Assembly: GCF_001687585.2 (NCBI RefSeq)
Contig: NZ_CP016537.2
Location: 1,274,001-1,338,000, forward strand
Length of the DNA: 64,000 nucleotides
Direction of reading: 5' to 3'
Origin: Planococcus halocryophilus
GTDB lineage: Bacteria; Bacillota; Bacilli; Bacillales_A; Planococcaceae
How positions within the stretch are numbered: the first letter of the stretch is position 1; each line of letters starts with the position of its first letter. A program made the translations under genes and the position numbers. This document shows positions 1 through 64,000 of this stretch, piece by piece. The notes under the pieces were generated by a model, which was not told the origin of the DNA, made no database searches, and was given only the letters and a program-made list of their open reading frames with translations.

Positions 1-25
1 ACACTTAAGCGGACGGACTTTGAAA

Positions 26-817
26 ATGACAGAAGACTGGTACAGTTCTTTAGACAAAAGCAAGGCCGGTGTTTATGGTTCGACGGACCCTGATAAAATA
101 GCATTGTTAAAAAAACAAAATCATGAATTTCATCTTCGCTTTTGTACCATGTTTCAACAAGATTACAATGATTTTGAATCGAATTTTCAAGGTTGGATAG
201 AATCCATTGTAAAAGATGAAGCTCATTTAGACACGCCAATTGTAGAAGTGATTGGTGAGTTTTTCCGTACACAAGATCAATATTTGGATGAGCTTGGAAA
301 GTATGCATTAGCACACAAGGATCGAGTTAGTCATGAGAGATTGATGGAATGGACACAAGCGATTGTTCAAATCTTTAGTAAAGTGATTGTTGAATTTACG
401 GATCAAAATTCGAAGGCTGCGGAAAAGCGCATGAACTCCCAACAACAGATGATTGTGGAAATGAGTGCGCCGGTTATTTTATTGGCGAATAAAATTGGTA
501 TGTTGCCTTTAGTTGGAGAAATCACTCCGCATAGAGCAGAAATTATATTTGAAAAAGCTTTAGCTCAAAGTTCTAAACACGATTTGGAGAAATTGTTTAT
601 CGATTTATCGGGTGTACCCATGATTGATACGATGGTCGCACAACAAGTATTTCAACTGATCAAAGGCTTGGAAATTATCGGCGTGAAAGTTGCTTTGTCA
701 GGCATTAGCCCAGTGATTGCTCAAACTGCTGTGCAGTTGGGTATTAAGTTTATAGATATTGAAGTGTATAATACACTAGCTCATGCGTTAAAACAAAATC
801 AAGTTGATTCGTTTTGA
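26..817 (+). CDS. RsbR-type STAS stressosome protein
   Basis: Resembles the RsbR co-antagonist proteins, which assemble with RsbS and RsbT into the cytoplasmic stressosome that controls the general stress sigma factor. The N-terminal ~140 residues are helical and fit the non-heme globin-like sensor domain; the C-terminal ~115 residues are a STAS domain with the DLSGVPMIDTMVA signature. The Thr of IDTMVA matches one of the two RsbT phosphorylation sites of RsbRA. At the other site the sequence reads GEITPHRAE, so the Thr seems shifted by one and Pro takes its place. The ATG at 26 is preferred over an in-frame TTG at 20. Length of 263 aa is normal. It stands alone before a terminator; no RsbS or RsbT gene is in the window. 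Confidence 0.82.
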   Translation: MTEDWYSSLDKSKAGVYGSTDPDKIALLKKQNHEFHLRFCTMFQQDYNDFESNFQGWIESIVKDEAHLDTPIVEVIGEFFRTQDQYLDELGKYALAHKDRVSHERLMEWTQAIVQIFSKVIVEFTDQNSKAAEKRMNSQQQMIVEMSAPVILLANKIGMLPLVGEITPHRAEIIFEKALAQSSKHDLEKLFIDLSGVPMIDTMVAQQVFQLIKGLEIIGVKVALSGISPVIAQTAVQLGIKFIDIEVYNTLAHALKQNQVDSF

Positions 818-821
818 TGAA

Positions 822-858
822 AATCCCAAGAACCTTAATTGGCTCTTGGGATTTTTTT
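822..858 (+). terminator. Rho-independent terminator after the RsbR-type gene
   Basis: Stem AATCCCAAGA / TCTTGGGATT with a short loop, followed by a run of T, starts four bases after the stop codon. Confidence 0.85.
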
Positions 859-882
859 GAATTTTATTTAAAGGGATGCTGG

Positions 883-1058
883 TTTTATTTGCGGGATGGG
901 CTTGGTTGTTTGCAGATTCGAATAGTTTGTTTGCGTAAAAGCATGGATTGTTTGCAGGATAGGAGTTTATTTGCAATATAAAGCGGTTTGTTTGCAGCGG
1001 TGGGGGAGTTGTTTGCAGGATAGGGCGCTTTGTTTGCGCAATAACATAGTTTGTTTGC
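883..1058 (-). repeat. Array 1 of 21-bp phased GCAAAYAA repeats
   Basis: On the minus strand nine copies of GCAAACAA or GCAAATAA follow one another. Measured on the plus strand, the TTTGC cores start at 888, 909, 930, 951, 970, 991, 1012, 1033 and 1054. Every step is 21 bp except one of 19. The 12-13 bases between cores are variable but tend to end in a pyrimidine-rich ATCCC/ATCCT. The array fills the gap between two facing terminators. Because 21 is a multiple of three it stays open in several frames and yields spurious ORFs full of ANK/CKQ/RKQ heptads. I do not recognise it as a named element. Confidence 0.9.
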
Positions 1059-1074
1059 GTATTCCAAAAACGAA

Positions 1075-1115
1075 AGAAAAAACCTCCCAAAACCTTGAAA
1101 GGTTTTGGGAGGTTT
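1075..1115 (-). terminator. rpsD terminator
   Basis: A 15-bp stem (AACCTCCCAAAACCT and its complement) with loop TGAA, followed on the minus strand by a T-rich tract. It lies 18 bases beyond the rpsD stop codon. Confidence 0.88.
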
Positions 1116-1132
1116 TCGAAATCAAGTTGGAA

Positions 1133-1735
1133 TTAACGTGAGTAGTACTCAACGATCAACTGTTCGTTGATTTCAGCAGACAATTCGCTACGCTCTGGAA
1201 GGCGTACGAAAGTTCCTGTTTTGCTATCAGTATCGATAGTAACGTATTCAGGAACAAAGTTGTTTACTTCGATTGCTTCGTTTACTACATCAAGGTTGCT
1301 TGATTTTTCGCGGAAAGCAATTGTTTGTCCTGGTTTCACGCTGAATGACGGAATGTCAACGCGTTTGCCATCAACAAGGATGTGGCCGTGGTTTACGATT
1401 TGGCGAGCTTGGCGACGAGTGCGCGCAAGACCTAAACGATAAACAACGTTATCAAGGCGAGCTTCAAGAAGGATCATGAAGTTTTCACCGTGTTTACCAG
1501 GCATTTTACCAGCTTTGTTGAACAAAGTTTTGAACTGACGTTCTGTAACTCCGTACATGAAGCGTAGTTTTTGTTTTTCTTGTAGTTGCAAACCATATTC
1601 AGAAACTTTTCTGCGTTGGTTAGCACCGTGTTGACCTGGTGCGTAAGGGCGTTTTTCTAATTCTTTACCTGTGCCTGTAAGGGAAATTCCTAAGCGGCGT
1701 GACAGTTTCCATGATGGACCTGTATAACGAGACAT
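1133..1735 (-). CDS. rpsD: 30S ribosomal protein S4
   Basis: Primary 16S rRNA-binding protein of the small subunit body, needed early in 30S assembly. The 200-aa product has the typical S4 start ([16 protein letters not shown]), the N-terminal domain with RPYAPGQHG, and the S4 RNA-binding domain around residues 92-155 ([34 protein letters not shown]). Length matches the family. A GGAGGAG Shine-Dalgarno lies just upstream of the ATG. The gene is monocistronic, with its own promoter, a long leader and a terminator. In Bacillus, S4 represses its own translation through this leader. Confidence 0.98.
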
Positions 1736-1914
1736 ATAAGTCTCCTCCTCTGTTTTTGGTTTTTAGAGTAAAATAAAAACCAGATGCATTCATGCTGCAA
1801 GCCATTTTATATTCTTGTACCTTCGCTCAGCAGCCAAAGAGTTACACGATACACCTGCTATGAGGAATAAAATGGACAAACACGCACATACAACTGCTGC
1901 GATTATTTTACACA
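1736..1914 (-). promoter_or_regulatory. rpsD mRNA leader, probable S4 autoregulatory region
   Basis: About 180 transcribed but non-coding bases lie between the inferred start site and rpsD. They contain several inverted repeats, including GCAGCATGAATGC near 1785-1797. Bacillales rpsD leaders bind S4 and control translation. The function here is inferred from position, and the fold was not computed. An ORF on this strand (1790-1978) is not credible as a gene. Confidence 0.5.
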
Positions 1915-1920
1915 AAGAAT

Positions 1921-1950
1921 AGTATAACTGATTTTGGAACCTCAAGTCAA
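1921..1950 (-). promoter_or_regulatory. SigA-type promoter of rpsD
   Basis: Reading the minus strand: TTGACT, an 18-base spacer, TATACT. This is a strong vegetative promoter match facing rpsD. Confidence 0.65.
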
Positions 1951-2025
1951 CAGCAAGCCTTAGAATAGTTTGGAGCACTAGCTTTCTTTTTCTTATTAGA
2001 CGAGGTAGAATGAAATCGAGTATGT

Positions 2026-2041
2026 ATGTAAGCGCTTTCTA
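2026..2041 (+). promoter_or_regulatory. Catabolite-responsive element before the lyase gene
   Basis: ATGTAAGCGCTTTCTA matches the CcpA cre consensus WTGNAARCGNWWWCAW at all but one position. It ends ten bases before the Shine-Dalgarno of the lyase gene, in a place where bound CcpA would block transcription. No other start of transcription was identified for that gene. Confidence 0.6.
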
Positions 2042-2065
2042 TAATGTCTAAGGGGTGTATTGGTT

Positions 2066-3274
2066 ATGAAAGAAAAAGAGATGAATTTTGAAACGGCGGT
2101 TATCCACAAAGGTTATGACAGTACAAAACATCATGATAGTTTGGTGACACCGCTTTATCAAACCTCGACGTATTCGTTTGCTAATGCAGAGCAGGGGGAA
2201 GATCGTTTTGCAGGAAATTGCGAAGGTAATATTTATTCGCGTCTTGGCAATCCAACAGTTCGTGTACTCGAAGAGCGAATGGCGGAAATTGAAGGCGGTC
2301 AAGGTGCATTAGCTTTTGGGTCGGGGATGGCCTCAGTTAGTGCGATTTTAATTTATTTGACCAAAGCAGGAGATCACATCCTTTGCTCAAGAGGTATTTA
2401 CGGATGTACGTTTGGGCTATTAGAAATTATGGAAGAAAAATACAAAATTACGCATAGCTTGGTGTCGATGACAACAGAAGCAGAAGTAGAAAATGCGATT
2501 CGTCCAGAGACGGTTTGCATTTACGTAGAAACGCCAATCAATCCGACAATGGAACTCGTGAATCTTGAAGCAGTTATGGCTGTAGCGAAAAAACATAATA
2601 TTCGTGTCGTTGTGGATAATACGTTCTGTTCACCTTATTTGCAAAATCCGTTACGAATGGGTGCAGACTTTGTTTTGCATAGCGCAACGAAATACTTGAA
2701 TGGCCATGGGGATGTGGTCGGTGGAGTTTTAGTTGGAAGCGATGCAGAAGAAATGCAACATATTCGGATGACCATACAAAAAGATGTTGGTGGCATTATG
2801 TCTCCATTTGATGCATGGCTCTTGTTAAGAGGATTAAAAACGCTTCATGTCAGAATGGATCGACATGTTAGCAATGCGAAAGTTGTATTAGATTTTTTAA
2901 AACAACAAGAAATCGTCAAAAATATATATTATCCGTTCGATGAAAGTCATCCGCAAGTTGAAATTGCGAAACGCCAAATGCGTGAAGGTGGCGGGTTGAT
3001 TTCTTTTGAAATTGAAGGCGGTAAAAAAGAAGCACAAGCCTTTTTAAATGCCTTATCACTTATCAAGATTGCGGTTAGTTTAGGCGATGCGGAAACATTA
3101 ATTCAACATCCAGCCACGATGACGCATGCAGTGGTACCTCCTGAAAGTAGACAAGCGATGGGCATTAGTGACTCCTTGCTGCGCTTATCAATCGGGCTCG
3201 AGCATACGGATGACTTGATCGCTGATCTAAACAAAGCATTTGAGCAAGTTAAACCAAAACTTCAAGAAATCTAA
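2066..3274 (+). CDS. mgl: Methionine gamma-lyase-type PLP enzyme
   Basis: Cys/Met-metabolism PLP enzyme. Landmarks are YSRLGNP (Tyr57, Arg59 contacting the cofactor phosphate), VDNTFCSPYLQ and SATKYLNGHGD, with Schiff-base Lys209. IYGCTF places a Cys at 114, the residue that separates methionine gamma-lyases from cystathionine gamma-synthases and beta-lyases. The expected reaction is methionine to methanethiol, ammonia and 2-oxobutyrate. O-acetylhomoserine sulfhydrylase or cystathionine gamma-lyase activity is less likely but not excluded. Start chosen at ATG 2066, ten bases after AGGGG, over an in-frame TTG at 2060. A cre site upstream suggests carbon catabolite control. The gene converges on the methionine sulfoxide reductase gene. 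Confidence 0.85.
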   Translation: MKEKEMNFETAVIHKGYDSTKHHDSLVTPLYQTSTYSFANAEQGEDRFAGNCEGNIYSRLGNPTVRVLEERMAEIEGGQGALAFGSGMASVSAILIYLTKAGDHILCSRGIYGCTFGLLEIMEEKYKITHSLVSMTTEAEVENAIRPETVCIYVETPINPTMELVNLEAVMAVAKKHNIRVVVDNTFCSPYLQNPLRMGADFVLHSATKYLNGHGDVVGGVLVGSDAEEMQHIRMTIQKDVGGIMSPFDAWLLLRGLKTLHVRMDRHVSNAKVVLDFLKQQEIVKNIYYPFDESHPQVEIAKRQMREGGGLISFEIEGGKKEAQAFLNALSLIKIAVSLGDAETLIQHPATMTHAVVPPESRQAMGISDSLLRLSIGLEHTDDLIADLNKAFEQVKPKLQEI

Positions 3275-3275
3275 A

Positions 3276-3314
3276 AAAACCCAAAAACTCACAACGTGAG
3301 TTTTTGGGTTTTTA
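3276..3314. terminator. Bidirectional terminator between mgl and the fRMsr gene
   Basis: A symmetrical stem (AAAACCCAAAAACTCAC / GTGAGTTTTTGGGTTTT) with T runs on both strands serves the two convergent genes. Confidence 0.88.
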
Positions 3315-3317
3315 CAA

Positions 3318-3797
3318 TTATAAATGCTTCATTAACACGTTAACGAAAAGTTCCAAGCCTTGCTGATCTTCTTTAGTGAAACGATCTAGCTCGGGGCTAT
3401 CAATATCTAAAACGCCGATTACTTGATCTTCTTTCATCAAGGGAACAACGATTTCAGAACGTGTCGCCGCGTCACATGCAATGTGACCAGGGAATGCTTG
3501 AACGTCTTCAACTAACATTGTTCTTTTGTCAGCAACGGCTGTACCGCAAACGCCTTTTCCTACTGGGATTCGTACGCAAGCCGGTAGACCTTGAAAAGGA
3601 CCAAGTACTAATTCTCCATCTTCCATTAAATAAAATCCGACCCAGTTGATGCGTTCAAGAAATTGATTGAGTAAAGCAGAGGCGTTACTTAAATTGGCAA
3701 TGCTGTTTTTCTCACCGTCTAACAAAGCATCTAATTGCTTTGAAAGCATGGTGTATTGCTCTAAACTACTGCCACTGTAACTTTTTTGTGTGAACAT
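3318..3797 (-). CDS. msrC: Free methionine-(R)-sulfoxide reductase (GAF domain)
   Basis: A single GAF domain of the fRMsr family (YtsP in B. subtilis), which reduces free methionine R-sulfoxide in the cytoplasm with thioredoxin-type electrons. The family signature is complete: GPFQGLPACVRIPVGKGVCG and FPGHIACDAATRSEIVVP. The three cysteines at 74, 84 and 108 keep the spacing of the catalytic and resolving cysteines in E. coli fRMsr. Start chosen at 3797 because GAGGG lies eight bases before it; an upstream ATG at 3812 would contain that Shine-Dalgarno. The gene follows hisJ on the same strand and faces mgl, so two methionine-related enzymes sit side by side. Confidence 0.93.
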   Translation of the reverse strand: MFTQKSYSGSSLEQYTMLSKQLDALLDGEKNSIANLSNASALLNQFLERINWVGFYLMEDGELVLGPFQGLPACVRIPVGKGVCGTAVADKRTMLVEDVQAFPGHIACDAATRSEIVVPLMKEDQVIGVLDIDSPELDRFTKEDQQGLELFVNVLMKHL

Positions 3798-3847
3798 AAA
3801 AAATTCCCTCATTTCAGTTTATAGTATTTGTTGTGAATCAAATCTCG

Positions 3848-4648
3848 TTAACTTAAGTAAGTATAAATTTTGTCGTAATGCTTATGCAAGCCATTGACAC
3901 TATGAGCATCCGAGCCAAAGACCAACGGAATGCCAAGTGATTTAGCGAATTCGAGATAAGTGAGCGGCGGATAAGCTTCCAAACAATCTGGTTTCGAGTA
4001 TCCTGCACCATTTACATCAAGTTCAAAGCCGGTTTTTTTCAAGAGCTGAAGAATGTGCCGAATTTGTTTGTCATCATCGATCTTTTCGCCATGTGCTTTT
4101 TGGAATTTGTGAATCAATGTTGGATGTCCAATTCGATTTGGTTTGAATTGTCCAAGGTCTGCGTAAATCGATTTTTCAAGAGTGTCATAGTAAAGCTGGT
4201 AAGCAGCTTCTACAGATCCACAAGCCTCAGCGAGTTCTGTATAAACTTCTTTACTGAAGTCAGCGCAAAAATATTGGTCATTTACTTGCAGAAAATGAAC
4301 CGACAAAATGGAGTCGTCTAGAACAGGGCCCATATCATTTAAAAAATGAGTAGTTTCTTTTTCAAAGCCCTCGATATAATCGACTTCCAATCCTAAGCGA
4401 ATGCGAATATCTTTTTGATAAACATGTTTAAGGTGGTTAATTTCTTCTACATAAGAGGATAACTGAGTCATGCTCATGCCACTATCTTGTTCAGGTGTTG
4501 GATCAGTGAAATTGGCTGGAAGTGGTGCGTGTTCTGTAAATGAAATATCAGTAAACCCGGACTTTATTGCTTTTTCAATGTATAATTTGGTTGAGTCTTT
4601 TGTCCCGTGTGGACAAAAGGGGGTGTGAATGTGACCATCTCGTCTCAT
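3848..4648 (-). CDS. hisJ: Histidinol-phosphatase, PHP family
   Basis: PHP-superfamily phosphatase of the HisJ/HisK type, which dephosphorylates histidinol phosphate in histidine biosynthesis. Metal-binding motifs are visible: DGHIHTPFCPHG at the N-terminus, SFTEHAPLP, LGLEVDYIEGFE, SVHFL and, near the C-terminus, GSDAH. The 266-aa length is standard. The ATG at 4648 has GAGGATG upstream and starts directly at the first motif; longer in-frame extensions upstream would add nonfamily residues. No other his gene is in the window, and this isolated position next to ytsP and ezrA is the same as in B. subtilis. Confidence 0.92.
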   Translation of the reverse strand: MRRDGHIHTPFCPHGTKDSTKLYIEKAIKSGFTDISFTEHAPLPANFTDPTPEQDSGMSMTQLSSYVEEINHLKHVYQKDIRIRLGLEVDYIEGFEKETTHFLNDMGPVLDDSILSVHFLQVNDQYFCADFSKEVYTELAEACGSVEAAYQLYYDTLEKSIYADLGQFKPNRIGHPTLIHKFQKAHGEKIDDDKQIRHILQLLKKTGFELDVNGAGYSKPDCLEAYPPLTYLEFAKSLGIPLVFGSDAHSVNGLHKHYDKIYTYLS

Positions 4649-4801
4649 TAAGGCATCCTCTTTTCTAGTTATTAAAAAATATAATCGCTTTTCTTCTAAT
4701 TTGGCAAACAAAAGAGTAGAATACATGTTAAAATAAAAGAATCATGAATACATTTACGTATAACTGGTAATGTGATTTTGGAACAGGGGGCTATGTGACT
4801 T

Positions 4802-6496
4802 ATGATGGAGTATATCATCATTGCGGTCATCATTCTATTAGCGGTAACAATCATTGGTTTTATGTTTCGCAAAAAACATTTAGCTGAAATTGAGCGCTTG
4901 GAACAGTTAAAACTGCAAATACAAAATAAACCAATTCTTGAAGAACTAACTAAAGTGAAACAGTTGAACATGAACGGCCAGACGGAAGAGATGTTCGAAC
5001 GCTGGCGCAACGTATGGACTGAAATCATGGACGTACATATCCCGAAAATCGATGCTTCTTTATACGATGCCGAGGAAGCGATTAATCGTTTTAGATTTAA
5101 CAAGGCGTCTAAACTAGAACAGGATACAGAAGTGAAGATTGATAGCGTTGATCAACAGATGAATAGCATTTTGGTGGAATTGGAAGAACTGATTGGCAGT
5201 GAAGAGAAAAATCGCAGCGAAATCGATCTTCTTCAAGAAAAATACCGCCGTGCACGTAAAAATCTATTGGCTCATCAGCAATCTTATGGAGCAGCAGGCG
5301 AACCACTTGAGAAAAAGCTCGAATCGTTTATTCCGTTATTTGACGAATACGAAAAATTGACGGGTGAAGGCAATTACTTGAAAGCTCGTGAAATTGTAAT
5401 TGGGTTATCAGCAGAAGGCGAAGAAGCATTTTTATTAGTAGACGATATTCCATCATTATTGGCGGATATTCAAACAAAAATCCCTTCTTATATTGCTGAA
5501 TTGCGTCAAGGTAAGAACGAAATGGAAGAAAATTCTTATTATCTTGGGCATTTAGAGTTAACCCTTCAACTTGATGAAATAGAAGAAGAGTTAGAAGTGT
5601 TGAAAGAAAACATTGAAAACTTAGAAATGACACACACAAAAATTGCTGTTGAAAAAATAAAAGATCGCATCGATTCGTTTTATGAAATGTTGGAAAAAGA
5701 AGTTGAAGCGAAGATTTATGTGGATGAACATCGTATCGAGACAGAACGTCATTTAGAAGTTGTGGCACGTGATACAAAAGAAATGGAAGAAGAAAGTAGA
5801 TACGTTCAGCATAGCTATAAAATTACTGAAAGCGAAGCGGCTATTCCGAAATCTTGTATGGATAAGATGGAGCAATTAGTAAAACGCTTTGAATTGCTTA
5901 TGAGTCGTTTAGAAGAAGATCAATCAGCCTATTCAAGTCTTCAAGAAGAGTTGGTTCATATTCGCGAAGATTTATCGATTGTCGATTCGACTCAAATTGA
6001 TTTTATGACTGCATTGAAGAGCTTGCGTATCGAAGAAAACAAGGCTCGCGAAAAAGTAGAGCTATTAAAACGCAAATTGCAAGAAACAGATCGTGTGTTA
6101 CACAAAGCCAATATTCCTGGAATTCCAGAAGATATGGACGTGCGTCTTGAAGAAGCTGAAGAACATCTTTTTGTTACGATGCAAACTTTGCGAGAAGTTC
6201 CATTAAATATTAAGCTAGTGCATAGTTATTTAGAGCAAGCTGAAAAGAGTATTGAAGATGGCCATACAAAAGCGGTTGAAATGGTTGAAAATGTCTTATT
6301 GATTGAGCGCATTATTCAATACGGAAACCGATACCGCAAATCCAATCTTCAATTAGATGCGAAACTGGAAGAAGCTGAAGAATCATTCAGACAGCTTCGA
6401 TACACGAAAGCATTGGAAGAAGCAGCGACTGCAGTTGAAAACTTTGAACCAGGTTCGATGAAGCGAATTGAAGTATTGGTCAAAGAAGACGCTTAG
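4802..6496 (+). CDS. ezrA: Septation ring formation regulator EzrA
   Basis: Membrane-anchored negative regulator of FtsZ ring assembly that also links division to peptidoglycan synthesis. An N-terminal transmembrane helix (about residues 3-21, MEYIIIAVIILLAVTIIGFMF) with the N-terminus outside is followed by ~540 residues of spectrin-like coiled coil rich in Glu, Lys and Leu. The 564-aa length fits the family. AGGGGG precedes the ATG. The gene diverges from hisJ and ends in its own terminator before the cysteine desulfurase gene, the usual Bacillales context. Confidence 0.96.
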   Translation: MMEYIIIAVIILLAVTIIGFMFRKKHLAEIERLEQLKLQIQNKPILEELTKVKQLNMNGQTEEMFERWRNVWTEIMDVHIPKIDASLYDAEEAINRFRFNKASKLEQDTEVKIDSVDQQMNSILVELEELIGSEEKNRSEIDLLQEKYRRARKNLLAHQQSYGAAGEPLEKKLESFIPLFDEYEKLTGEGNYLKAREIVIGLSAEGEEAFLLVDDIPSLLADIQTKIPSYIAELRQGKNEMEENSYYLGHLELTLQLDEIEEELEVLKENIENLEMTHTKIAVEKIKDRIDSFYEMLEKEVEAKIYVDEHRIETERHLEVVARDTKEMEEESRYVQHSYKITESEAAIPKSCMDKMEQLVKRFELLMSRLEEDQSAYSSLQEELVHIREDLSIVDSTQIDFMTALKSLRIEENKAREKVELLKRKLQETDRVLHKANIPGIPEDMDVRLEEAEEHLFVTMQTLREVPLNIKLVHSYLEQAEKSIEDGHTKAVEMVENVLLIERIIQYGNRYRKSNLQLDAKLEEAEESFRQLRYTKALEEAATAVENFEPGSMKRIEVLVKEDA

Positions 6497-6520
6497 CGCA
6501 TTTAAACAAAACAAAATGTA

Positions 6521-6554
6521 AAACCACCAGCTGATATGCTGGTGGTTTTCTTTT
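6521..6554 (+). terminator. ezrA terminator
   Basis: Stem AAACCACCAGC / GCTGGTGGTTT followed by TTCTTTT, placed between ezrA and the desulfurase gene. Confidence 0.8.
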
Positions 6555-6567
6555 CGGAGGTGACAAG

Positions 6568-7671
6568 ATGATTTATTTGGATAATAGCGCAACGACGAAA
6601 CCAAAAAAAGAAGTACTTGATGCTTTTGTAAAAGTTAACGAACAGTTTTATGCAAACCCAGCTTCACTCCATGAACTAGGCAATCAAGCTGAGGATTTGT
6701 TAGAAACTGCACGCAACCAAATAAAAGAGTTGCTACATATGGATAAAATCATCTTCACATCTGGCGGTACAGAGGCAAATAACTTGGCATTGATTGGCAC
6801 AGCTCGAAACTATCAGTCTCGTGGTAAACATATTATTACTTCAGAAACGGAGCATCCATCTGTTTTAAATAGTATAGCGGCATTAGAGCGCGAAGGATTT
6901 GAAATTACTCGTTTACCAGTTGGGAATTCCGGGGAGATCAACATTGACAAGTTGAAAAATTCTTTGCGAAACGATACGATTCTGGTATCACTCATGCATG
7001 TTAATAATGAAATTGGAACCGTTCATCCAATTGCGGACATTGCGCATCTCTTGAAAAAGCGGCGCATCTTTTTCCATGTGGATGCTGTTCAAAGTATCGG
7101 CAAAATCGATTTTGACACAACTGCTATGCCGAATTTATTGACCATATCAGGGCATAAAATACATGGATTAAAAGGTAGCGGATTACTAGCCTATTCCGGA
7201 GTAGATTTACAAGCTATCCAATACGGTGGCGGTCAAGAATCTGAAATGCGAAGTGGCACCGTTTCTGTACCGAATGCAGTGGCTTTGGCGAAAGCATTAA
7301 GGTTGGCAGTACCAAATCCATTATATTCGCAATGGAATCAAGAATTGCGTCAATTTTTTTCGGAATTTGCAGGTGTCAAAATTGTGAGTCCTAAAAATGG
7401 GGCCATGCATATTTTGGCAGTAGCGGTAAAAGGGTTAAAAGGCGAAATTCTTGTATCCGGTTTACAAAAAGAATCGGTAATCGTCTCTACTTCAAGTGCA
7501 TGCTCATCAAAAAATAGCCAAGCAAGTCCGGTAATTCGAGCTATTGGTTTACCGCGAGAGTTTAAAGATGGTGTAATCCGAATTAGCTTTGGCGAATTTA
7601 CAACAGAACAAGACATTAATGCGCTAAAAAAAGCGTTTCAGCGGGTATACCGCATGATTAAAGGAGTTTAA
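6568..7671 (+). CDS. Cysteine desulfurase partnered with ThiI
   Basis: Class V PLP aminotransferase-fold desulfurase (NifZ/IscS-like). It releases sulfur from cysteine as a persulfide, here most likely for ThiI-dependent tRNA 4-thiouridine. Landmarks: YLDNSATTKP at the start, HEN/TEHPSV region with His96, SGHKIHG with PLP Lys197, and STSSACSSKN with the persulfide-forming Cys312. At 367 aa it is slightly shorter than IscS. GGAGGTG lies before the ATG. It is followed after six bases by thiI, so the two are co-transcribed. No iscU or suf gene is nearby, which supports a dedicated tRNA role. Confidence 0.93.
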   Translation: MIYLDNSATTKPKKEVLDAFVKVNEQFYANPASLHELGNQAEDLLETARNQIKELLHMDKIIFTSGGTEANNLALIGTARNYQSRGKHIITSETEHPSVLNSIAALEREGFEITRLPVGNSGEINIDKLKNSLRNDTILVSLMHVNNEIGTVHPIADIAHLLKKRRIFFHVDAVQSIGKIDFDTTAMPNLLTISGHKIHGLKGSGLLAYSGVDLQAIQYGGGQESEMRSGTVSVPNAVALAKALRLAVPNPLYSQWNQELRQFFSEFAGVKIVSPKNGAMHILAVAVKGLKGEILVSGLQKESVIVSTSSACSSKNSQASPVIRAIGLPREFKDGVIRISFGEFTTEQDINALKKAFQRVYRMIKGV

Positions 7672-7677
7672 ACTGTT

Positions 7678-8880
7678 ATGAAAACCAATCAAATTCTTGT
7701 CCGTTATGGAGAATTATCAACAAAAGGCAAAAATCGTAGTTCATTTATCGGAAGACTGCGTGACAATGTCAGACAAACTTTTTCTGACTTAGACCAAATT
7801 CACATAAAAGCCGAACGCGACCGCATGTTTATTACTTCAGACGATGAACAAGAACTAGCGCAAGTGATTGAGCGTTTGCCGTATGTATTTGGCATTCAAT
7901 CGTTTAGTCCAGTAACGGCATGTGAATTAGACATCGAAGCTATGAAAAAAACAGCAGAAGCCGTAATTGCTAAAATAGAAGATACTGATAAAAGTTTTAA
8001 AGTATCGGTAAAAAGACCATTCAAAGAATTTCCTCACGAAAAACCGGAAATCATGAAAGAACTAAGCTCTCATGTATTAAGAGTCTTTCCAGATTTAAAA
8101 GTTCAAATGAAAGATCCTGAGATTGATTTGAAAGTGGAAGTTCGAAAAGAAGCGGTTTATATGATGGCAGAAGTCATTCAAGGAGCTGGAGGCTTACCAG
8201 TTGGAGCAGGAGGCAAAGCATTGCTAATGCTATCAGGTGGTCTCGACAGTCCAGTTGCAGGCTATCATATGTTAAAACGAGGCGTCAGATTAGAACTAAT
8301 CCATTTTTTCAGCCCGCCGTTTACTAATGACCGTGCAAAGGAAAAGGTTTTTGATCTGGCTGAGAGATTGTCGCAATTCGGTTCATCTGTCAAACTGCAT
8401 ATCATTCCTTTTACAAAGCTTCAGCAAGAAGTGCATAAGCAAGTGCCGGATAATATTACGATGACTTCTACACGTCGCATGATGATGCGTGTAGCGGATT
8501 TAGTATTAGCTGAGACCAATTGCAGAGCTATTATCACAGGAGAAAGCTTAGGGCAAGTTGCAAGTCAGACGTTAGAGAGCATGCAAGCGATAAATGCAGT
8601 GACGAATACGCCGGTATTGCGCCCGCTTATTGCGACGGATAAATTAGAGATTATTGATATCGCTCAACAAATAGAAACTTACGACATTTCCATACGCCCA
8701 TTCGAAGATTGCTGCACAATTTTCACACCGGCTAATCCAAAGACCAAACCGAAGCTTGAAAAAGTAGAATACTACGAGAACTTTGTGTCTTTTGATGAGT
8801 TGATCGAAGAAGCTGTAGCAGAACGGGAAGTAATCCAATTTCCGCGTCCTAAAGTTAACCAATTTGAAGATCTTTTATAA
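7678..8880 (+). CDS. thiI: tRNA 4-thiouridine synthetase ThiI
   Basis: Adenylates U8 of tRNA and transfers sulfur to give 4-thiouridine. The order is an N-terminal ferredoxin-like region, a THUMP domain (about residues 60-165), and a PP-loop ATP pyrophosphatase domain with LSGGLDSPVAG at about residue 183. The 400-aa protein ends without the rhodanese domain found in E. coli ThiI, as is usual for Bacillales. Sulfur then comes directly from the upstream partner desulfurase. A terminator follows seven bases after the stop. Confidence 0.96.
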   Translation: MKTNQILVRYGELSTKGKNRSSFIGRLRDNVRQTFSDLDQIHIKAERDRMFITSDDEQELAQVIERLPYVFGIQSFSPVTACELDIEAMKKTAEAVIAKIEDTDKSFKVSVKRPFKEFPHEKPEIMKELSSHVLRVFPDLKVQMKDPEIDLKVEVRKEAVYMMAEVIQGAGGLPVGAGGKALLMLSGGLDSPVAGYHMLKRGVRLELIHFFSPPFTNDRAKEKVFDLAERLSQFGSSVKLHIIPFTKLQQEVHKQVPDNITMTSTRRMMMRVADLVLAETNCRAIITGESLGQVASQTLESMQAINAVTNTPVLRPLIATDKLEIIDIAQQIETYDISIRPFEDCCTIFTPANPKTKPKLEKVEYYENFVSFDELIEEAVAEREVIQFPRPKVNQFEDLL

Positions 8881-8886
8881 TGTTTT

Positions 8887-8911
8887 AGCCTCCTTTAAGG
8901 GGGCTTTTTTT
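8887..8911 (+). terminator. thiI terminator
   Basis: Short stem AGCCTCC / GGGGGCT followed by seven T. Confidence 0.8.
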
Positions 8912-9083
8912 GTTGCTTTAAATAAGAAGGTTTATAGATGAGTAAAGCCAGATAGATAAAAATATTGTTTCGCTATAATTTATTGCTTAGTAGTCGAATT
9001 ATATGAAATTGTATGAATACTTAAATTTCTATTGTATAATAATATATGGACAAGCACTTACATCAAGAGCGGGAGGAATTATT

Positions 9084-10658
9084 TTGAAAAGACAAGATTT
9101 GTTAGCGCCAGAATTCTATAATTTAGTTGAAGAAATTGAGCGATATGCAACAGGGGAAGACAAGCTTGCAATCCTCTGGGAAAACGATAAGGGTGAAAAA
9201 TATCAACTTACATATGATGAATTAATGAAGCGAGCGAATCGTGCAGCGAATAGCTTTGAAAAAGCAGGACTAGTTAAAGGGGATGTGGTGCTTGTGATGG
9301 TACCACGCCTTATTGAAGCATATGTAGCCTACTTAGGAGCGCTAAAAGCGGGGTTAGCCGTTATTCCTAGTTCTGAGATGCTGCGTGCTAAAGATATTGC
9401 ATATCGATTAAATCACAGTGATGCGAAAGCGGTTATTGCATATGAGCCATTCATGGATCAATTTGAAGGCGTAAAAGAAATGGACAATGTAGTGAAGTTT
9501 GTTATCGGTAATTCAGATCAATCGTGGATTTCATTACTAGATGAAATGGCAATCGCTGCTGAAGTGTACAAAGCAGCACCGACCAAAAAAGATGATATGG
9601 CGTTTTTGTCCTATACATCAGGAACTACTGGAAATCCAAAAGGCGCGGTCCATAGTCATGGCTGGGCATACGCACATCTTCGTACGTCAGCAGAACACTG
9701 GCTAGGAGCGAAAGAAGGCGACGTCGTTTGGGCAACGGCAAGTCCAGGTTGGCAAAAATGGATTTGGAGTCCGTTCTTAGCAACGTTGGGTAGTGGAGCT
9801 ACTGGTTTTGTTTATAATGGAAAATTTGATCCTGCAGTGTATTTGGATCTTTTGGAAACACGTAAAATCAACGTGCTTTGCTGCACACCGACAGAATATC
9901 GGTTAATGGCCAAGCAAAAAGATTTAGCGAAATATGATTTGTCCGCATTGCATAGCGCTGTATCGGCAGGAGAACCACTAAATGCTGAAGTAATCAATGT
10001 CTTTAAAGAGCATTTTTCGTTGGAAGTACGAGATGGCTATGGCCAAACTGAGAATACCTTACTCGTTGGTGTTATGAAAGGCATGGAATCTCGTCTGGGC
10101 TCAATGGGCAAACCCACACCGGGAAACCGTGTAGAAATTATCGATGACTCAGGTAAACCATGCACTGTTGGCGAAGTTGGAGATATTGCAGTTCATGTAG
10201 AAACACCTGCATTGTTTAAAGAATATTTTAAAGACCCTGAACGCACTAGTATGCAGTTCCGCGGAGATTATTACGTTACTGGCGATAAAGCGTCTAAAGA
10301 TGAGGATGGTTATTTCTGGTTTGAAGGTCGCGGAGACGATATCATCATTTCTTCCGGTTATACAATCGGGCCGTTTGAAGTCGAAGATGCGTTAGTCAAG
10401 CATCCAGCTGTTCAGGAATGTGCAGTTATCGGGGCACCAGATGAAGTACGTGGCACAATCGTTAAAGCTTTTGTTGTTTTAGTAGAAGATCAAGTTGCAT
10501 CAGACGACCTAATAAAAGACTTACAAAATCATGTGAAAAAACTAACGGCTCCGTATAAATATCCGCGGGCCATTGATTTCCGAACAGAATTGCCAAAAAC
10601 AGCATCAGGAAAAATTCGACGTGTAGAATTGCGTCAGCAAGAAAGTGTGAAAAATTAA
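9084..10658 (+). CDS. Acyl-CoA synthetase, YtcI/MbcS-like
   Basis: ANL-superfamily AMP-forming ligase, closest to B. subtilis YtcI and the short or branched-chain acyl-CoA synthetase MbcS of staphylococci. It activates a carboxylic acid to its CoA thioester. Motifs: phosphate loop YTSGTTGNPKG, DGYGQTEN (A5), YYVTGDKASKDEDGYFWFEGRGDD (A7-A8) and the C-terminal catalytic lysine in PKTASGKIRR. Start chosen at TTG 9084, eight bases after GGGAGGA; the upstream in-frame ATG at 9003 would put a TATAAT-containing promoter-like stretch inside the gene. The product is then 524 aa, the family length. The exact acid substrate cannot be read from sequence. Confidence 0.88.
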   Translation: MKRQDLLAPEFYNLVEEIERYATGEDKLAILWENDKGEKYQLTYDELMKRANRAANSFEKAGLVKGDVVLVMVPRLIEAYVAYLGALKAGLAVIPSSEMLRAKDIAYRLNHSDAKAVIAYEPFMDQFEGVKEMDNVVKFVIGNSDQSWISLLDEMAIAAEVYKAAPTKKDDMAFLSYTSGTTGNPKGAVHSHGWAYAHLRTSAEHWLGAKEGDVVWATASPGWQKWIWSPFLATLGSGATGFVYNGKFDPAVYLDLLETRKINVLCCTPTEYRLMAKQKDLAKYDLSALHSAVSAGEPLNAEVINVFKEHFSLEVRDGYGQTENTLLVGVMKGMESRLGSMGKPTPGNRVEIIDDSGKPCTVGEVGDIAVHVETPALFKEYFKDPERTSMQFRGDYYVTGDKASKDEDGYFWFEGRGDDIIISSGYTIGPFEVEDALVKHPAVQECAVIGAPDEVRGTIVKAFVVLVEDQVASDDLIKDLQNHVKKLTAPYKYPRAIDFRTELPKTASGKIRRVELRQQESVKN

Positions 10659-10662
10659 ACGC

Positions 10663-10716
10663 AGCGTAAAAAAGAAACACCTCTCTTTAAAAAGAGAGGT
10701 GTTTCTTTTTTACGCT
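10663..10716. terminator. Very long perfect palindromic terminator
   Basis: Two 26-bp arms, beginning AGCGTAAAAAAGAAACACC and ending in its complement, are separated by only AA. The hairpin is much longer than a usual terminator. T runs occur inside the arm and after it. Confidence 0.75.
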
Positions 10717-10831
10717 GTTTTTTTACCGCTGAATATTAATGCACCTACATTTACTTTCTGCCTGTTAGCAGCCTATAATGAGACTATTATTTCGAAATAC
10801 AAAATATAATAAGAATGGTGCGCGATGCAGA

Positions 10832-11749
10832 GTGATAGATTCTAAAAAAGGTGTTTTGGTCATTATTTTAACTTACACATTATGGGGGTTCATGCCGATC
10901 TTTTGGAAACAGCTTGCCGACGTCCCGGCAGACGAAGTGTTAGCAGCAAGGATTATTTGGTCTTTTATATTGACTCTTGGATTTATTGTTTTAATTAATG
11001 GAGGTCGTCAATTATGGCTTGATTTGAAAAGTTTGTGGGCATCGAAGAAGAAATTTTTCTTATTAATGTTAGCGTCTTTTTTAATCTCCGCCAATTGGTT
11101 TTTCTATGTTTATGCAGTTTCACATGATCGGATCGTCGAAACTAGCCTTGGCTATTACATCAATCCATTGATTTCGATGTTATTGGGTGCCATCTTTTTA
11201 AAAGAAAAATTATCACCAGCGATAAAAGTTGCATTCTTGCTAGCTGCAACAGGCGTTTTGATTTTAACTTTCTCTTTCGGCTCTTTGCCTTGGCTAGCAC
11301 TTGGTATGGCGTTTAGCTTTGCTTTTTATGGGTTGATCAAAAAAACAATTCGACTCGATGCACTTCGTGGATTAGCCATTGAGACTTTATTTGTTTTCCC
11401 ATTTGCAATTGCTTATTATATATATTTGTTTTCTATAGATCGAGTCTCATTTTTACAATTGGGCTTGCCGACAGATAGTTTATTGTTAGCTAGTGGATTG
11501 ATTACAGCATTTCCACTATTGTTGTTTGCCATTGGAGCGCCGTTAATCCCGATGTATATGATTGGGTTCCTTCAATATATTGCTCCATCATTGATGCTAT
11601 TAATTGGTGTGTTTATTTACGGAGAAGCTTTTGATGTGGTCAAAATCATTTCGTTTTCGTTAATATGGAGTGCGTTAATTTTGTTTACGTCCTCAAAATT
11701 TTTAGAAGCTAGAGGAATTCGACGAGCAAACCGGAAAGTTTCAGTTTAA
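10832..11749 (+). CDS. rarD: RarD-type EamA transporter
   Basis: Ten-helix DMT/EamA permease of the RarD subfamily, an inner-membrane transporter of unproven substrate. Hydrophobic segments alternate from KGVLVIILTYTLWGFMPIFWK through to ISFSLIWSALILFTSS, and the family signature ANWFFYVYAVSHDRIVETSLGYYINPL is clear. Start is uncertain: a TATAAT overlaps the ATG at 10778, so a GTG at 10832 (MIDSKKGVLVI, 305 aa) fits the family better, though no good Shine-Dalgarno is seen. The gene interrupts the conserved ytcI-sppA order, which suggests a local insertion. Confidence 0.85.
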   Translation: MIDSKKGVLVIILTYTLWGFMPIFWKQLADVPADEVLAARIIWSFILTLGFIVLINGGRQLWLDLKSLWASKKKFFLLMLASFLISANWFFYVYAVSHDRIVETSLGYYINPLISMLLGAIFLKEKLSPAIKVAFLLAATGVLILTFSFGSLPWLALGMAFSFAFYGLIKKTIRLDALRGLAIETLFVFPFAIAYYIYLFSIDRVSFLQLGLPTDSLLLASGLITAFPLLLFAIGAPLIPMYMIGFLQYIAPSLMLLIGVFIYGEAFDVVKIISFSLIWSALILFTSSKFLEARGIRRANRKVSV

Positions 11750-11818
11750 ATTTTAATGAAACATTTTCAGATGTTTCACGTATAGTATGTAGTAGAAACT
11801 ATGGAGGGAATGGTAAAA

Positions 11819-12832
11819 ATGAATACGAAACGTTGGATTGCTTTAGTAGTGGCTGCTGCCGTATTAGGAATTTCGCTAGTCATCAACTCAGCCTTCGCAT
11901 TTCTTCAAGGCGGATTTAGTGAAAGTGTCGATGAACTAATGGGAAGCACACAAACAAGTTTGTCGGAAACAGTAATGGAAGATGGCGATTTTAATAATCG
12001 CGTTGCTGTTTTAAATGTAGACGGTGTTATTCAAGACACGGGAGATGCAGCTTCGTTCTTTGGAACAACTGGCTATAACCACTCGTTCTTTATGGAACAA
12101 TTAGAAAATATTAAAGAAGATACTTCGGTTAAAGCTGTTGTACTTGCGGTAAATTCTCCAGGAGGCGGAGTTGTCGAGTCTGCTGAAATTTACGACAAAA
12201 TCACAGAAATTCAAGAAGAAACCGGAAAACCATTCTACGTTTCGATGGGTGCAATTGCTGCTTCTGGGGGCTATTATATTGCAGCACCGGCAGAAAAGAT
12301 TTTTGTGAATGAAGAAACATTAACAGGTTCGATTGGTGTCATTATGCAAAGCGTCAATTATGGTGAACTCGCAGAACGCTATGGTGTGGACTTTGTGACG
12401 ATCAAATCAGGTCCATACAAAGATATTATGAGCCCAACGCGTGATATGACAGAAGATGAACGTGCATTGCTTCAAGAAATGCTTGATGATTCGTATGAAT
12501 CTTTTGTAGATGTCATTGAAGAAGGTCGAAGTATGACGGAAGAAGAAGTAAAAGCTGTAGCAGATGGTCGGATTATGAATGGTCGCCAAGCAGTAGAAGT
12601 GAATTTAGCAGATGATTTTGGTTTTGAAGAAGACGTCATCGAACAAATAAAAACAGATTTTGATTTAGGGAACGCAGAAGTATTCCAATATGGAAACGAC
12701 CAAGGCTGGGGTTCATTGCTCTCGATGAAAGTTAATTCTTTCTTTGGTAACGATCTTGAGACGCAAATGATTTCAAAATTACTTACTGAATATAGTTCTC
12801 CGCGTATGATGTATTTATACGGTGACAAATAA
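11819..12832 (+). CDS. sppA: Signal peptide peptidase SppA (S49)
   Basis: Membrane-bound serine protease that degrades cleaved signal peptides and has been tied to resistance against cationic peptides in B. subtilis. An N-terminal anchor (residues ~6-30) precedes the S49 domain. The Ser-Lys dyad is Ser149 in AIAASGGYYI and Lys201 in GPYKDIMSP; the 52-residue spacing equals that of B. subtilis SppA. Start is ATG 11819 with GGAGGG ten bases upstream. It is followed after 12 bases by the RDD-family gene yteJ, forming the conserved sppA-yteJ operon. Confidence 0.95.
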   Translation: MNTKRWIALVVAAAVLGISLVINSAFAFLQGGFSESVDELMGSTQTSLSETVMEDGDFNNRVAVLNVDGVIQDTGDAASFFGTTGYNHSFFMEQLENIKEDTSVKAVVLAVNSPGGGVVESAEIYDKITEIQEETGKPFYVSMGAIAASGGYYIAAPAEKIFVNEETLTGSIGVIMQSVNYGELAERYGVDFVTIKSGPYKDIMSPTRDMTEDERALLQEMLDDSYESFVDVIEEGRSMTEEEVKAVADGRIMNGRQAVEVNLADDFGFEEDVIEQIKTDFDLGNAEVFQYGNDQGWGSLLSMKVNSFFGNDLETQMISKLLTEYSSPRMMYLYGDK

Positions 12833-12844
12833 GGAGGGACCATC

Positions 12845-13420
12845 ATGACAGACCATGAAACAGAGAAATCAGCAGAAATGCAAGGTGCGAAGGAGTTTTC
12901 TAAAACACCGAGTTATCAAGAAGTTCTTTTTTACGAACGGAAACCGGCTGGATTTTGGGTGCGTTTTTGGGCTTATTTAATTGATTTGCTTGTTGTTGCG
13001 GCCCTTACCTCAATTTTAGTTAAACCGGTATTTGCATTATCTGGGTTGGAAACAACTAATATGCCTTGGTATGGACCGTTTGCAGTTGTATCCGCTGTAA
13101 TTTTCTATGGCTATTTTGTTTTAATGACTAAGTTTTTCGGACAAACGGTTGGCAAGATGATTATGGGTATTCGTGTTGTGTCGTTGAAATCTGATAACCT
13201 ATCGATTATGACGCTTTTGTTTCGAGAGTGGATTGGCCGCTTTATTTCGGTGACGATATTACCGCTTTACTGGATCGTCGGTTTTACACCATTAAAACAA
13301 GGCGTCCACGACTATATTGCAGATACGACAGTCGTTCATGAAGAGTCTTTTAGAAAAAACAAAATGTTAAAGAAGAATCAGACAGAGGGGTCTGAGTTGC
13401 AAGAGACTAGGGCATTTTAG
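12845..13420 (+). CDS. yteJ: RDD family membrane protein
   Basis: Integral membrane protein with an RDD domain: GFWVRFWAYLIDLLVVAAL contains the Arg and Asp that name the family, followed by two more transmembrane segments and GQTVGKMIMGIRVV. In B. subtilis, YteJ is co-transcribed with sppA and inhibits it; the adjacency here supports the same role. Both ends are hydrophilic, the C-terminal tail being Lys/Glu/Gln rich. AAGGAGGG precedes the ATG. Confidence 0.9.
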   Translation: MTDHETEKSAEMQGAKEFSKTPSYQEVLFYERKPAGFWVRFWAYLIDLLVVAALTSILVKPVFALSGLETTNMPWYGPFAVVSAVIFYGYFVLMTKFFGQTVGKMIMGIRVVSLKSDNLSIMTLLFREWIGRFISVTILPLYWIVGFTPLKQGVHDYIADTTVVHEESFRKNKMLKKNQTEGSELQETRAF

Positions 13421-13456
13421 TATGATGAAGATATTATGAAAAGGGAGGCGTATTGA

Positions 13457-13963
13457 TTGGCACAAATTACATTCAAGAATAATCCTGTTACTTTACCGAA
13501 CACAGAAGTAAAAGTAGGAGATCAAGCACCTGAATTTACGGTTTTATCAAACGGCTTGGAGCCAGTTACATTAAAAGATACATCTGGTAAAGTTCGTTTA
13601 GTTAGTGTAGTTCCATCACTAGATACAGGAGTATGTTCAGACCAAACAAAACGTTTCAGCGAAGAAGCTACTTCTTTAGGAGACAATGTAGAAGTATTGA
13701 CTATCTCAGCTGATTTACCATTTGCACAAAAACGTTGGACAGACATTAACAAAGTGGATGCCATCACGACTTTGTCAGATCATCGCGATTTGTCATTCGG
13801 TGAAGCTTACGGATTGACGATGCAAGAGCTTCGATTGTTGGCTCGTTCAGTTTTCGTACTTGATGAAAATGACAAAGTTACATACGCAGAGTATGTTTCT
13901 GAAGGAACAGATCATCCTGATTACGAGAAAGCATTAAATGCAGTTAAAGAATTAACAAAATAA
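13457..13963 (+). CDS. tpx: Thiol peroxidase lacking the resolving cysteine
   Basis: Peroxiredoxin of the Tpx class, removing hydrogen and organic peroxides in the cytoplasm. The active-site region [17 protein letters not shown] holds the peroxidatic Cys60, and [23 protein letters not shown] is typical. Family members normally have a resolving Cys in the helix after [10 protein letters not shown]; here residue 95 is Thr, and the codons read TGG ACA GAC. Cys60 is the only cysteine in all 168 residues, so the usual intramolecular disulfide cannot form. Start is a TTG with AAGGGAGG upstream. Flanked by yteJ and ytxK as in B. subtilis. Confidence 0.95.
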
Positions 13964-13969
13964 TACAAG

Positions 13970-13996
13970 AAACCCACTCGAGAGAGTGGGTTTCCT
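13970..13996 (+). terminator. tpx terminator
   Basis: Stem AAACCCACTC / GAGAGTGGGTTT with T-rich end. Confidence 0.8.
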
Positions 13997-14014
13997 TATT
14001 GAGGACGGCGAAAT

Positions 14015-14938
14015 ATGAATTCAGCAATGGAAAAAACTTTTAATTTTATCGATAATCACACAACAGAAATCCAAAAAGAACAAGACAATGCGTATTTGGA
14101 GAGCTTATTGACCACTACCGAAAAATGGTTAGATGGATTGATTAAGCCTGAAGAAGGCGCAAGCAAAGAAGATATTCGCAAAGCGCTTCAATTAGCAGTT
14201 TTAAAAGGCATGAAAGAACATATTCAACCGCATCACCAAATGACACCTGACGCTCTTGGGTTGTTAGTTGGATATTTGGTTGAGTTGTTTGTCAAAAAAG
14301 AACAAGCAGTTATTTTAGATCCGGCTGTCGGGACAGGTAATTTGCTATTAACCGTGATGAATTACTTGGATGGACGGATGACCGGAGCGGGCGTAGAGCT
14401 TGATGACCTTCTTGTTCGTCTCGCATCAAACGCTGGAAATTTAGTAGAACAGCCTATTACTTTTTACTTGCAAGATGCATTGCAACCTTTATTAATTGAT
14501 CCTGTAGATGTTGTCGTTTCGGATTTACCCGTAGGTTATTATCCCGACGATGAAACTGCAGCCACATACGAATTAAAAGCAGATGAAGGTATGTCTTATG
14601 CGCATCATTTGTTTATCGAGCAATCGTTAAAACATACGGCTGATGGCGGTTATTTGTTTTTCATCGTTCCAAAAGCTTTGTTTGAATCCGAACATGCGAG
14701 TCAATTACATAGCTTTTTGAAAAAACATGCTCATATTCAATCGGTCATGGAATTACCGGAAAGCTTATTTAAAAACTCGGCTCATGCTAAAGGAATTCTT
14801 GTGCTACAGAAAAAACAAGAAGGTATTAAAGCACCGAAAGAGGTCTTGTTAGCGCGCGTTCCGAATATGTCAAAGCCAGAATCAATGTCTAAATTCTTTT
14901 CACAAGTAACAAGCTGGTTTAAAGAAAACAAAGAATAG
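14015..14938 (+). CDS. ytxK: YtxK-type class I methyltransferase
   Basis: SAM-dependent methyltransferase with the fold of N6-adenine DNA methylases of type I systems. A helical N-terminal region of ~95 residues precedes motif I (VILDPAVGTGNLL); the catalytic motif IV reads SDLPVGYY rather than NPPY. No specificity subunit or endonuclease is adjacent, so it is not a normal restriction system, and YtxK orthologues are conserved as lone genes. ATG 14015 is used; Met at 14027 is an alternative. In B. subtilis ackA follows, but here no acetate kinase gene is present. Confidence 0.85.
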   Translation: MNSAMEKTFNFIDNHTTEIQKEQDNAYLESLLTTTEKWLDGLIKPEEGASKEDIRKALQLAVLKGMKEHIQPHHQMTPDALGLLVGYLVELFVKKEQAVILDPAVGTGNLLLTVMNYLDGRMTGAGVELDDLLVRLASNAGNLVEQPITFYLQDALQPLLIDPVDVVVSDLPVGYYPDDETAATYELKADEGMSYAHHLFIEQSLKHTADGGYLFFIVPKALFESEHASQLHSFLKKHAHIQSVMELPESLFKNSAHAKGILVLQKKQEGIKAPKEVLLARVPNMSKPESMSKFFSQVTSWFKENKE

Positions 14939-15012
14939 TCGAACCAAATTGTGCTATACTTAAGCTACAAAAAAGCCATATGTACCATTTTAGACGAAAA
15001 GAGGGATGCGCA

Positions 15013-15198
15013 ATGACTGAGTCAAACGAAGCGCCGAAAAAAGTAAGTCTTCAAGAAGCAGTAAAACGTCAACTAGAAGCAAAGAAAAACCAGGCTGGCG
15101 ATAAACAAGGTGGCGGCAACGCTTCACTTTCAACTAAAAAAATGAAGAGCCAACAATCGAAAAAAGTAAGCAATAACCGTCGGAAAATGGGTACGTGA
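15013..15198 (+). CDS. Small basic hydrophilic protein, unknown function
   Basis: A 61-aa Lys- and Gln-rich protein with no hydrophobic segment; the first half could form a helix (LQEAVKRQLEAKKNQ) and the second is a disordered Gly/Ser/Lys tail. The ATG at 15013 has GAGGG nine bases upstream; an earlier in-frame ATG at 14980 would include that Shine-Dalgarno. A promoter-like stretch lies between ytxK and this gene and a terminator follows. I do not recognise a characterised family. Confidence 0.6.
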   Translation: MTESNEAPKKVSLQEAVKRQLEAKKNQAGDKQGGGNASLSTKKMKSQQSKKVSNNRRKMGT

Positions 15199-15231
15199 TT
15201 ATCTTATAACCTAGGCTATATGATGAATTTA

Positions 15232-15263
15232 AAAGACAAGGAGTACGCATTCCTTGTCTTTTT
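15232..15263 (+). terminator. Terminator after the small basic protein gene
   Basis: Stem AAAGACAAGGA / TCCTTGTCTTT followed by a T run. Confidence 0.85.
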
Positions 15264-15304
15264 TCTAGATTGGGTAGCATCTGTAATAATTTTTCTTAAA
15301 AGTA

Positions 15305-15332
15305 TTGACTTGTTTGAAAGAAATGATAAAGT
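15305..15332 (+). promoter_or_regulatory. Promoter of the T-box transporter transcript
   Basis: TTGACT, a 16-base spacer, TAAAGT. It starts transcription roughly 100 bases before the T-box stem I. Confidence 0.5.
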
Positions 15333-15424
15333 TATTTCATTATACTTTTTAAAAAAATTATAGAAATCGAATTATCAAAGAATTTGAGCTTTATCGGTTC
15401 ACCATTTAAAATAATTTATAAATA

Positions 15425-15634
15425 AGTCGATCGATGATTTAGTAGACAATTTGTGCGCAGCAACAAGAGACTGAATGGTAGCTGGAAGTTCAGGCAGCAA
15501 ATTGGATGAAGTACGTCATCAGTTTTGATCGGTTCGTAATCAAGTGGATGTTTTGTTTAATCAGAGCATTAAAATGGGTGGTAACGCGGAGAAAACCTTC
15601 GTCCCTTTATTGGGGCGGGGGTTTTCTCTTTTTT
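15425..15634 (+). promoter_or_regulatory. T-box riboswitch, probable tyrosine specifier
   Basis: Stem I features include the AGAGA box near 15464, a GNUG-like loop and the lower stem GATGA / TCATC. The T-box AATGGGTGGTAACGCGG lies at 15573-15589. A terminator (GAGAAAAC / GTTTTCTC, then six T) ends at 15634. In the specifier loop, bounded by CAAATTG and TCATC, the sequence GATGAAGTACG offers TAC (Tyr) at the position that aligns with tyrS T-boxes. Uncharged tRNA-Tyr would allow read-through into the transporter gene. The T-box call is firm; the specifier is less so. Confidence 0.85.
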
Positions 15635-15656
15635 ATACAGAAAAGGAGATTTTATT

Positions 15657-17033
15657 ATGCAAATGATTAAACCAGTCATCACACCAAAGTTTTTGGAAGC
15701 TATTTTTATTACAATTGCGATCTTTTTACTGATAAGTATTAGCATCATTCAGTTTGGATCGGTTCCTCATATTCCAATTCTACTTTCGATATTATTGTTG
15801 TTTGGTTATGGCTTAATAAAAGATGTATCTTACCAAAAACTTGAAAAAGGCTTGGTAGAAGGTGCAGGCGCAGGCATGAGTGCTGTATTTTTGTTTTTCT
15901 TTATCGGCATGCTCATTAGTAGTTGGATGATTAGCGGGACCATTCCGACAATGATTTATGCTGGATTTTCAATAATTTCAATGACATTCTTTTTTGCCAT
16001 TGTTTTTATTGTTACTTCGTTAATTGGTTTATCGGTCGGCAGTTCGCTAACAACGGTTGCGACGATTGGTGTGGCATTTATAGGTATGGCAACGGCAATG
16101 GACTTATCGCTTGCAGTGACGGCGGGTGCTATCGTCTCAGGCGCATTTTTTGGTGATAAAATGTCGCCGTTGTCAGATACAACAAATTTATCATCTGCTA
16201 TCGTAGGTGTCGATTTGTTTGAGCATATTCGCAATATGGGTTGGACCACGATTCCAGCTTTTCTGCTCACATTGGTTTTTTTCCTCATTGTTTCTCCACG
16301 GGCTACAGAGGGGACGATACAAGATGTCAGTGAATTTAAGGAAGGTCTTTTAGCTACAGGGATGATTCATTGGTATACGTTGATTCCGCTAATTGTTTTG
16401 ATCGTCTTAACATTTATAAAGGTACCAGCATTGATGACGCTAGCGATTAGCTCAATTTCGGCTATTGTGATTTCTTTTCTGCACCAAGTATCCACAGCTT
16501 CTGAGATTTTCAATGTGCTATTTAGCGGATATGTGTCATCTACCGGCATTGCAGAGATTGATAGTTTGTTATCACGAGGTGGCATGGAACGTATGATGTT
16601 TACAGTGGCACTCGTACTTTTAGCATTAAGCATGGGTGGCTTGTTATTCACGTTAGGGATTGTACAGTGTCTATTAGCTAAAATTGAAAGCTTGTTGAAC
16701 AAAGTGTCTTCTGTTATTGCCGCATCTGCTTTGACAGCAATCGGTATCAATATTTTAATCGGAGAACAATACTTATCAATTTTGTTAACGGGTCAAGCAT
16801 TTAAAGAACCGTACGATAAAGTGGGACTTGCCGGTAAAAACTTGAGCCGTGTTATGGAAGACGCAGGAACAGTTGTTAATCCGCTCGTGCCATGGAGTGT
16901 TTGTGGAATTTTCATAACAGGTGTTATCGGCGTTCCCACACTCGAATACTTGCCATTTGCCGTCTTTTGTCTGTTGTCTCCAGTATTGACCGTAGTATTT
17001 GGATTTACAGGAAAAACATTAACTTTTAAATAA
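15657..17033 (+). CDS. NhaC-family transporter under T-box control
   Basis: A 458-aa integral membrane protein of the NhaC Na+/H+ antiporter family with about 11-12 hydrophobic segments; DKMSPLSDTTNLSSA is the family's conserved motif. Some NhaC members of Firmicutes, such as YheL, are preceded by tyrosine T-boxes and have been predicted to be tyrosine transporters. The T-box directly upstream makes amino-acid (tyrosine) uptake more likely than pure Na+/H+ exchange. That is inference from regulation. The gene stands alone between its leader and a terminator. Confidence 0.85.
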   Translation: MQMIKPVITPKFLEAIFITIAIFLLISISIIQFGSVPHIPILLSILLLFGYGLIKDVSYQKLEKGLVEGAGAGMSAVFLFFFIGMLISSWMISGTIPTMIYAGFSIISMTFFFAIVFIVTSLIGLSVGSSLTTVATIGVAFIGMATAMDLSLAVTAGAIVSGAFFGDKMSPLSDTTNLSSAIVGVDLFEHIRNMGWTTIPAFLLTLVFFLIVSPRATEGTIQDVSEFKEGLLATGMIHWYTLIPLIVLIVLTFIKVPALMTLAISSISAIVISFLHQVSTASEIFNVLFSGYVSSTGIAEIDSLLSRGGMERMMFTVALVLLALSMGGLLFTLGIVQCLLAKIESLLNKVSSVIAASALTAIGINILIGEQYLSILLTGQAFKEPYDKVGLAGKNLSRVMEDAGTVVNPLVPWSVCGIFITGVIGVPTLEYLPFAVFCLLSPVLTVVFGFTGKTLTFK

Positions 17034-17052
17034 ACAATAAGTAAGAATAGAC

Positions 17053-17084
17053 GAAACCGGTGATGCTACATATCATCGGTTTTC
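17053..17084 (+). terminator. Terminator after the NhaC-family gene
   Basis: Stem GAAAACCGATGAT-type, reading GAAACCGGTGAT / ATCATCGGTTTTC, with a T-rich tail. Confidence 0.7.
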
Positions 17085-17178
17085 TTCACTTAGCAGGAAA
17101 AGGGATGTTAAAGTCGAATAGTACTATAGAGAGCGTTTTGTTACTAAGCCGCGGAAAATAGTCGAAGGGGTGGAGAAA

Positions 17179-17598
17179 ATGTATAAAAAGATTTTAGTCG
17201 CCGTAGATGGTTCCGAAAATTCGAAGCGAGCAGGCAAACACGCTGCACAGCTAGCCACCATGAGTAAAGATACAGAAGTGACGGTTGTCTATGTTTCTGA
17301 TTTTGACGAAGACAGTCAAGAGAAAGTGCATGATGGAGGTCAACTTGAATTTGAGTTGTCACGAAAGAAAAAGGTTCAATCAATTAGAGAGCAGCTTGAA
17401 TTAAATGAAACGTTTTATAAAATCGAAGTGATGCATGGTCGTCCGGCACCGGTCATTATTGAAATGGCAAACGATGGCGGATTTGATTTAGTCGTTATTG
17501 GGAGCCGTGGATTAAATCCCGTTTCAAAAATATTACTTGGTGGAGTTAGTCAAAAAGTTGTTAATCATTCAAATTGTCCGGTGCTAGTTGTAAAATAA
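17179..17598 (+). CDS. Universal stress protein, UspA family
   Basis: A single Usp domain of 139 aa in the Rossmann-like fold: ILVAVDGSENS at the start and the nucleotide-binding motif GSRGLNPVSKILLGGVSQKV near the C-terminus, matching G-x2-G-x9-G-S/T. It therefore probably binds ATP. Cytoplasmic stress protein of unknown precise role. ATG 17179 sits behind GAAGGGGTGG; an in-frame GTG at 17170 overlaps that site. A second Usp gene is at 21077-21583. Confidence 0.92.
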   Translation: MYKKILVAVDGSENSKRAGKHAAQLATMSKDTEVTVVYVSDFDEDSQEKVHDGGQLEFELSRKKKVQSIREQLELNETFYKIEVMHGRPAPVIIEMANDGGFDLVVIGSRGLNPVSKILLGGVSQKVVNHSNCPVLVVK

Positions 17599-17691
17599 TG
17601 TCTGCTTACCGCTTTGGAATTCTGGTATAATGATTAAAAAAGAGCGGTCTTATTGTCATGTGATATATGGGTAGACCAAGTGGAGGAGAAC

Positions 17692-18033
17692 ATGAAAGCA
17701 TTACCAAATTGTCCTAAATGTAATTCGGAATATACTTATGAAGATGGTAGTCTGTTGGTTTGTCCTGAATGTGCGCATGAATGGAGTCTTATTGCTGACG
17801 CAGAACAAGCTGAAGAAGAAAAAGTCGTGAAAGATGCAAATGGATCAATTTTAAAAGATGGCGATGCAGTTACAGTTATTAAAGATTTGAAAGTTAAAGG
17901 TAGCTCATCAACGTTGAAAATCGGCACAAAAGTAAAAAGCATCCGACTAGTCGAAGGCGATCATGATATTGACTGCAAAATCGATGGCTTTGGTCCAATG
18001 AAACTGAAATCAGAATTTGTGAAAAAAGCATAA
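17692..18033 (+). CDS. PhnA/YjdM-type zinc-ribbon protein
   Basis: A 113-aa protein with an N-terminal zinc ribbon (CPKC at about residue 7 and CPEC at about 25) and a C-terminal SH3-like barrel ([34 protein letters not shown]). This is the YjdM family historically called PhnA, found beside but not required for phosphonate use. The name should not be read as phosphonoacetate hydrolase. GGAGGAG precedes the ATG at 17692. It stands alone and ends in a strong palindrome. Confidence 0.88.
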
Positions 18034-18038
18034 AACGA

Positions 18039-18079
18039 AAAGGGTGTTGGAATAAGTTTATTCCAACACCCTTTGTTTT
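18039..18079. terminator. Terminator between the zinc-ribbon gene and queE
   Basis: A 16-bp stem, AAAGGGTGTTGGAATA and its complement, with loop AGT. It follows the plus-strand gene and also lies beyond the queE stop on the other strand, so it may serve both. Confidence 0.8.
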
Positions 18080-18128
18080 TGAATAATTGTTGTGTGATTT
18101 GCCATCACGTTTATCAAATACATATCTA

Positions 18129-18836
18129 TTAAACGCCTCGTTTATTGCCCCATACTAACGTATGCAATTGTGGCAGCACTTTCGCATCATTCATGATAGG
18201 GGACTTCACATGATAATCGATTAATTGTTCATAGCGCTCGAGTAAGTTTGATACAAGCTGAGCATCATCTGTCGTAATTGTATCTTCATTGCCCGTTTGT
18301 AAAAAGAACGGGACATTCGGATAGCGCTGATGAAGGTTTTCGGCATAGGCGAAATCATCTTGGTCAAAAACAACCACTTTTAAACTGACATTAGCTGTTT
18401 GCAATTTCTCCAAAAACAAATCTAGTTTCGCAAAATCGGTCTTCATGCCTGAACTAGGTGGTTTTGGTGACAAGGTAATGTCGTCGATTGCTGGCATCCA
18501 TTCTTGCCAAATAGAGGCTTGCGTTTCTACTGCTACTTTCCAACCTTGTTGATGACAAAGTTCTACTAGTTCGCCAATCCCTTTGTGTAGTGCAGGGTTC
18601 CCGCCTGAAATGGTGACATGTGAAAAATTTTCGCCACCAGTTTGGATCAACTCTTCGACAATATCAGCTGGTTGTTTCGAAACGCTAGTCCCTGTGCCGT
18701 CCCAAGTGAATTTGGAATCACACCAAGAACAAGAATAATCACAGCCCGCTGTGCGGACAAACATCGTTTTTTGACCCATTACCATGCCTTCTCCTTGAAC
18801 AGTTGGACCGAATATTTCCATTACAGGAATTTTCAT
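18129..18836 (-). CDS. queE: 7-carboxy-7-deazaguanine synthase
   Basis: Radical SAM enzyme that contracts 6-carboxytetrahydropterin to 7-carboxy-7-deazaguanine in queuosine precursor synthesis. The cluster motif is CDYSCSWC (CxxxCxxC), and EIFGPTVQGEGMVMG and the SGGNPALH motif are typical. 235 aa. The ATG overlaps the queD stop as ATGA, so translation is coupled and the start is secure. Last gene of queC-queD-queE. Confidence 0.95.
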   Translation of the reverse strand: MKIPVMEIFGPTVQGEGMVMGQKTMFVRTAGCDYSCSWCDSKFTWDGTGTSVSKQPADIVEELIQTGGENFSHVTISGGNPALHKGIGELVELCHQQGWKVAVETQASIWQEWMPAIDDITLSPKPPSSGMKTDFAKLDLFLEKLQTANVSLKVVVFDQDDFAYAENLHQRYPNVPFFLQTGNEDTITTDDAQLVSNLLERYEQLIDYHVKSPIMNDAKVLPQLHTLVWGNKRGV

Positions 18837-19258
18837 AACAAATCCTCCTGACGTGGTCGGTATACGACGTAGCTTGTCGGTGTCTCGCGAACAATGACTT
18901 GCAGACAATTTGGTCGATTGATTGTTGCTTGAAGCATTGTTTGAATCGATTGCCATACTTGTTGAGCAAGAAGTTCGGTTGTCGGAAATTTGTTTGCAAA
19001 TTCAGGATGATCATTTAAAACACTATGGTCGTATTTTTTATGGATCAACTCTTTCAGTAATTTAAAATCAATTAGAAAACCGATGGAATCGAGCTGATTG
19101 CCCCCGATTGTAATATTGAGGTGGTAGGTATGCCCATGCATCACTTTACATTTTCCGGCATCTTCACTTGGGATGAAATGAGCGGCAGAAAAATGCATGT
19201 CTTTATTGAGTTCAAATTGATAATTATGAGAAACCGTCGGATAAAATTGCTGCATCAT
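18833..19258 (-). CDS. queD: 6-carboxy-5,6,7,8-tetrahydropterin synthase
   Basis: PTPS-family zinc enzyme converting dihydroneopterin triphosphate to 6-carboxytetrahydropterin. Zinc-binding histidines appear in MHFSAAHF and MHGHTYHLN; the catalytic Cys lies in GKCKVMHG; the C-terminal region carries the conserved ETPTSYVVY. 141 aa. It overlaps queC and queE by ATGA junctions on both sides, the tightest possible operon arrangement. Confidence 0.95.
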
Positions 19259-19920
19259 GTGTTTGCACCTGCCATTTTTTTCGCTTGATAGCGTGCGAGG
19301 CCATCAGTGCGTAATTGGCAAGCTGGACATTCACCGCAGCCGGTGCTCGGAATGCCGTTATAACATGTTAATGTTTTTTCTTGAACAAAATCAAGTGCTC
19401 CAAGTGTATCGGAAAGTTCCCATACATCTGCTTTGTCGAGCCACATCAATGGGGTGTGAATGATAAATTGTTTATCCATCGCCAGGTTTAATGTGACATT
19501 CAATGACCGGATAAAGGTATCGCGGCAATCGGGATAGCCACTAAAATCGGTCTGACTAACACCTGTGATTAAATGTCGCGAACCAATGGCATCTGCATAA
19601 ACTGCTGCAAAAGATAAAAATAAGAGATTTCGACCTGGTACAAATGTCGAAGGAAGTTCACCTTCCTCTGCTGTTACTTCGATGTCATCTCGCGTCAGCG
19701 CATTTGCTGAAAGTTGATTGATCAACGTCATGTCCAACACTTTAAAAAGTACGCCAAGTTCATCGGCGATTTTTCGAGCACATTCAATTTCAGCAGAATG
19801 GCGCTGGCCATAATCGAAAGTTACTGTTGCAACTTCTTTAAAGTTCTTAATCGCCCAAAATAGGCAAGTGGTACTGTCTTGGCCACCGCTAAAAACGACA
19901 ACCGCTTTTTCGTTCTTCAT
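19255..19920 (-). CDS. queC: 7-cyano-7-deazaguanine synthase
   Basis: ATP-dependent enzyme making preQ0 from 7-carboxy-7-deazaguanine and ammonia. PP-loop [10 protein letters not shown] is at the N-terminus, and a zinc site of four cysteines is near the C-terminus ([16 protein letters not shown]). ATG 19920 is chosen because AAGGAG, part of the riboswitch 3' end, lies at the right distance; GTG 19929 would sit inside it. First gene of the operon. No queF is in the window, so the step to preQ1 is encoded elsewhere. Confidence 0.95.
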
Positions 19921-19925
19921 CTGAT

Positions 19926-19967
19926 ACACTCCTTAGTTTTTTAGAGAGGGAGTTTGCGAACCTCTTT
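19926..19967 (-). promoter_or_regulatory. PreQ1-I riboswitch
   Basis: On the minus strand AGAGGTTCGCAAACTCCCTC is followed by an A-rich strand and AACTAAGGAG. This matches the type I preQ1 aptamer, an H-type pseudoknot with stem P1 AGAGG / CCTCT. The Shine-Dalgarno AAGGAG of queC is part of the 3' end, so ligand binding would hide it and lower queCDE translation. Confidence 0.93.
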
Positions 19968-20034
19968 AACGAACAGCATTAATAATAACATATCCACCTA
20001 TAAAAAGAAGGCTTCAAATATCGTCTTTAAGTAG

Positions 20035-20060
20035 GTATATAATTTCTTGAAAGAGGGTAT
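20035..20060 (+). promoter_or_regulatory. Possible SigB promoter
   Basis: GTATAT, 14 bases, GGGTAT. The -10 is a perfect SigB match; the -35 agrees with GTTTAA at four of six positions. It points to the oxidoreductase gene. Only sequence resemblance supports it. Confidence 0.35.
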
Positions 20061-20091
20061 ATTTATATAACAACGAAAGGGGAGGTCCGAG

Positions 20092-21030
20092 ATGAAAGCA
20101 ATTGTTATTGATAACTACGGCGGTAGAGAGCAATTAGTTGAACGAGAAATTGAAACGCCATCGATTACGGATGATCAAGTGCTTGTTGAAGTTCATGCAA
20201 CTTCAGTCAATCAAATTGATTGGAAACTACGTGAAGGTTATTTAAAAGAAATGCTACCTTGGGAATTTCCGATTATTTTAGGGTGGGATGTAGCAGGTGT
20301 AGTAGCTGAAGTTGGAGCTAACGTTAAACATTTTCAAGTGGGAAATCGTGTCTTTGCAAGACCGGCGACAACAAGACAAGGGACTTATGCAGAGTTTGTC
20401 CCAGTAGAAGCAGACTTACTTGCGCATATGCCTGAAAGCATGTCATTTGAAGAAGGTGCGGCTATTCCATTAGCTGGACTAACTGCCTATCAATGTATTG
20501 TTGGCTTTGCGAATGTGAAAAAAGGAGAAAAAGTCCTAATTCATGCAGGAGCTGGTGGAGTGGGAACGATGGCTATTCAAATAGCCAATAGCATCGGGGC
20601 GTACGTAGCTACGACTGCGAGTGATATCAATGACGAATTGGTTAAATCTTTAGGAGCAAACCGTGTGATTAACTATAGTGAAGAAGATTTTAGTGAATTG
20701 CTGGAGAATTTTGATGCCGTTTTAGATACTATGGGCGGTGAAGTATTGGAGAAAAGTTTTAAAGTGTTGAAAAAAGGCGGTAAGCTAATTTCCATTGCAG
20801 GACAACCTTCTCCTGAACAAGCGAAAGAGCATGAAGTAAACGCAACAAGTTATTGGTTAGAGCCAAATGGTGCGCAATTGCATCAACTGGCTAACCTTTT
20901 CATATCTGGCGAATTAAAACCAACAATTGGTCATGTTTTTGATTTCTCGGAGCAAGGGGTTAGAAACGCTCATGAATTGAGTGAGACTCACCATGCCCGC
21001 GGGAAAATTATCATCAAACTAAAATCATAA
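20092..21030 (+). CDS. Zinc-independent NADP-dependent quinone oxidoreductase-like protein
   Basis: Medium-chain dehydrogenase/reductase of the zinc-free quinone reductase type, 312 aa. A GroES-like N-terminal half (MKAIVIDNYGG... SVNQIDWKLREG) is followed by a Rossmann domain with the nucleotide motif HAGAGGVGTMAIQIA. Catalytic zinc ligands are absent. It probably reduces quinones or enones with NADPH. GGGGAGG precedes the ATG. A possible SigB promoter lies upstream, fitting a stress role. Confidence 0.85.
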   Translation: MKAIVIDNYGGREQLVEREIETPSITDDQVLVEVHATSVNQIDWKLREGYLKEMLPWEFPIILGWDVAGVVAEVGANVKHFQVGNRVFARPATTRQGTYAEFVPVEADLLAHMPESMSFEEGAAIPLAGLTAYQCIVGFANVKKGEKVLIHAGAGGVGTMAIQIANSIGAYVATTASDINDELVKSLGANRVINYSEEDFSELLENFDAVLDTMGGEVLEKSFKVLKKGGKLISIAGQPSPEQAKEHEVNATSYWLEPNGAQLHQLANLFISGELKPTIGHVFDFSEQGVRNAHELSETHHARGKIIIKLKS

Positions 21031-21035
21031 AATAA

Positions 21036-21066
21036 AAAAATCCTTTCACATTAGCGAAAGGATTTT
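21036..21066. terminator. Bidirectional terminator
   Basis: Stem AAATCCTTTC / GAAAGGATTT with A and T runs on both sides, between convergent oxidoreductase and Usp genes. Confidence 0.85.
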
Positions 21067-21076
21067 TCAATGGCGT

Positions 21077-21583
21077 TTAAAAATTTTCAGGTTTTCCAGC
21101 TTTGTCTGCTGAGTAATATTCAGTAGGTGCATCGTCTTGAGCTTCTTCTGTACGGACGACCAAAACGTCGCATTTGGCAGAACGGACAATATGTTCAGAT
21201 ACACTGCCGATTAGGAAGCGCTCAACTGCATTCAATCCAGTCGCACCACAAATAATTAAGTCAGCCTCAACTTTTTGAGCTAAGTCTCTAGAAATCATGG
21301 ATTTTGGAGACCCGTAATCGACGACAATATTCACTTTTTCAACACCACCGGCTAACGCTTCTTTTTTATACTCTTCCAATAAATCCTCAGCGAACTTTTG
21401 CGCACGGTCAGCAATGGATCGGTCATAAGCCTCAATTGCAGCAAACGAACGCGTATCGATTACATTTACTAAGTTTAATGTGGCGTTGTTTCGTTCCGCA
21501 ATACCCACTGATTTTTTAAATGCCCACTCTGCTTCTTTAGAACCGTCTACCGCTACAAGAATTTGACTGTATTTTAATGTCAT
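21077..21583 (-). CDS. Universal stress protein, UspA family
   Basis: A 168-aa protein with one Usp domain: ILVAVDGSKEAEWAF near the N-terminus and the ATP-binding motif GATGLNAVERFLIGSVSEHI, followed by a ~20-residue hydrophilic tail. ATG 21583 is chosen with GGAGG eight bases upstream; a longer in-frame start at 21619 adds residues encoded by the Shine-Dalgarno region. It converges on the oxidoreductase gene. Confidence 0.92.
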   Translation of the reverse strand: MTLKYSQILVAVDGSKEAEWAFKKSVGIAERNNATLNLVNVIDTRSFAAIEAYDRSIADRAQKFAEDLLEEYKKEALAGGVEKVNIVVDYGSPKSMISRDLAQKVEADLIICGATGLNAVERFLIGSVSEHIVRSAKCDVLVVRTEEAQDDAPTEYYSADKAGKPENF

Positions 21584-21703
21584 CCTACATTCCTCCTTCA
21601 TCTGTCTATAGATACTCATTCGCTATAAAAAGAAGAGTTCCTGCTAAATTGAAGTTAATTTGCTGAATTTTTTGTTTAATTTACGAAAAAGGGTTCTTAT
21701 TAT

Positions 21704-21742
21704 TAAAAAAGCGACATCGGAAAAATTCCGATGTCGCTTTTA
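21704..21742 (-). terminator. pepQ terminator
   Basis: Stem AAAAGCGACATCGGAA and its complement with a short loop, just beyond the pepQ stop on the minus strand. Confidence 0.85.
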
Positions 21743-21745
21743 AGT

Positions 21746-22843
21746 TTAGTTATTAATAATTTGAAGTTCTTTTGGATATTTAGTTAACACTTCATAGCCG
21801 TCAGCTGTTACAGCTACATCGTCTTCAATGCGAACACCAACTTTTCCTGGAACGTAAATACCCGGCTCTAATGTGAAGACCATACCTTTTTCCATCTTCA
21901 TCGTGTTTTGTCCGTGAATCGAAGGGAATTCATGAACATCAATTCCAAGACCGTGTCCTAGGCGGTGAGTGAAATAATCACCATATCCAGCATCTGCAAT
22001 CACTTGGCGTGAAATCTGGTCTAGTTCAGCTGCTGTTACGCCTGGTTTAACCGCTTCAAGAGCTGCCATTTCAGAACGATATACAACATCATATACTTCT
22101 TTTTGTTCTTCATTCGGTTCACCAAGTGCTAATGTACGAGTGATATCTGAGCAATAGCCTTTATGAACAACACCAAGATCAAACAAAACTAAATCGCCTT
22201 GTTTAAGTTTGTATTGGCCAGTTTTGCCATGTGGTGAAGCTGCGCGATCACCAGTTAAAACAGTAGTATCAAATGACATATGCGTAACTCCACGTTTTTT
22301 CAATGCCAATTCGATTTCTGTCATAACTTCAATTTCAGTAATGCCTTCTTTAATCGTTCGAGCAGCTACTTCAATTGCATAGTCAGCTAATGCAGCTGCT
22401 TCTCGCAATATTTGTAGTTCCGCATCGTCTTTTATGACGCGCATGGCATTTAGTTGCTTATCCAATTGAGCGATTGAGAGGGAGCTGAAAAATGACAGAA
22501 GTGCTTCGTAACGCTCAACAGTCATATGCGCTTTTTCAACAGCCATCGTTTTCAAATCAATCCCACGTGATTGAGCTGTTTTATACAAAATCTCCATCGA
22601 ATTTTGCGTATCTTCGTGACCAACGATTTCACCAGTCCACCCTGCATTTTTAGCATCTGGAATTTCCATTTTCGGACAAATCAGAAATGGTTCAGCTTCA
22701 GCGAACACCATAACACCTAATAAGCGTTCATGTGGATTGCTCTTGAAACCGCTAACGTAAAAAACATTATAAGGATCTGTAATAAACGCCGCATCAACCG
22801 ATTGTTCTTTTAAATAGTTTTGCAATTGCTTAATTTTGTTCAT
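21746..22843 (-). CDS. pepQ: Xaa-Pro dipeptidase (M24B)
   Basis: Cytoplasmic metallopeptidase that cleaves X-Pro dipeptides or N-terminal X-Pro bonds. The N-terminal creatinase-like domain ([16 protein letters not shown]) precedes the pita-bread domain with dinuclear metal ligands in [38 protein letters not shown] and RIEDDVAV. 365 aa. AGGAGGA precedes the ATG. It may equally be called YqhT/PepP-like; the exact substrate length preference cannot be told. Confidence 0.92.
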
Positions 22844-22944
22844 ATGTATATTCCTCCTCTACATGTGTAGCATATCAAAAGTCAGGGTATAATACAGCTA
22901 TGAAAGCTGGAAATACGATTTTCAAAACTTATTGGAGGGATATT

Positions 22945-23643
22945 ATGCACATTTCATATCATGGTCATTCTGTCGTCAAAATTAAAACAGGGGAGTTTAC
23001 GATTTTAATTGATCCATTTATTAGCGGCAACAAACTTACAGATTTGCAGGTTGCAAACGAAAAGCCAAATGCCATTCTATTGACGCATGCTCATAATGAT
23101 CATGTCGGTGATACAGTTGAGCTGGCGAAAAACAATAATGCACAAGTAGTAGCGCCGGTTGAACTAGCTAATTATTTAAGTAGTCAAGGCGTAGATGCGG
23201 TCGGTATGAATTTAGGTGGTGCGCATAAGTTCGACTTTGGAGTTGTGAAGTTTACGAAAGCTTTCCATAGCTCATCTTTTACAACTGATGAAGGAGAAGT
23301 CGTTTATGGAGGGATGCCTGCTGGAATTTTGTTCCAAGCAGAAGGCAAAACGATTTATCATGCAGGCGATACAGAAGTATTTGGAGACATGAAGATTTTG
23401 GGGGAACAAAATGATATTGATATGGCATTTGTGCCAATTGGTGATTATTTCACAATGGGACCAAAAGACGCAGCGTATGCGGTGGGATTATTAAAACCAA
23501 AAATGGTGGTGCCAATTCATTACAATACATTCCCTCCTATTGAACAAGATCCTGAGCATTTCAAATTGTTAGTAAAAGATGTTCAAGTGAACATTTTACA
23601 ACCAGGAGAAAGTGTGGAATTAGAGTCTGAACCTTCGAACTGA
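22945..23643 (+). CDS. ytkL: Metal-dependent hydrolase, UPF0173 (YtkL)
   Basis: Metallo-beta-lactamase-fold hydrolase of the UPF0173 family, 232 aa. Motifs: [22 protein letters not shown] (HxHxDH variant), HAGDTE and, near the end, [10 protein letters not shown]. Function is unassigned; these proteins resemble RNase Z and UlaG. ATG 22945 has TGGAGGG at the right distance. It diverges from pepQ and is followed by its own terminator. Confidence 0.92.
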
Positions 23644-23677
23644 TAACCAAAATGTAGGAATAATATATAGCGGCACA

Positions 23678-23712
23678 GTCCCACGAAAAGCGATGGCTTT
23701 TCGTGGGTTTTT
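23678..23712 (+). terminator. ytkL terminator
   Basis: Stem CCCACGAAAAGC / GCTTTTCGTGGG followed by five T. Confidence 0.85.
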
Positions 23713-23813
23713 ATGTATTCTCTTATGCCTGTCGAGACTAGACAGCCCTCTCAACTTTTCGTAAGTTATGCTACACTAGAGGATATAGGAACGTAGAAAG
23801 AATGGGTGAAATC

Positions 23814-25121
23814 ATGGCGACTAAACATGAACAAATATTAGCGTATATTGAGACTTTAGCCGTAGGTGAGAAAATTTCAGTGCGGCGTATTGCAAAGGAT
23901 TTGCAAGTAAGCGAAGGAACGGCTTACCGAGCGATAAAAGAAGCGGAAACAAAGCGATTGGTTTCGACCATAGAACGCGTTGGGACCATTCGAATCGAAC
24001 GTAAAAAGAAGGAAAATATTGAGCGACTTACATATGCTGAAATTGTAAATATTGTCGATGGACAAGTACTAGGCGGTAGAGCGGGATTGCACAAATCATT
24101 GAACAAATTTGTGATTGGGGCAATGCAGCTAGAAGACATGATGCGTTATACGGAAGCGGGCAATTTATTGATTGTTGGTAACCGGTACAAAGCGCATGAG
24201 TATGCACTTCGCGCGGGTGCAGCAGTACTCGTTACAGGTGGGTTTGAAGCAGCTGATCAAGTAAAAAAATTGGCGGATGAATTTGAATTGCCTGTCATTT
24301 CAACTAGCTATGATACGTTTACAGTAGCAACGATGATTAACCGAGCAATTTACGATCAATTGATCAAAAAAGAGATTTTATTAATTGAAGATATCTTAAT
24401 TCCGTTAGAGGTAACGGCACATTTGAATCTTAAAGAGCCAATTAGCCGCTACCATGGGCTAAATGAAGAAACAACTCATGGCGGATTTCCAGTAGTTGAT
24501 CATACGAACAAGCTAGTCGGTATTATTACATCGCGGGATGTAATTGGGCATTCAGCTAAAGAATTAGTGGAAAAAGTGATGACCAAAGATCCGATAACCG
24601 TTTCCATGCAAACAAGCGTTGCCGCTGCAGGACATCGTATGATTTGGGAAGGCATTGATTTACTGCCGGTCGCAGATGATCATGGCAAGCTAAAAGGTGT
24701 CATTAGTCGACAGGACGTATTAAAAGCGATTCAAACAGCACAGCGTCAACCACAACAAGGCGAAACTATTGATGACATTATCAAGAGCCAACTACATCAG
24801 CAAATAAGCGATAAATTGATTTTGGAGTTCCGTGTTACACCTCAAATGACCAATGCATACGGTTCAATCTCTCATGCTGCGTATACGATGATTTTGACGG
24901 AAGCGGCGTCGGCGATTTTGAAAACAAAAAACCGTAAAGACAGCGTACTAGAAAACGCATCAATTTACTTTTTAAAGCCTGTTCAACTAGATGCACTTGT
25001 CTTGGTGCGACCGCAAATTTTGGATATTAGTCGAAAGTCGGCAAAAGTGGATGTTGAAGTATCATTAGAAAACGAAATTGTGGGCAAAGCCATGTTAACC
25101 TTCCAATTATTGGATCGCTAA
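23814..25121 (+). CDS. ytoI: HTH-DRTGG-CBS-hotdog regulator (YtoI)
   Basis: Four-part cytoplasmic protein of 435 aa: a winged-helix N-terminus (KISVRRIAKDLQVSEGTAYRAIKEAE, residues ~18-45), a DRTGG domain (~70-180), two CBS repeats (~195-315) that commonly bind adenine nucleotides, and a C-terminal hotdog thioesterase-like domain (~325-430). It is the YtoI architecture, whose biological target is unknown; a ligand-sensing transcription regulator is plausible. ATG 23814 (MATKHEQIL) matches orthologues; ATG 23802 is possible. Confidence 0.9.
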   Translation: MATKHEQILAYIETLAVGEKISVRRIAKDLQVSEGTAYRAIKEAETKRLVSTIERVGTIRIERKKKENIERLTYAEIVNIVDGQVLGGRAGLHKSLNKFVIGAMQLEDMMRYTEAGNLLIVGNRYKAHEYALRAGAAVLVTGGFEAADQVKKLADEFELPVISTSYDTFTVATMINRAIYDQLIKKEILLIEDILIPLEVTAHLNLKEPISRYHGLNEETTHGGFPVVDHTNKLVGIITSRDVIGHSAKELVEKVMTKDPITVSMQTSVAAAGHRMIWEGIDLLPVADDHGKLKGVISRQDVLKAIQTAQRQPQQGETIDDIIKSQLHQQISDKLILEFRVTPQMTNAYGSISHAAYTMILTEAASAILKTKNRKDSVLENASIYFLKPVQLDALVLVRPQILDISRKSAKVDVEVSLENEIVGKAMLTFQLLDR

Positions 25122-25142
25122 TACAGAAATTACGATGTGAAA

Positions 25143-25183
25143 AAGGCAGCAGGATCACTCTTTAAATGAGTGTGCCTGCTGCC
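25143..25183. terminator. Stem-loop between ytoI and ytpI
   Basis: Stem AGGCAGCAGG / CCTGCTGCCT enclosing an inner stem CACTC...GAGTG. No clear T run follows, so it may act as a weak terminator or barrier for both convergent genes. Confidence 0.55.
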
Positions 25184-25200
25184 TGAAATTCTAAAACTGC

Positions 25201-25506
25201 TTAAGGGTTTAAATCTGCTTCTTCTTCAAGAAATACATGGTAATGTTTTGATGCTTTGAAATTGTAATAAATCAAAGCCAAACCAAGAATGATAAAGACG
25301 CTTGAAATGATATACGTAAGTATCGACTGAAAAACAAATAGTTGATTAATGCCGAAAAACGTAACGAAACTACCTAACGCCATTGAAGCGCGTGCAGAAT
25401 ACCATTTTTTTCGAATAGGCAAAACTGTTCGTGTACGAAATTGCTTTGTTTTGTTATAAAAATAAACAACAAATGATAAAATAATTAAAATTACAAAAAT
25501 TAACAT
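25201..25506 (-). CDS. ytpI: YtpI-like membrane protein
   Basis: A 101-aa protein with three hydrophobic helices: residues 1-16, ~42-60 and ~65-82, and a short acidic C-terminus. It corresponds in size and position to B. subtilis YtpI, which also lies between ytoI and nrnA. Function unknown. AGGAGGT precedes the ATG. Confidence 0.85.
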   Translation of the reverse strand: MLIFVILIILSFVVYFYNKTKQFRTRTVLPIRKKWYSARASMALGSFVTFFGINQLFVFQSILTYIISSVFIILGLALIYYNFKASKHYHVFLEEEADLNP

Positions 25507-25598
25507 AAGGACCTCCTGAATTCAAAACTCATACCTCATTGTACTGAGAATTGAACAAAATTGCGAATGGATTTCCTTATAAATGGAGGAACTTAAAA

Positions 25599-26543
25599 AT
25601 GAACAGCCAAATCATCGACACAATTAAACAATATACGACCATTATTATTCATCGTCATGTTCGACCAGACCCAGATGCGTACGGATCTCAGCTTGGTTTG
25701 AAATATTTGTTAGAACAAAACTATCCAGACAAGCGCATTTTAGCAGCTGGAACACATGAATACACAATGGATTTCCTTGATTTTCCAGATGTTGTTGCAG
25801 ATGAAGATTTTGAAGGGGCTTTAATCATCGTAACGGACACTGCAAATACTGACCGTGTTGACGATCAGCGGTATAAAACGGGCGCCAAGCTTATCAAAAT
25901 TGACCATCATCCAAATGACGATGCTTATGGTGACATTGTACATGTTGACACGACAGCTAGTTCTGCTTCTGAAATTATTTACGAACTTTATGAATATGGT
26001 CACCAAAATGAAAATTGGACGATGAGTGCGAAAGCTGCACGCTTGTTGTACGCAGGGATTATTGGAGACACGGGTCGATTTTTATTTCCGAGCACAACCC
26101 AAAGGACTTTTGCAGTTGCAGGAGAATTGATCAAATATGACTTTAATCGAAACGCGTTACATAACGGAATGTACGAGATGGACCGAAAATTATTGCATCT
26201 GCAAGGATATATGTACCAAAATTTCAAAATGGACGAAAATGGTGCAGCACATGTGAAAATTACAAAAGACATTTTAAAAGAATTTAATGTGACGGCATCG
26301 GATACTTCATTACTAGTCGGCTCACTCGGCAATGTAAAAGGGATGAAAGCTTGGGTTATCTTAATTGAAGAAGAAAAAGAAATACGTGTTCGATTGCGTT
26401 CAAAAGGGCCTATTATCAATACATTAGCAAAAGAATTCGGTGGCGGCGGTCATCCAATGGCTTCTGGTGCTACAGCTTATTCATGGGAAGAAGCTGATCG
26501 TGTAATCGAGCGCCTAGCAGAAATTTGTGCAGCTGCAAACTAA
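25599..26543 (+). CDS. nrnA: Oligoribonuclease / pAp phosphatase NrnA
   Basis: DHH-DHHA1 phosphoesterase that degrades nanoRNAs and dephosphorylates 3'-phosphoadenosine 5'-phosphate. Metal motifs: HRHVRPDPDAYGS, TDTANTDRVDD, IDHHPNDD in the DHH domain, and GGGGHPMASGAT in the DHHA1 domain. 314 aa. ATG 25599 has GGAGG upstream. The dnaE start lies 14 bases after the stop, so it probably shares a transcript with dnaE, as in B. subtilis. Confidence 0.95.
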   Translation: MNSQIIDTIKQYTTIIIHRHVRPDPDAYGSQLGLKYLLEQNYPDKRILAAGTHEYTMDFLDFPDVVADEDFEGALIIVTDTANTDRVDDQRYKTGAKLIKIDHHPNDDAYGDIVHVDTTASSASEIIYELYEYGHQNENWTMSAKAARLLYAGIIGDTGRFLFPSTTQRTFAVAGELIKYDFNRNALHNGMYEMDRKLLHLQGYMYQNFKMDENGAAHVKITKDILKEFNVTASDTSLLVGSLGNVKGMKAWVILIEEEKEIRVRLRSKGPIINTLAKEFGGGGHPMASGATAYSWEEADRVIERLAEICAAAN

Positions 26544-26556
26544 GGAGGAGAGACTA

Positions 26557-29500
26557 ATGTCAATGGTTTATCCGCATATAAGCACATCGGCTGATTTGCT
26601 GAAGAGCACGGTGCGCCTTGACGAACTTTTCCCGTTTTTAAAGGAACAAGGAGCTACTTCAGTCGCAATCGTCAATACAAAATTATATGGCATTCTTCCG
26701 TTTTGGGAGGCATGCCGCCGCGCCGACATCCATGGGGTGATCGGCCTTTCGGTTTTTATCGAGTATGAAGAGCAGCATTTTCCGGTTGTGTTATATGCTC
26801 AAACAAACAAAGGGTATGACAATTTGTTGAAAATTTCGAGCGCATTATCTACTCGAGATAAAGAAGCAATTCCTGAGCAATGGCTAAAAGCGTATAGAGA
26901 AGGTTTAATATGTATAATTCCAAACAAAGCAGAATGGCTCATGACCGATCGCAGTTTAGTTGTAGAGTACATAAAGAATTTATTTGGCAAAGCAGCGTTT
27001 GGCAGCGTTGAACGTCCGGGCGGCGTAGTGTCTCCATACGAATCCGCATTTATTGAGCTTTGTGAAAAAATCGAAATTCCAATCATTGCTTCACATGAAA
27101 TCCGCTATATGCATCAACAAGATGCTTTTGCTTATGAAGTTGCATCGGCGATTGGTCAAGGTGTCAAAATGAATGATCCAGAAAGACAGAAACCGGAACA
27201 TACGAATGCTTACGTTCCGAGTCAACAAGAGTTTTTGTCTTGGTTTGAAGATCGAAACGAATGGATTCAACAAACCGCAGACGTGTTAAAAAGCTGTGGA
27301 GTAACTATACCAATGAATCGGCAGTTGTTACCGGTCTATCCGTTATCAGAACAAATGGATAAAGCAACTTATATTGCGCAATTATGTAAAGTGGGACTTG
27401 AAGAACGAGTACCAGACTTTTCAAAAAAATATCAAGAGCGGCTAAATTACGAATTATCGATTATCGCGAAAATGGGTTTTATCGATTATTTCTTAATTGT
27501 TGCGGATTTTATGAAATACGCCAAAGATCAAGACATCATGACAGGCCCTGGACGGGGATCGTCAGCGAGTTCGCTTGTTGCTTATTCATTGAAAATTACA
27601 GATGTCGATCCTATCGAACATGGTTTGCTGTTTGAGCGTTTCTTGAATCCAGAGCGTATTACGCTGCCGGATATCGATATCGATTTTGCTGATCATAGAC
27701 GCCATGAAGTAGTAGAGTATGTGGCACAAAAATACGGAGCTGTTCGAACCGCACAAATCATAACATTTGGAACATTATCTGCAAAAGCAGTTGCACGAGA
27801 TACTGCGCGTGTATTTGGTTTTGAAGCAGAAGAACTTGAAGCTATTTCAAAACTAATTTCAAATCGTCCCGGCACAACTTTGCGTTCAGCTTTAAAAGAG
27901 TCTACAAAGTTTAATGACTGGATCATCGAACGTGAGGAACGCAAATCTTGGTTTAAGACCGCGTTAAAATTAGAAGGTTTACCACGACACGCTTCTACCC
28001 ACGCAGCAGGTGTAATTTTAAGTCCAACCCCACTAGTCAATCATGTGCCAATTGAAAAAGGACATGAAGGCATTTATTTGACACAATGGCCAATGCAGGA
28101 ACTCGAAGCGATTGGCTTATTGAAGATGGATTTTCTGGGACTTCGCAATTTAACAATTTTAGAACAAATTCGCAGTTTGATTTATTGGGATACGAAAAAG
28201 AGGTTCCACTACAGCAGCATTCCGCTAGAAGATGCAAAAACCTTTAAATTACTGGCAACAGGAGACACAACTGGTGTTTTTCAGCTGGAATCCGATGGCA
28301 TGCGTCATGCGCTTCAACAAATCCAGCCGACAGCATTTGGCGATATTGTTGCAGTTAACGCGTTATACCGACCAGGTCCAATGGAATTTATCCCTTTGTA
28401 TGCAAGACGAAAACACGGTCAAGAAACGGTGAAATACGTTCATCCGATTTTAGAACCGATTTTACGTGAAACTTACGGTGTTATTGTTTATCAAGAGCAA
28501 ATTATGCATATTGCCGCGAAAATGGCAGGATTTTCTCTTGGTGAAGCTGACTTATTACGTCGCGCTGTCAGCAAGAAAAAACGTGAAATTTTGGATGAAG
28601 AACGCGAACATTTTGTGCAAGGTGCGAAAGCAAAAGGGTTTACTGAAGCAGAAGCAGCCGAAGTTTATGATTTAATCGTTCGTTTTGCCGATTATGGATT
28701 TCCGAAAAGTCATGCGGTAGCTTATAGCATGATTTCCTACCAATTGAGTTATATGAAAGCCCATTATCCCGTTTATTTTTATACAAGTTTATTGACAAAT
28801 AGTGCTGGTAATGCCGAAAAAACAAAGCAATTGATGCAGGAAATCAAGGAAAAGAAAATTCCTTTACTTCCTCCATCTGTGCAAAAAAGTCGTCACACGT
28901 TTTCAGTAGAAGACGGTCAAATTCGATTCGGATTAAATGCCGTGAAAGGTGTTCCGGGTTCAACCATCAAAGCTTTGCTTACCGCTCGTGAAGAAGGTCC
29001 ATTTAAAAGTTTGTTTAATATTGCTGAACGAATATCGGCTTTGCATTTTAACCGGAAATCGTTTGAACCTCTTATAAAAGCAGGTGCTCTTGATGAATTT
29101 GGGCATGATCGTGGTGTTGTTTTGGCATCATTAGATAGCGCCATTAAACACGCTGAGCTGGTAAAACCAAATGACGAGCCAGGCTTGTTTGATGACATGG
29201 GAGCGAGCTTTATGAAACCCAAATATACAAAAGCTTCAGAGATGCCCGAAAGTTTGAAGCTTGAATTTGAAAAAGAAGTGCTGGGTTTTTATTTGTCTAA
29301 ACATCCGATTGAACGAGAAAAAGAAAATCGACAAAAATCATATGATGCACTTAAATCATTAAAGTCGAAACGTGATAGAGAACTGGTAAAGGTATTAGGG
29401 GTGATAGAGGATATAAAACGAATTCGTACAAAAAAAGGAGATGCTATGGCATTTCTAACCTTAATGGATGAAACAGGTCCAGCTTCTGTTACGTTGTTTC

Positions 29501-29619
29501 CGGTGGAATACGCAAAATTCAACTTACTTTTGGAACCTCATGCGACACTTGAAATTCAAGGATTAGTTGAAAATCGAAATCACAAAACCGCAATTATTTG
29601 CAAAAATATAGAAACCTGA
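26557..29619 (+). CDS. dnaE: DNA polymerase III alpha subunit DnaE with degenerate PHP domain
   Basis: Low-GC Gram-positive DnaE, the error-prone polymerase that extends RNA primers for PolC. Palm motifs are intact: GPGRGSSASSLVAY and PDIDIDFADHRR; the C-terminus has helix-hairpin-helix and OB-fold regions. The 1020 aa is about 90 residues shorter than B. subtilis DnaE. At the N-terminus the PHP motifs are lost: the HxHSxYSLL segment reads HISTSADLL, TDHGNMYG reads VNTKLYG, and the ND-x-HY segment reads HEIRYM. Start is ATG 26557 behind AAGGAGGAG. A terminator follows. Confidence 0.95.
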   Translation: MSMVYPHISTSADLLKSTVRLDELFPFLKEQGATSVAIVNTKLYGILPFWEACRRADIHGVIGLSVFIEYEEQHFPVVLYAQTNKGYDNLLKISSALSTRDKEAIPEQWLKAYREGLICIIPNKAEWLMTDRSLVVEYIKNLFGKAAFGSVERPGGVVSPYESAFIELCEKIEIPIIASHEIRYMHQQDAFAYEVASAIGQGVKMNDPERQKPEHTNAYVPSQQEFLSWFEDRNEWIQQTADVLKSCGVTIPMNRQLLPVYPLSEQMDKATYIAQLCKVGLEERVPDFSKKYQERLNYELSIIAKMGFIDYFLIVADFMKYAKDQDIMTGPGRGSSASSLVAYSLKITDVDPIEHGLLFERFLNPERITLPDIDIDFADHRRHEVVEYVAQKYGAVRTAQIITFGTLSAKAVARDTARVFGFEAEELEAISKLISNRPGTTLRSALKESTKFNDWIIEREERKSWFKTALKLEGLPRHASTHAAGVILSPTPLVNHVPIEKGHEGIYLTQWPMQELEAIGLLKMDFLGLRNLTILEQIRSLIYWDTKKRFHYSSIPLEDAKTFKLLATGDTTGVFQLESDGMRHALQQIQPTAFGDIVAVNALYRPGPMEFIPLYARRKHGQETVKYVHPILEPILRETYGVIVYQEQIMHIAAKMAGFSLGEADLLRRAVSKKKREILDEEREHFVQGAKAKGFTEAEAAEVYDLIVRFADYGFPKSHAVAYSMISYQLSYMKAHYPVYFYTSLLTNSAGNAEKTKQLMQEIKEKKIPLLPPSVQKSRHTFSVEDGQIRFGLNAVKGVPGSTIKALLTAREEGPFKSLFNIAERISALHFNRKSFEPLIKAGALDEFGHDRGVVLASLDSAIKHAELVKPNDEPGLFDDMGASFMKPKYTKASEMPESLKLEFEKEVLGFYLSKHPIEREKENRQKSYDALKSLKSKRDRELVKVLGVIEDIKRIRTKKGDAMAFLTLMDETGPASVTLFPVEYAKFNLLLEPHATLEIQGLVENRNHKTAIICKNIET

Positions 29620-29651
29620 CTGCTTTTCGAAAAGAAAAGCAGTTTTTTCTT
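29620..29651 (+). terminator. dnaE terminator
   Basis: Stem CTGCTTTTC / GAAAAGCAG followed by six T. Confidence 0.8.
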
Positions 29652-29688
29652 TACGTAGCATGGTTTTTTTTGTATTGTAGAGGATATG

Positions 29689-29703
29689 AGTGGTCAGACC
29701 ACT
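29689..29703. promoter_or_regulatory. Probable GntR/FadR operator
   Basis: AGTGGTCAGACCACT is a perfect 15-bp palindrome around a central A. Its TGGT-N3-ACCA core is the common FadR-subfamily operator shape. It lies 30 bases before the regulator gene, where binding would give autoregulation and control of the following accD-accA. Confidence 0.7.
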
Positions 29704-29732
29704 TTCAAAAAAATGGGAACTGAGGAACTATC

Positions 29733-30383
29733 ATGAATCAATCTAAACGGTATTTGGATATAGTACGAGACATTCGTGATATGATCCGGCAAGAAAAAAT
29801 CAAACCGGGGGACCGCATTCCATCTGAAAGGGAATTGGCTGAAAGGATGCAAGTGGGTCGCTCAACCTTACGTGAAGCACTACGCAGTCTTGAACTATTG
29901 GGATTAATTGAAACCCGTAGAGGAGAAGGTACCTTTTTGTCTGATTATAGAAACCATAAATTGGTTGAAGTCTTGTCCACGTTTATCTTACAGGACAATC
30001 GTTCGCATGAAGATGTATGGGAAACACGTTTGCTTCATGAAGTCGCAGCTATTCAAGCAATTTGCAAAAGTGAAACGGAAAGCCAAATGAAAATTTGGGA
30101 CAGCTTTCGCTTGCGATTAAAAGGCGAAAGTTTTCAACGTGAAGATTTTGTCCGAGAATTGATGGTCCTGTCTGGAAATCGACTGTCTTTAAAAATCTGG
30201 TTTTTACTAACACAATATAGCGGGAATCCATATGCTGGAAACGTTTCTTCTAAGGAAATTGACTTCATGAATAATATATTATTGGCAATTGAGCAACAAA
30301 ACGCGGATACAGCCATTCAAGAGTTTAAGGCTTGGAGTGAATGGTTAAAAAAGGAGAGAATAAGCAATGGCAATAATACGTGA
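29733..30383 (+). CDS. GntR-family (FadR-type) regulator upstream of accDA
   Basis: Transcription factor with an N-terminal winged helix ([38 protein letters not shown], residues ~32-68) and a C-terminal FCD-like helical ligand domain of ~140 residues. The FCD part is short and lacks the histidine set that binds metal in many FCD proteins. Its last 17 bases overlap accD, so it is co-transcribed with acetyl-CoA carboxylase genes. With a palindromic operator in front, it is a good candidate for controlling fatty acid initiation here. The ligand is unknown. Confidence 0.85.
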
Positions 30384-31239
30384 TATTTTTAAACGCAATA
30401 AAGATACCAAAGAAGCAACAATGCCTTCAAAATCTGCAAAAGATGTACCAGAAGGATTGATGACGAAATGTCCTTCATGTAAAGAAATTACGTTAACAAA
30501 AGATTTAGAGAAAAACAAAAAAGTTTGTCCTAAATGCGATCATCATTTTAAAATGACGGCATATGAACGAATAAATATGTTAGTTGACGCTGGAAGTTTT
30601 GAATCGATGGATGATCATTTGAAATCAAAAAATCCACTTGGTTTTCCAGGCTATACAGAAAAAGTTCAAGCTGACAGCGAGAAAACGGGCTTGAACGAAG
30701 CTGTTTTAACCGGCTCTGGTAAATTACAAGGTCAAGACATTGTACTCGCAGTAATGGATTCGCATTTCAGAATGGGTTCTATGGGGTCTGTTGTAGGTGA
30801 AAAAATCACTCGCGCAATTGAAGTAGCAACAGATCGCAAGTTGCCATTTATCATTTTCACAGCAAGTGGCGGAGCTCGTATGCAAGAAGGTGTGTTGTCT
30901 TTAATGCAGATGGCGAAAACTAGTGTAGCGTTAAAGCGCCACAGCAATGAAGGTTTACTTTTTGTCTCTGTTTTAACGCATCCAACGACAGGCGGAGTGT
31001 CAGCAAGTTTTGCATCAGTTGGAGATATTAATATTGCGGAACCAAAAGCCTTAATCGGTTTTGCGGGACGTCGTGTTATTGAGCAAACCGTTCGAGAAAA
31101 ACTACCTGAAGATTTCCAAACGGCTGAGTTTTTGTTGGCACACGGACAATTAGATGCAGTAGTTCATCGTGATTCGATGCAACAAACATTGGCGACCATT
31201 GTGCGCCTTCATACGAAAGGAGCTATCGCAAATGGTTAA
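30367..31239 (+). CDS. accD: Acetyl-CoA carboxylase carboxyltransferase subunit beta
   Basis: Beta subunit of the carboxyltransferase, which moves carboxyl from biotin to acetyl-CoA to make malonyl-CoA. N-terminal zinc ribbon CPSCKEITL...CPKCDHHF and crotonase-fold motifs [10 protein letters not shown] and [14 protein letters not shown] are present. 290 aa. AAAGGAG is inside the end of the GntR gene, and the stop overlaps the accA start by eight bases, so the three genes form one translationally coupled unit. Confidence 0.97.
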
Positions 31240-32200
31240 GAAGAACGGAAAGAAAACTTTAGCATTTGAAGAGCCGCTTATCCAGTTGCGAGCGAAAATT
31301 TTAGAGCTAAAAGAATATACAAAAACTGCCGAAGTAGATTTAAGTTCGGAAATTTCATCTTTAGAGGAGCGTTTTTCTAAACTCGAAGAAGAAATTTATG
31401 AAAACATGAAGCCTTGGGACCGTGTTCAAGTCGCCCGTCATCCTGAACGACCAACAACGCTCGATTATATTCCAATGATCTTTGATGATTTTATTGAATT
31501 ACACGGGGATCGTCTATACGGAGATGATGAAGCAATCGTTAGTGGCATTGCCTGTTTTAACGGACAACCCGTAACAATCATCGGACACCAGCGCGGCAAA
31601 GATACGAAAGAAAATGTTCGACGGAATTTTGGTATGCCTCATCCAGAAGGATACCGTAAAGCGTTACGTTTGATGAAACAAGCTGAAAAGTTCAAGCGTC
31701 CTATTATTTGTTTAATCGATACAAAAGGTGCGTATCCTGGGAAGGCAGCGGAAGAACGGGGTCAAAGTGAAGCCATTGCACGTAACTTGGTTGAAATGGC
31801 GGGACTTGAAGTGCCTGTTCTATCCATTGTTATTGGTGAAGGTGGAAGTGGTGGAGCACTAGCATTAGGTGTCGGAAATCAAATTTTAATGTTAGAAAAC
31901 TCGACTTTCTCAGTGATTTCTCCAGAAGGAGCAGCTTCGATTCTGTGGAAAGATTCAGCTCTTGCTCAAACTGCAGCAGAAGCGATGAAAATTACAGCGC
32001 CTGACTTACTAGAAATGAAAATCATTGAACATATGATTCCTGAAGTGCGCGGAGGAGCGCATCACAACCCACAAAAACAAGCATCTATTATGTCAGAAGC
32101 AATTAGACGATCGTTAGAAGAATTGAATGGCATGTCGGGTGAAGAATTAATCGAACAGCGCTATAAAAAATTCAAATCAATTGGTGTCTTCAGCGAATGA
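31232..32200 (+). CDS. accA: Acetyl-CoA carboxylase carboxyltransferase subunit alpha
   Basis: Alpha subunit partner of AccD; the two form an alpha2-beta2 carboxyltransferase. Motifs include [41 protein letters not shown] and [15 protein letters not shown]. 322 aa. ATG 31232 lies within the accD end with AAAGGAG upstream. A terminator follows. The biotin carrier and carboxylase genes accB and accC are not in the window, as in B. subtilis. Confidence 0.97.
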
Positions 32201-32201
32201 T

Positions 32202-32227
32202 GGAAAACCGCCTCGGCGGTTTTTTTG
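32202..32227 (+). terminator. accA terminator
   Basis: Stem AAACCGCC / GGCGGTTT followed by T. Confidence 0.8.
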
Positions 32228-32355
32228 GTTGTCAAAATTATTATTACGTTAACAATTTCTTGAAATGAATGTAAAAATGAACCGAAATCTTAACATGCAA
32301 GAAAGCGATTCAAGACTGACAGCAAGGCTCTGGCATGGTAAGGTTAGAAGAGTAA

Positions 32356-33339
<984 letters not shown>

Positions 33340-33363
33340 AACAACATAAATGGAGTGAGTTTA

Positions 33364-35124
33364 TTGAGAAAAACGAAGATTGTTTGTACGATTGGTCCGG
33401 CAAGTGAATCACCTGAACTACTAGAACGCTTAATCGAAGCGGGAATGAACGTAGCTCGTTTAAACTTTTCGCACGGTAATCACGAAGAACACGCTTTACG
33501 TATTAAACGAATTCGCGAAGCAGCTGATAAAGCTGGTAAAATTGTTGGGATTTTGTTGGACACAAAAGGTCCTGAGATTCGTACACATCAGATGGAGAAC
33601 GATTCAATTGAACTAGTAACAGGTCAGAAAATCGAAGTTTCTATGACTGAAGTGTTGGGGACTGCTGAGCGATTTTCAATTACTTACGACCAATTAATCG
33701 AAGATGTTAAGGCAGGATCAATCATTCTTTTGGATGATGGCTTGATCGAATTGCGTGTTGAAAGTCTCGATATGGAAAACGGCATGATCCATACATCAGT
33801 TCAAAATGCTGGAACATTAAAAAGTAAAAAAGGTGTTAACGTTCCAGGCGTTTCAGTTCAATTGCCTGGTATTACTGAAAAAGATGCACAAGATATCTTA
33901 TTTGGCATTGAACAAAACGTTGATTTTGTTGCGGCTTCATTTGTTAGAAGAAGTTCAGATGTGATGGAAATCCGTGGCTTGCTTGAAAAAAACAACGGCT
34001 CGCATATTCAAATTATTCCGAAAATCGAAAACCAAGAAGGTGTCGACAATATTGATGAAATCATTATGGTTTCCGATGGCTTGATGGTGGCACGTGGAGA
34101 TTTAGGCGTAGAAATTCCAGCAGAAGAAGTTCCGCTAGTTCAAAAATCATTGATCGAAAAATGCAATAGTGCAGGTAAACCGGTTATTACCGCTACGCAA
34201 ATGTTAGATTCTATGCAGCGTAATCCGCGCCCGACACGCGCAGAAGCAAGTGACGTTGCTAACGCAATTTTTGATGGCACAGACGCTATTATGTTGTCAG
34301 GTGAAACGGCCGCGGGTATTTATCCTGTCGAATCAGTCGAAACGATGCACCGCATTGCCGAAACGACAGAATCTGCGTTAAATTATAAGCAAATTGTTTC
34401 AAATAGAAGAAAAGAAAAAGAGTCGAATATGACAGAAGCGATTGGTCAAGCTGTAGCTTATACGGCTTTGAACTTAAAGGTTCGTGCCATTATTGCACCA
34501 ACTGAAAGTGGCACAACGGCGAAAATGATTTCTAAATATCGCCCTGGAGCACCAATCATCGCAGTAACTTCTTCAGAACGTCCAGCGCGCAAACTATCTT
34601 TAGTATGGGGCGTACAACCAATTATTGGTGCGTCAGTCCATTCGACAGATGAATTGCTCGAAAATGCGGTTGACGAAAGCTTGAAGCACGGCTATGTGAA
34701 ACACGGCGATCTTGTCGTTATCACAGCAGGTGTCCCTGTAGGACAAGCGGGTACAACTAACTTAATGAAAGTTCATGTTATTGGCGATATCCTGGCTAAA
34801 GGTCAAGGAATTGGCAAAACAGTAGCATTCGCTGAAACTGTAGTTGTTCGCAATGCAGAAGAAGCTTTGGCAGTTGATACGGAAGGTAAAATCATTGTCA
34901 CAATCGGAACAGATCGTGAAATGATGCCAGCCATCAACAAATGTGCTGGAATTATAACTGAAGAAGGTGGCTTAACGAGCCATGCGGCAGTAGTTGGATT
35001 GAGCCTTGGAATCCCGGTAATTGTTGGGGTGAAAGAAGCAACTTCACTTATTAAGAATACCTATGATATTACGATGGATGCAGAATCAGGCATTGTTTAT
35101 CACGGCCATGCTAGTGTCCTATAA
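33364..35124 (+). CDS. pyk: Pyruvate kinase with C-terminal PEP-utilizer domain
   Basis: Converts phosphoenolpyruvate and ADP to pyruvate and ATP. The barrel carries [36 protein letters not shown] and the active-site segment [13 protein letters not shown]. Residues ~480-586 form the extra PEP-utilizer-like domain typical of Bacillus and Geobacillus enzymes ([22 protein letters not shown]). TTG 33364 is preferred: GGAG lies eight bases before it, while the GTG at 33355 overlaps the Shine-Dalgarno. Confidence 0.97.
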
Positions 35125-35148
35125 TTCATAATAAGGAGGCAGGTCAAC

Positions 35149-35535
35149 ATGATGAAATGGATTTTCCTAGCCTTAATTATTGTTCCATCGCTTGAATTGG
35201 CTTTGCTAATTTGGGCAGGAGGCAAACTCGGATTTTTTGCGACGATGGCAATTATCGTGGCAACCGGTTTGCTGGGTGCTTTTCTTGCTAAAAAACAAGG
35301 TATTAAAGCCCTAAAAGATATCCAAACAGGAATGAATAGTTTTCAAGCTCCTGGAGATCAATTGTTGAATGCGGCATTTATTTTAGTTGGTGGTGTGCTA
35401 TTGCTAACGCCTGGATTTATCTCGGATGCGATAGGGTTCACTATGCTATTTAGCCCCACTCAAAAAATATATAAGCCGTTTATTTATCGAATGATTCATA
35501 AAAAGATGAAAAACACCCGGGTTATCGTAGGGTAA
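35149..35535 (+). CDS. fxsA: FxsA family membrane protein
   Basis: A 128-aa membrane protein with hydrophobic segments at residues ~3-20, ~27-45 and ~75-97, then a basic cytoplasmic tail. It fits FxsA (B. subtilis YtzA), named for suppressing F-plasmid exclusion of phage T7; its normal role is unknown. AAGGAGG precedes the ATG. It follows pyk after 24 bases and probably shares its transcript. The terminator begins within its last codons. Confidence 0.9.
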   Translation: MMKWIFLALIIVPSLELALLIWAGGKLGFFATMAIIVATGLLGAFLAKKQGIKALKDIQTGMNSFQAPGDQLLNAAFILVGGVLLLTPGFISDAIGFTMLFSPTQKIYKPFIYRMIHKKMKNTRVIVG

Positions 35536-35560
35536 CTCAGGGTGTTTCCATCATTTTTTT
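35510..35560 (+). terminator. Terminator after fxsA
   Basis: Stem AAACACCC / GGGTGTTT with an inner GGTTA...TAACTC pairing, followed after a few bases by a long T run. It overlaps the end of fxsA. Confidence 0.7.
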
Positions 35561-35577
35561 TTAGTAATTTTAAATTC

Positions 35578-35620
35578 TATAAGCGTTTTCATTCACAAAC
35601 TGTACAAAGTTGATTATAAT
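35578..35620 (+). promoter_or_regulatory. citZ promoter with adjoining cre-like site
   Basis: TATAAGCGTTTTCA (35578-35591) matches the 14-base cre consensus except A for G at position 2. It directly abuts a -35 TTCACA (35592-35597), a 17-base spacer and TATAAT (35615-35620). CcpA repression of citZ is known in B. subtilis, which supports the reading. Confidence 0.6.
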
Positions 35621-35653
35621 AGCTTAGTAAGGTTAAAATAGAAGTTCATAAAA

Positions 35654-35693
35654 GCAGATGAGCCATCATTCTGCATTTTTTTTTGGAATGATG
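35654..35693 (+). promoter_or_regulatory. Possible attenuator in the citZ leader
   Basis: GCAGATGA can pair with TCATTCTGC, which is followed by a run of nine T, giving a terminator-like hairpin. The 3' arm region CATCATTC (35664-35671) can instead pair with GAATGATG (35686-35693). The two pairings exclude each other. No known ligand motif was recognised. Confidence 0.35.
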
Positions 35694-35720
35694 AACTATA
35701 TTGAAGAAGGAGCGATTTAA

Positions 35721-36836
35721 ATGACATCGTCAAAAGGTTTAGAAGGTGTAGTAGCAACACAATCCGCGATCAGTTCGATCATTGATGACACACTTACATA
35801 TGTCGGCTATGATATCGATGATTTAGCCGTAAATGCCAGCTTTGAAGAAGTGATTTACCTGTTATGGCACCAACGTTTGCCAAAAGCAGCTGAATTAGCG
35901 GAATTGAAGCAACAATTGGCGGACAACATGGCCGTTCCACAAGCTGTGTTAGATCACTTTAAAACATACGACATCAAAAACGTGCACCCAATGGCGGCAC
36001 TTCGCACAGCCGTATCAATGCTTGGCTTGTTTGACGAAGAAGCTGAAGTAATGGAACCGGAAGCAAATTACCGCAAAGCCATCAAAATTCAGGCAAAAAT
36101 TTCAACTTTGGTAACGGCTTTCGGTCGCATTCGTAGCGGCAAAGAACCGGTTGCCCCGAAAACAGATTTAAGCTTTGCAGCAAACTTCTTGTACATGTTG
36201 TCTGGTGAAGTGCCAGCAGCCATCGAAGAAGAAGCGTTCAACAAAGCGTTAGTGCTTCACGCGGACCACGAATTAAACGCATCAACGTTCACGGCACGTG
36301 TAGCTGTCGCTACGTTGTCTGACGTTTATTCAGGTGTCACAGCAGCCATTGGCGCATTAAAAGGACCTCTTCACGGTGGAGCGAACGAACAAGTGATGAA
36401 GATGTTAACGGAAATCGGCTCGGTCGATAACGTGGAAAAAGTCATCAACGAAAAACTAGCGAACAAAGAAAAAATCATGGGCTTTGGCCACCGTGTATAC
36501 CGTAAAGGCGATCCACGTGCGAAGCACTTACGTGACATGTCTCAAAAATTGACAAAAATTCGCGGCGAAGAAAAATGGTACGACATGTCGGTGAAAATCG
36601 ATGAAATCGTTACGGGCCAGAAAAACTTGCCGCCAAATGTAGATTTTTACTCGGCATCGGTTTATCATAGCTTGAACATCGAACACGACTTGTTTACACC
36701 AATCTTTGCAGTTTCGCGTACATCAGGTTGGTTAGCTCATATCCTTGAGCAGTACTCAAACAACCGCTTGATCCGCCCACGTGCGGAATACATCGGACCG
36801 GGTATGCAAACTTACGTGCCAGTTGAAGAAAGATAA
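35721..36836 (+). CDS. citZ: Citrate synthase
   Basis: Condenses acetyl-CoA and oxaloacetate at the entry of the citric acid cycle. Catalytic residues are seen in HADHELNAST, GPLHGGANE and MGFGHRVYRKGDPRA, and a late Asp in NVDFYSASVYH. 371 aa, the usual dimeric type of Gram-positive bacteria. AAGGAG precedes the ATG. It is followed by icd and mdh in the conserved citZ-icd-mdh cluster. Confidence 0.97.
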   Translation: MTSSKGLEGVVATQSAISSIIDDTLTYVGYDIDDLAVNASFEEVIYLLWHQRLPKAAELAELKQQLADNMAVPQAVLDHFKTYDIKNVHPMAALRTAVSMLGLFDEEAEVMEPEANYRKAIKIQAKISTLVTAFGRIRSGKEPVAPKTDLSFAANFLYMLSGEVPAAIEEEAFNKALVLHADHELNASTFTARVAVATLSDVYSGVTAAIGALKGPLHGGANEQVMKMLTEIGSVDNVEKVINEKLANKEKIMGFGHRVYRKGDPRAKHLRDMSQKLTKIRGEEKWYDMSVKIDEIVTGQKNLPPNVDFYSASVYHSLNIEHDLFTPIFAVSRTSGWLAHILEQYSNNRLIRPRAEYIGPGMQTYVPVEER

Positions 36837-36930
36837 GAAATCTTCATCTATTTGTACGATAAAAAAATATAACTTATAGGGCTTGCACTGTGTGCAGCCC
36901 TATGACTTTGACTACAGGAGGAAATTTAAT

Positions 36931-38199
36931 ATGACTAACGGCGAAAAAATTTCAGTAGAAAACGGTGTTTTGAACGTACCTAACAATGCAGTTATTCCAT
37001 ATATTATTGGTGATGGAACTGGACCGGATATTTGGAACGCAGCTTCACGCGTTTTAGAAGAAGCAGTAACAAAAGCTTACAACGGCGAAAAATCAATTGT
37101 TTGGAAAGAAGTTTTAGCAGGACAAAAAGCATTTGACGAAACTGGCGAATGGCTTCCTGAAGAAACGTTAAATGTAATCCGTGAATACTTGATCGCAATC
37201 AAAGGTCCTTTGACAACGCCAATCGGTGGCGGTATCCGTTCATTGAACGTGGCACTACGTCAAGAATTAGATCTATACACTTGCTTGCGTCCAGTTCGCT
37301 ATTTTGAAGGTGTACCTTCTCCAGTTAAGCGTCCTGAAGATACGGACATGGTTATTTTCCGTGAAAACACAGAAGATATCTACGCTGGTATTGAATACGC
37401 TAACGGTTCGGATGAAGTGAAAAAATTGATCGCTTTCCTACAAGACGAAATGGGCGTTAAAAACATCCGTTTCCCTGAGTCTTCAGGTATTGGTATCAAA
37501 CCAATTTCAGAAGAAGGAACAAAACGTTTAGTTCGTGCTGCCATCAACTATGCAATCACTGAAGGCCGCGAATCATTAACACTTGTTCATAAAGGAAACA
37601 TCATGAAGTTCACTGAAGGAGCTTTCAAAAACTGGGGCTATGAAGTGGCTGAGCAAGAATTCGGCGATAAAGTATTTACTTGGAACGAATACGATGCAAT
37701 TAAAGATGAAAAAGGTACAGACGCTGCGAACAAAGCACAAGAAGAAGCTCTTGCTTCAGGAAAAATTCTTGTTAAAGATTCAATCGCTGATATCTTCTTA
37801 CAACAAATCCTTACACGTCCAAGCGAGTTCGATGTTGTTGCAACAATGAACTTAAACGGAGATTACGTTTCTGATGCTTTGGCTGCTCAAGTAGGCGGAA
37901 TTGGTATCGCTCCTGGAGCGAACATCAACTACGATACTGGACATGCGATTTTTGAAGCTACTCACGGAACAGCTCCTAAATATGCTGGTCTTGATAAAGT
38001 AAACCCATCATCTGTTATTCTTTCAGGCGTATTAATGCTTGAGCACTTAGGATGGGCTGAAGCTGCTAAAATGATCACAAACTCTATGGAGAAAACAATT
38101 GCTTCTAAAGTTGTAACTTACGACTTTGCACGTCTAATGGACGGCGCTACAGAAGTGAAATGCTCTGAGTTTGCTGACGAATTAATCAAAAACTTATAA
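36931..38199 (+). CDS. icd: Isocitrate dehydrogenase (NADP+)
   Basis: Oxidative decarboxylation of isocitrate to 2-oxoglutarate. Substrate-binding [15 protein letters not shown], the IYAGIEY region, and [26 protein letters not shown] are typical of bacterial NADP-dependent enzymes. The 422 aa is standard. ATG 36931 has AGGAGG upstream. It lies 94 bases after citZ without a clear terminator between, so read-through is likely. Confidence 0.97.
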
Positions 38200-38206
38200 G
38201 AGTAAA

Positions 38207-38237
38207 AACTAAAGAGGGGATTTTCCCCTCTTTTTTT
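38207..38237 (+). terminator. icd terminator
   Basis: Stem AGAGGGGA / TCCCCTCT followed by seven T. Confidence 0.85.
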
Positions 38238-38286
38238 GTATCTACTATTAAGATGTTTTGTGTTTTTATGTTATTTTAAACTAGAG

Positions 38287-38320
38287 AATCATAATGCAAA
38301 TTCAATTTGCTATTATGATT
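38287..38320. repeat. Inverted repeat in the mdh 5' region
   Basis: AATCATAA-T-GCAAAT pairs with ATTTGC-TA-TTATGATT, 14 pairs with small bulges, and no T run follows. It may be an operator or an mRNA hairpin. Confidence 0.5.
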
Positions 38321-38351
38321 AATTCAAATACGTTAAAAGGAGAGATATTTT

Positions 38352-39290
38352 ATGACATTCAAACGTACAAAGATTTCAGTGATTGGATCTGGTTTTACTG
38401 GGGCGACAGCAGCTTTCTTATTGGCTCAAAAAGAATTGGCTGATATTGTTTTGGTCGATATTCCGAACATGGAAGATCCAGCGAAAGGCAAAGCTTTGGA
38501 TATGGCAGAAGCTGGCCCTGTGCTGGGATTTGATGCTCGCATAAAAGGTACAGCTAATTACGAAGACACAAAAGACTCTGATTTAGTTATTATTACTGCG
38601 GGAATTGCACGTAAGCCAGGTATGAGTCGTGATGATTTGGTCCAAACCAACCAGAAAGTGATGAAATCTGTAACTGCAGATATTATGAAATACTCTCCTG
38701 AAACAACAATTATTGTTTTAACCAACCCGGTTGATGCAATGACTTATACTGTTTTCAAAGCATCTGGATTACCGAAAGAGCGGGTCATTGGGCAGTCAGG
38801 TGTTTTAGATACGGCACGTTTTAGAACGTTTGTAGCCGAAGAGCTAGATGTATCAGTTAAAGACGTTACAGGGTTCGTCTTAGGTGGTCACGGAGATGAT
38901 ATGGTTCCGCTTATTCGGTATTCTTATGCCGGTGGTGTGCCGTTAGATTCGTTAATTCCTAAAGTGCGTTTAGACGAAATTGTTGCGAGAACGCGTAAAG
39001 GTGGCGCGGAAATTGTTAATTTGTTAGGGAATGGTTCTGCTTATTATGCGCCAGCTGCGTCACTTGTAGAAATGGCCGAGGCCATTATAAAAGATCAACG
39101 TCGTATTATGCCGTCTATCGCTTATTTAGAAGGTGAGTATGGCATGAATGGTATTTATTTAGGTGTGCCAACAATTTTAGGAGCAGGCGGCATTGAGAAA
39201 ATTATTGAAATCGATTTAAATGAAGAAGAACAAGCGCTGTTAAATCAATCTGCCGAGTCCGTAAAGGCAGTTATGAAAGTATTAGGTTAA
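38352..39290 (+). CDS. mdh: Malate dehydrogenase
   Basis: LDH-like malate dehydrogenase oxidising malate to oxaloacetate with NAD+. Rossmann motif [17 protein letters not shown], substrate-selecting Arg in [13 protein letters not shown] (Arg rather than Gln marks malate over lactate) and the catalytic His in [13 protein letters not shown]. 312 aa. AAAAGGAGAG precedes the ATG. It has its own upstream region after the icd terminator. Confidence 0.97.
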
Positions 39291-39448
39291 ATGATGGAAA
39301 GGTGGACAGGATTATTTCTTGTTCATTTTTTTATGAAGTTTTTTCGCATGAGAAAAGCAAACTCTAATTTTCCTGCTACCTTAGGTGCTTGCACTTTCAT
39401 TGGCTAAATTGATACTATAAGAGTATCAAGAAAATGGAGGGATGTTGT

Positions 39449-39895
39449 TTGTTGCTTGGGAAAAAGCGGAAATTAGGTCGACGTGTGGAAGACATTAAAA
39501 TCGGTGAAAACTTAAAGCTGACAGAAAAGATTGAAGACAAGGATCTTCTTCTTTATCTTGGTTTAACGAATGATAGCAATCCGCTTTATATTCAACATGA
39601 TTTCGCGTCACAGACAACTTTTGAAAAGCCTGTAGTACCGAATATTATGTTGACGGGTATTTTAACGTCTGCGATATCTAAATATATACCGGGACCTGGA
39701 TCGTACATTACTAGCCAACAGTTAAATTTTTTAAAACCGGTCTATCATTACGCGACAGTCGACTTTACATTGGAAGTTGTCGAAGTGGATATCGTGCACA
39801 ATAGAGTCGTCGTCCGAGTTGAAGGAATCGATGAGCAAGGTGTAATAGTAGTACAAGGACAAATTACTGCTAATCCACCGCAAACAATTGAATAA
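39449..39895 (+). CDS. MaoC-like hotdog protein without the usual catalytic His
   Basis: A 148-aa hotdog-fold protein of the MaoC dehydratase family. The region GLTNDSNPLYIQHDFA aligns with the hydratase-2 motif GDxNPxHxDxxFA, but the catalytic His position is Tyr, so hydratase activity is doubtful. The start is probably TTG 39449, eight bases after GGAGG; the ATG at 39434 overlaps that site. It lies between mdh and phoP, as similar genes do in related genomes. Function unknown. Confidence 0.75.
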   Translation: MLLGKKRKLGRRVEDIKIGENLKLTEKIEDKDLLLYLGLTNDSNPLYIQHDFASQTTFEKPVVPNIMLTGILTSAISKYIPGPGSYITSQQLNFLKPVYHYATVDFTLEVVEVDIVHNRVVVRVEGIDEQGVIVVQGQITANPPQTIE

Positions 39896-39970
39896 TTGAT
39901 GACTCATGCAACAGATGATTTCTAACGCGGTTTGAGATGGGGGTTTCAAACTGAGTGTGGAGGATGTAAA

Positions 39971-40678
39971 ATGCTGAAGAAAATATTGATTATTGAAGAT
40001 GAACATTCAATCGCGACATTACTATCTTATAATTTGGTCCAAGCAGGTTTTGAAACGATTATTGCCAATGATGGCAAACAAGGCTATGATTTGGCATTAA
40101 GTGAAAATCCATCATTAATTGTATTGGATTTAATGTTGCCATCGATGGACGGAGTAGAAGTTTGTAAATCGCTGCGTCAGCAAAAAATCAATATTCCAAT
40201 CATTATGTTGACAGCTAAAGGCGATGAATTTGATAAAGTATTGGGGTTAGAACTCGGCGCAGACGATTATATGACAAAACCTTTTAGTCCGAGAGAAGTT
40301 GTGGCACGCATAAAAGCAGTATTAAGAAGAGCGAGTAATGTTCCAACTCCACAGCAAGATGCTTCTCAGCCAATCTCTCTCGGTAAACTGGATGTTTATC
40401 CAGACCGATTTGAAGTATTCCTTAATAAAGAGCAGATAGAGTTTACACCAAAAGAATTTGAATTGCTTGTCTATTTAATGGAAAATAAAAATCGCGTACT
40501 CACACGCGATCAATTGTTGAGTGCAGTTTGGAAATATGACTTTGCGGGGGATACGCGCATAGTGGATGTTCATATTAGTCATTTACGCGAGAAGATAGAA
40601 GAAAATAGCCGGAAACCAACTTTTATTAAAACGATTCGGGGACTTGGCTATAAGTTTGAGGAACCAAAAGGCTTATGA
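39971..40678 (+). CDS. phoP: Response regulator PhoP
   Basis: OmpR-family regulator of the phosphate starvation response. The receiver domain has phosphoacceptor Asp53 in IVLDLMLPSMDG and Lys in YMTKPF; the C-terminal winged helix carries FTPKEFELLVYLMENKNRVLTRDQLL and DTRIVDVHISHLREKIE. 235 aa. ATG 39971 has GGAGG upstream. The stop overlaps the phoR start as ATGA. Confidence 0.95.
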   Translation: MLKKILIIEDEHSIATLLSYNLVQAGFETIIANDGKQGYDLALSENPSLIVLDLMLPSMDGVEVCKSLRQQKINIPIIMLTAKGDEFDKVLGLELGADDYMTKPFSPREVVARIKAVLRRASNVPTPQQDASQPISLGKLDVYPDRFEVFLNKEQIEFTPKEFELLVYLMENKNRVLTRDQLLSAVWKYDFAGDTRIVDVHISHLREKIEENSRKPTFIKTIRGLGYKFEEPKGL

Positions 40679-42072
40679 ACTTTTTACGCCATCGCTTGCT
40701 GACCACATTATTAGTATGGATAGGTATGATGTTAGCCGGCTTGTTTATCGTCATGTTGCAGTTATTGCCGATATACGAAGATGCTGAGGATAAATCTGAT
40801 ATATGGATGCTTTTGTTTTTTTCACTTGTTGTCGCTTTAGTATTATCTGCGATTGTCGGTAGCCGAGTTATAGGGGTTGCGATTAAGCCAATTGAAAATG
40901 CTACAGAAACCGCGATGGAGCTTGTTAAAGGTAATTATGTAGCACGCGCATCCGAATCGAATGCCTCCAATAGTATTGAATTGAGCCGGACGATTAATGT
41001 TTTGGCGCGGAATTTGCAAGAAATCACAGCAGTTCGCGTCATGGAACAAGAGCGGTTAAAGACACTCATTGAGAACATGGGCAGTGCGCTGATTATGATT
41101 GACAAACAAGGAGCCGTCTCTCTTGTTAACAAGCCTTTCTTAGAAGAGTTTGAACTAACTCCTAGTGTTGTTATGGGGAAATTTTACAAAGAAATCCAAG
41201 TTCCTATAGAAGTCGAAAATTTCATTGAAAGTGTATTTATGACGGAAACGCATTCGCGTGTACAAATTGAGTTTTTATCAGGATTAAAACTCAAAAACTT
41301 TAATGTATACGGAGCACCGGTAATTGGGGAACATGAGCGCTGGTTAGGCATTGTCATTGTTTTTCAAGATATTACCGAATTAAAGAGATTGGAGCAAATC
41401 CGAAAAGATTTTGTTGCCAATGTATCTCACGAACTTCGTACTCCGGTAACTTCTATTAAAGGATTTTCAGAAACCTTGTTAGATGGCGCTTATAAAGACA
41501 CGGAAACTTTATTGTCATTTTTGGAAATCGTTCATACTGAGAGCAATCGATTAGAGATGCTCATTAATGATTTGCTTGATTTATCGAAGGTTGAACAAAG
41601 CGGTTTTAGAGTAAATGCGCAACCTATGAATATGGAAGCCGTTATTAAACGTGCTAGAGAAATGATTCAACCGAAAATAGACGAAAAATCGATTCACTTA
41701 AAACTGGAGATTCAACCTATAAACGTTTTAGGGGATGCAAACCGTTTAATACAAGTGATGATGAATCTGCTGATCAATGCTGTTACATATTCAAGCAACC
41801 ATACTGAAATTACTATCCGGCTCTTTAGGAAAGATAATCGAGCCATTATACAAGTAGAAGACCAAGGAATCGGCATCGAAAGCTCAGAGATTGAACGGTT
41901 ATTTGAACGTTTTTACCGAGTCGATCGAGCGCGTAGTCGCAATTCAGGCGGCACCGGACTTGGACTATCTATTGTTAAACACTTAATCGAGGCGCATCAT
42001 GGACAAGTGGAAGTCGACAGTACAGTCGGAGTTGGGACCACTTTTACGATCTATTTGCCTTTGGCTATTTAA
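40675..42072 (+). CDS. phoR: Histidine kinase PhoR, short form
   Basis: Membrane sensor kinase for PhoP. Two transmembrane helices (residues ~8-31 and ~42-66) are joined by only about ten residues, followed by a HAMP-like linker, a PAS domain, HisKA with VSHELRTPV and the ATPase domain (NLLINAVTYSS, DQGIGI, GTGLGLSIV). At 465 aa it is about 110 residues shorter than B. subtilis PhoR, and the missing part is the extracytoplasmic domain. Signals must then come through the membrane or the PAS domain. Translationally coupled to phoP. Confidence 0.93.
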   Translation: MNFLRHRLLTTLLVWIGMMLAGLFIVMLQLLPIYEDAEDKSDIWMLLFFSLVVALVLSAIVGSRVIGVAIKPIENATETAMELVKGNYVARASESNASNSIELSRTINVLARNLQEITAVRVMEQERLKTLIENMGSALIMIDKQGAVSLVNKPFLEEFELTPSVVMGKFYKEIQVPIEVENFIESVFMTETHSRVQIEFLSGLKLKNFNVYGAPVIGEHERWLGIVIVFQDITELKRLEQIRKDFVANVSHELRTPVTSIKGFSETLLDGAYKDTETLLSFLEIVHTESNRLEMLINDLLDLSKVEQSGFRVNAQPMNMEAVIKRAREMIQPKIDEKSIHLKLEIQPINVLGDANRLIQVMMNLLINAVTYSSNHTEITIRLFRKDNRAIIQVEDQGIGIESSEIERLFERFYRVDRARSRNSGGTGLGLSIVKHLIEAHHGQVEVDSTVGVGTTFTIYLPLAI

Positions 42073-42086
42073 TCTAGGAGGAAAGC

Positions 42087-43304
42087 ATGGAAACTAAACA
42101 CCCATTTTTACCGATTATTGTTGGCACAGATATGAATGCATACAACATGGCCATTTCATTTCACGAAGCATATGGCATTAAGCCGATTTTAGTCGGAAAA
42201 GAACCTTTATCATTTACTTCATTGAGCACCATTACCGAAACGATTGAATTGCGTTCAGGTCTGGCTGACGATGCTCAATTTGCGAATATCTTAATGGATA
42301 TAGCAGATAAATACAGAGCTCCTGGAAAAACACTTTTACTCATTGGGACGAATGATCTTTATGTTCGCTTAATTATTGAAAATGCAAAAGTTTTACGTGA
42401 GCATTATGTGTTTAATTATATTAACGAAGATTTGATGAATCAGCTACAAGTCAAAGCTAATTTTTATGAGCTTTGTAAAGTTCATGGCATTGATACACCG
42501 ACAACCTTCTTTTATGACTGCAATTCAAAAGAGCCATTTGAAGAAGAAATGATGTTCCCAGTGATCATTAAACCGAGTAATGGCATTGAGTACAGCAGAA
42601 ACAAATTTGATGGCCAACAAAAAGTGTATAAAGTTGAAAGTCCGAAAGAATTGCATGAAGTAATTCAACAAATCAAAGCAGGTGGCTACCGCGATGAATT
42701 GATCATCCAAGATTATATTCCTGGAGACGATACATTTATGTGGGATTCAGTTATCTATGCGAACTCTAAAGGGAAAACGCAATTAGTGACTTTTGCCCAA
42801 GTTGTTTTGCAAGAGCATACAGTGACGGCAATCGGAAATTATACGGCATTGATTACACGCTTTGATAAAGACATGATGGTCAAATTGCAAAACTTCCTTG
42901 AAGCTGTTGGTTATCAAGGATTCGCAAACTTCGATTTGAAATACGATGCACGAGATAAAAAGTTCAAAGTATTTGAAGTGAACATTCGTCAAGGTCGTTC
43001 AAGTTATTACGTAACGGCTCTTGGTCACAACATGGCGGAGTATTTTGTGGATGATTTAATCTATCAAATAGAAAAGCCTGTGACATATTTGAATGAGGAC
43101 TTTTTGTTCACTGTCGTTCCAAAAGCTGTTTTGCGCAATTTTGTTCATAATAAAGCCGTGCTCAAAGACATTAAACGTCTTATTAAAAAAGGTCAATATG
43201 GCAATCCACTATTTTATAAAAAAGATAAGCATTTAAAACGCAAACTATATTTATTGGCGCGCCAATTTAACTATTATAAGAAGTATAAAAACAATCAATG
43301 GTGA
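42087..43304 (+). CDS. ATP-grasp ligase, D-aspartate ligase-like
   Basis: A 405-aa ATP-grasp carboxylate-amine ligase. The start, PFLPIIVGTDMNAYNMAISFHEAYGIKPILVGK, closely recalls enterococcal D-aspartate ligase (Asl), which adds D-Asp to the Lys of peptidoglycan precursors. ATP-grasp elements PVIIKPSNGIEYSR, ELIIQDYIPGDDTFMWDSV and FEVNIRQGRSSYYV follow. The C-terminal 60 residues are very basic. The genus Planococcus has A4-alpha peptidoglycan with D-Glu bridges, so a D-Glu or D-Asp ligase is a reasonable inference. It starts 14 bases after phoR and ends in a terminator, so it is likely part of that operon. Confidence 0.75.
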   Translation: METKHPFLPIIVGTDMNAYNMAISFHEAYGIKPILVGKEPLSFTSLSTITETIELRSGLADDAQFANILMDIADKYRAPGKTLLLIGTNDLYVRLIIENAKVLREHYVFNYINEDLMNQLQVKANFYELCKVHGIDTPTTFFYDCNSKEPFEEEMMFPVIIKPSNGIEYSRNKFDGQQKVYKVESPKELHEVIQQIKAGGYRDELIIQDYIPGDDTFMWDSVIYANSKGKTQLVTFAQVVLQEHTVTAIGNYTALITRFDKDMMVKLQNFLEAVGYQGFANFDLKYDARDKKFKVFEVNIRQGRSSYYVTALGHNMAEYFVDDLIYQIEKPVTYLNEDFLFTVVPKAVLRNFVHNKAVLKDIKRLIKKGQYGNPLFYKKDKHLKRKLYLLARQFNYYKKYKNNQW

Positions 43305-43379
43305 ATTTACAGAAGCTTAACACTAGCTTCATACTTGGGTGTTAAAGTTAAATAGAACCCCCTTCAACCGCATGATATA

Positions 43380-43411
43380 AAAAGAGTCCCTTCCCCGGGA
43401 CTCTTTTTCTT
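43380..43411 (+). terminator. Terminator after the ATP-grasp ligase gene
   Basis: Stem AAAAAGAGTCCC / GGGACTCTTTTT with loop TTCCCC-type, T-rich end. Confidence 0.85.
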
Positions 43412-43474
43412 GTTTTATGAAACTATTTCACTATTATTCCGTATTACAGATAACAACACAAAGGGGGATCCGTC

Positions 43475-44440
43475 ATGACAACAAAAAAATTGCTGGCAGT
43501 AATTGGTTTATCTATTACGGGAATATTGCTGCTCACTGCAGTTTTTACTTCTTGGTATACAGTAGATGAATCTGAACAAGCGGTTATTATAACGTTTGGT
43601 GTAGCTAATGAAACGATTACTGAAGCTGGGTTACATTTTAAGATGCCTTGGCCAATTCAAAAAGCAGAAATTTTATCAAAAGAAACCTATAGTCTTCAAT
43701 TCGGCTATAACCAAAATGCAGAAGGCGAAATTGTCGCATTCGACAAAGAAACAAAAATGATTACCGGAGACGAAAACATCGTTTTGACGGATCTCGTCGT
43801 TCAATGGAAAATCACTGATCCCAAAAAATACTTATTTAATGCAGAGGCACCGCAAGATATTTTACACGATGCCACTTCAGCTTCGATTCGCTCGATTATC
43901 GGCAATTCATTGATTGATGATGCATTAACGTCTGGTAAAGCAGAAATTGAAGCTGAAACACGTGACTTGCTAGCTTCATTAATTGAAAAATACGATATTG
44001 GGATTACGGTTTTAGCTGTAAAACTGCAAGACGTTGAGCTGCCGAACGAAGAAGTACGTGCGGCATTTACGAACGTCACAGATGCTCGTGAAACGATGAA
44101 CACAAAAATTAACGAAGCCAAAAAATACGAAAACCAAAAACGCAACGAAGCGTTAGGTGAAAAAGCAGCTATCAATTCCCGAGCTGAAGGACAGAAAGTG
44201 ACACGGGTTCAACAGGCAACGGGGGATGTCGCGCTATTTGATAAACTGTACAAAGAATATGAAAGCAACCCGGAAGTTACAAAACAGCGAATTATTATGG
44301 AAACCTTAGAAACGGTGTTACCAAATGCCAAATTATATATTATGAACGATGAAGGTGGCACGATGAAATATTTACCATTAGAAGGCTTGCAAACAACGAT
44401 TCCACCAGCAACTGAGAGCTCAGAAGGGAGTGGCAACTAA
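43475..44440 (+). CDS. hflK: HflK-like SPFH protein
   Basis: Membrane-anchored SPFH/prohibitin-domain protein, first of an HflK-HflC pair that caps and modulates the FtsH protease. One transmembrane helix (residues ~7-27) is followed by the SPFH domain (DESEQAVIITFGVANETITEAGLHFKMPWPIQ) and a helical region rich in Glu, Ala and Lys. 321 aa. AAGGGGG precedes the ATG. The stop overlaps the hflC ATG by one base. Assignment as K rather than C follows gene order. Confidence 0.85.
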   Translation: MTTKKLLAVIGLSITGILLLTAVFTSWYTVDESEQAVIITFGVANETITEAGLHFKMPWPIQKAEILSKETYSLQFGYNQNAEGEIVAFDKETKMITGDENIVLTDLVVQWKITDPKKYLFNAEAPQDILHDATSASIRSIIGNSLIDDALTSGKAEIEAETRDLLASLIEKYDIGITVLAVKLQDVELPNEEVRAAFTNVTDARETMNTKINEAKKYENQKRNEALGEKAAINSRAEGQKVTRVQQATGDVALFDKLYKEYESNPEVTKQRIIMETLETVLPNAKLYIMNDEGGTMKYLPLEGLQTTIPPATESSEGSGN

Positions 44441-45411
44441 TGGAACCCAACAAACCTTTAGGTGAAGTGAAAAAATTCAACCCTTACCAACGACCAAAAA
44501 AGACTAGAGAACCGAGAGATCCAATTGATTTTAAAAAATATTGGAAATTGATTGTTGGTTTAGTTGTCACATTTGTTCTTTTGCTAATCTTGCTGACAAA
44601 TGTTTATGTTGTGAAAGAAAGCGAGTACCGGGTGGTTCGTCAATTTGGTGAAGTGGTGAAAATTCAAGAAGAGCCAGGCCTTCAAATGAAAATCCCGTTT
44701 ATTCAAAGCGTTACAACATTACCAAAATATCAAATGACATATGATGTGTCTGAAGCCGAAATCAATACAAAAGATAAAAAACGGATCATTATTGATAATT
44801 ATGCCGTTTGGCATGTCGTCAATCCCCTTGAATTGATTTCAAATGCCGGAACAATCGTCAATGCAGAATCTCGAATGGAAGAATTTATCTATTCGGTTGT
44901 CCGGACAGAACTTGGGCAATTAAATTACGATGAAATCATCAACGATGAAAATTCATCTAGAGGTAGCATAAATGATGCAGTAACAGCGAAAGTGAACGAG
45001 CTGCTCGACAAAGATAAATACGGAATTCAAGTTATGGATGTTCGCATTAAACGAACGGATTTACCAGAGGAAAACGAACAGTCTGTATATACACGAATGA
45101 TTTCAGAACGTGAGTCTACGGCTCAAGAATATCTGTCTCAAGGAGACGCGAAAAAACGTGAAATGGAAGCACAAGCAGACCGAGAAGCGCAAGAAGTCAT
45201 TGCGACTGCTCGTAAAGAAGCTGCATTGATCCAAGCAGAAGGCGAATCCCAAGCTGCTAAAATTTACAACGAATCATTTTCAAAAGACCCAGAGTTTTAC
45301 GAATTATACCGTTCGCTAGAATCTTATAAGAAAACAATTGGTGATGACACGGTCATTATTTTGCCATCAGATTCACCTTATGCAGATATCTTGTCAGGTA
45401 ATTTCAATTAG
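44440..45411 (+). CDS. hflC: HflC-like SPFH protein
   Basis: Second SPFH protein, 323 aa, with a ~35-residue cytoplasmic basic N-terminus, a transmembrane helix (residues ~38-58) and the SPFH motif VKESEYRVVRQFGEVVKIQEEPGLQMKIPF. The C-terminal coiled-coil part includes AQEYLSQGDAKKREMEAQADREAQ. It probably forms a hetero-oligomeric ring with the preceding protein. A terminator with a large loop follows. Confidence 0.85.
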   Translation: MEPNKPLGEVKKFNPYQRPKKTREPRDPIDFKKYWKLIVGLVVTFVLLLILLTNVYVVKESEYRVVRQFGEVVKIQEEPGLQMKIPFIQSVTTLPKYQMTYDVSEAEINTKDKKRIIIDNYAVWHVVNPLELISNAGTIVNAESRMEEFIYSVVRTELGQLNYDEIINDENSSRGSINDAVTAKVNELLDKDKYGIQVMDVRIKRTDLPEENEQSVYTRMISERESTAQEYLSQGDAKKREMEAQADREAQEVIATARKEAALIQAEGESQAAKIYNESFSKDPEFYELYRSLESYKKTIGDDTVIILPSDSPYADILSGNFN

Positions 45412-45415
45412 GCTA

Positions 45416-45474
45416 AGGCCGTCATTTCTCTTCTATTTGCCTGCGTGGTAAAATAAAGGGAATGACGGCTTTTT
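45416..45474 (+). terminator. hflC terminator enclosing a possible polA promoter
   Basis: GCCGTCATT (from 45419) pairs with AATGACGGC, followed by six T. The ~35-base loop contains TTGCCT, about 15-17 bases, then TAAAAT, which could be a polA promoter. Confidence 0.55.
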
Positions 45475-45493
45475 TATGGAAGGGGTAATTTTT

Positions 45494-48112
45494 GTGGCAA
45501 AGAAAATACTTTTATTAGATGGGAATAGTTTGGCGTATCGCGCATTTTTCGCTTTACCGCTATTAACCAATGAAAATGGCATTCATACGAATGCTGTATA
45601 CGGATTTACCATGATGCTTCAAAAAATACTCGGTGAAGAACAACCTACACATATGATTGTGGCTTTTGATGCGGGAAAAACGACATTCCGCCATAAAACG
45701 TTTAGCGAATACAAAGGCGGAAGACAAAAAACGCCACCTGAATTATCGGAACAATTTCCTTATCTTCGCAAATTGATCGATGCATATGGGATTAAGCGCT
45801 ACGAATTAGAAAATTACGAAGCAGACGATATTATCGGTACATTAAGTTTAGAAGCTGAACGAGAAGGCGACGAAGTTGTCGTTATTTCTGGAGATAAAGA
45901 TTTAACACAATTGGCATCACCCACAACGACGGTTTACATTACGCGAAAAGGCATAACGGATATCGAAAAATATACAGTAGAGCATATAAAAGAAAAGTAT
46001 GGTTTAACGCCTCTTCAAATTATCGATATGAAAGGTCTTATGGGCGATGCTTCGGATAATATTCCAGGTGTACCAGGTGTTGGAGAGAAAACAGCGCTGA
46101 AATTATTAGCAGCACACGGTTCGGTCGAAGGTGTATATGAAGCTATCGAACAACAAAAAGGCAAGATGAAGGAAAAACTAATTGCCAATGAAGACCTTGC
46201 TTATATTAGTAAGCAATTAGCAACAATTGAACGACAAGCACCAATTAAAATTCAAATCGATGAATTGACTTATTCCGGGCCGGACCAAGACGAGTTGGTT
46301 AAAGTATGGAAAGAACTAGCGTTTAAATCTTTACTAGAAAAAATGGAATACACAGCAGAAGAAACGGTGAAAGAAGAGTTGGAATTTGAATTACTGACAA
46401 CAATCGATTCATCTATATTAAAAGATGAAATGGCAGTTCATCTTGAACTTTACGATGATCATTATCATAGTTGTGATTTGCTGGGGGTTTCACTCGCGAC
46501 TAAAACGGATACTTACGTTATTCCGATGAGCGTTGTTGAGCAGTCAGAAGAGTTTCGTGCATGGTTTAAAGATCCATCAAAGAAAAAATTCATGGCAGAT
46601 TCTAAAGCAGCAACGGCAGCATTTTTACGCTTTGGTATTGTACTAAAAGGCGTGGATTTCGATTTAATGTTAGGAGCTTATATCGTCAATCCATCCTTAA
46701 CGTATACCGATATGGCGAGCATTGTTCAAGAGTATGGTCATAACGATGTTTCGACGAATGAACAAGTTTACGGCAAAGGAGCTAAAAAGAAAGTTCCAGA
46801 AGACGCTGTTTTACATGAGCATATTGCTAGAAAAGCCCGCACCATTTGGAAAGTCCGTCCACTCATTATGGAAAAACTCGAAGAAAACGAGCAATTTGAT
46901 TTGTATGATAAATTAGAATTGCCACTCGCCACAGTTTTAGGGCAAATGGAATCTCTTGGTGTAATGGTAAACCGCGAGCAATTAGTCGATATGGGCAAAG
47001 AGTTGTCTCATAAGCTAGAGAAAATCGAGTCAAATATTCATGGACTAGCTGGTCAAGAATTTAATATTAATTCTCCAAAGCAGTTAGGTGTTATATTATT
47101 TGAAAAACTAGGATTACCGCCTTTAAAGAAGACGAAGACCGGCTATTCGACAGCAGCGGATGTTCTAGAAAAATTAGAAGGTCAACACGAAATTATTTCT
47201 CATATATTGATGTATCGCCAATTAGGTAAACTATTGTCTACTTATATTGAAGGTTTATTAAAAGAAATTCATGAAGATGGAAAAATTCATACGCGCTTCC
47301 AACAAGCACTCACGACAACTGGGCGATTAAGTTCAATCAACCCTAACTTGCAAAACATTCCAGTTCGTCTTGAAGAAGGACGTAAAATTCGCAAAGCTTT
47401 CGTACCGTCAGAACCGGGCTGGGTAATGGTAGCAGCAGATTATTCTCAAATTGAATTGCGCGTGCTCGCCGATATGTCTGAAGATGAACGATTAGTACAA
47501 GCTTTTAAAGACGACCGTGATATTCACACGACAACTGCGAGCGATGTTTTCCACGTAGCTGAAGAAGAAGTAACGAGTGACATGCGCCGAGCGGCTAAAG
47601 CGGTTAACTTCGGAATTGTTTATGGGATTAGCGATTATGGCTTGTCTCAAAATTTAAATATTCCACGTAAAGAAGCAGCTGCTTTTATTGAACGTTATTT
47701 TACTAGCTTCCCAGGCGTCAAAAGCTATATGACGAACATTGTGTCTGATGCTAAGCGTGACGGATTTGTTACAACTTTGATGAATCGTCGCCGTTATTTA
47801 CCAGACATTACAAGTTCAAACTTTAATTTAAGAAGCTTTGCAGAACGCACGGCGATGAATACACCAATTCAAGGCAGTGCGGCAGATATTATCAAAAAAG
47901 CCATGATTGATATGGATGCAGCGTTAGAGCGTGAAGGATTGCAAGCTCGCATGCTTTTACAAGTTCACGATGAATTGATCTTTGAAGCGCCACCTGAAGA
48001 GTTAGATCAATTGATGAAATTAGTACCTGAAGTTATGGAAAATGCAGTGAAGTTGAATGTTCCCTTAAAAGTGGATATCGCTCACGGTTCAACTTGGTAC
48101 GATACTAAATGA
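45494..48112 (+). CDS. polA: DNA polymerase I
   Basis: Repair and Okazaki-fragment polymerase. The N-terminal 5' nuclease domain (LLLDGNSLAYRAFFALP, ENYEADDIIGTL, SGDKDLTQL, MGDASDNIPGVPGVGEKTA) is intact. The middle 3'-5' exonuclease-like domain lacks the acidic motif residues, as in other Bacillales. The polymerase domain has DYSQIELR, RRAAKAVNFGIVYG and VHDELIFEAP. The start is GTG 45494, eight bases after AGGGG, giving 872 aa; the ATG at 45476 overlaps that site. mutM and coaE follow closely. Confidence 0.97.
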   Translation: MAKKILLLDGNSLAYRAFFALPLLTNENGIHTNAVYGFTMMLQKILGEEQPTHMIVAFDAGKTTFRHKTFSEYKGGRQKTPPELSEQFPYLRKLIDAYGIKRYELENYEADDIIGTLSLEAEREGDEVVVISGDKDLTQLASPTTTVYITRKGITDIEKYTVEHIKEKYGLTPLQIIDMKGLMGDASDNIPGVPGVGEKTALKLLAAHGSVEGVYEAIEQQKGKMKEKLIANEDLAYISKQLATIERQAPIKIQIDELTYSGPDQDELVKVWKELAFKSLLEKMEYTAEETVKEELEFELLTTIDSSILKDEMAVHLELYDDHYHSCDLLGVSLATKTDTYVIPMSVVEQSEEFRAWFKDPSKKKFMADSKAATAAFLRFGIVLKGVDFDLMLGAYIVNPSLTYTDMASIVQEYGHNDVSTNEQVYGKGAKKKVPEDAVLHEHIARKARTIWKVRPLIMEKLEENEQFDLYDKLELPLATVLGQMESLGVMVNREQLVDMGKELSHKLEKIESNIHGLAGQEFNINSPKQLGVILFEKLGLPPLKKTKTGYSTAADVLEKLEGQHEIISHILMYRQLGKLLSTYIEGLLKEIHEDGKIHTRFQQALTTTGRLSSINPNLQNIPVRLEEGRKIRKAFVPSEPGWVMVAADYSQIELRVLADMSEDERLVQAFKDDRDIHTTTASDVFHVAEEEVTSDMRRAAKAVNFGIVYGISDYGLSQNLNIPRKEAAAFIERYFTSFPGVKSYMTNIVSDAKRDGFVTTLMNRRRYLPDITSSNFNLRSFAERTAMNTPIQGSAADIIKKAMIDMDAALEREGLQARMLLQVHDELIFEAPPEELDQLMKLVPEVMENAVKLNVPLKVDIAHGSTWYDTK

Positions 48113-48127
48113 TAGGAGGGCATCGAT

Positions 48128-48997
48128 ATGCCTGAACTTCCAGAAGTCGAAGGAGTTGTTCGGCAAATCCGCCCCGTTTCGATTGGCAAAAAAATTGAGG
48201 CTGTAGCGGTGTCGGACGTCATCCGCTTATCAAAAGAAAATGGTAAGGAAGCCATTATTAAGCGAATAGAAGCTGACGGTTTTATCGAAAGATTAACCGG
48301 AGCACAAATCGTTCAAGTAGAACGTCGCAGTAAATATATCTATTTCACATTGCGAAAAGACAATGAATTTTTGTTAGTTAATCATTTAGGGATGTCCGGA
48401 GCTTGGTTTTATGTCGACCAGCTCCAGTCGATTCCTGAAGATAAGTTTCGACGTCATGTCCATATTGTGTTGACGTTAAGCGACGGCAATTTGTTAGCGT
48501 TTTCAGATATTCGTCGTTTCGGAGAAATGCGCGTGTTGCAACAAGAAGGAGATTTTCCGCCTTTATTGTTGATGGCTCCAGAACCATTTCATGAAGGTGC
48601 ACTTGAGCATTTTCTTGCACTAGCTGAAAGTCCGAAATACAAAAATAAGGCGATTAAGGAAATCATTATGGACGGACAAATTGTTTCTGGCTGTGGCAAT
48701 ATATACGCAACAGAAGCTTTGTTTAAAATGAAGATGCACCCGAAACGTGCAGCTAGTCGCATTAGCCGGAAGCGGAAAATAGAACTTTTCGAATCGATAG
48801 TTGCTATTTTGCAAGAAAGCATTGAAGCAGGTGGCAGTACAATTTCAGATTACCGCGATATTAATGGTGAATCAGGTAGCATGCAAAATCGTTTTGGTAT
48901 GTACGGAAAAAAACAATGTGCAAATTGTGGCACACAGACCAAGACCTTGAAAATTGGCGGTCGGGCTTCCGTGTATTGCCCGACATGTCAGAAATGA
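48128..48997 (+). CDS. mutM: Formamidopyrimidine-DNA glycosylase
   Basis: Bifunctional glycosylase/AP lyase removing 8-oxoguanine and formamidopyrimidines. Catalytic Pro directly after the initiator Met (PELPEVEGVVRQI), helix-two-turn-helix with CGNIYATEALF and a C-terminal zinc finger CANCGTQTKTL...YCPTC. 289 aa. It lies 15 bases after polA and nine before coaE, so it belongs to one repair/CoA operon. Confidence 0.97.
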   Translation: MPELPEVEGVVRQIRPVSIGKKIEAVAVSDVIRLSKENGKEAIIKRIEADGFIERLTGAQIVQVERRSKYIYFTLRKDNEFLLVNHLGMSGAWFYVDQLQSIPEDKFRRHVHIVLTLSDGNLLAFSDIRRFGEMRVLQQEGDFPPLLLMAPEPFHEGALEHFLALAESPKYKNKAIKEIIMDGQIVSGCGNIYATEALFKMKMHPKRAASRISRKRKIELFESIVAILQESIEAGGSTISDYRDINGESGSMQNRFGMYGKKQCANCGTQTKTLKIGGRASVYCPTCQK

Positions 48998-49006
48998 GGA
49001 CTGACA

Positions 49007-49612
49007 ATGATTATTGGATTGACAGGCAGTATTGCCAGTGGAAAAAGTACAGTATCCGAAATGTTGAAAAATGAAGGTTATCCGATTATTGATGCCGATC
49101 TAGTAGCAAGGCTAGTCGTAGAACCTGGTTCTGAAACGCTTGAGCAAATTAGGCAAGCGTTTGGATCTGAAGTTATTAGCTCGGATGGCACTATGAATCG
49201 CGCAAAAGTAGGGGAAATCATTTTTAATGACCCGGTAAGTCGTAAAACCTTAAATGATATTATTCATCCAGCAATTCGACAAGAAATGCTCAAGCAGCGC
49301 TATGAGTTGCTCGAGCAAGGATTTAAAATCATCATTATGGACATTCCGTTGTTATTCGAAAGTCGCCTGCAATATTTAGTAGATAAAATTATGGTGGTTA
49401 GCGTCACTGAAGAAAATCAGTTTAAACGATTAGTGGAAAGAAATGGCTTTACGGAAAAAGAAGCACGAGTACGCATCAATTCTCAGTTACCAATGTCTGT
49501 GAAAGAAGATGGAGCTGATGCGGTTATTTACAACAACGGATCTCTTGAAGAAACGAAACAGCAATTAAGTCGAATTTTAGTAAATTGGCAAGCCAATTCT
49601 GAAAAAGAATAA
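49007..49612 (+). CDS. coaE: Dephospho-CoA kinase
   Basis: Last step of CoA synthesis, phosphorylating the 3'-hydroxyl of dephospho-CoA. Walker A GLTGSIASGKSTVSEML, the DADLVARLVVEPG region and the DIPLLFE motif are present. 201 aa. Its Shine-Dalgarno (TGAGGA) overlaps the mutM stop codon. Third gene of polA-mutM-coaE. Confidence 0.96.
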   Translation: MIIGLTGSIASGKSTVSEMLKNEGYPIIDADLVARLVVEPGSETLEQIRQAFGSEVISSDGTMNRAKVGEIIFNDPVSRKTLNDIIHPAIRQEMLKQRYELLEQGFKIIIMDIPLLFESRLQYLVDKIMVVSVTEENQFKRLVERNGFTEKEARVRINSQLPMSVKEDGADAVIYNNGSLEETKQQLSRILVNWQANSEKE

Positions 49613-49647
49613 AAGATATGCTTTTTAAGGTTCTCTAAATAAGCAAT

Positions 49648-49658
49648 TGTGTTATACT
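49648..49658 (+). promoter_or_regulatory. CcpN-type operator in the gapB promoter
   Basis: TGTGTTATACT fits the CcpN consensus TRTGHYATAYW at every position and overlaps a TATACT -10 element. A near match on the opposite strand lies at 49680-49690. CcpN represses gapB under glycolytic conditions in B. subtilis. Confidence 0.5.
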
Positions 49659-49712
49659 ATATTAGAAATTAAAAACATAAGTATAACTTAATTACAAACG
49701 GAGGATTCCTAC

Positions 49713-50732
49713 ATGACAGTTTCTATTGCAATTAACGGGTTTGGCCGTATTGGCCGTATGGTTTTCAGACAGGCGATAATGATGGATGACGTCACAATCA
49801 CAGCAGTCAATGCCTCATATCCAGCTGAAACCCTTGCGCATTTGATTAAGTATGACACAAATCACGGCACTTTCTCTGGTGACGTATCTTCAGAAGAAGA
49901 TGCATTAATTGTTAATGGAAAGCGAGTTCAATTAGTCAGTGAACGCGATCCTTTGAATTTGCCATGGAAAGAAATGGGCATTGATATCGTTATCGAAGCG
50001 ACTGGAAAGTTCAATTCTCGTGAAAAAGCAGCTCTTCATTTGGAAGCAGGAGCTAAAAAAGTAATCTTAACCGCACCTGGTAAACAAGAAGACATTACAA
50101 TTGTTATGGGCGTTAATGATGACAAATTAGATATCGAACAACACGATGTCATTTCAAATGCAAGTTGTACAACAAACTGTTTAGCACCAGTCGTAAAAGT
50201 ACTGAATGACAAATTTGGTATTGAAAACGGCTTGATGACAACAATCCATTCGTATACAAACGACCAGCAAAACTTGGACAATCCGCACAAAGATCTTCGT
50301 CGTGCTCGTGCTTGTGCTCAATCGATCATCCCTACTTCTACGGGTGCTGCGAAAGCGCTATCATTGGTGTTGCCCGAATTGCAAGGAAAACTTCATGGTA
50401 TGGCATTGAGAGTGCCGACTCCGAATGTATCATTAGTTGATTTAGTTGTGGACTTAGAGACAGCGGTTACAATTGAAGAGGTGAACCAAGCTTTTGAAGA
50501 AGCATCGGTAAATGGCTTAGCAGGAATTTTAGGATTCACAATGGAGCCGTTAGTTTCGGTTGATTTTAACAGCAATCCTCAATCGGCCATTGTTGATGGA
50601 TTATCGACAATGGTAATAGGTGAGCGCAAAGTAAAAGTGTTGGCTTGGTACGATAATGAATGGGGATATTCCGCACGTGTAATTGACTTAACTAAAAAAG
50701 TAGCAAATGCATTAGTACTTGTATCCAAATAA
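49713..50732 (+). CDS. gapB: Glyceraldehyde-3-phosphate dehydrogenase, gluconeogenic type
   Basis: NADP-preferring GAPDH of the GapB type working in the gluconeogenic direction. INGFGRIGRMVFRQ is the Rossmann motif; Cys152 in SNASCTTNC and a His in the following barrel are catalytic. After the second strand the sequence is AVNAS, without the Asp that fixes NAD+ in GapA. 339 aa. GGAGG precedes the ATG. A CcpN-type site in the promoter and speD downstream match the B. subtilis arrangement. Confidence 0.93.
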   Translation: MTVSIAINGFGRIGRMVFRQAIMMDDVTITAVNASYPAETLAHLIKYDTNHGTFSGDVSSEEDALIVNGKRVQLVSERDPLNLPWKEMGIDIVIEATGKFNSREKAALHLEAGAKKVILTAPGKQEDITIVMGVNDDKLDIEQHDVISNASCTTNCLAPVVKVLNDKFGIENGLMTTIHSYTNDQQNLDNPHKDLRRARACAQSIIPTSTGAAKALSLVLPELQGKLHGMALRVPTPNVSLVDLVVDLETAVTIEEVNQAFEEASVNGLAGILGFTMEPLVSVDFNSNPQSAIVDGLSTMVIGERKVKVLAWYDNEWGYSARVIDLTKKVANALVLVSK

Positions 50733-50734
50733 GT

Positions 50735-50772
50735 GAAAAACCCCCGGTTCTCCACGTTTGACAGGAGAACCG
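50735..50772. terminator. gapB terminator
   Basis: Stem AAAAACCCCCGGTTCTCC and its complement, ending in five T; strong on both strands. Confidence 0.88.
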
Positions 50773-50828
50773 GGGGTTTTTCACTATGGCACCTTTTAAA
50801 GAAGTTAACTATTAATAAGATTTATTTA

Positions 50829-50857
50829 TTGCATTTACAATAAATACGTTTTATACT
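50829..50857 (+). promoter_or_regulatory. speD promoter
   Basis: TTGCAT, 17 bases, TATACT. Transcription would start near 50864 and leave a leader of about 185 bases before speD. Confidence 0.55.
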
Positions 50858-50863
50858 ATGAAT

Positions 50864-51050
50864 CGTAGTTAAAAAACGACTACCACTTCTGACTTTCCAA
50901 CATAGTAACTAGGAATTAGGAGCGTAAGATTTTTTATTCACATGACTGCTTAAAGGGTTAGGATCTCTTTGGACTAACTTTCCCCCGTGGTAGTCTACTT
51001 TGAATATTTTGCGCAAAAACCAAAATGATATCAAAGGGGGAAAACGAACC
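50864..51050 (+). promoter_or_regulatory. Structured speD leader with possible SD-sequestering pseudoknot
   Basis: GACTA (50972-50976) pairs with TAGTC (50991-50995). The intervening loop contains TTTCCCCC (50979-50986), which is complementary to GGGGGAAA at 51036-51043, the speD Shine-Dalgarno. This makes an H-type pseudoknot possible. A further hairpin GTAGT / ACTAC lies at 50865-50883, and its 3' arm could also pair with GTAGTC at 50990. I do not recognise it as a named riboswitch class. Confidence 0.45.
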
Positions 51051-51434
51051 ATGGAAACAATGGGACGTCACGTAATTGCAGAACTTTGGCAGTGTGATTT
51101 TGACAAATTAAACGATATGGATTTTATCGAACAAACTTTTGTTGATGCAGCACTCAAATCTGGAGCTGAAGTAAGAGAGGTAGCTTTTCATAAATTCGCA
51201 CCACAAGGTGTTAGCGGAGTTGTGATTATCTCAGAATCTCACTTAACAATCCACAGTTTTCCAGAACACGGCTATGCGAGTGTAGATGTTTACACTTGCG
51301 GCGATCTTGATCCGACTATTGCAGCGGAATATATCGCAGAAGCACTAGGTTCAACATCACGTGAGCTTGTAGAAATACCACGTGGTATGGGTCCAGTAAG
51401 TGTTGAAAAATCCAAAGTTTCAGTAACTGTATAA
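51051..51434 (+). CDS. speD: S-adenosylmethionine decarboxylase proenzyme
   Basis: Makes decarboxylated SAM, the aminopropyl donor for spermidine. The 127-aa proenzyme cleaves itself at Glu62-Ser63 in [17 protein letters not shown] to create the pyruvoyl cofactor on Ser63. His68 and Cys83 (VYTCGD) are the other active residues. ATG 51051 lies after an AAAGGGGG ribosome site within a structured leader; an in-frame TTG at 51000 would translate that leader. A terminator follows. Confidence 0.96.
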
Positions 51435-51454
51435 TCCATTTAACAAAAACACGT

Positions 51455-51484
51455 AAGCAGAGGATGAAATCCTCTGCTTTTTCT
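51455..51484 (+). terminator. speD terminator
   Basis: Stem AGCAGAGGAT / ATCCTCTGCT followed by T-rich sequence. Confidence 0.85.
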
Positions 51485-51547
51485 ATTTTTCTAACGATTT
51501 TTTGTTATACTATATACACTAGATAGAGAAGTTAGGGAGATGTCAAA

Positions 51548-52024
51548 ATGAAATGTCCAGCTTGCCAACATAACGGCACACGCGTTGTCGATTCCAGGCC
51601 AATAGACGAAATGAAATCAATCAGAAGAAGAAGAGAATGCGAAGCTTGCGGATATCGCTTTACCACTTTTGAAAAAGTGGAAGAGATGCCACTGATTGTC
51701 GTCAAAAAAGATGGCTCGCGTGAAGAATTTAGCCGTGAGAAAGTTCTACGCGGATTAATTCGCGCGTGTGAAAAGCGGCCGGTATCTTTAGAAGTGCTGG
51801 AGGAAGTCGTATTTACCATTGAAAAAGACCTTCGACGAGAAGGCAATCCGGAAGTAAAGTCTGAAGAGGTTGGGGAATTGGTTATGAACCGATTAGCAAC
51901 CATTGACGAAGTGGCGTATGTTCGCTTTGCTTCGGTGTATCGCCAATTTAAAGACATTACCGTTTTCATCGACGAACTAAAGGATTTATTAAACAAAGGA
52001 CCAGAAGGCAAGAAAATCGATTGA
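51548..52024 (+). CDS. nrdR: Transcriptional repressor NrdR
   Basis: Zinc-ribbon/ATP-cone repressor of ribonucleotide reductase genes. [18 protein letters not shown]...[16 protein letters not shown] is the zinc ribbon; residues ~46-136 are the ATP-cone ([20 protein letters not shown]...). 158 aa. GGGAG precedes the ATG and dnaB follows after 11 bases, giving the conserved nrdR-dnaB-dnaI operon. Confidence 0.96.
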
Positions 52025-52035
52025 GGTGGTAACTT

Positions 52036-53412
52036 ATGACTGCTTATTATAAAGAGGTGCAGCCTGCTGATCCATATCGTATTCGGTTGCCTTATCCATT
52101 CTCGAATTATGATCGGCAGCTCTTGACGCTATTGTATCAACCGATGATTGGTGCAGAGGCAATAGCATTGTATTTGACTTTGTGGGCTGAAGGCGAAGCA
52201 TCGCGCGAAGAAACGACTCATTATACATTGATGAACACATTAGGAAACCCGATTGCCAAAATTTTCGATGCAAGAATTCAGCTTGAAGCCATCGGATTAT
52301 TGAAAACATATAGAAGTAACGAAGGCGACCGCTCTTTTATTTATGAGTTGTGTCCGCCGCTCGATCCGAAAACTTTTTTTATGGACCCTTTATTATCGAT
52401 GTTCTTATTCAGTAAAATCGGAGAATCTTCCTATAGAAGAGTACGAAATCGCTTTTTAGTATACACGGAAATTCCTACGGATTACGAAGAAGTCTCTCGT
52501 ACATTCACAGATATTTTTCAACCAGTTCATGCTAAAGCGGGATATCCGTCCGTTAAAAAAGATTTACAAGAACGAAAAAAGGGAAATTATGAAGCTGATT
52601 CTGAATTTGATTTCGATTTACTTAGACAAGGCTTATCCGAACAGTTAGTGCCCAAAAAAGTATTAACCGCTACGATTAAAGATTTTATTACCAAACTCTC
52701 TTATTTATATAGTTGGGGACCGCTAGAAATGCAAAAAGTCATTTTATTAGCGATTGAAGACGATTATAAATTAACAGTAGAAGGTTTGAAAAAATCAGCA
52801 TCTGAGTATTATAAACTAACAGTATCTACGACAGCGCCGCAGCTTGTTCAAGTACATAAGACAGCTGAAAAGCAAGTTGACGCAGTAGAGACACCAAAAA
52901 CCAAACAAGACGAATTACTCGTTTATTTGGAAACGGCTCCACCGATTCAAGTGTTGCGAGATATTGCGAACGGTAGTGAACCTTTGCCTGCGGATGTTGA
53001 GCTAGCTAATCAATTGGTGATTACGCATGGCATGAAGCCAGCGGTCGTCAATGTGCTACTACAGTATGTGTTATTGCGCACCGATATGAAACTAACAAAA
53101 GCGTATGTAGAAAAAATTGCTTCGCATTGGTTGCGGAAAAACGTGACAACGGCAAAAGAGGCGATGGAAATTGCGCGTGTCGAACACACTCAATACATGA
53201 AGTGGAAATCAGAAGGTTCTCCTACGACTGTAGCAAAGCCGTTTACGGGAAATGGAAACCGCAAGCCGGTGCGTGAAGAAAAACTGCCGGAATGGTTCCA
53301 TAAAAAAGATCAAACACCTGCTCCCAAAGGTGAGCCGAAAAACGAAAGTTTAGAAGTGGAGAAACAAAAGCTCCTAGCGAAACTGGCGCTGAAGAAAGGA
53401 AAAGGTGGTTAA
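52036..53412 (+). CDS. dnaB: Replication initiation and membrane attachment protein DnaB
   Basis: Bacillus-type DnaB (not the helicase), which helps load the replicative helicase with DnaD and DnaI and ties the origin to the membrane. 458 aa. The N-terminal winged-helix region LTLLYQPMIGAEAIALYLTLW and the C-terminal DnaD-like helical region (VLRDIANGSEPLPADVELANQLV) are typical. A basic, low-complexity tail follows. GAGGTGG precedes the ATG, and dnaI begins at the next base after its stop. Confidence 0.94.
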   Translation: MTAYYKEVQPADPYRIRLPYPFSNYDRQLLTLLYQPMIGAEAIALYLTLWAEGEASREETTHYTLMNTLGNPIAKIFDARIQLEAIGLLKTYRSNEGDRSFIYELCPPLDPKTFFMDPLLSMFLFSKIGESSYRRVRNRFLVYTEIPTDYEEVSRTFTDIFQPVHAKAGYPSVKKDLQERKKGNYEADSEFDFDLLRQGLSEQLVPKKVLTATIKDFITKLSYLYSWGPLEMQKVILLAIEDDYKLTVEGLKKSASEYYKLTVSTTAPQLVQVHKTAEKQVDAVETPKTKQDELLVYLETAPPIQVLRDIANGSEPLPADVELANQLVITHGMKPAVVNVLLQYVLLRTDMKLTKAYVEKIASHWLRKNVTTAKEAMEIARVEHTQYMKWKSEGSPTTVAKPFTGNGNRKPVREEKLPEWFHKKDQTPAPKGEPKNESLEVEKQKLLAKLALKKGKGG

Positions 53413-54348
53413 ATGGAACCGATTCGCGAAACATTAAAACGTGTGGTCAATGCGCCTGCTTTTTCTGAGCGTTATAGTGAAATGCGTAAAGAAGTACTAG
53501 CACATCCTGGCGTTCAAAAATTTCTTGAAAATCATTCTGAAGAAATTGATGCCCCGACAATCGATCGCGGGCTTGGGAAATTGTATGAGTATATCGATCA
53601 ATCCCACGACTGCAATAAGTGTCCGAGCTTAGATGCCTGTATCAATCATCTAAAAGGCTTTGAACCAAACTTAGTGTTAGAACGTGGAACGATAGGTATT
53701 TCTTATACAAAATGCCGGTTAAAAGAAGCACATGATAACAAACGTCATGCTTCTTCGTTAATTCACAGCATGTATATGCCAAAAGAAGTGATGCAAGCAA
53801 CACTTTCTGGTTTTGATTTGGACGACAGCCGTATGGCAGCTTTCCGAGCTGTTGGGGATTTCCTCGATCAAGCAACAGGACCTGACAATTTGCCTGAAAA
53901 AGGATTGTACCTGTATGGACAATTCGGAATCGGTAAATCGTATTTATTAAGTGCAGTGGCTAATGAACTAGCTGAAATCAATGTCAAATCCGTTCTTGTT
54001 TTTGTGCCGGAATTCATGCGTGAAATGAAACAAGCAATTGGTGATCAAACTTTGCAAGAAAAAGTAGATTACGTGAAAAAAGCGGATGTTTTAATGTTAG
54101 ACGATATTGGAGCCGAAGCGATGTCGAGTTGGACACGTGATGAAGTGCTGGGCACTATTCTCCATTACCGCATGTCAGAAAAACTGCCGACATTCATGTC
54201 TTCTAATTTTAGTTATTCGGAACTTGAATATCATTTAACATATTCGCAGCGCGGCGAAAAAGAAGATTTAAAAGCAGCACGCATTATGGAACGAATTCGT
54301 GCACTAACAACGCCAGTGAAACTTGATGGTCGTAACCGACGAAATTAA
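53413..54348 (+). CDS. dnaI: Primosomal protein DnaI (helicase loader)
   Basis: AAA+ ATPase that loads the replicative helicase. The N-terminal domain carries a zinc-binding set (CNKCPSLDACINH and TKCRLKE); the C-terminal ATPase has Walker A LYGQFGIGKSYLL and Walker B VLMLDDIGAEAMSSW. 311 aa. It abuts dnaB with no intergenic base. The thrS T-box leader follows. Confidence 0.96.
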   Translation: MEPIRETLKRVVNAPAFSERYSEMRKEVLAHPGVQKFLENHSEEIDAPTIDRGLGKLYEYIDQSHDCNKCPSLDACINHLKGFEPNLVLERGTIGISYTKCRLKEAHDNKRHASSLIHSMYMPKEVMQATLSGFDLDDSRMAAFRAVGDFLDQATGPDNLPEKGLYLYGQFGIGKSYLLSAVANELAEINVKSVLVFVPEFMREMKQAIGDQTLQEKVDYVKKADVLMLDDIGAEAMSSWTRDEVLGTILHYRMSEKLPTFMSSNFSYSELEYHLTYSQRGEKEDLKAARIMERIRALTTPVKLDGRNRRN

Positions 54349-54419
54349 CAGTAGAACTATTGCCTTTTGAAACAATTCGGTTTATAGTAGTAACAATCAA
54401 ACCAAGATTTTACATGCCT

Positions 54420-54666
54420 TGACAAGGACATGAGCGGACATATACGACTTACAGAGAGAGAAGCCTTGGCTGTGAGCTTCTTAAGAATCGTTTTTCCGCT
54501 TACCCCCTTTGAGCAGCAGCTGTGAACAGTTTTCTAACTAGCAGCTGACGGTACCGGTCCGTTAGCCGATGCAGAGCTTCTTTCAATATAGATCTATCTA
54601 TATTGAAGTGAAGAAGGGTGGAACCACGAGCTAAAGCTTCGTCCCTTTTGGGATGGGGCTTTTTTC
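54420..54666 (+). promoter_or_regulatory. T-box riboswitch of thrS
   Basis: Stem I begins near 54420 and contains an AGAGA box at 54453 on. A candidate specifier ACC (Thr) lies at 54502-54504, directly followed by CCCTTTGAG as in other T-boxes. The T-box AAGGGTGGAACCACGAG is at 54614-54630, and the terminator AGCTTCGTCCC / GGGATGGGGCT with a T run ends at 54666. Uncharged tRNA-Thr would allow read-through. Unusually, two large palindromes lie between this terminator and thrS. Confidence 0.9.
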
Positions 54667-54677
54667 TGTGGAAAAAA

Positions 54678-54797
54678 GAAAAGCGGAAATGGCTGAACAG
54701 AACCGACGGGCTTAAGGCGAGCTGACGAAGCGGCATGTTTTGGCCGCACAGGAAGGACGACTTAAGACCCCGAGGTTCTAGCCACTGAAGCCAGACA
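54678..54797. repeat. Long imperfect palindrome, copy A
   Basis: About 120 bases folding as nested stems: ATGGCT with AGCCAC, AGAACC with GGTTCT, CTTAAG with CTTAAG, and GCGGC with GCCGC at the tip, separated by small internal loops. It begins GAAAAGCGGAAATGG and ends AAGCCAGACAAG, flanks shared with copy B. It resembles the bcr-like intergenic palindromes of Bacillales, though I cannot assign a name. Confidence 0.85.
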
Positions 54798-54917
54798 AGA
54801 AAAGCGGAAATGGCCGTTTTGCTCCGACAGGCATAAGATGGACTTCCGAAGCGGCGTTTTTGCCGCACAGGAAGGACAGTTTATGACCCGAGGAGCAGGC
54901 CATTGAAGCCTAGACAA
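54798..54917. repeat. Long imperfect palindrome, copy B
   Basis: Directly adjoins copy A. Stems are AATGGCC with GGCCATT, TTGCTCC with GGAGCA, GGCATAAG with TTATGACC, GACTTCC with GGAAGGAC and GCGGC with GCCGC around a T-rich tip. Arms differ from copy A but pairing is kept. Confidence 0.87.
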
Positions 54918-54988
54918 GAATAAAGAAATGTCTACCAGACCCTGTGGTATAGACATTTCACTAGATTTAATTAAAAGGAGAGATTTGC

Positions 54989-56917
54989 ATGGCAGACATG
55001 ATTCAACTAACATTCCCTGACGGGGCAGTAAAAGAATTTGAACAAGGTGTAACAACTGAAGAGATTGCACAATCAATCAGCCCAGGATTACGTAAAAAAG
55101 CATTAGCTGGTAAAGTAGGCGACAGACTGGTCGATTTACGTACGCCGTTAACGGAAGATGGCGAAATCGCCATCGTAACACCTGAATCAGATGAAGCATT
55201 AGAAGTTTTGCGTCACAGCAGTGCCCATTTACTAGCTCAAGCGATTAAGCGCATGTATCCAGACTCAAAACTTGGCATTGGTCCAGTTATTGAAAATGGT
55301 TTTTATTATGATATCGACACAGAAACAGCGATCACTTCAGAAGACTTGCCTTTAATTGAAAAAGAAATGAAAAAAATCATCAATGAAAATGTTGAAATCA
55401 TTCGTCATGACGTGTCACGTGCAGAAGCGCAAGAGCGTTTTGCTGCAATCGAAGATCCTTATAAATTAGAACTTCTTGAAGCAATTCCTGAAGGCGATCA
55501 AGTATCGATCTATGAACAAGGCGACTTTTTCGATCTTTGCCGCGGTGTTCACGTACCATCAACTGGTAAATTAAAAGAATTTAAATTACTAAGTGTGGCC
55601 GGTGCTTATTGGAGAGGGAACAGTGACAACAAAATGCTTCAACGCATTTACGGAACTGCCTTTTTCAAAAAAGAAGATTTAAAAGCGCATCTTGAAATGT
55701 TAGAAGAAGCAAAAGAACGCGATCACCGTAAAATTGGGAAAGAATTGAATTTATTCATGAACTCTCAAAAAGTAGGCCAAGGTTTGCCGATGTGGCTTCC
55801 AAAAGGGGCGACAATTCGCCGTATTATTGAACGTTATATTGTGGATAAAGAAGAACGTCTAGGCTACGATCACGTTTATACTCCAGTAATGGGGAGTGTG
55901 GAATTGTATAAAACAAGTGGACATTGGGATCATTACCAAGACGACATGTTCCCAGTGATGAAAATGGACAACGAAGAATTGGTATTGCGTCCAATGAACT
56001 GCCCGCATCATATGATGATTTTCAAACAAGGCATTCATTCGTATCGCCAAATGCCAGTTCGTATTGCTGAACTTGGTTTGATGCACCGTTATGAAATGTC
56101 AGGTGCGTTGTCAGGACTTCAGCGTGTTCGCGGAATGACGTTAAACGACGCGCATTTATTTGTTCGTCCAGACCAAATTAAAGAAGAGTTTAAACGCGTT
56201 GTTAATTTAATTGTTGAAGTATATAAAGATTTTAATATCAATGATTATTCGTTCCGCTTGTCTTATCGTGACCCGGAAGATAAAGAAAAATACTTTGATG
56301 ACGATGCTATGTGGAATCGTGCACAGGCGATGTTAAAAGAAGCGATGGATGAGTTGGACGTTGATTATATTGAAGTAGAAGGCGAAGCGGCGTTTTACGG
56401 ACCGAAAGTAGATGTTCAAGTGAAGACAGCTCTTGGCAAAGAAGAAACTTTGTCTACTGTTCAATTAGACTTCCTACTACCGGAAAGATTTGACTTGTCG
56501 TATATTGGCGAAGATGGCAAACAACACCGTCCAGTCGTTATTCACCGAGGAGTCGTTTCAACAATGGAACGTTTTGTCGCATTCTTGATCGAAGAATATA
56601 AAGGCGCATTCCCAACTTGGTTAGCACCTGTACAAGTAGAGCTAATCCCAGTGTCGCTTGACGCGCATAGTGCGTATACAAAAGAACTTCAAGAAAAACT
56701 ACAGTCTCACAAAATTCGCGTAGATATTGATGAGCGCGATGAAAAACTAGGTTATAAGATTCGTGAAGCGCAAATGCAAAAAGTGCCATACATGCTAGTC
56801 CTCGGTGACAAAGAATTAGAAGACGGTTCTGTAAATGTTCGTAAATATGGCGAACAGAAATCAGAAAGTATGCCGTTCGAAGACTTTGTAAAACTGGTTC
56901 AAAGCGAACTTCGTTAA
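54989..56917 (+). CDS. thrS: Threonyl-tRNA synthetase
   Basis: Class II synthetase charging tRNA-Thr. Domains in order: TGS (residues 1-62), second additional editing domain ([16 protein letters not shown] and the CRGVH segment), catalytic core with [10 protein letters not shown] zinc-site Cys and motif 2/3 regions ([25 protein letters not shown]), and C-terminal anticodon-binding domain. 642 aa. AAAAGGAGAG precedes the ATG. Expression is set by the upstream T-box. Confidence 0.98.
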
Positions 56918-56944
56918 TCAGCTTGACAGTGTTTAACACACATG

Positions 56945-57112
56945 ATACTATGAATAAGGTTATAGAATACTTATATGTGCAAGCAGGAGCACCCGCTTCT
57001 CACCTGATCGACCGATTGTTGGCAGGTATACACGATTGACTTTTACACGCAGAAAGACGCGTGTTGTCATATTTGCGGGTGAACCTCTGAGGTTCACCCG
57101 CTTTTGTTTTGA
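56945..57112 (+). promoter_or_regulatory. L20-type leader of infC-rpmI-rplT
   Basis: A ~200-base structured leader precedes infC. It ends in a strong terminator hairpin, GCGGGTGAACCTC / GAGGTTCACCCGC followed by TTTTGTTTT (57073-57110). Upstream segments such as AGCACCCGCTTCTCACC (from 56988) could form a competing pairing. In Bacillales, L20 binds this leader and causes premature termination. TTGACA (56923) with TACTAT at 56946-56951 is a likely promoter. Confidence 0.8.
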
Positions 57113-57186
57113 TCGGAACCCTGTAAACCGGTTCGGCCGGTTCACACATTTAAGCTATTCGCGACACTATCCGGAGGTGGATTACT

Positions 57187-57705
57187 ATTAGCAAAGACAT
57201 TAATGTAAATGACGGTATTCGTGCACGTGAGTTGCGAGTTATTGATCAAAACGGTGAACAACTTGGCATCAAAACACGTATCGAAGCACTTGAAATTGCA
57301 GCTCGTGTCAACTTGGATCTTGTTCTTGTGGCTCCTCAAGCTAAGCCGCCGGTTGCTCGGATCATGGACCATGGTAAATTCAAGTTTGAGCAGCAGAAGA
57401 AAGATCGTGAAATCCGTAAAAATCAGAAAGTGATTGTCGTCAAAGAAGTACGCTTAAGCCCTTCAATTGACGATCACGATTTCAACACGAAACTTCGCAA
57501 CGCGATCAAGTTCCTTGAAAAAGGCGACAAAGTGAAAGCTTCTATTCGTTTTAAAGGCCGTGCGATTACGCACAAAGAAATTGGACAACGTGTACTTGAA
57601 CGTTTCGCAGAAGCGTGCAAAGAAGTTGCGACAGTTGAGCAGCGCCCGAAAATGGATGGTCGCAGCATGTTCTTGATGCTTGCACCAGTTAACGAAAAAG
57701 AATAA
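57187..57705 (+). CDS. infC: Translation initiation factor IF-3, ATT start
   Basis: Binds the 30S subunit and checks start-codon pairing. The reading frame upstream of the first TTG encodes [16 protein letters not shown], the conserved IF-3 N-terminus, and begins with ATT at 57187, nine bases after GGAGG. AUU is the known atypical infC start codon, used for autoregulation in E. coli and also in Bacillus. The 172-aa product has the N-domain, the Lys-rich linker ([17 protein letters not shown]) and C-domain [15 protein letters not shown]. First gene of infC-rpmI-rplT. Confidence 0.95.
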
Positions 57706-57732
57706 GAGATCATTGTTTAGGAGGAATTCGAA

Positions 57733-57933
57733 ATGCCGAAAATGAAAAGCCATAGCGGTGCATCAAAACGTTTCAAAAAAACGGGTACTGGTAAAGTAAG
57801 ACGCCACAGCTCACACACTAGCCACTTATTTGCAAACAAATCAACAAAACAAAAGCGTAAACTTCGCAAAGGGAAACTTGTTTCTTCAGGCGACTTGAAA
57901 CGCATCAAATCATTAATCTATAACATGAAATAA
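57733..57933 (+). CDS. rpmI: 50S ribosomal protein L35
   Basis: Small basic large-subunit protein of 66 aa: [23 protein letters not shown] at the start and [16 protein letters not shown] near the end are diagnostic. GGAGGAA precedes the ATG. It lies 27 bases after infC and 91 before rplT in the conserved operon. Confidence 0.98.
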
Positions 57934-58024
57934 TAAAAGCTAAAGTGCCCGAGAATCTGGGTGCTTGAGTCTAGACATGCAACAAAAAATCGAATTATTT
58001 ATATTCAGCAGGAGGTAATGTGAT

Positions 58025-58384
58025 ATGCCACGCGTAAAAGGTGGAACAGTGACGCGTCAGCGTCGTAAAAAGGTCATTAAATTAGCAAAAGGTTATTATG
58101 GTGCAAAGCACATCCTTTTCAAAGTAGCAAACCAACAGGTAATGAAGTCAGGTAACTATGCTTACCGTGACCGTCGTAACAAAAAACGTGATTTCCGTAG
58201 ACTTTGGATCACACGTATCAACGCAGCAGCTCGTATGAACGAAATTTCATACAGCCGTTTAATGCACGGATTAAAAGTTGCAGGCATCGATATCAACCGC
58301 AAAATGCTAGCTGAAATCGCTGTAACTGATGCAGCTGCATTCACAGCATTGGTTGACCAAGCGAAAAAAGCAGTAACTAAGTAA
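58025..58384 (+). CDS. rplT: 50S ribosomal protein L20
   Basis: rRNA-binding protein needed for early 50S assembly and autoregulator of this operon. [28 protein letters not shown] and [37 protein letters not shown] are diagnostic. 119 aa. AGGAGG precedes the ATG. A repeat-derived palindrome begins three bases after the stop, before the operon terminator. Confidence 0.98.
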
Positions 58385-58500
58385 TTAAAAGCGGAAATGA
58401 CCGTTTTGCTCCGATAGGCATAAGATGAACTTCCCTAGTGGCTTTAGCCGCGTAGGAAGGGCAGCTTATGACCCGAGGAGCAGGTCATTGCAGCTAGATA
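58385..58500. repeat. Long imperfect palindrome, copy C
   Basis: Same family as copies A and B near thrS: AAAAGCGGAAATG at the start, AATGACC with GGTCATT, TTGCTCC with GGAGCA, GGCATAAG with CTTATGACC, CTTCC with GGAAG, and GGC-TTTA-GCC at the tip. The outer arm changes AATGGCC/GGCCATT of copy B to AATGACC/GGTCATT, a paired substitution. Confidence 0.87.
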
Positions 58501-58502
58501 AT

Positions 58503-58578
58503 AAAAGCGAAAGTGCCTGTTCATTGCAGTCCATAGACATCACACAACTAGAAAGCTGCAATGCACAGGCATTTAACG
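58503..58578. repeat. Shorter hairpin adjoining copy C
   Basis: Begins AAAAGCGAAAGTG, like the larger palindromes. GTGCCTGTTCATTGCAG pairs with CTGCAATGCACAGGCAT around a ~25-base unpaired loop. It lacks the internal GGCATAAG/CTTATGACC block. Confidence 0.7.
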
Positions 58579-58588
58579 CAACAATAAA

Positions 58589-58620
58589 AAAGACTGACGA
58601 TTTTTCGTCAGTCTTTTCTT
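58589..58620 (+). terminator. rplT operon terminator
   Basis: Stem AAGACTGACGA / TCGTCAGTCTT followed by T-rich sequence. Confidence 0.85.
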
Positions 58621-58635
58621 ATGGAGGAAAATCCG

Positions 58636-58914
58636 ATGTTTTTAATTATCTTTGTATATATGGCAATTTTGACTGTAATGGCTTTTGTAATGATGAAAAT
58701 CGACAAACACCAAGCGCAAAATCGTGGTCAACGAATCCCAGAAAAAAACTTATGGACAGTCGCCATTTTTGGCGGTGGAATTGGTGCGTATCTTGGCATG
58801 ATGGCTTTTCGCCATAAAACAAAACACACCAATTTCCGTATTGGCTTTTTAGTATTAGCCCTACTTGATGGTGCATTTTTGATTTGGAGTTATCAAAACT
58901 TCTTACCGAACTAA
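58636..58914 (+). CDS. ysdA: DUF1294 membrane protein (YsdA-like)
   Basis: A 92-aa membrane protein with three hydrophobic segments (residues ~2-20, ~40-57, ~70-87) and the DUF1294 motif MKIDKHQA...RIPEKNLW...GGGIGAYLGMMAFRHKTKH. Function unknown; YsdA sits in the same place after rplT in B. subtilis. ATG 58636 is preferred because GGAGG at 58623 precedes it and overlaps the earlier ATG at 58621. It converges on the ysdB-like gene with only five bases between stops. Confidence 0.88.
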   Translation: MFLIIFVYMAILTVMAFVMMKIDKHQAQNRGQRIPEKNLWTVAIFGGGIGAYLGMMAFRHKTKHTNFRIGFLVLALLDGAFLIWSYQNFLPN

Positions 58915-58919
58915 ATGTT

Positions 58920-59306
58920 TTATTCTTGTTGTTTCATTAAACGCTCAATTGGATTTTTCCAACTAATATGAGCTTCTGGATAATTCATCAAAATTTCCTT
59001 TTCAAGAAAACGGAAATCTTCTTTTGTAAAGCCCTGCAATTGATCGGGGTCTGCAACCCATACAAAAATTGAAACGACCTCAAAAGATTGTTCAGTCGTT
59101 CCCAAGTATTTTTCACCTTCGAACAACACACCTCGAAGTGCGATGAAGAAGTTTTTTTGTACATTTTTTACATCATCTAAAAAATAATAATTTCCTGCTT
59201 CAAGAGCGGCATCCAATTTCCTTTTCGGATCCACGATATAACGGATCAATCGATAAAATAAATAGATGATTAATGCCAATACAATGAGGCGTATAAGAAA
59301 AGCCAT
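58920..59306 (-). CDS. ysdB: YsdB-like membrane-anchored protein
   Basis: A 128-aa protein with one N-terminal transmembrane helix (residues ~3-23) and a cytoplasmic alpha/beta domain starting DPKRKLDAALEAGNYYFLDD. It corresponds to B. subtilis YsdB, a SigW regulon member, in both size and location. AGGAGGT precedes the ATG. A precise SigW-type promoter lies upstream, supporting cell-envelope stress control. Biochemical function unknown. Confidence 0.82.
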   Translation of the reverse strand: MAFLIRLIVLALIIYLFYRLIRYIVDPKRKLDAALEAGNYYFLDDVKNVQKNFFIALRGVLFEGEKYLGTTEQSFEVVSIFVWVADPDQLQGFTKEDFRFLEKEILMNYPEAHISWKNPIERLMKQQE

Positions 59307-59346
59307 TTGAATTACCTCCTGTTTTACATATTTCTACTAATTAGTA

Positions 59347-59372
59347 TACGAGTTGAAAGTAATATGGTTTCA
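59347..59372 (-). promoter_or_regulatory. SigW-type promoter of ysdB
   Basis: On the minus strand TGAAAC, exactly 16 bases, CGTA. This is the ECF SigW consensus, 41 bases before the ysdB start codon. Confidence 0.75.
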
Positions 59373-59401
59373 CGATTTAATAGAATAAAGGGGAGATTTG
59401 T

Positions 59402-59887
59402 ATGAAATTGCAAGAATTGTTCAAAATGCAAGAAGAACTTGATCGCTTTATCCAATCAAATCAAAAAATCAATGAAGATGTGTTTCGTAAGAAAGGTTTG
59501 GCTTTATTAGTAGAACTGGCGGAACTTGCCAATGAAACACGCTGCTTTAAATTTTGGAGTACGAAAGGCGCATCAGAACGATCTGTTATTTTAGAAGAGT
59601 ACGTAGATTCTATACATTTCTTGCTGTCGCTGGGCATTGAAAAAAACTTGAATACACTAGAAAACTGGCCAGATCCCATAGCTGAAAAAGAATTGACGGA
59701 ACTATTTCTTCGCACGCAAAAAGCCATTCAAGAATTTCTTGAAAATTATTCGATGTCTAATTACATGGAAGTATGGAGTTGTTACGGAGGATTAGCGCGC
59801 GCGCTCGAGTTTAACTATGAAGATGTCCTTGAAGCGTATATGCAAAAAAACAAAACCAATTACGATCGTCAACACGAAGGCTATTAA
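59402..59887 (+). CDS. Dimeric dUTP diphosphatase
   Basis: All-helical dUTPase of the dimeric type (161 aa), which hydrolyses dUTP to dUMP and so limits uracil in DNA. The Mg-binding motif is split as in the family: ELAELANETRCFKFW and EEYVDSIHFLLSLGIE, giving the ExxE...ExxxD pattern. GGGGAG precedes the ATG. It is unrelated to the trimeric Dut fold. Located between ysdB and the M42 peptidase gene. Confidence 0.9.
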   Translation: MKLQELFKMQEELDRFIQSNQKINEDVFRKKGLALLVELAELANETRCFKFWSTKGASERSVILEEYVDSIHFLLSLGIEKNLNTLENWPDPIAEKELTELFLRTQKAIQEFLENYSMSNYMEVWSCYGGLARALEFNYEDVLEAYMQKNKTNYDRQHEGY

Positions 59888-59962
59888 TAAACGAATGTTT
59901 TGATAATAGCTAGAAATTCCTTTAAAATAAATAAGCAAAGGATTATTTAGGAGGTCGAAATA

Positions 59963-61051
59963 ATGACGAAATTGGATGAAACACAATTGATGTTAAAAGA
60001 ATTGACTGATGCTAATGGCATTCCAGGAAATGAACGTCAGTCACGTGAAGTTATGAAGAAATACATAGAACCATATGCCGACTCAATTGAAACAGACGGT
60101 CTTGGAAGTTTAATCGCCAAAAAAGAAGGATTAGCTGATGGACCCAAAATTATGGTAGCAGGTCATTTAGATGAAGTTGGCTTTATGATTACGCAAGTGG
60201 ATGAAAAAGGCTTTTTAAAATTCCAACCGGTAGGCGGCTGGTGGTCACAAGTCATGCTAGCTCAACGAGTTACCATTACGACTCGTAAAGGTAACGAAAT
60301 TACGGGCGTAATTGGTTCTAAACCGCCACATATTCTAACTCCCGAAGCACGCAAAAAACCTGTTGAAATTAAAGACATGTTTATTGATATCGGTGCATCT
60401 TCACGTGAAGAAGTAAAAGAATGGGGCATTACGCCAGGAGATATGGTTACACCATATTTCGAATTCACAGTAATGAACAACGACAAACTGTTGATGGCAA
60501 AAGCTTGGGATAACCGCATCGGTTGTGCCATTGCGATCGACGTGTTAAAAGGACTTAAAGGCGTTGACCATCCGAATGTAGTATACGGAGTGGGAACAGT
60601 TCAAGAAGAAGTCGGCTTGCGCGGGGCAAAAACAGCAACCGCTAAAATTCAACCAGATATCGGTTTCGCAGTTGATGTAGGGATCGCTGGAGATACACCA
60701 GGAATTACAAGCAAAGAATCGAACAGTAAAATGGGCGATGGTCCGCAATTATTGCTTTTCGATGCTTCTATGGTAGCGCATCGCGGCTTGCGCGAACTTG
60801 TGGTCGACACAGCAGAAGAAGCGGGCATTCCGTATCAATTTGAAACGATTGCAGGCGGAGGAACAGATGCCGGATCGATTCACTTAACAGCGAACGGTGT
60901 TCCTGCACTCGCAATCGGTGTAGCTACACGCTATATTCATTCGCATGCAGGAATCCTGCATCGAGACGATTACGAAAATGCAGTAAAATTAATCATCGAA
61001 GTGATCAAAAAGCTCGACAAAGACACAGTCGCGCGTATTACATTCGAATAA
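59963..61051 (+). CDS. ysdC: M42 family aminopeptidase (YsdC-like)
   Basis: Dinuclear metallo-aminopeptidase of the M42 (PepA/TET/FrvX) family, probably a large cytoplasmic oligomer trimming peptides. Motifs: [10 protein letters not shown] (His-Asp), [25 protein letters not shown] (catalytic Glu pair), [13 protein letters not shown] and [14 protein letters not shown]. 362 aa. AGGAGG precedes the ATG. Some M42 members have been annotated as endoglucanases; the motif set argues for peptidase. A terminator follows and runs directly into array 2. Confidence 0.93.
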
Positions 61052-61052
61052 A

Positions 61053-61086
61053 ATCGGAAAACCCTTCGCCTCGGCGAGGGGTTTTT
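61053..61086 (+). terminator. M42 peptidase gene terminator
   Basis: Stem AAACCCTTCGCC / GGCGAGGGGTTT with loop TC, followed by T. Confidence 0.85.
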
Positions 61087-61093
61087 GTGTTTT

Positions 61094-61203
61094 GCAAACA
61101 AAGTGGTACTTTTTGCAAATAAAGGCTCCGTTGCCGCAAACAAACTGCAAGATTGTGCAAACAACTGTGTGTATCTCGCAAACAACTCACTCTATCACGC
61201 AAA
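61094..61203 (+). repeat. Array 2 of 21-bp phased GCAAAYAA repeats
   Basis: Six cores beginning GCAAA start at 61094, 61115, 61136, 61157, 61178 and 61199, each exactly 21 bp apart. The first five read GCAAACAA or GCAAATAA; the last is decayed to GCAAAGAT. The first core lies eight bases after the T run of the preceding terminator. Bases between cores vary freely. Orientation follows the upstream gene. Confidence 0.92.
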
Positions 61204-61219
61204 GATCCAAAGGTTTTTC

Positions 61220-61239
61220 GCTTTTCGCTTGCGAAAAGC
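61220..61239. repeat. Perfect inverted repeat before the NERD gene
   Basis: GCTTTTCGC-TT-GCGAAAAGC, nine pairs, just downstream of array 2. About 40 bases later TATACT (61278-61283) could be the -10 of the NERD gene. Possible operator or hairpin. Confidence 0.6.
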
Positions 61240-61309
61240 ATCCATTATTAGAGATTTTCAGGTTTTCAAAAGAATGCTATACTCTATTTATTCTGATAGG
61301 AGGTGCTCT

Positions 61310-62272
61310 ATGCATAAAAAAGAACTCGTTTTACTGTCACAAATAGAATCGCTCGAAAGACTGTTATACCGGTTGCCTGAACATCATCCACAACGCCAAT
61401 TTCTTCAAGTCGAGTTGTACCGAAGTGCTGCAGGAAAAAGAGGAGAAGACAGACTAGCACGGAAACTAGTTGAATTTAGTCCAGAAGAAAATCACCGCTT
61501 TTTGAATAATGTTTGCTTGTCACTTGGCGATTGGAAAATCCAAATAGACGGATTATTGCTGACAGAACGTGGAGCGATTATTATTGAGTCGAAAAACATT
61601 AGCGGTCAACTTTATTTCGATCATCAAACAGGCGAATTTGCCCGTACGGATGGAGACGGCCTAAGAACGGTGATGGAAGATCCCACGATTCAATTAAACA
61701 AAAACATTCGCTTTATAACAAAATTCTTCAAACTGCATAAAATCCATATGCCGATCAAAGGAGTTGTCGTTTTTACTTCTAAACAATGTGAATTTATTAC
61801 GAAACCACAAAATAGAACGGTTTGCAAAATTTATCAATTGATCGATTATCTATTCAATATACTCAACTCTTTCCCCGACATGAATAACCAACCCAATTTG
61901 TCGAAAATCGATAAACTTCTTCAAAAACATCAAACTCCTTATAAACGACTTCCTTTATGCCAGTTGTATGCTATAGTTTCTACTGAACTAAGGACCGGAA
62001 TTTTTTGTGTTACTTGCAAAAAACATCAGATGATTCGAAAATCTCGGTGTGGCTGGATATGCGAGTTATGCCAATCGGTAGATCCACTCGCATTTGAAAC
62101 TTCGGTTCAAGAATATTTTTCACTCATTCATCCGCAGCTGAGTAATAAGCAGTTGAGGCAGTTTTGCAATATCGCATCGCCCTATGTAGCTTCTCGCTTG
62201 TTGGCAACTTTTGATTTTGAAACGGTCGGAGCATTACGCAACCGAACCTATCACTTAAAGAATAAAGACTAG
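61310..62272 (+). CDS. NERD domain protein with C-terminal zinc ribbon
   Basis: A 320-aa protein with a nuclease-related domain: GKRGEDRLARKL, then QIDGLLLTERGAIIIESKNISG, which carries the Asp...Glu-x-Lys pattern of restriction-endonuclease-like folds. The C-terminal third has a probable zinc ribbon, CVTCKKHQMIRKSRCGWICELC. DNA or RNA cleavage is expected from the fold but not shown for most NERD proteins. AGGAGGTG precedes ATG 61310. It lies alone, with a 21-bp phased array on each side, each beyond a terminator. Confidence 0.87.
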   Translation: MHKKELVLLSQIESLERLLYRLPEHHPQRQFLQVELYRSAAGKRGEDRLARKLVEFSPEENHRFLNNVCLSLGDWKIQIDGLLLTERGAIIIESKNISGQLYFDHQTGEFARTDGDGLRTVMEDPTIQLNKNIRFITKFFKLHKIHMPIKGVVVFTSKQCEFITKPQNRTVCKIYQLIDYLFNILNSFPDMNNQPNLSKIDKLLQKHQTPYKRLPLCQLYAIVSTELRTGIFCVTCKKHQMIRKSRCGWICELCQSVDPLAFETSVQEYFSLIHPQLSNKQLRQFCNIASPYVASRLLATFDFETVGALRNRTYHLKNKD

Positions 62273-62301
62273 CTTTTCACTCAGGTGAGAAGCTTTTTTT
62301 G
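62268..62301 (+). terminator. NERD gene terminator
   Basis: Stem AGCTTTTCAC-type, AAGCTTCTCACC reading from the other strand, pairs as AGCTTTTCACT / AGGTGAGAAGCT, followed by seven T. It overlaps the stop codon. Confidence 0.8.
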
Positions 62302-62307
62302 CGTTGT

Positions 62308-62420
62308 GCAAACAAAGTGTCGATTTGCGCAAATAAACGATCGTTTCCTGCAAACAACTTGATAGATAGCGCAAACAACGTGGTCTATCCCGCAAAAAAA
62401 CTCACTCATCCCGCAAACAA
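62308..62420 (+). repeat. Array 3 of 21-bp phased GCAAAYAA repeats
   Basis: Six cores start at 62308, 62329, 62350, 62371, 62392 and 62413, all exactly 21 bp apart. Five read GCAAACAA or GCAAATAA; the fifth is GCAAAAAA. The first core is seven bases after the T run of the NERD terminator, and the first two cores resemble those of array 2 (GCAAACAAAGTG, then GCAAATAAA). Same orientation as the upstream gene. Confidence 0.92.
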
Positions 62421-62459
62421 CGAAAAATATCAACCAATCAATGAAATTCAAAAAAAGAA

Positions 62460-62504
62460 TAATGTACATAATTGTTGACTTAATGTTAAGTATAATGTAC
62501 ATTA
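62460..62504. promoter_or_regulatory. Twin ATGTACAT operators around the XRE promoter
   Basis: ATGTACAT occurs at 62462-62469 and 62495-62502; the second extends to the perfect palindrome TAATGTACATTA. Centres are 33 bp apart, about three helical turns. A promoter TTGACT (62475-62480), 17-base spacer, TACATT (62498-62503) lies between and overlaps the second site. Likely autoregulation by the XRE protein. Confidence 0.65.
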
Positions 62505-62545
62505 TGTTATGTAAACCGAACATAATAAGAGAGAGGATGAAGCAG

Positions 62546-62761
62546 ATGCTCAAAAATAGAGTAAAAGAACTCAGAGCTCGTTACGGCTTCACACAAAGTG
62601 ATCTCGGCAAACAAGTAGATGTCACACGACAAACCATCGCTTTTATTGAAAAAGGAGAGTTTTCACCTTCCATCACACTTTCACTAAAACTAGCAAAAGC
62701 GCTACAAACAAACGTTAACGACTTATTTTGGTTAGAGGAGGATGAAAACCATGAAAAATGA
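62546..62761 (+). CDS. XRE-family regulator, short form
   Basis: A 71-aa Cro/CI-type helix-turn-helix protein, nearly all DNA-binding domain: LRARYGFTQSDLGKQVDVTRQTIAFIEKGEFSPSITLSLKLAKALQ. Such YozG-like regulators are usually paired with a small membrane protein gene, as here. ATG 62546 is favoured because GAGAGG lies nine bases before it; ATG 62537 is too close. The end overlaps the next gene by 11 bases. Confidence 0.88.
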   Translation: MLKNRVKELRARYGFTQSDLGKQVDVTRQTIAFIEKGEFSPSITLSLKLAKALQTNVNDLFWLEEDENHEK

Positions 62762-63251
62762 TTTTCGCATGCAATATCCGTTGTGGATGATGGGATTTAT
62801 TGTGACGCTGGGGATGTTCTTATTTGGAGTGAGCTCGCCGACAACTCATATTGTTAATACGGAAACAGAACAAAGTATTTTGGTCGAACTCGGACCCATT
62901 GCTGGATTATTCGCTGTTGGATCAGTCATCTTATACTTCCTGATGATGATTGTTTTTTACACACAGTTAAAACGTCATAACAAAAAGAACCCAGCAGAAA
63001 AAATTTCGATTTTTCCAATCCGTCCTCCTGAATATTTAGAGCAAGACGAAGGGATGACACATATTACACGAAAAGCATCTCAAAAAGTATACACATTTAT
63101 GTCTTGGAGTTTGCCGCTACTGGCAGTATTTGCGATGTTTTCACCTTTCTCACGCATTTACACCGTTTTTGTGATTTTACTAATCGCGTTAATTCAATAC
63201 GTAATTTATTACGTGGAAATCCGTACGCATTTTAAGGAGGAAGATGAATGA
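62751..63251 (+). CDS. Membrane protein partner of the XRE regulator
   Basis: A 166-aa protein with four probable transmembrane segments: residues ~10-27, ~49-71, ~116-131 and ~133-150, with a hydrophilic middle section (RHNKKNPAEKISIFPIRPPEYLEQDEG) and an acidic end. No characterised family recognised. ATG 62751 has GAGGAG ten bases upstream; ATG 62742 is too close. It overlaps both neighbours, so it is co-expressed with the regulator, perhaps as its signal or target gene. Confidence 0.75.
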   Translation: MKNDFRMQYPLWMMGFIVTLGMFLFGVSSPTTHIVNTETEQSILVELGPIAGLFAVGSVILYFLMMIVFYTQLKRHNKKNPAEKISIFPIRPPEYLEQDEGMTHITRKASQKVYTFMSWSLPLLAVFAMFSPFSRIYTVFVILLIALIQYVIYYVEIRTHFKEEDE

Positions 63252-63697
63252 TATATGAATATTTCCTCGTCTTTTTAGGAGCCGCAATTCCTTGGTTTGA
63301 AATCGCTGTAGTTATTCCGCTCGGCATCGTTTGGGGCCTGTCACCTTTTTGGGTAATGATTCTGGCGTTTATCGGCAACATGGTAACAGTGCTCGCATTG
63401 ATTATCGGTTTCGATCGTTTCAAGATCTGGTACACGAAACGTCAAGAAGCAAAAGGGAAAACAGCGTCGAAAAAAAGTGATCGCGCTAAAAAAATATGGA
63501 ACCGATATGGTTTGCCAGGTCTCGCTATGCTTGGCCCCGTTTTAATCGGTACGCATATTGCCGCGTTTATCGGAATGACGCTAGGTGCGACAAAAAAGAA
63601 CACGACCGTTTGGTTGACGATTAGCATTGCAGCTTGGACACTAGCATTTGGTCTTTTGACAGCACTTGGCTTTGATTTTTTCACGGATAAAATCTAA
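63248..63697 (+). CDS. COG2426 small membrane protein
   Basis: A 149-aa integral membrane protein of the family annotated as putative small multidrug export proteins (COG2426). Hydrophobic segments: residues ~5-25, ~30-53, ~90-112 and ~120-142; the family-typical GAAIPWFEIAVVIPLGI and GLPGLAMLGPVLIGTHIAA are present. The export name is not well supported experimentally. The start overlaps the previous stop as ATGA. Third gene of the XRE operon. Confidence 0.82.
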   Translation: MIYEYFLVFLGAAIPWFEIAVVIPLGIVWGLSPFWVMILAFIGNMVTVLALIIGFDRFKIWYTKRQEAKGKTASKKSDRAKKIWNRYGLPGLAMLGPVLIGTHIAAFIGMTLGATKKNTTVWLTISIAAWTLAFGLLTALGFDFFTDKI

Positions 63698-63743
63698 GCT
63701 GTGCTATACTTGAGCTATTCTGAAATAAAGGCGTGAACATAAC

Positions 63744-64000
63744 ATGAAAAGAATTGAATCAAGTCAAAACTCACTCGTTAAGCATTGGAAAAAGCTTAGC
63801 ACTACTAGGAAAGAGCGCGATAAATTCGCGGAATTCTTAGTAGAAGGATTTCATTTAACAGAAGAAGCTCTTCGTAAAAAAGATCTTGTGAAATCACTGA
63901 TTGTGCGCGAAGGCGTAGATATTCCAGAAGGCTGGGATATTGAAGGCGTTCCTCATTATTCGGTAACTGCTGCTGTGGCTAAAGAAATTTCGGAAACCGA
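63744..64000 (+). CDS. SpoU-family RNA methyltransferase, 5' part
   Basis: The first 85 codons of a gene cut by the window edge. MKRIESSQNSLVKHWKKL and KFAEFLVEGFHLTEEAL are the N-terminal substrate-binding domain of TrmH/SpoU 2'-O-methyltransferases, as in B. subtilis YsgA. The knotted SAM-binding domain lies beyond the window. YsgA also follows the ysd genes in B. subtilis, supporting the call. Confidence 0.85.
   Translation, partial: MKRIESSQNSLVKHWKKLSTTRKERDKFAEFLVEGFHLTEEALRKKDLVKSLIVREGVDIPEGWDIEGVPHYSVTAAVAKEISET

Follow-up and report, generated by a model that had tools for sequence, protein, structure and literature searches.

GCAAAYAA arrays of Planococcus halocryophilus and a NERD-domain protein proposed as their partner

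Tandem arrays of the octamer GCAAAYAA (class A) occur at three sites in the window, the whole stretch of 64,000 nucleotides of Planococcus halocryophilus DNA that was analysed, and the NERD-domain protein encoded between two of them is proposed to be the cognate protein of the GCAAAYAA arrays, the array behind rpsD being a dispersed copy; a probability of roughly 0.7 is assigned to this reading. The broader proposition that NERD genes and arrays are partners is held with high confidence, and it is concluded that the two together make up a nuclease-plus-array system not described before, which resembles RAYT-REP in organisation but has another enzyme and non-palindromic direct repeats. NERD is a widespread bacterial domain, the function of which was described in 2022 as being without experimental study (PMC9040797, in the part of that paper available). 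No report that pairs NERD genes with cognate repeats was found in the literature searched, and the statement of the first-pass annotation that no described element has this form held for the open-access literature, most subscription journals being outside reach.

Array anatomy, distribution and gene context

The array behind rpsD (array 1) had been annotated as nine cores at a 21-bp pitch with one 19-bp step, and every position and step was found again on the minus strand: nine exact cores start at plus-strand positions 885, 906, 927, 948, 967, 988, 1009, 1030 and 1051, the steps being 21, 21, 21, 19, 21, 21, 21 and 21 bp, and the array begins about 20 nt past the T-run of the rpsD terminator. 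The terminators that were said to face each other across this array fared differently: that of rpsD was confirmed, but the opposing hairpin with a T-run on the strand facing rpsD (at about 823-857, placed by eye) was scored at -20.4 kcal/mol in one scan and was absent from a stricter scan. Arrays 2 and 3 (Table 1) each follow directly behind a terminator. The window contains 34 GCAAAYAA octamers, compared to a mean of 13.45 in 100 shuffles (standard deviation 3.65, largest 24).

Table 1. Coordinates of arrays and associated features in the window
Feature	Position	Strand	Remarks
Array 1, nine GCAAAYAA cores	885..1058	-	pitch of 21 bp with one 19-bp step; in the sense of rpsD
rpsD intrinsic terminator	1078..1117	-	stem 1117-1078; from terminator scan
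rpsD (ribosomal protein S4)	1133..1735	-	gene 5' of array 1
M42 peptidase gene	59963..61051	+	on the 5' side of array 2
Intrinsic terminator	61057..61086	+	directly ahead of array 2
Array 2, five GCAAAYAA cores	61094..61185	+	pitch of 21 bp; upstream of the NERD gene
Palindrome CTTTTCGCTTGCGAAAAG	61221..61238	+	between array 2 and the NERD gene
Promoter-like site	61255..61283	+	ahead of the NERD gene; 9/12 matches, TG before the second hexamer; consensus match only
NERD-domain gene (320 aa)	61310..62272	+	between arrays 2 and 3; assigned by Pfam
NERD gene terminator	62271..62294	+	directly ahead of array 3
Array 3, five exact cores and one GCAAAAAA	62308..62420	+	pitch of 21 bp; directly 3' of the NERD gene

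Internal units of the P. halocryophilus genome share roughly ATYSC-GCAAAYAA-A/C, and the unit of Neobacillus novalis is ATTC-GCAAATAA-A. Because approximately ATYSC before the core and A or C after it are common to internal units, the recognised motif is estimated at about 13-14 bp, which amends the earlier description of a core that is kept between 12-13 bases that are not: the core is indeed kept, but the bases that flank it are also common. Among the arrays inspected, those at different sites of one genome have their dialect in common and mostly not their spacers. Over 203 arrays, a set that includes matches in other phyla and is biased in that most loci were found by a 21-bp pattern, the steps are 21 bp (686), 20 bp (114), 19 bp (9), 22 bp (7) and 23 bp (3), plus double steps.

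Arrays are free of stop codons in some frames, as seen in a spurious ORF of 100 aa at 788-1090 on the minus strand and in the start of the NERD gene in the ORF list, which is falsely extended through an array (61085-62272 on the plus strand); such arrays are likely to be a source of misannotated small proteins. The only matches at Rfam gathering thresholds in the window are L20_leader and PreQ1, both away from the arrays (a PreQ1 riboswitch and an L20 leader, above gathering scores at 19927-19970 and 56975-57115), and Rfam offered no characterised repeat class at the arrays themselves.

In the P. halocryophilus genome, 44 pairs of GCAAAYAA are spaced at exactly 21 bp and the reversed-pattern control has 0. 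Throughout the order, 87 of 261 genomes, in 11 of 19 genera, contain such a pair, compared to 21 genomes for the reversed control, and arrays of this kind are present in Planococcaceae and Bacillaceae. Within the genus Planococcus a pair is present in 37 of 46 genomes, of which lone pairs may be due to chance or coding. Planococcus, Neobacillus, Gottfriedia, Fictibacillus and Filobacillus are among the matches listed by a three-core scan of named genomes, as are Metabacillus, Ureibacillus, Lysinibacillus and Cytobacillus. A viral origin of the arrays was rejected: 24 viral stretches have the three-core pattern, and of the 18 stretches with listed arrays 17 have them inside called ORFs, most being near-identical repeats. 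The Spirochaetaceae bin Pc512_bin53 (L105, L117, L121, L127, L128, L139, L161) contains many 21-bp GCAAAYAA repeats with near-identical spacers, e.g., GCAAACAAACTTATTTTGCTG, and these are probably another kind of repeat.

Planococcus and Bacillaceae together gave 104 GCAAAYAA arrays. A gene was called 5' of 102 of them, and it runs in the sense of the array in 93 of the 102 (81 of 90 once look-alike neighbourhoods were collapsed). Genes were called to either side of 97 arrays; in 88 of these the 5' gene shares the sense of the array, and among the 88 a terminator-like hairpin lies between gene and array in 48 and beyond the array in 12. Pfam matched 18 of 20 array 5' genes, to unrelated housekeeping and metabolic families; 10 of 30 rpsD loci were left out because the C-terminus pattern did not parse them. 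Isolated sites near a regulator gene were considered and rejected: singletons, at 10 matches outside arrays, are about equal in number to the 8 control matches.

NERD genes, their proteins and their core dialects

By a uniform rule, an array adjoins the gene in 79 of 95 NERD loci (67 downstream, 50 upstream), which are not independent in that many are orthologues and two (L396, L397) are one genome met twice, compared to 5 of 205 control genes, all taken from 15 stretches of the P. halocryophilus genome. Four of the five control-gene arrays are genuine GGACAGT arrays. Among the NERD loci, some three-unit array calls (e.g., L389, L392, L395) look doubtful. The same rule found no array at 16 of the 95 loci; a further 5 of 100 loci (L374-L377, L399) were dropped for having no tblastn match to the class A NERD protein, and may represent other NERD architectures. 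Setting aside the 21 class A orthologue loci (L272-L292) leaves 63 of 74 loci with an adjoining array, and none of 475 Markov-resampled pairs of flanks yielded an array call. An independent periodicity score was at least 34 on one side in 65 of 95 NERD loci and in 11 of 276 control 3' flanks, of which 10 come from stretches chosen for holding class B arrays. All 38 loci with an array on each flank have the cores of the two arrays in the same orientation.

The linkage extends to 40 further Planococcus NERD loci, where arrays adjoin most genes, the cores differ and 34 loci score at least 30 on one side, and to genera other than Planococcus, where 15 of 25 NERD loci reach 34 on one side. Arrays of the GCAAAT type adjoin NERD genes in Neobacillus soli (L380), Bacillus sp. 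UNC438CL73TsuS30 (L381), Gottfriedia luciferensis (L383) and Cytobacillus firmus (L384). At L380 and L381, which have Neobacillus-type NERD genes, CTGATAAA arrays lie upstream and CAAATAAA arrays downstream, making two dialects per locus. The search used found up to 11 NERD relatives per Planococcus genome and none in 5 of 46, and Bacillus subtilis, one of 14 control genomes, is absent from those with a NERD match. The palindrome at 61221-61238 is of the type CTTTTCG-N-CGAAAAG, which is present in 36 of 70 Planococcus NERD loci, in 0 of 25 in other genera, and nowhere in 300 kb of other stretches of the P. halocryophilus genome; it is possibly a third component of NERD loci.

The window NERD protein matches Pfam PF08378 at 63.9 bits (cut-off 22.1), and the NERD domain was recognised in 10 of 10 paralogues, with no Y1_Tnp domain in these or in the window protein. 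Across an alignment of 66 NERD proteins, G45, E46, D80, K95, C251 and C254 never vary; position 93 is acidic, E or D, in 64 (E93xK95 in the window protein), and in the Cys4 zinc ribbon C233 is kept in 64 and C236 in 63. A search of the PDB by sequence gave no match to the NERD protein up to an E value of 1. Its structure model (pLDDT 94.3) had Bax1, Can2 and the R2 protein among its top Foldseek matches in the PDB, all above an E value of 0.001; these entries are PD-(D/E)XK nucleases. The best match among viral models was a phage NERD protein (E value 3.6e-7), and for six NERD proteins PADLOC and NCBIfam returned weak matches only, to PglW in one of the six and to MAD6 in two. From the conserved residues, the NERD active site is probably PD-(D/E)XK-like and competent.

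Different NERD lineages have different cores, namely GCAAAYAA, GTTCATGTAA, GGACAGTATTT, CGTGCGTATTT, ATTCGCTAATAAA and others, with at least 14 core dialects and their proteins counted by eye. NERD identity co-varies with core similarity over 64 loci (Mantel r 0.56, with 0 of 2000 permutations as high), in part owing to common descent of orthologous loci. The NERD genes of the GGACAGT lineage in genomes G080 and G081 (L350, L360) are flanked by GGAAAGTATTT instead, and GGAAAGT arrays elsewhere in these two genomes, predicted from the NERD flanks before the search, were then found. For GGAAAGT, G080 has 11 pairs, G109 has 6 (and, by coordinates, a NERD gene beside a GGAAAGT array) and G081 has 5; the remaining seven genomes of the search have 0-1. 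With the pattern reversed there were 0 in G080 and G109, 1 in G081, and 0-1 overall except for 3 in G088, so that 5-6 pairs are a modest count where a genome is draft or distant. Pairs of GGACAGT number 40 in the P. halocryophilus genome (G000), 52 in G084, 51 in G088, 36 in G105, 22 in G101, 10 in G116 and 0 in G096, and only 4 in G080. The median number of class A pairs is 12 in the 21 genomes with a class A NERD orthologue versus 1 in the 25 genomes that have none (P = 7e-5). Exceptions are nine Planococcus genomes that keep the orthologue with only 0-7 GCAAAYAA pairs, their cores being partly relaxed, and G094, G104 and G116, which have 12-23 pairs and no listed NERD protein at 60% identity or more. 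In the Neobacillus paralogues, two bases of one frame differ (ATTCGC-AA/CG/TG/TA-ATAAA).

Conservation and chromosomal placement

When orthologous arrays of the P. halocryophilus genome were compared with those of six relatives, core sites differed less than spacer sites in all six: 11 of 334 versus 83 of 454 (G086), 8 of 174 versus 62 of 215 (G084), 9 of 216 versus 113 of 278 (G088), 5 of 160 versus 83 of 218 (G105), 10 of 129 versus 79 of 175 (G115) and 30 of 238 versus 134 of 330 (G080), the core rate being somewhat lowered by picking cores in the reference only, but hardly by the factors seen. The most variable core position is Y (34 of 154). As judged from these alignments, class A cores are under strong purifying selection and spacers drift, in line with the selection on the core that the first-pass annotation had supposed. 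Its companion claim, that the spacing is selected as well, is plausible: almost all steps measure 20-21 bp, but alignment gaps are less frequent in arrays than in flanks for G086 only, and are not rarer in the other five of the six species. At the sites of arrays 2 and 3, eight "active" genomes have core-to-spacer diversities of 0.09 and 0.03, compared to 0.48 and 0.44 for another eight genomes, in which arrays occupy the same sites and are eroding, figures that leave out L286, an unparsed locus among the nine of the eroding group. The eroding group is made up of nine Planococcus genomes (L282-L289, L291) in which the NERD frame is open, and active-site residues are kept in both of the NERD proteins examined from it (L282 and L288).

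Two other classes were counted in the P. halocryophilus genome: class B, TTACATGAACTTT (in sense orientation GTTCATGTAA) at 21 bp, with 88 pairs at up to two mismatches, and class C, GGACAGTATTT, with 40 exact GGACAGT pairs at 20-22 bp, the control being 0 for each. Because CGTGCGTATTT and GGACAGTATTT cores keep the 20-21-bp pitch with no A-tract in them, the phased A-tract curvature that had been offered as an explanation of array 1 is disfavoured. Class C, at 11 of 21 array calls, has no gene-sense bias, and that of class B is weak, at 9 of 13 distinct arrays, so a single function for all classes is unsupported.

Judged by GC skew in 20 sampled stretches and the window, the origin lies near 0 and the terminus near 1.7 Mb. 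Distance from the origin differs between classes A and C (P = 0.017, from 7 and 12 clusters), and class B arrays make up two belts, one at 0.59-0.62 Mb and the other at 2.62-2.72 Mb, at similar distances from the origin on both arms. Measured as distance from the origin, clusters lie nearer to their own NERD gene than random in class A (P = 0.048), class B (P = 0.003) and class C (P = 0.018), with only 6, 3 and 11 clusters, respectively, in the test. Class B arrays at L061:460-880 (624.5 kb in G000) and at 2.62-2.72 Mb in G000 are organised in higher-order periods of about 102 bp, each made of five units, which is a sign of recent tandem growth.

Interpretation and comparison with known systems

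In the proposed mechanism, the NERD protein would recognise its own core in duplex DNA with one protomer per unit, and the two-turn pitch would place the protomers on one face of the helix as a cooperative row. Direct binding of DNA by the NERD protein is considered probable; the platform for an oligomeric protein that the first-pass annotation suggested draws its support indirectly from the linkage of array classes to NERD-domain genes, and DNA is favoured over RNA as the target since class C has no sense bias. In certain circumstances the protein may nick or cleave DNA within arrays or close to them, and repair could then spread the arrays locally, as is thought to occur for RAYT proteins with REPs. 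Such spread by nuclease action, for which the odds are put a little short of even, fits both the clustering of classes near their own NERD genes (in few clusters) and the RAYT-REP precedent. Binding at old dispersed sites would probably be useful, or its loss harmful, because the cores there are still selected. For class A the likeliest use would be a barrier or boundary behind terminators, a tentative suggestion prompted by the position of these arrays behind gene ends and their running with the gene.

A mainly selfish RAYT-like system, with a NERD nuclease that cuts and spreads arrays and with any host function minor, would account for a gene by its cognate repeats, for dispersed extragenic copies and for several classes per genome; abundance that follows the gene and dialects that switch are features also of RAYT-REP (PMC3116915, PMC3686654, in the parts available), and the nearness of class A, B and C clusters to their own NERD genes, few as the clusters are, agrees with it. 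Gene conversion, however, would homogenise spacers too, and the old orthologous sites keep their cores while their spacers diverge; purely selfish spread leaves this per-site core conservation unexplained, no recent new insertion was caught, and the odds on this explanation are put at about three to one against. The selected cores beside unrelated genes would be expected if the arrays were a sink or self-mark that holds each NERD nuclease on host DNA, every core being weakly selected wherever it lies, a doubtful explanation with which the conserved active-site residues, the indifference of class C to orientation and the NERD-like stretches in phage-defence proteins (weak matches, PglW 1/6 and MAD6 2/6) are also consistent; a sink or self-mark would leave unexplained the class A sense bias (93 of 102) and the genomes that have few arrays although they keep NERD.

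Linkage alone cannot prove binding, and a few genomes hold arrays with no matching NERD gene, as would be so if some other factor bound the arrays and NERD genes merely travelled with them or inserted into them; this is improbable, in that a separate factor would be needed for each NERD lineage, with dialects that shift as NERD does. A transcription signal read by a universal factor, either Rho loaded on sense RNA or NusG pausing on the antisense TTNTTT (in TTRTTTGC), would suit class A arrays, which follow gene ends, run with the gene and have the NusG motif in their reverse complement, TTNTTT being the pause motif of NusG in the available part of its description (PMC12288461). Rho, however, is encoded in 259 of 261 genomes whether arrays are present or not, TTNTTT is absent from both strands of the cores GGACAGTATTT, GTTCATGTAA and CGTGCGTATTT, and class C has no gene-sense bias, which makes such a signal very improbable; as candidates in their own right, Rho was rejected on its indifference to arrays, and a NusG pause array was rejected because its motif fits the antisense of class A only and not every class. 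A coding repeat or an ordinary tandem duplication has next to no probability: the 21-nt unit does help to keep the 100-aa frame of ORF 788-1090 open, but steps of 19, 20 and 22 bp break the frame, GCAAATAA in 20-bp arrays puts a stop in it, and spacers differ where cores do not. A minisatellite or simple tandem repeat was rejected on the same difference of spacers inside arrays, in which they are unlike most of the other-phylum matches.

If the proposed pairing of the NERD protein with its arrays is true, the readable DNA target would make the function of NERD directly testable, and the pairing would account for extragenic repeats that ORF listing takes for small proteins. It is conceivable, though unlikely, that NERD proteins and arrays form widespread orthogonal DNA-recognition systems in Bacillales, with several paralogues per genome, a separate core for each and, in the classes that were counted, dozens of chromosomal units; the arrays would hold or direct the nuclease on the chromosome of its host, whether to mark self against foreign DNA or to arrange chromosome regions, the latter in view of the different distances of the classes from the origin and the two belts of class B.

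Iterons and plasmid centromeres (ParR/parC) are direct repeats of about two helical turns that receive a row of protein; NERD arrays differ in being spread over many places in the chromosome, behind unrelated genes. The direct-repeat sites of LytTR type, to which a LytTR regulator binds, have a pitch of 21-22 bp. The eukaryotic protein roadblock terminators, TTF-I at Sal boxes and yeast Reb1, are binding sites behind gene ends, as class A arrays would be. The DUS/USS uptake-sequence dialects are short, species-specific extragenic motifs that are non-tandem and have no flanking partner gene, whereas NERD arrays are tandem and paired with a flanking gene. A CRISPR array has near-identical repeats of about 23-50 bp and unique spacers of similar size, in contrast to the NERD-array cores of 8-14 bp with a free part of 5-13 bp. 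Within the NERD family PF08378 itself, staphylococcal SmdA has the same domain, but differs from the array-associated proteins: it has a membrane helix, functions in cell morphology, and is missing several residues that are among the best conserved in NERD (PMC9040797, from the part available).

The closest likeness is to RAYT-REP, in which, according to the available parts of its descriptions (PMC3116915, PMC3686654), cognate repeats flank a nuclease-type gene, copies are dispersed and extragenic, several classes occur per genome, class abundance follows the gene, and orthologous genes can have different repeats ("orthoswitch"). Likewise, the NERD gene lies among its cognate repeats (79 of 95 loci, on both sides in 38), and class abundance tracks the NERD gene, for class A with the exceptions of G094, G104, G116 and the nine-genome group, and for class C in its dialects. 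REPs, however, are palindromic with a GTAG/GTGG-type tag, and their enzyme is a Y1/HUH transposase, whereas NERD arrays are tandem direct repeats of non-palindromic 8-14-bp cores at a 20-21-bp pitch, and the enzyme is a NERD protein, probably PD-(D/E)XK-like, with a zinc ribbon. Six NERD-array cores of 8-16 bp have 0-6 self-complementary positions, and the sense RNA of array 1 folds no better (-16.2) than resampled sequence (mean -14.1, standard deviation 5.8). Since neither palindromic repeats nor a Y1 transposase was found, the NERD system would work somewhat like RAYT-REP and not be a member of it, which would mean that a nuclease-repeat partnership in the style of RAYT-REP arose with an unrelated enzyme.
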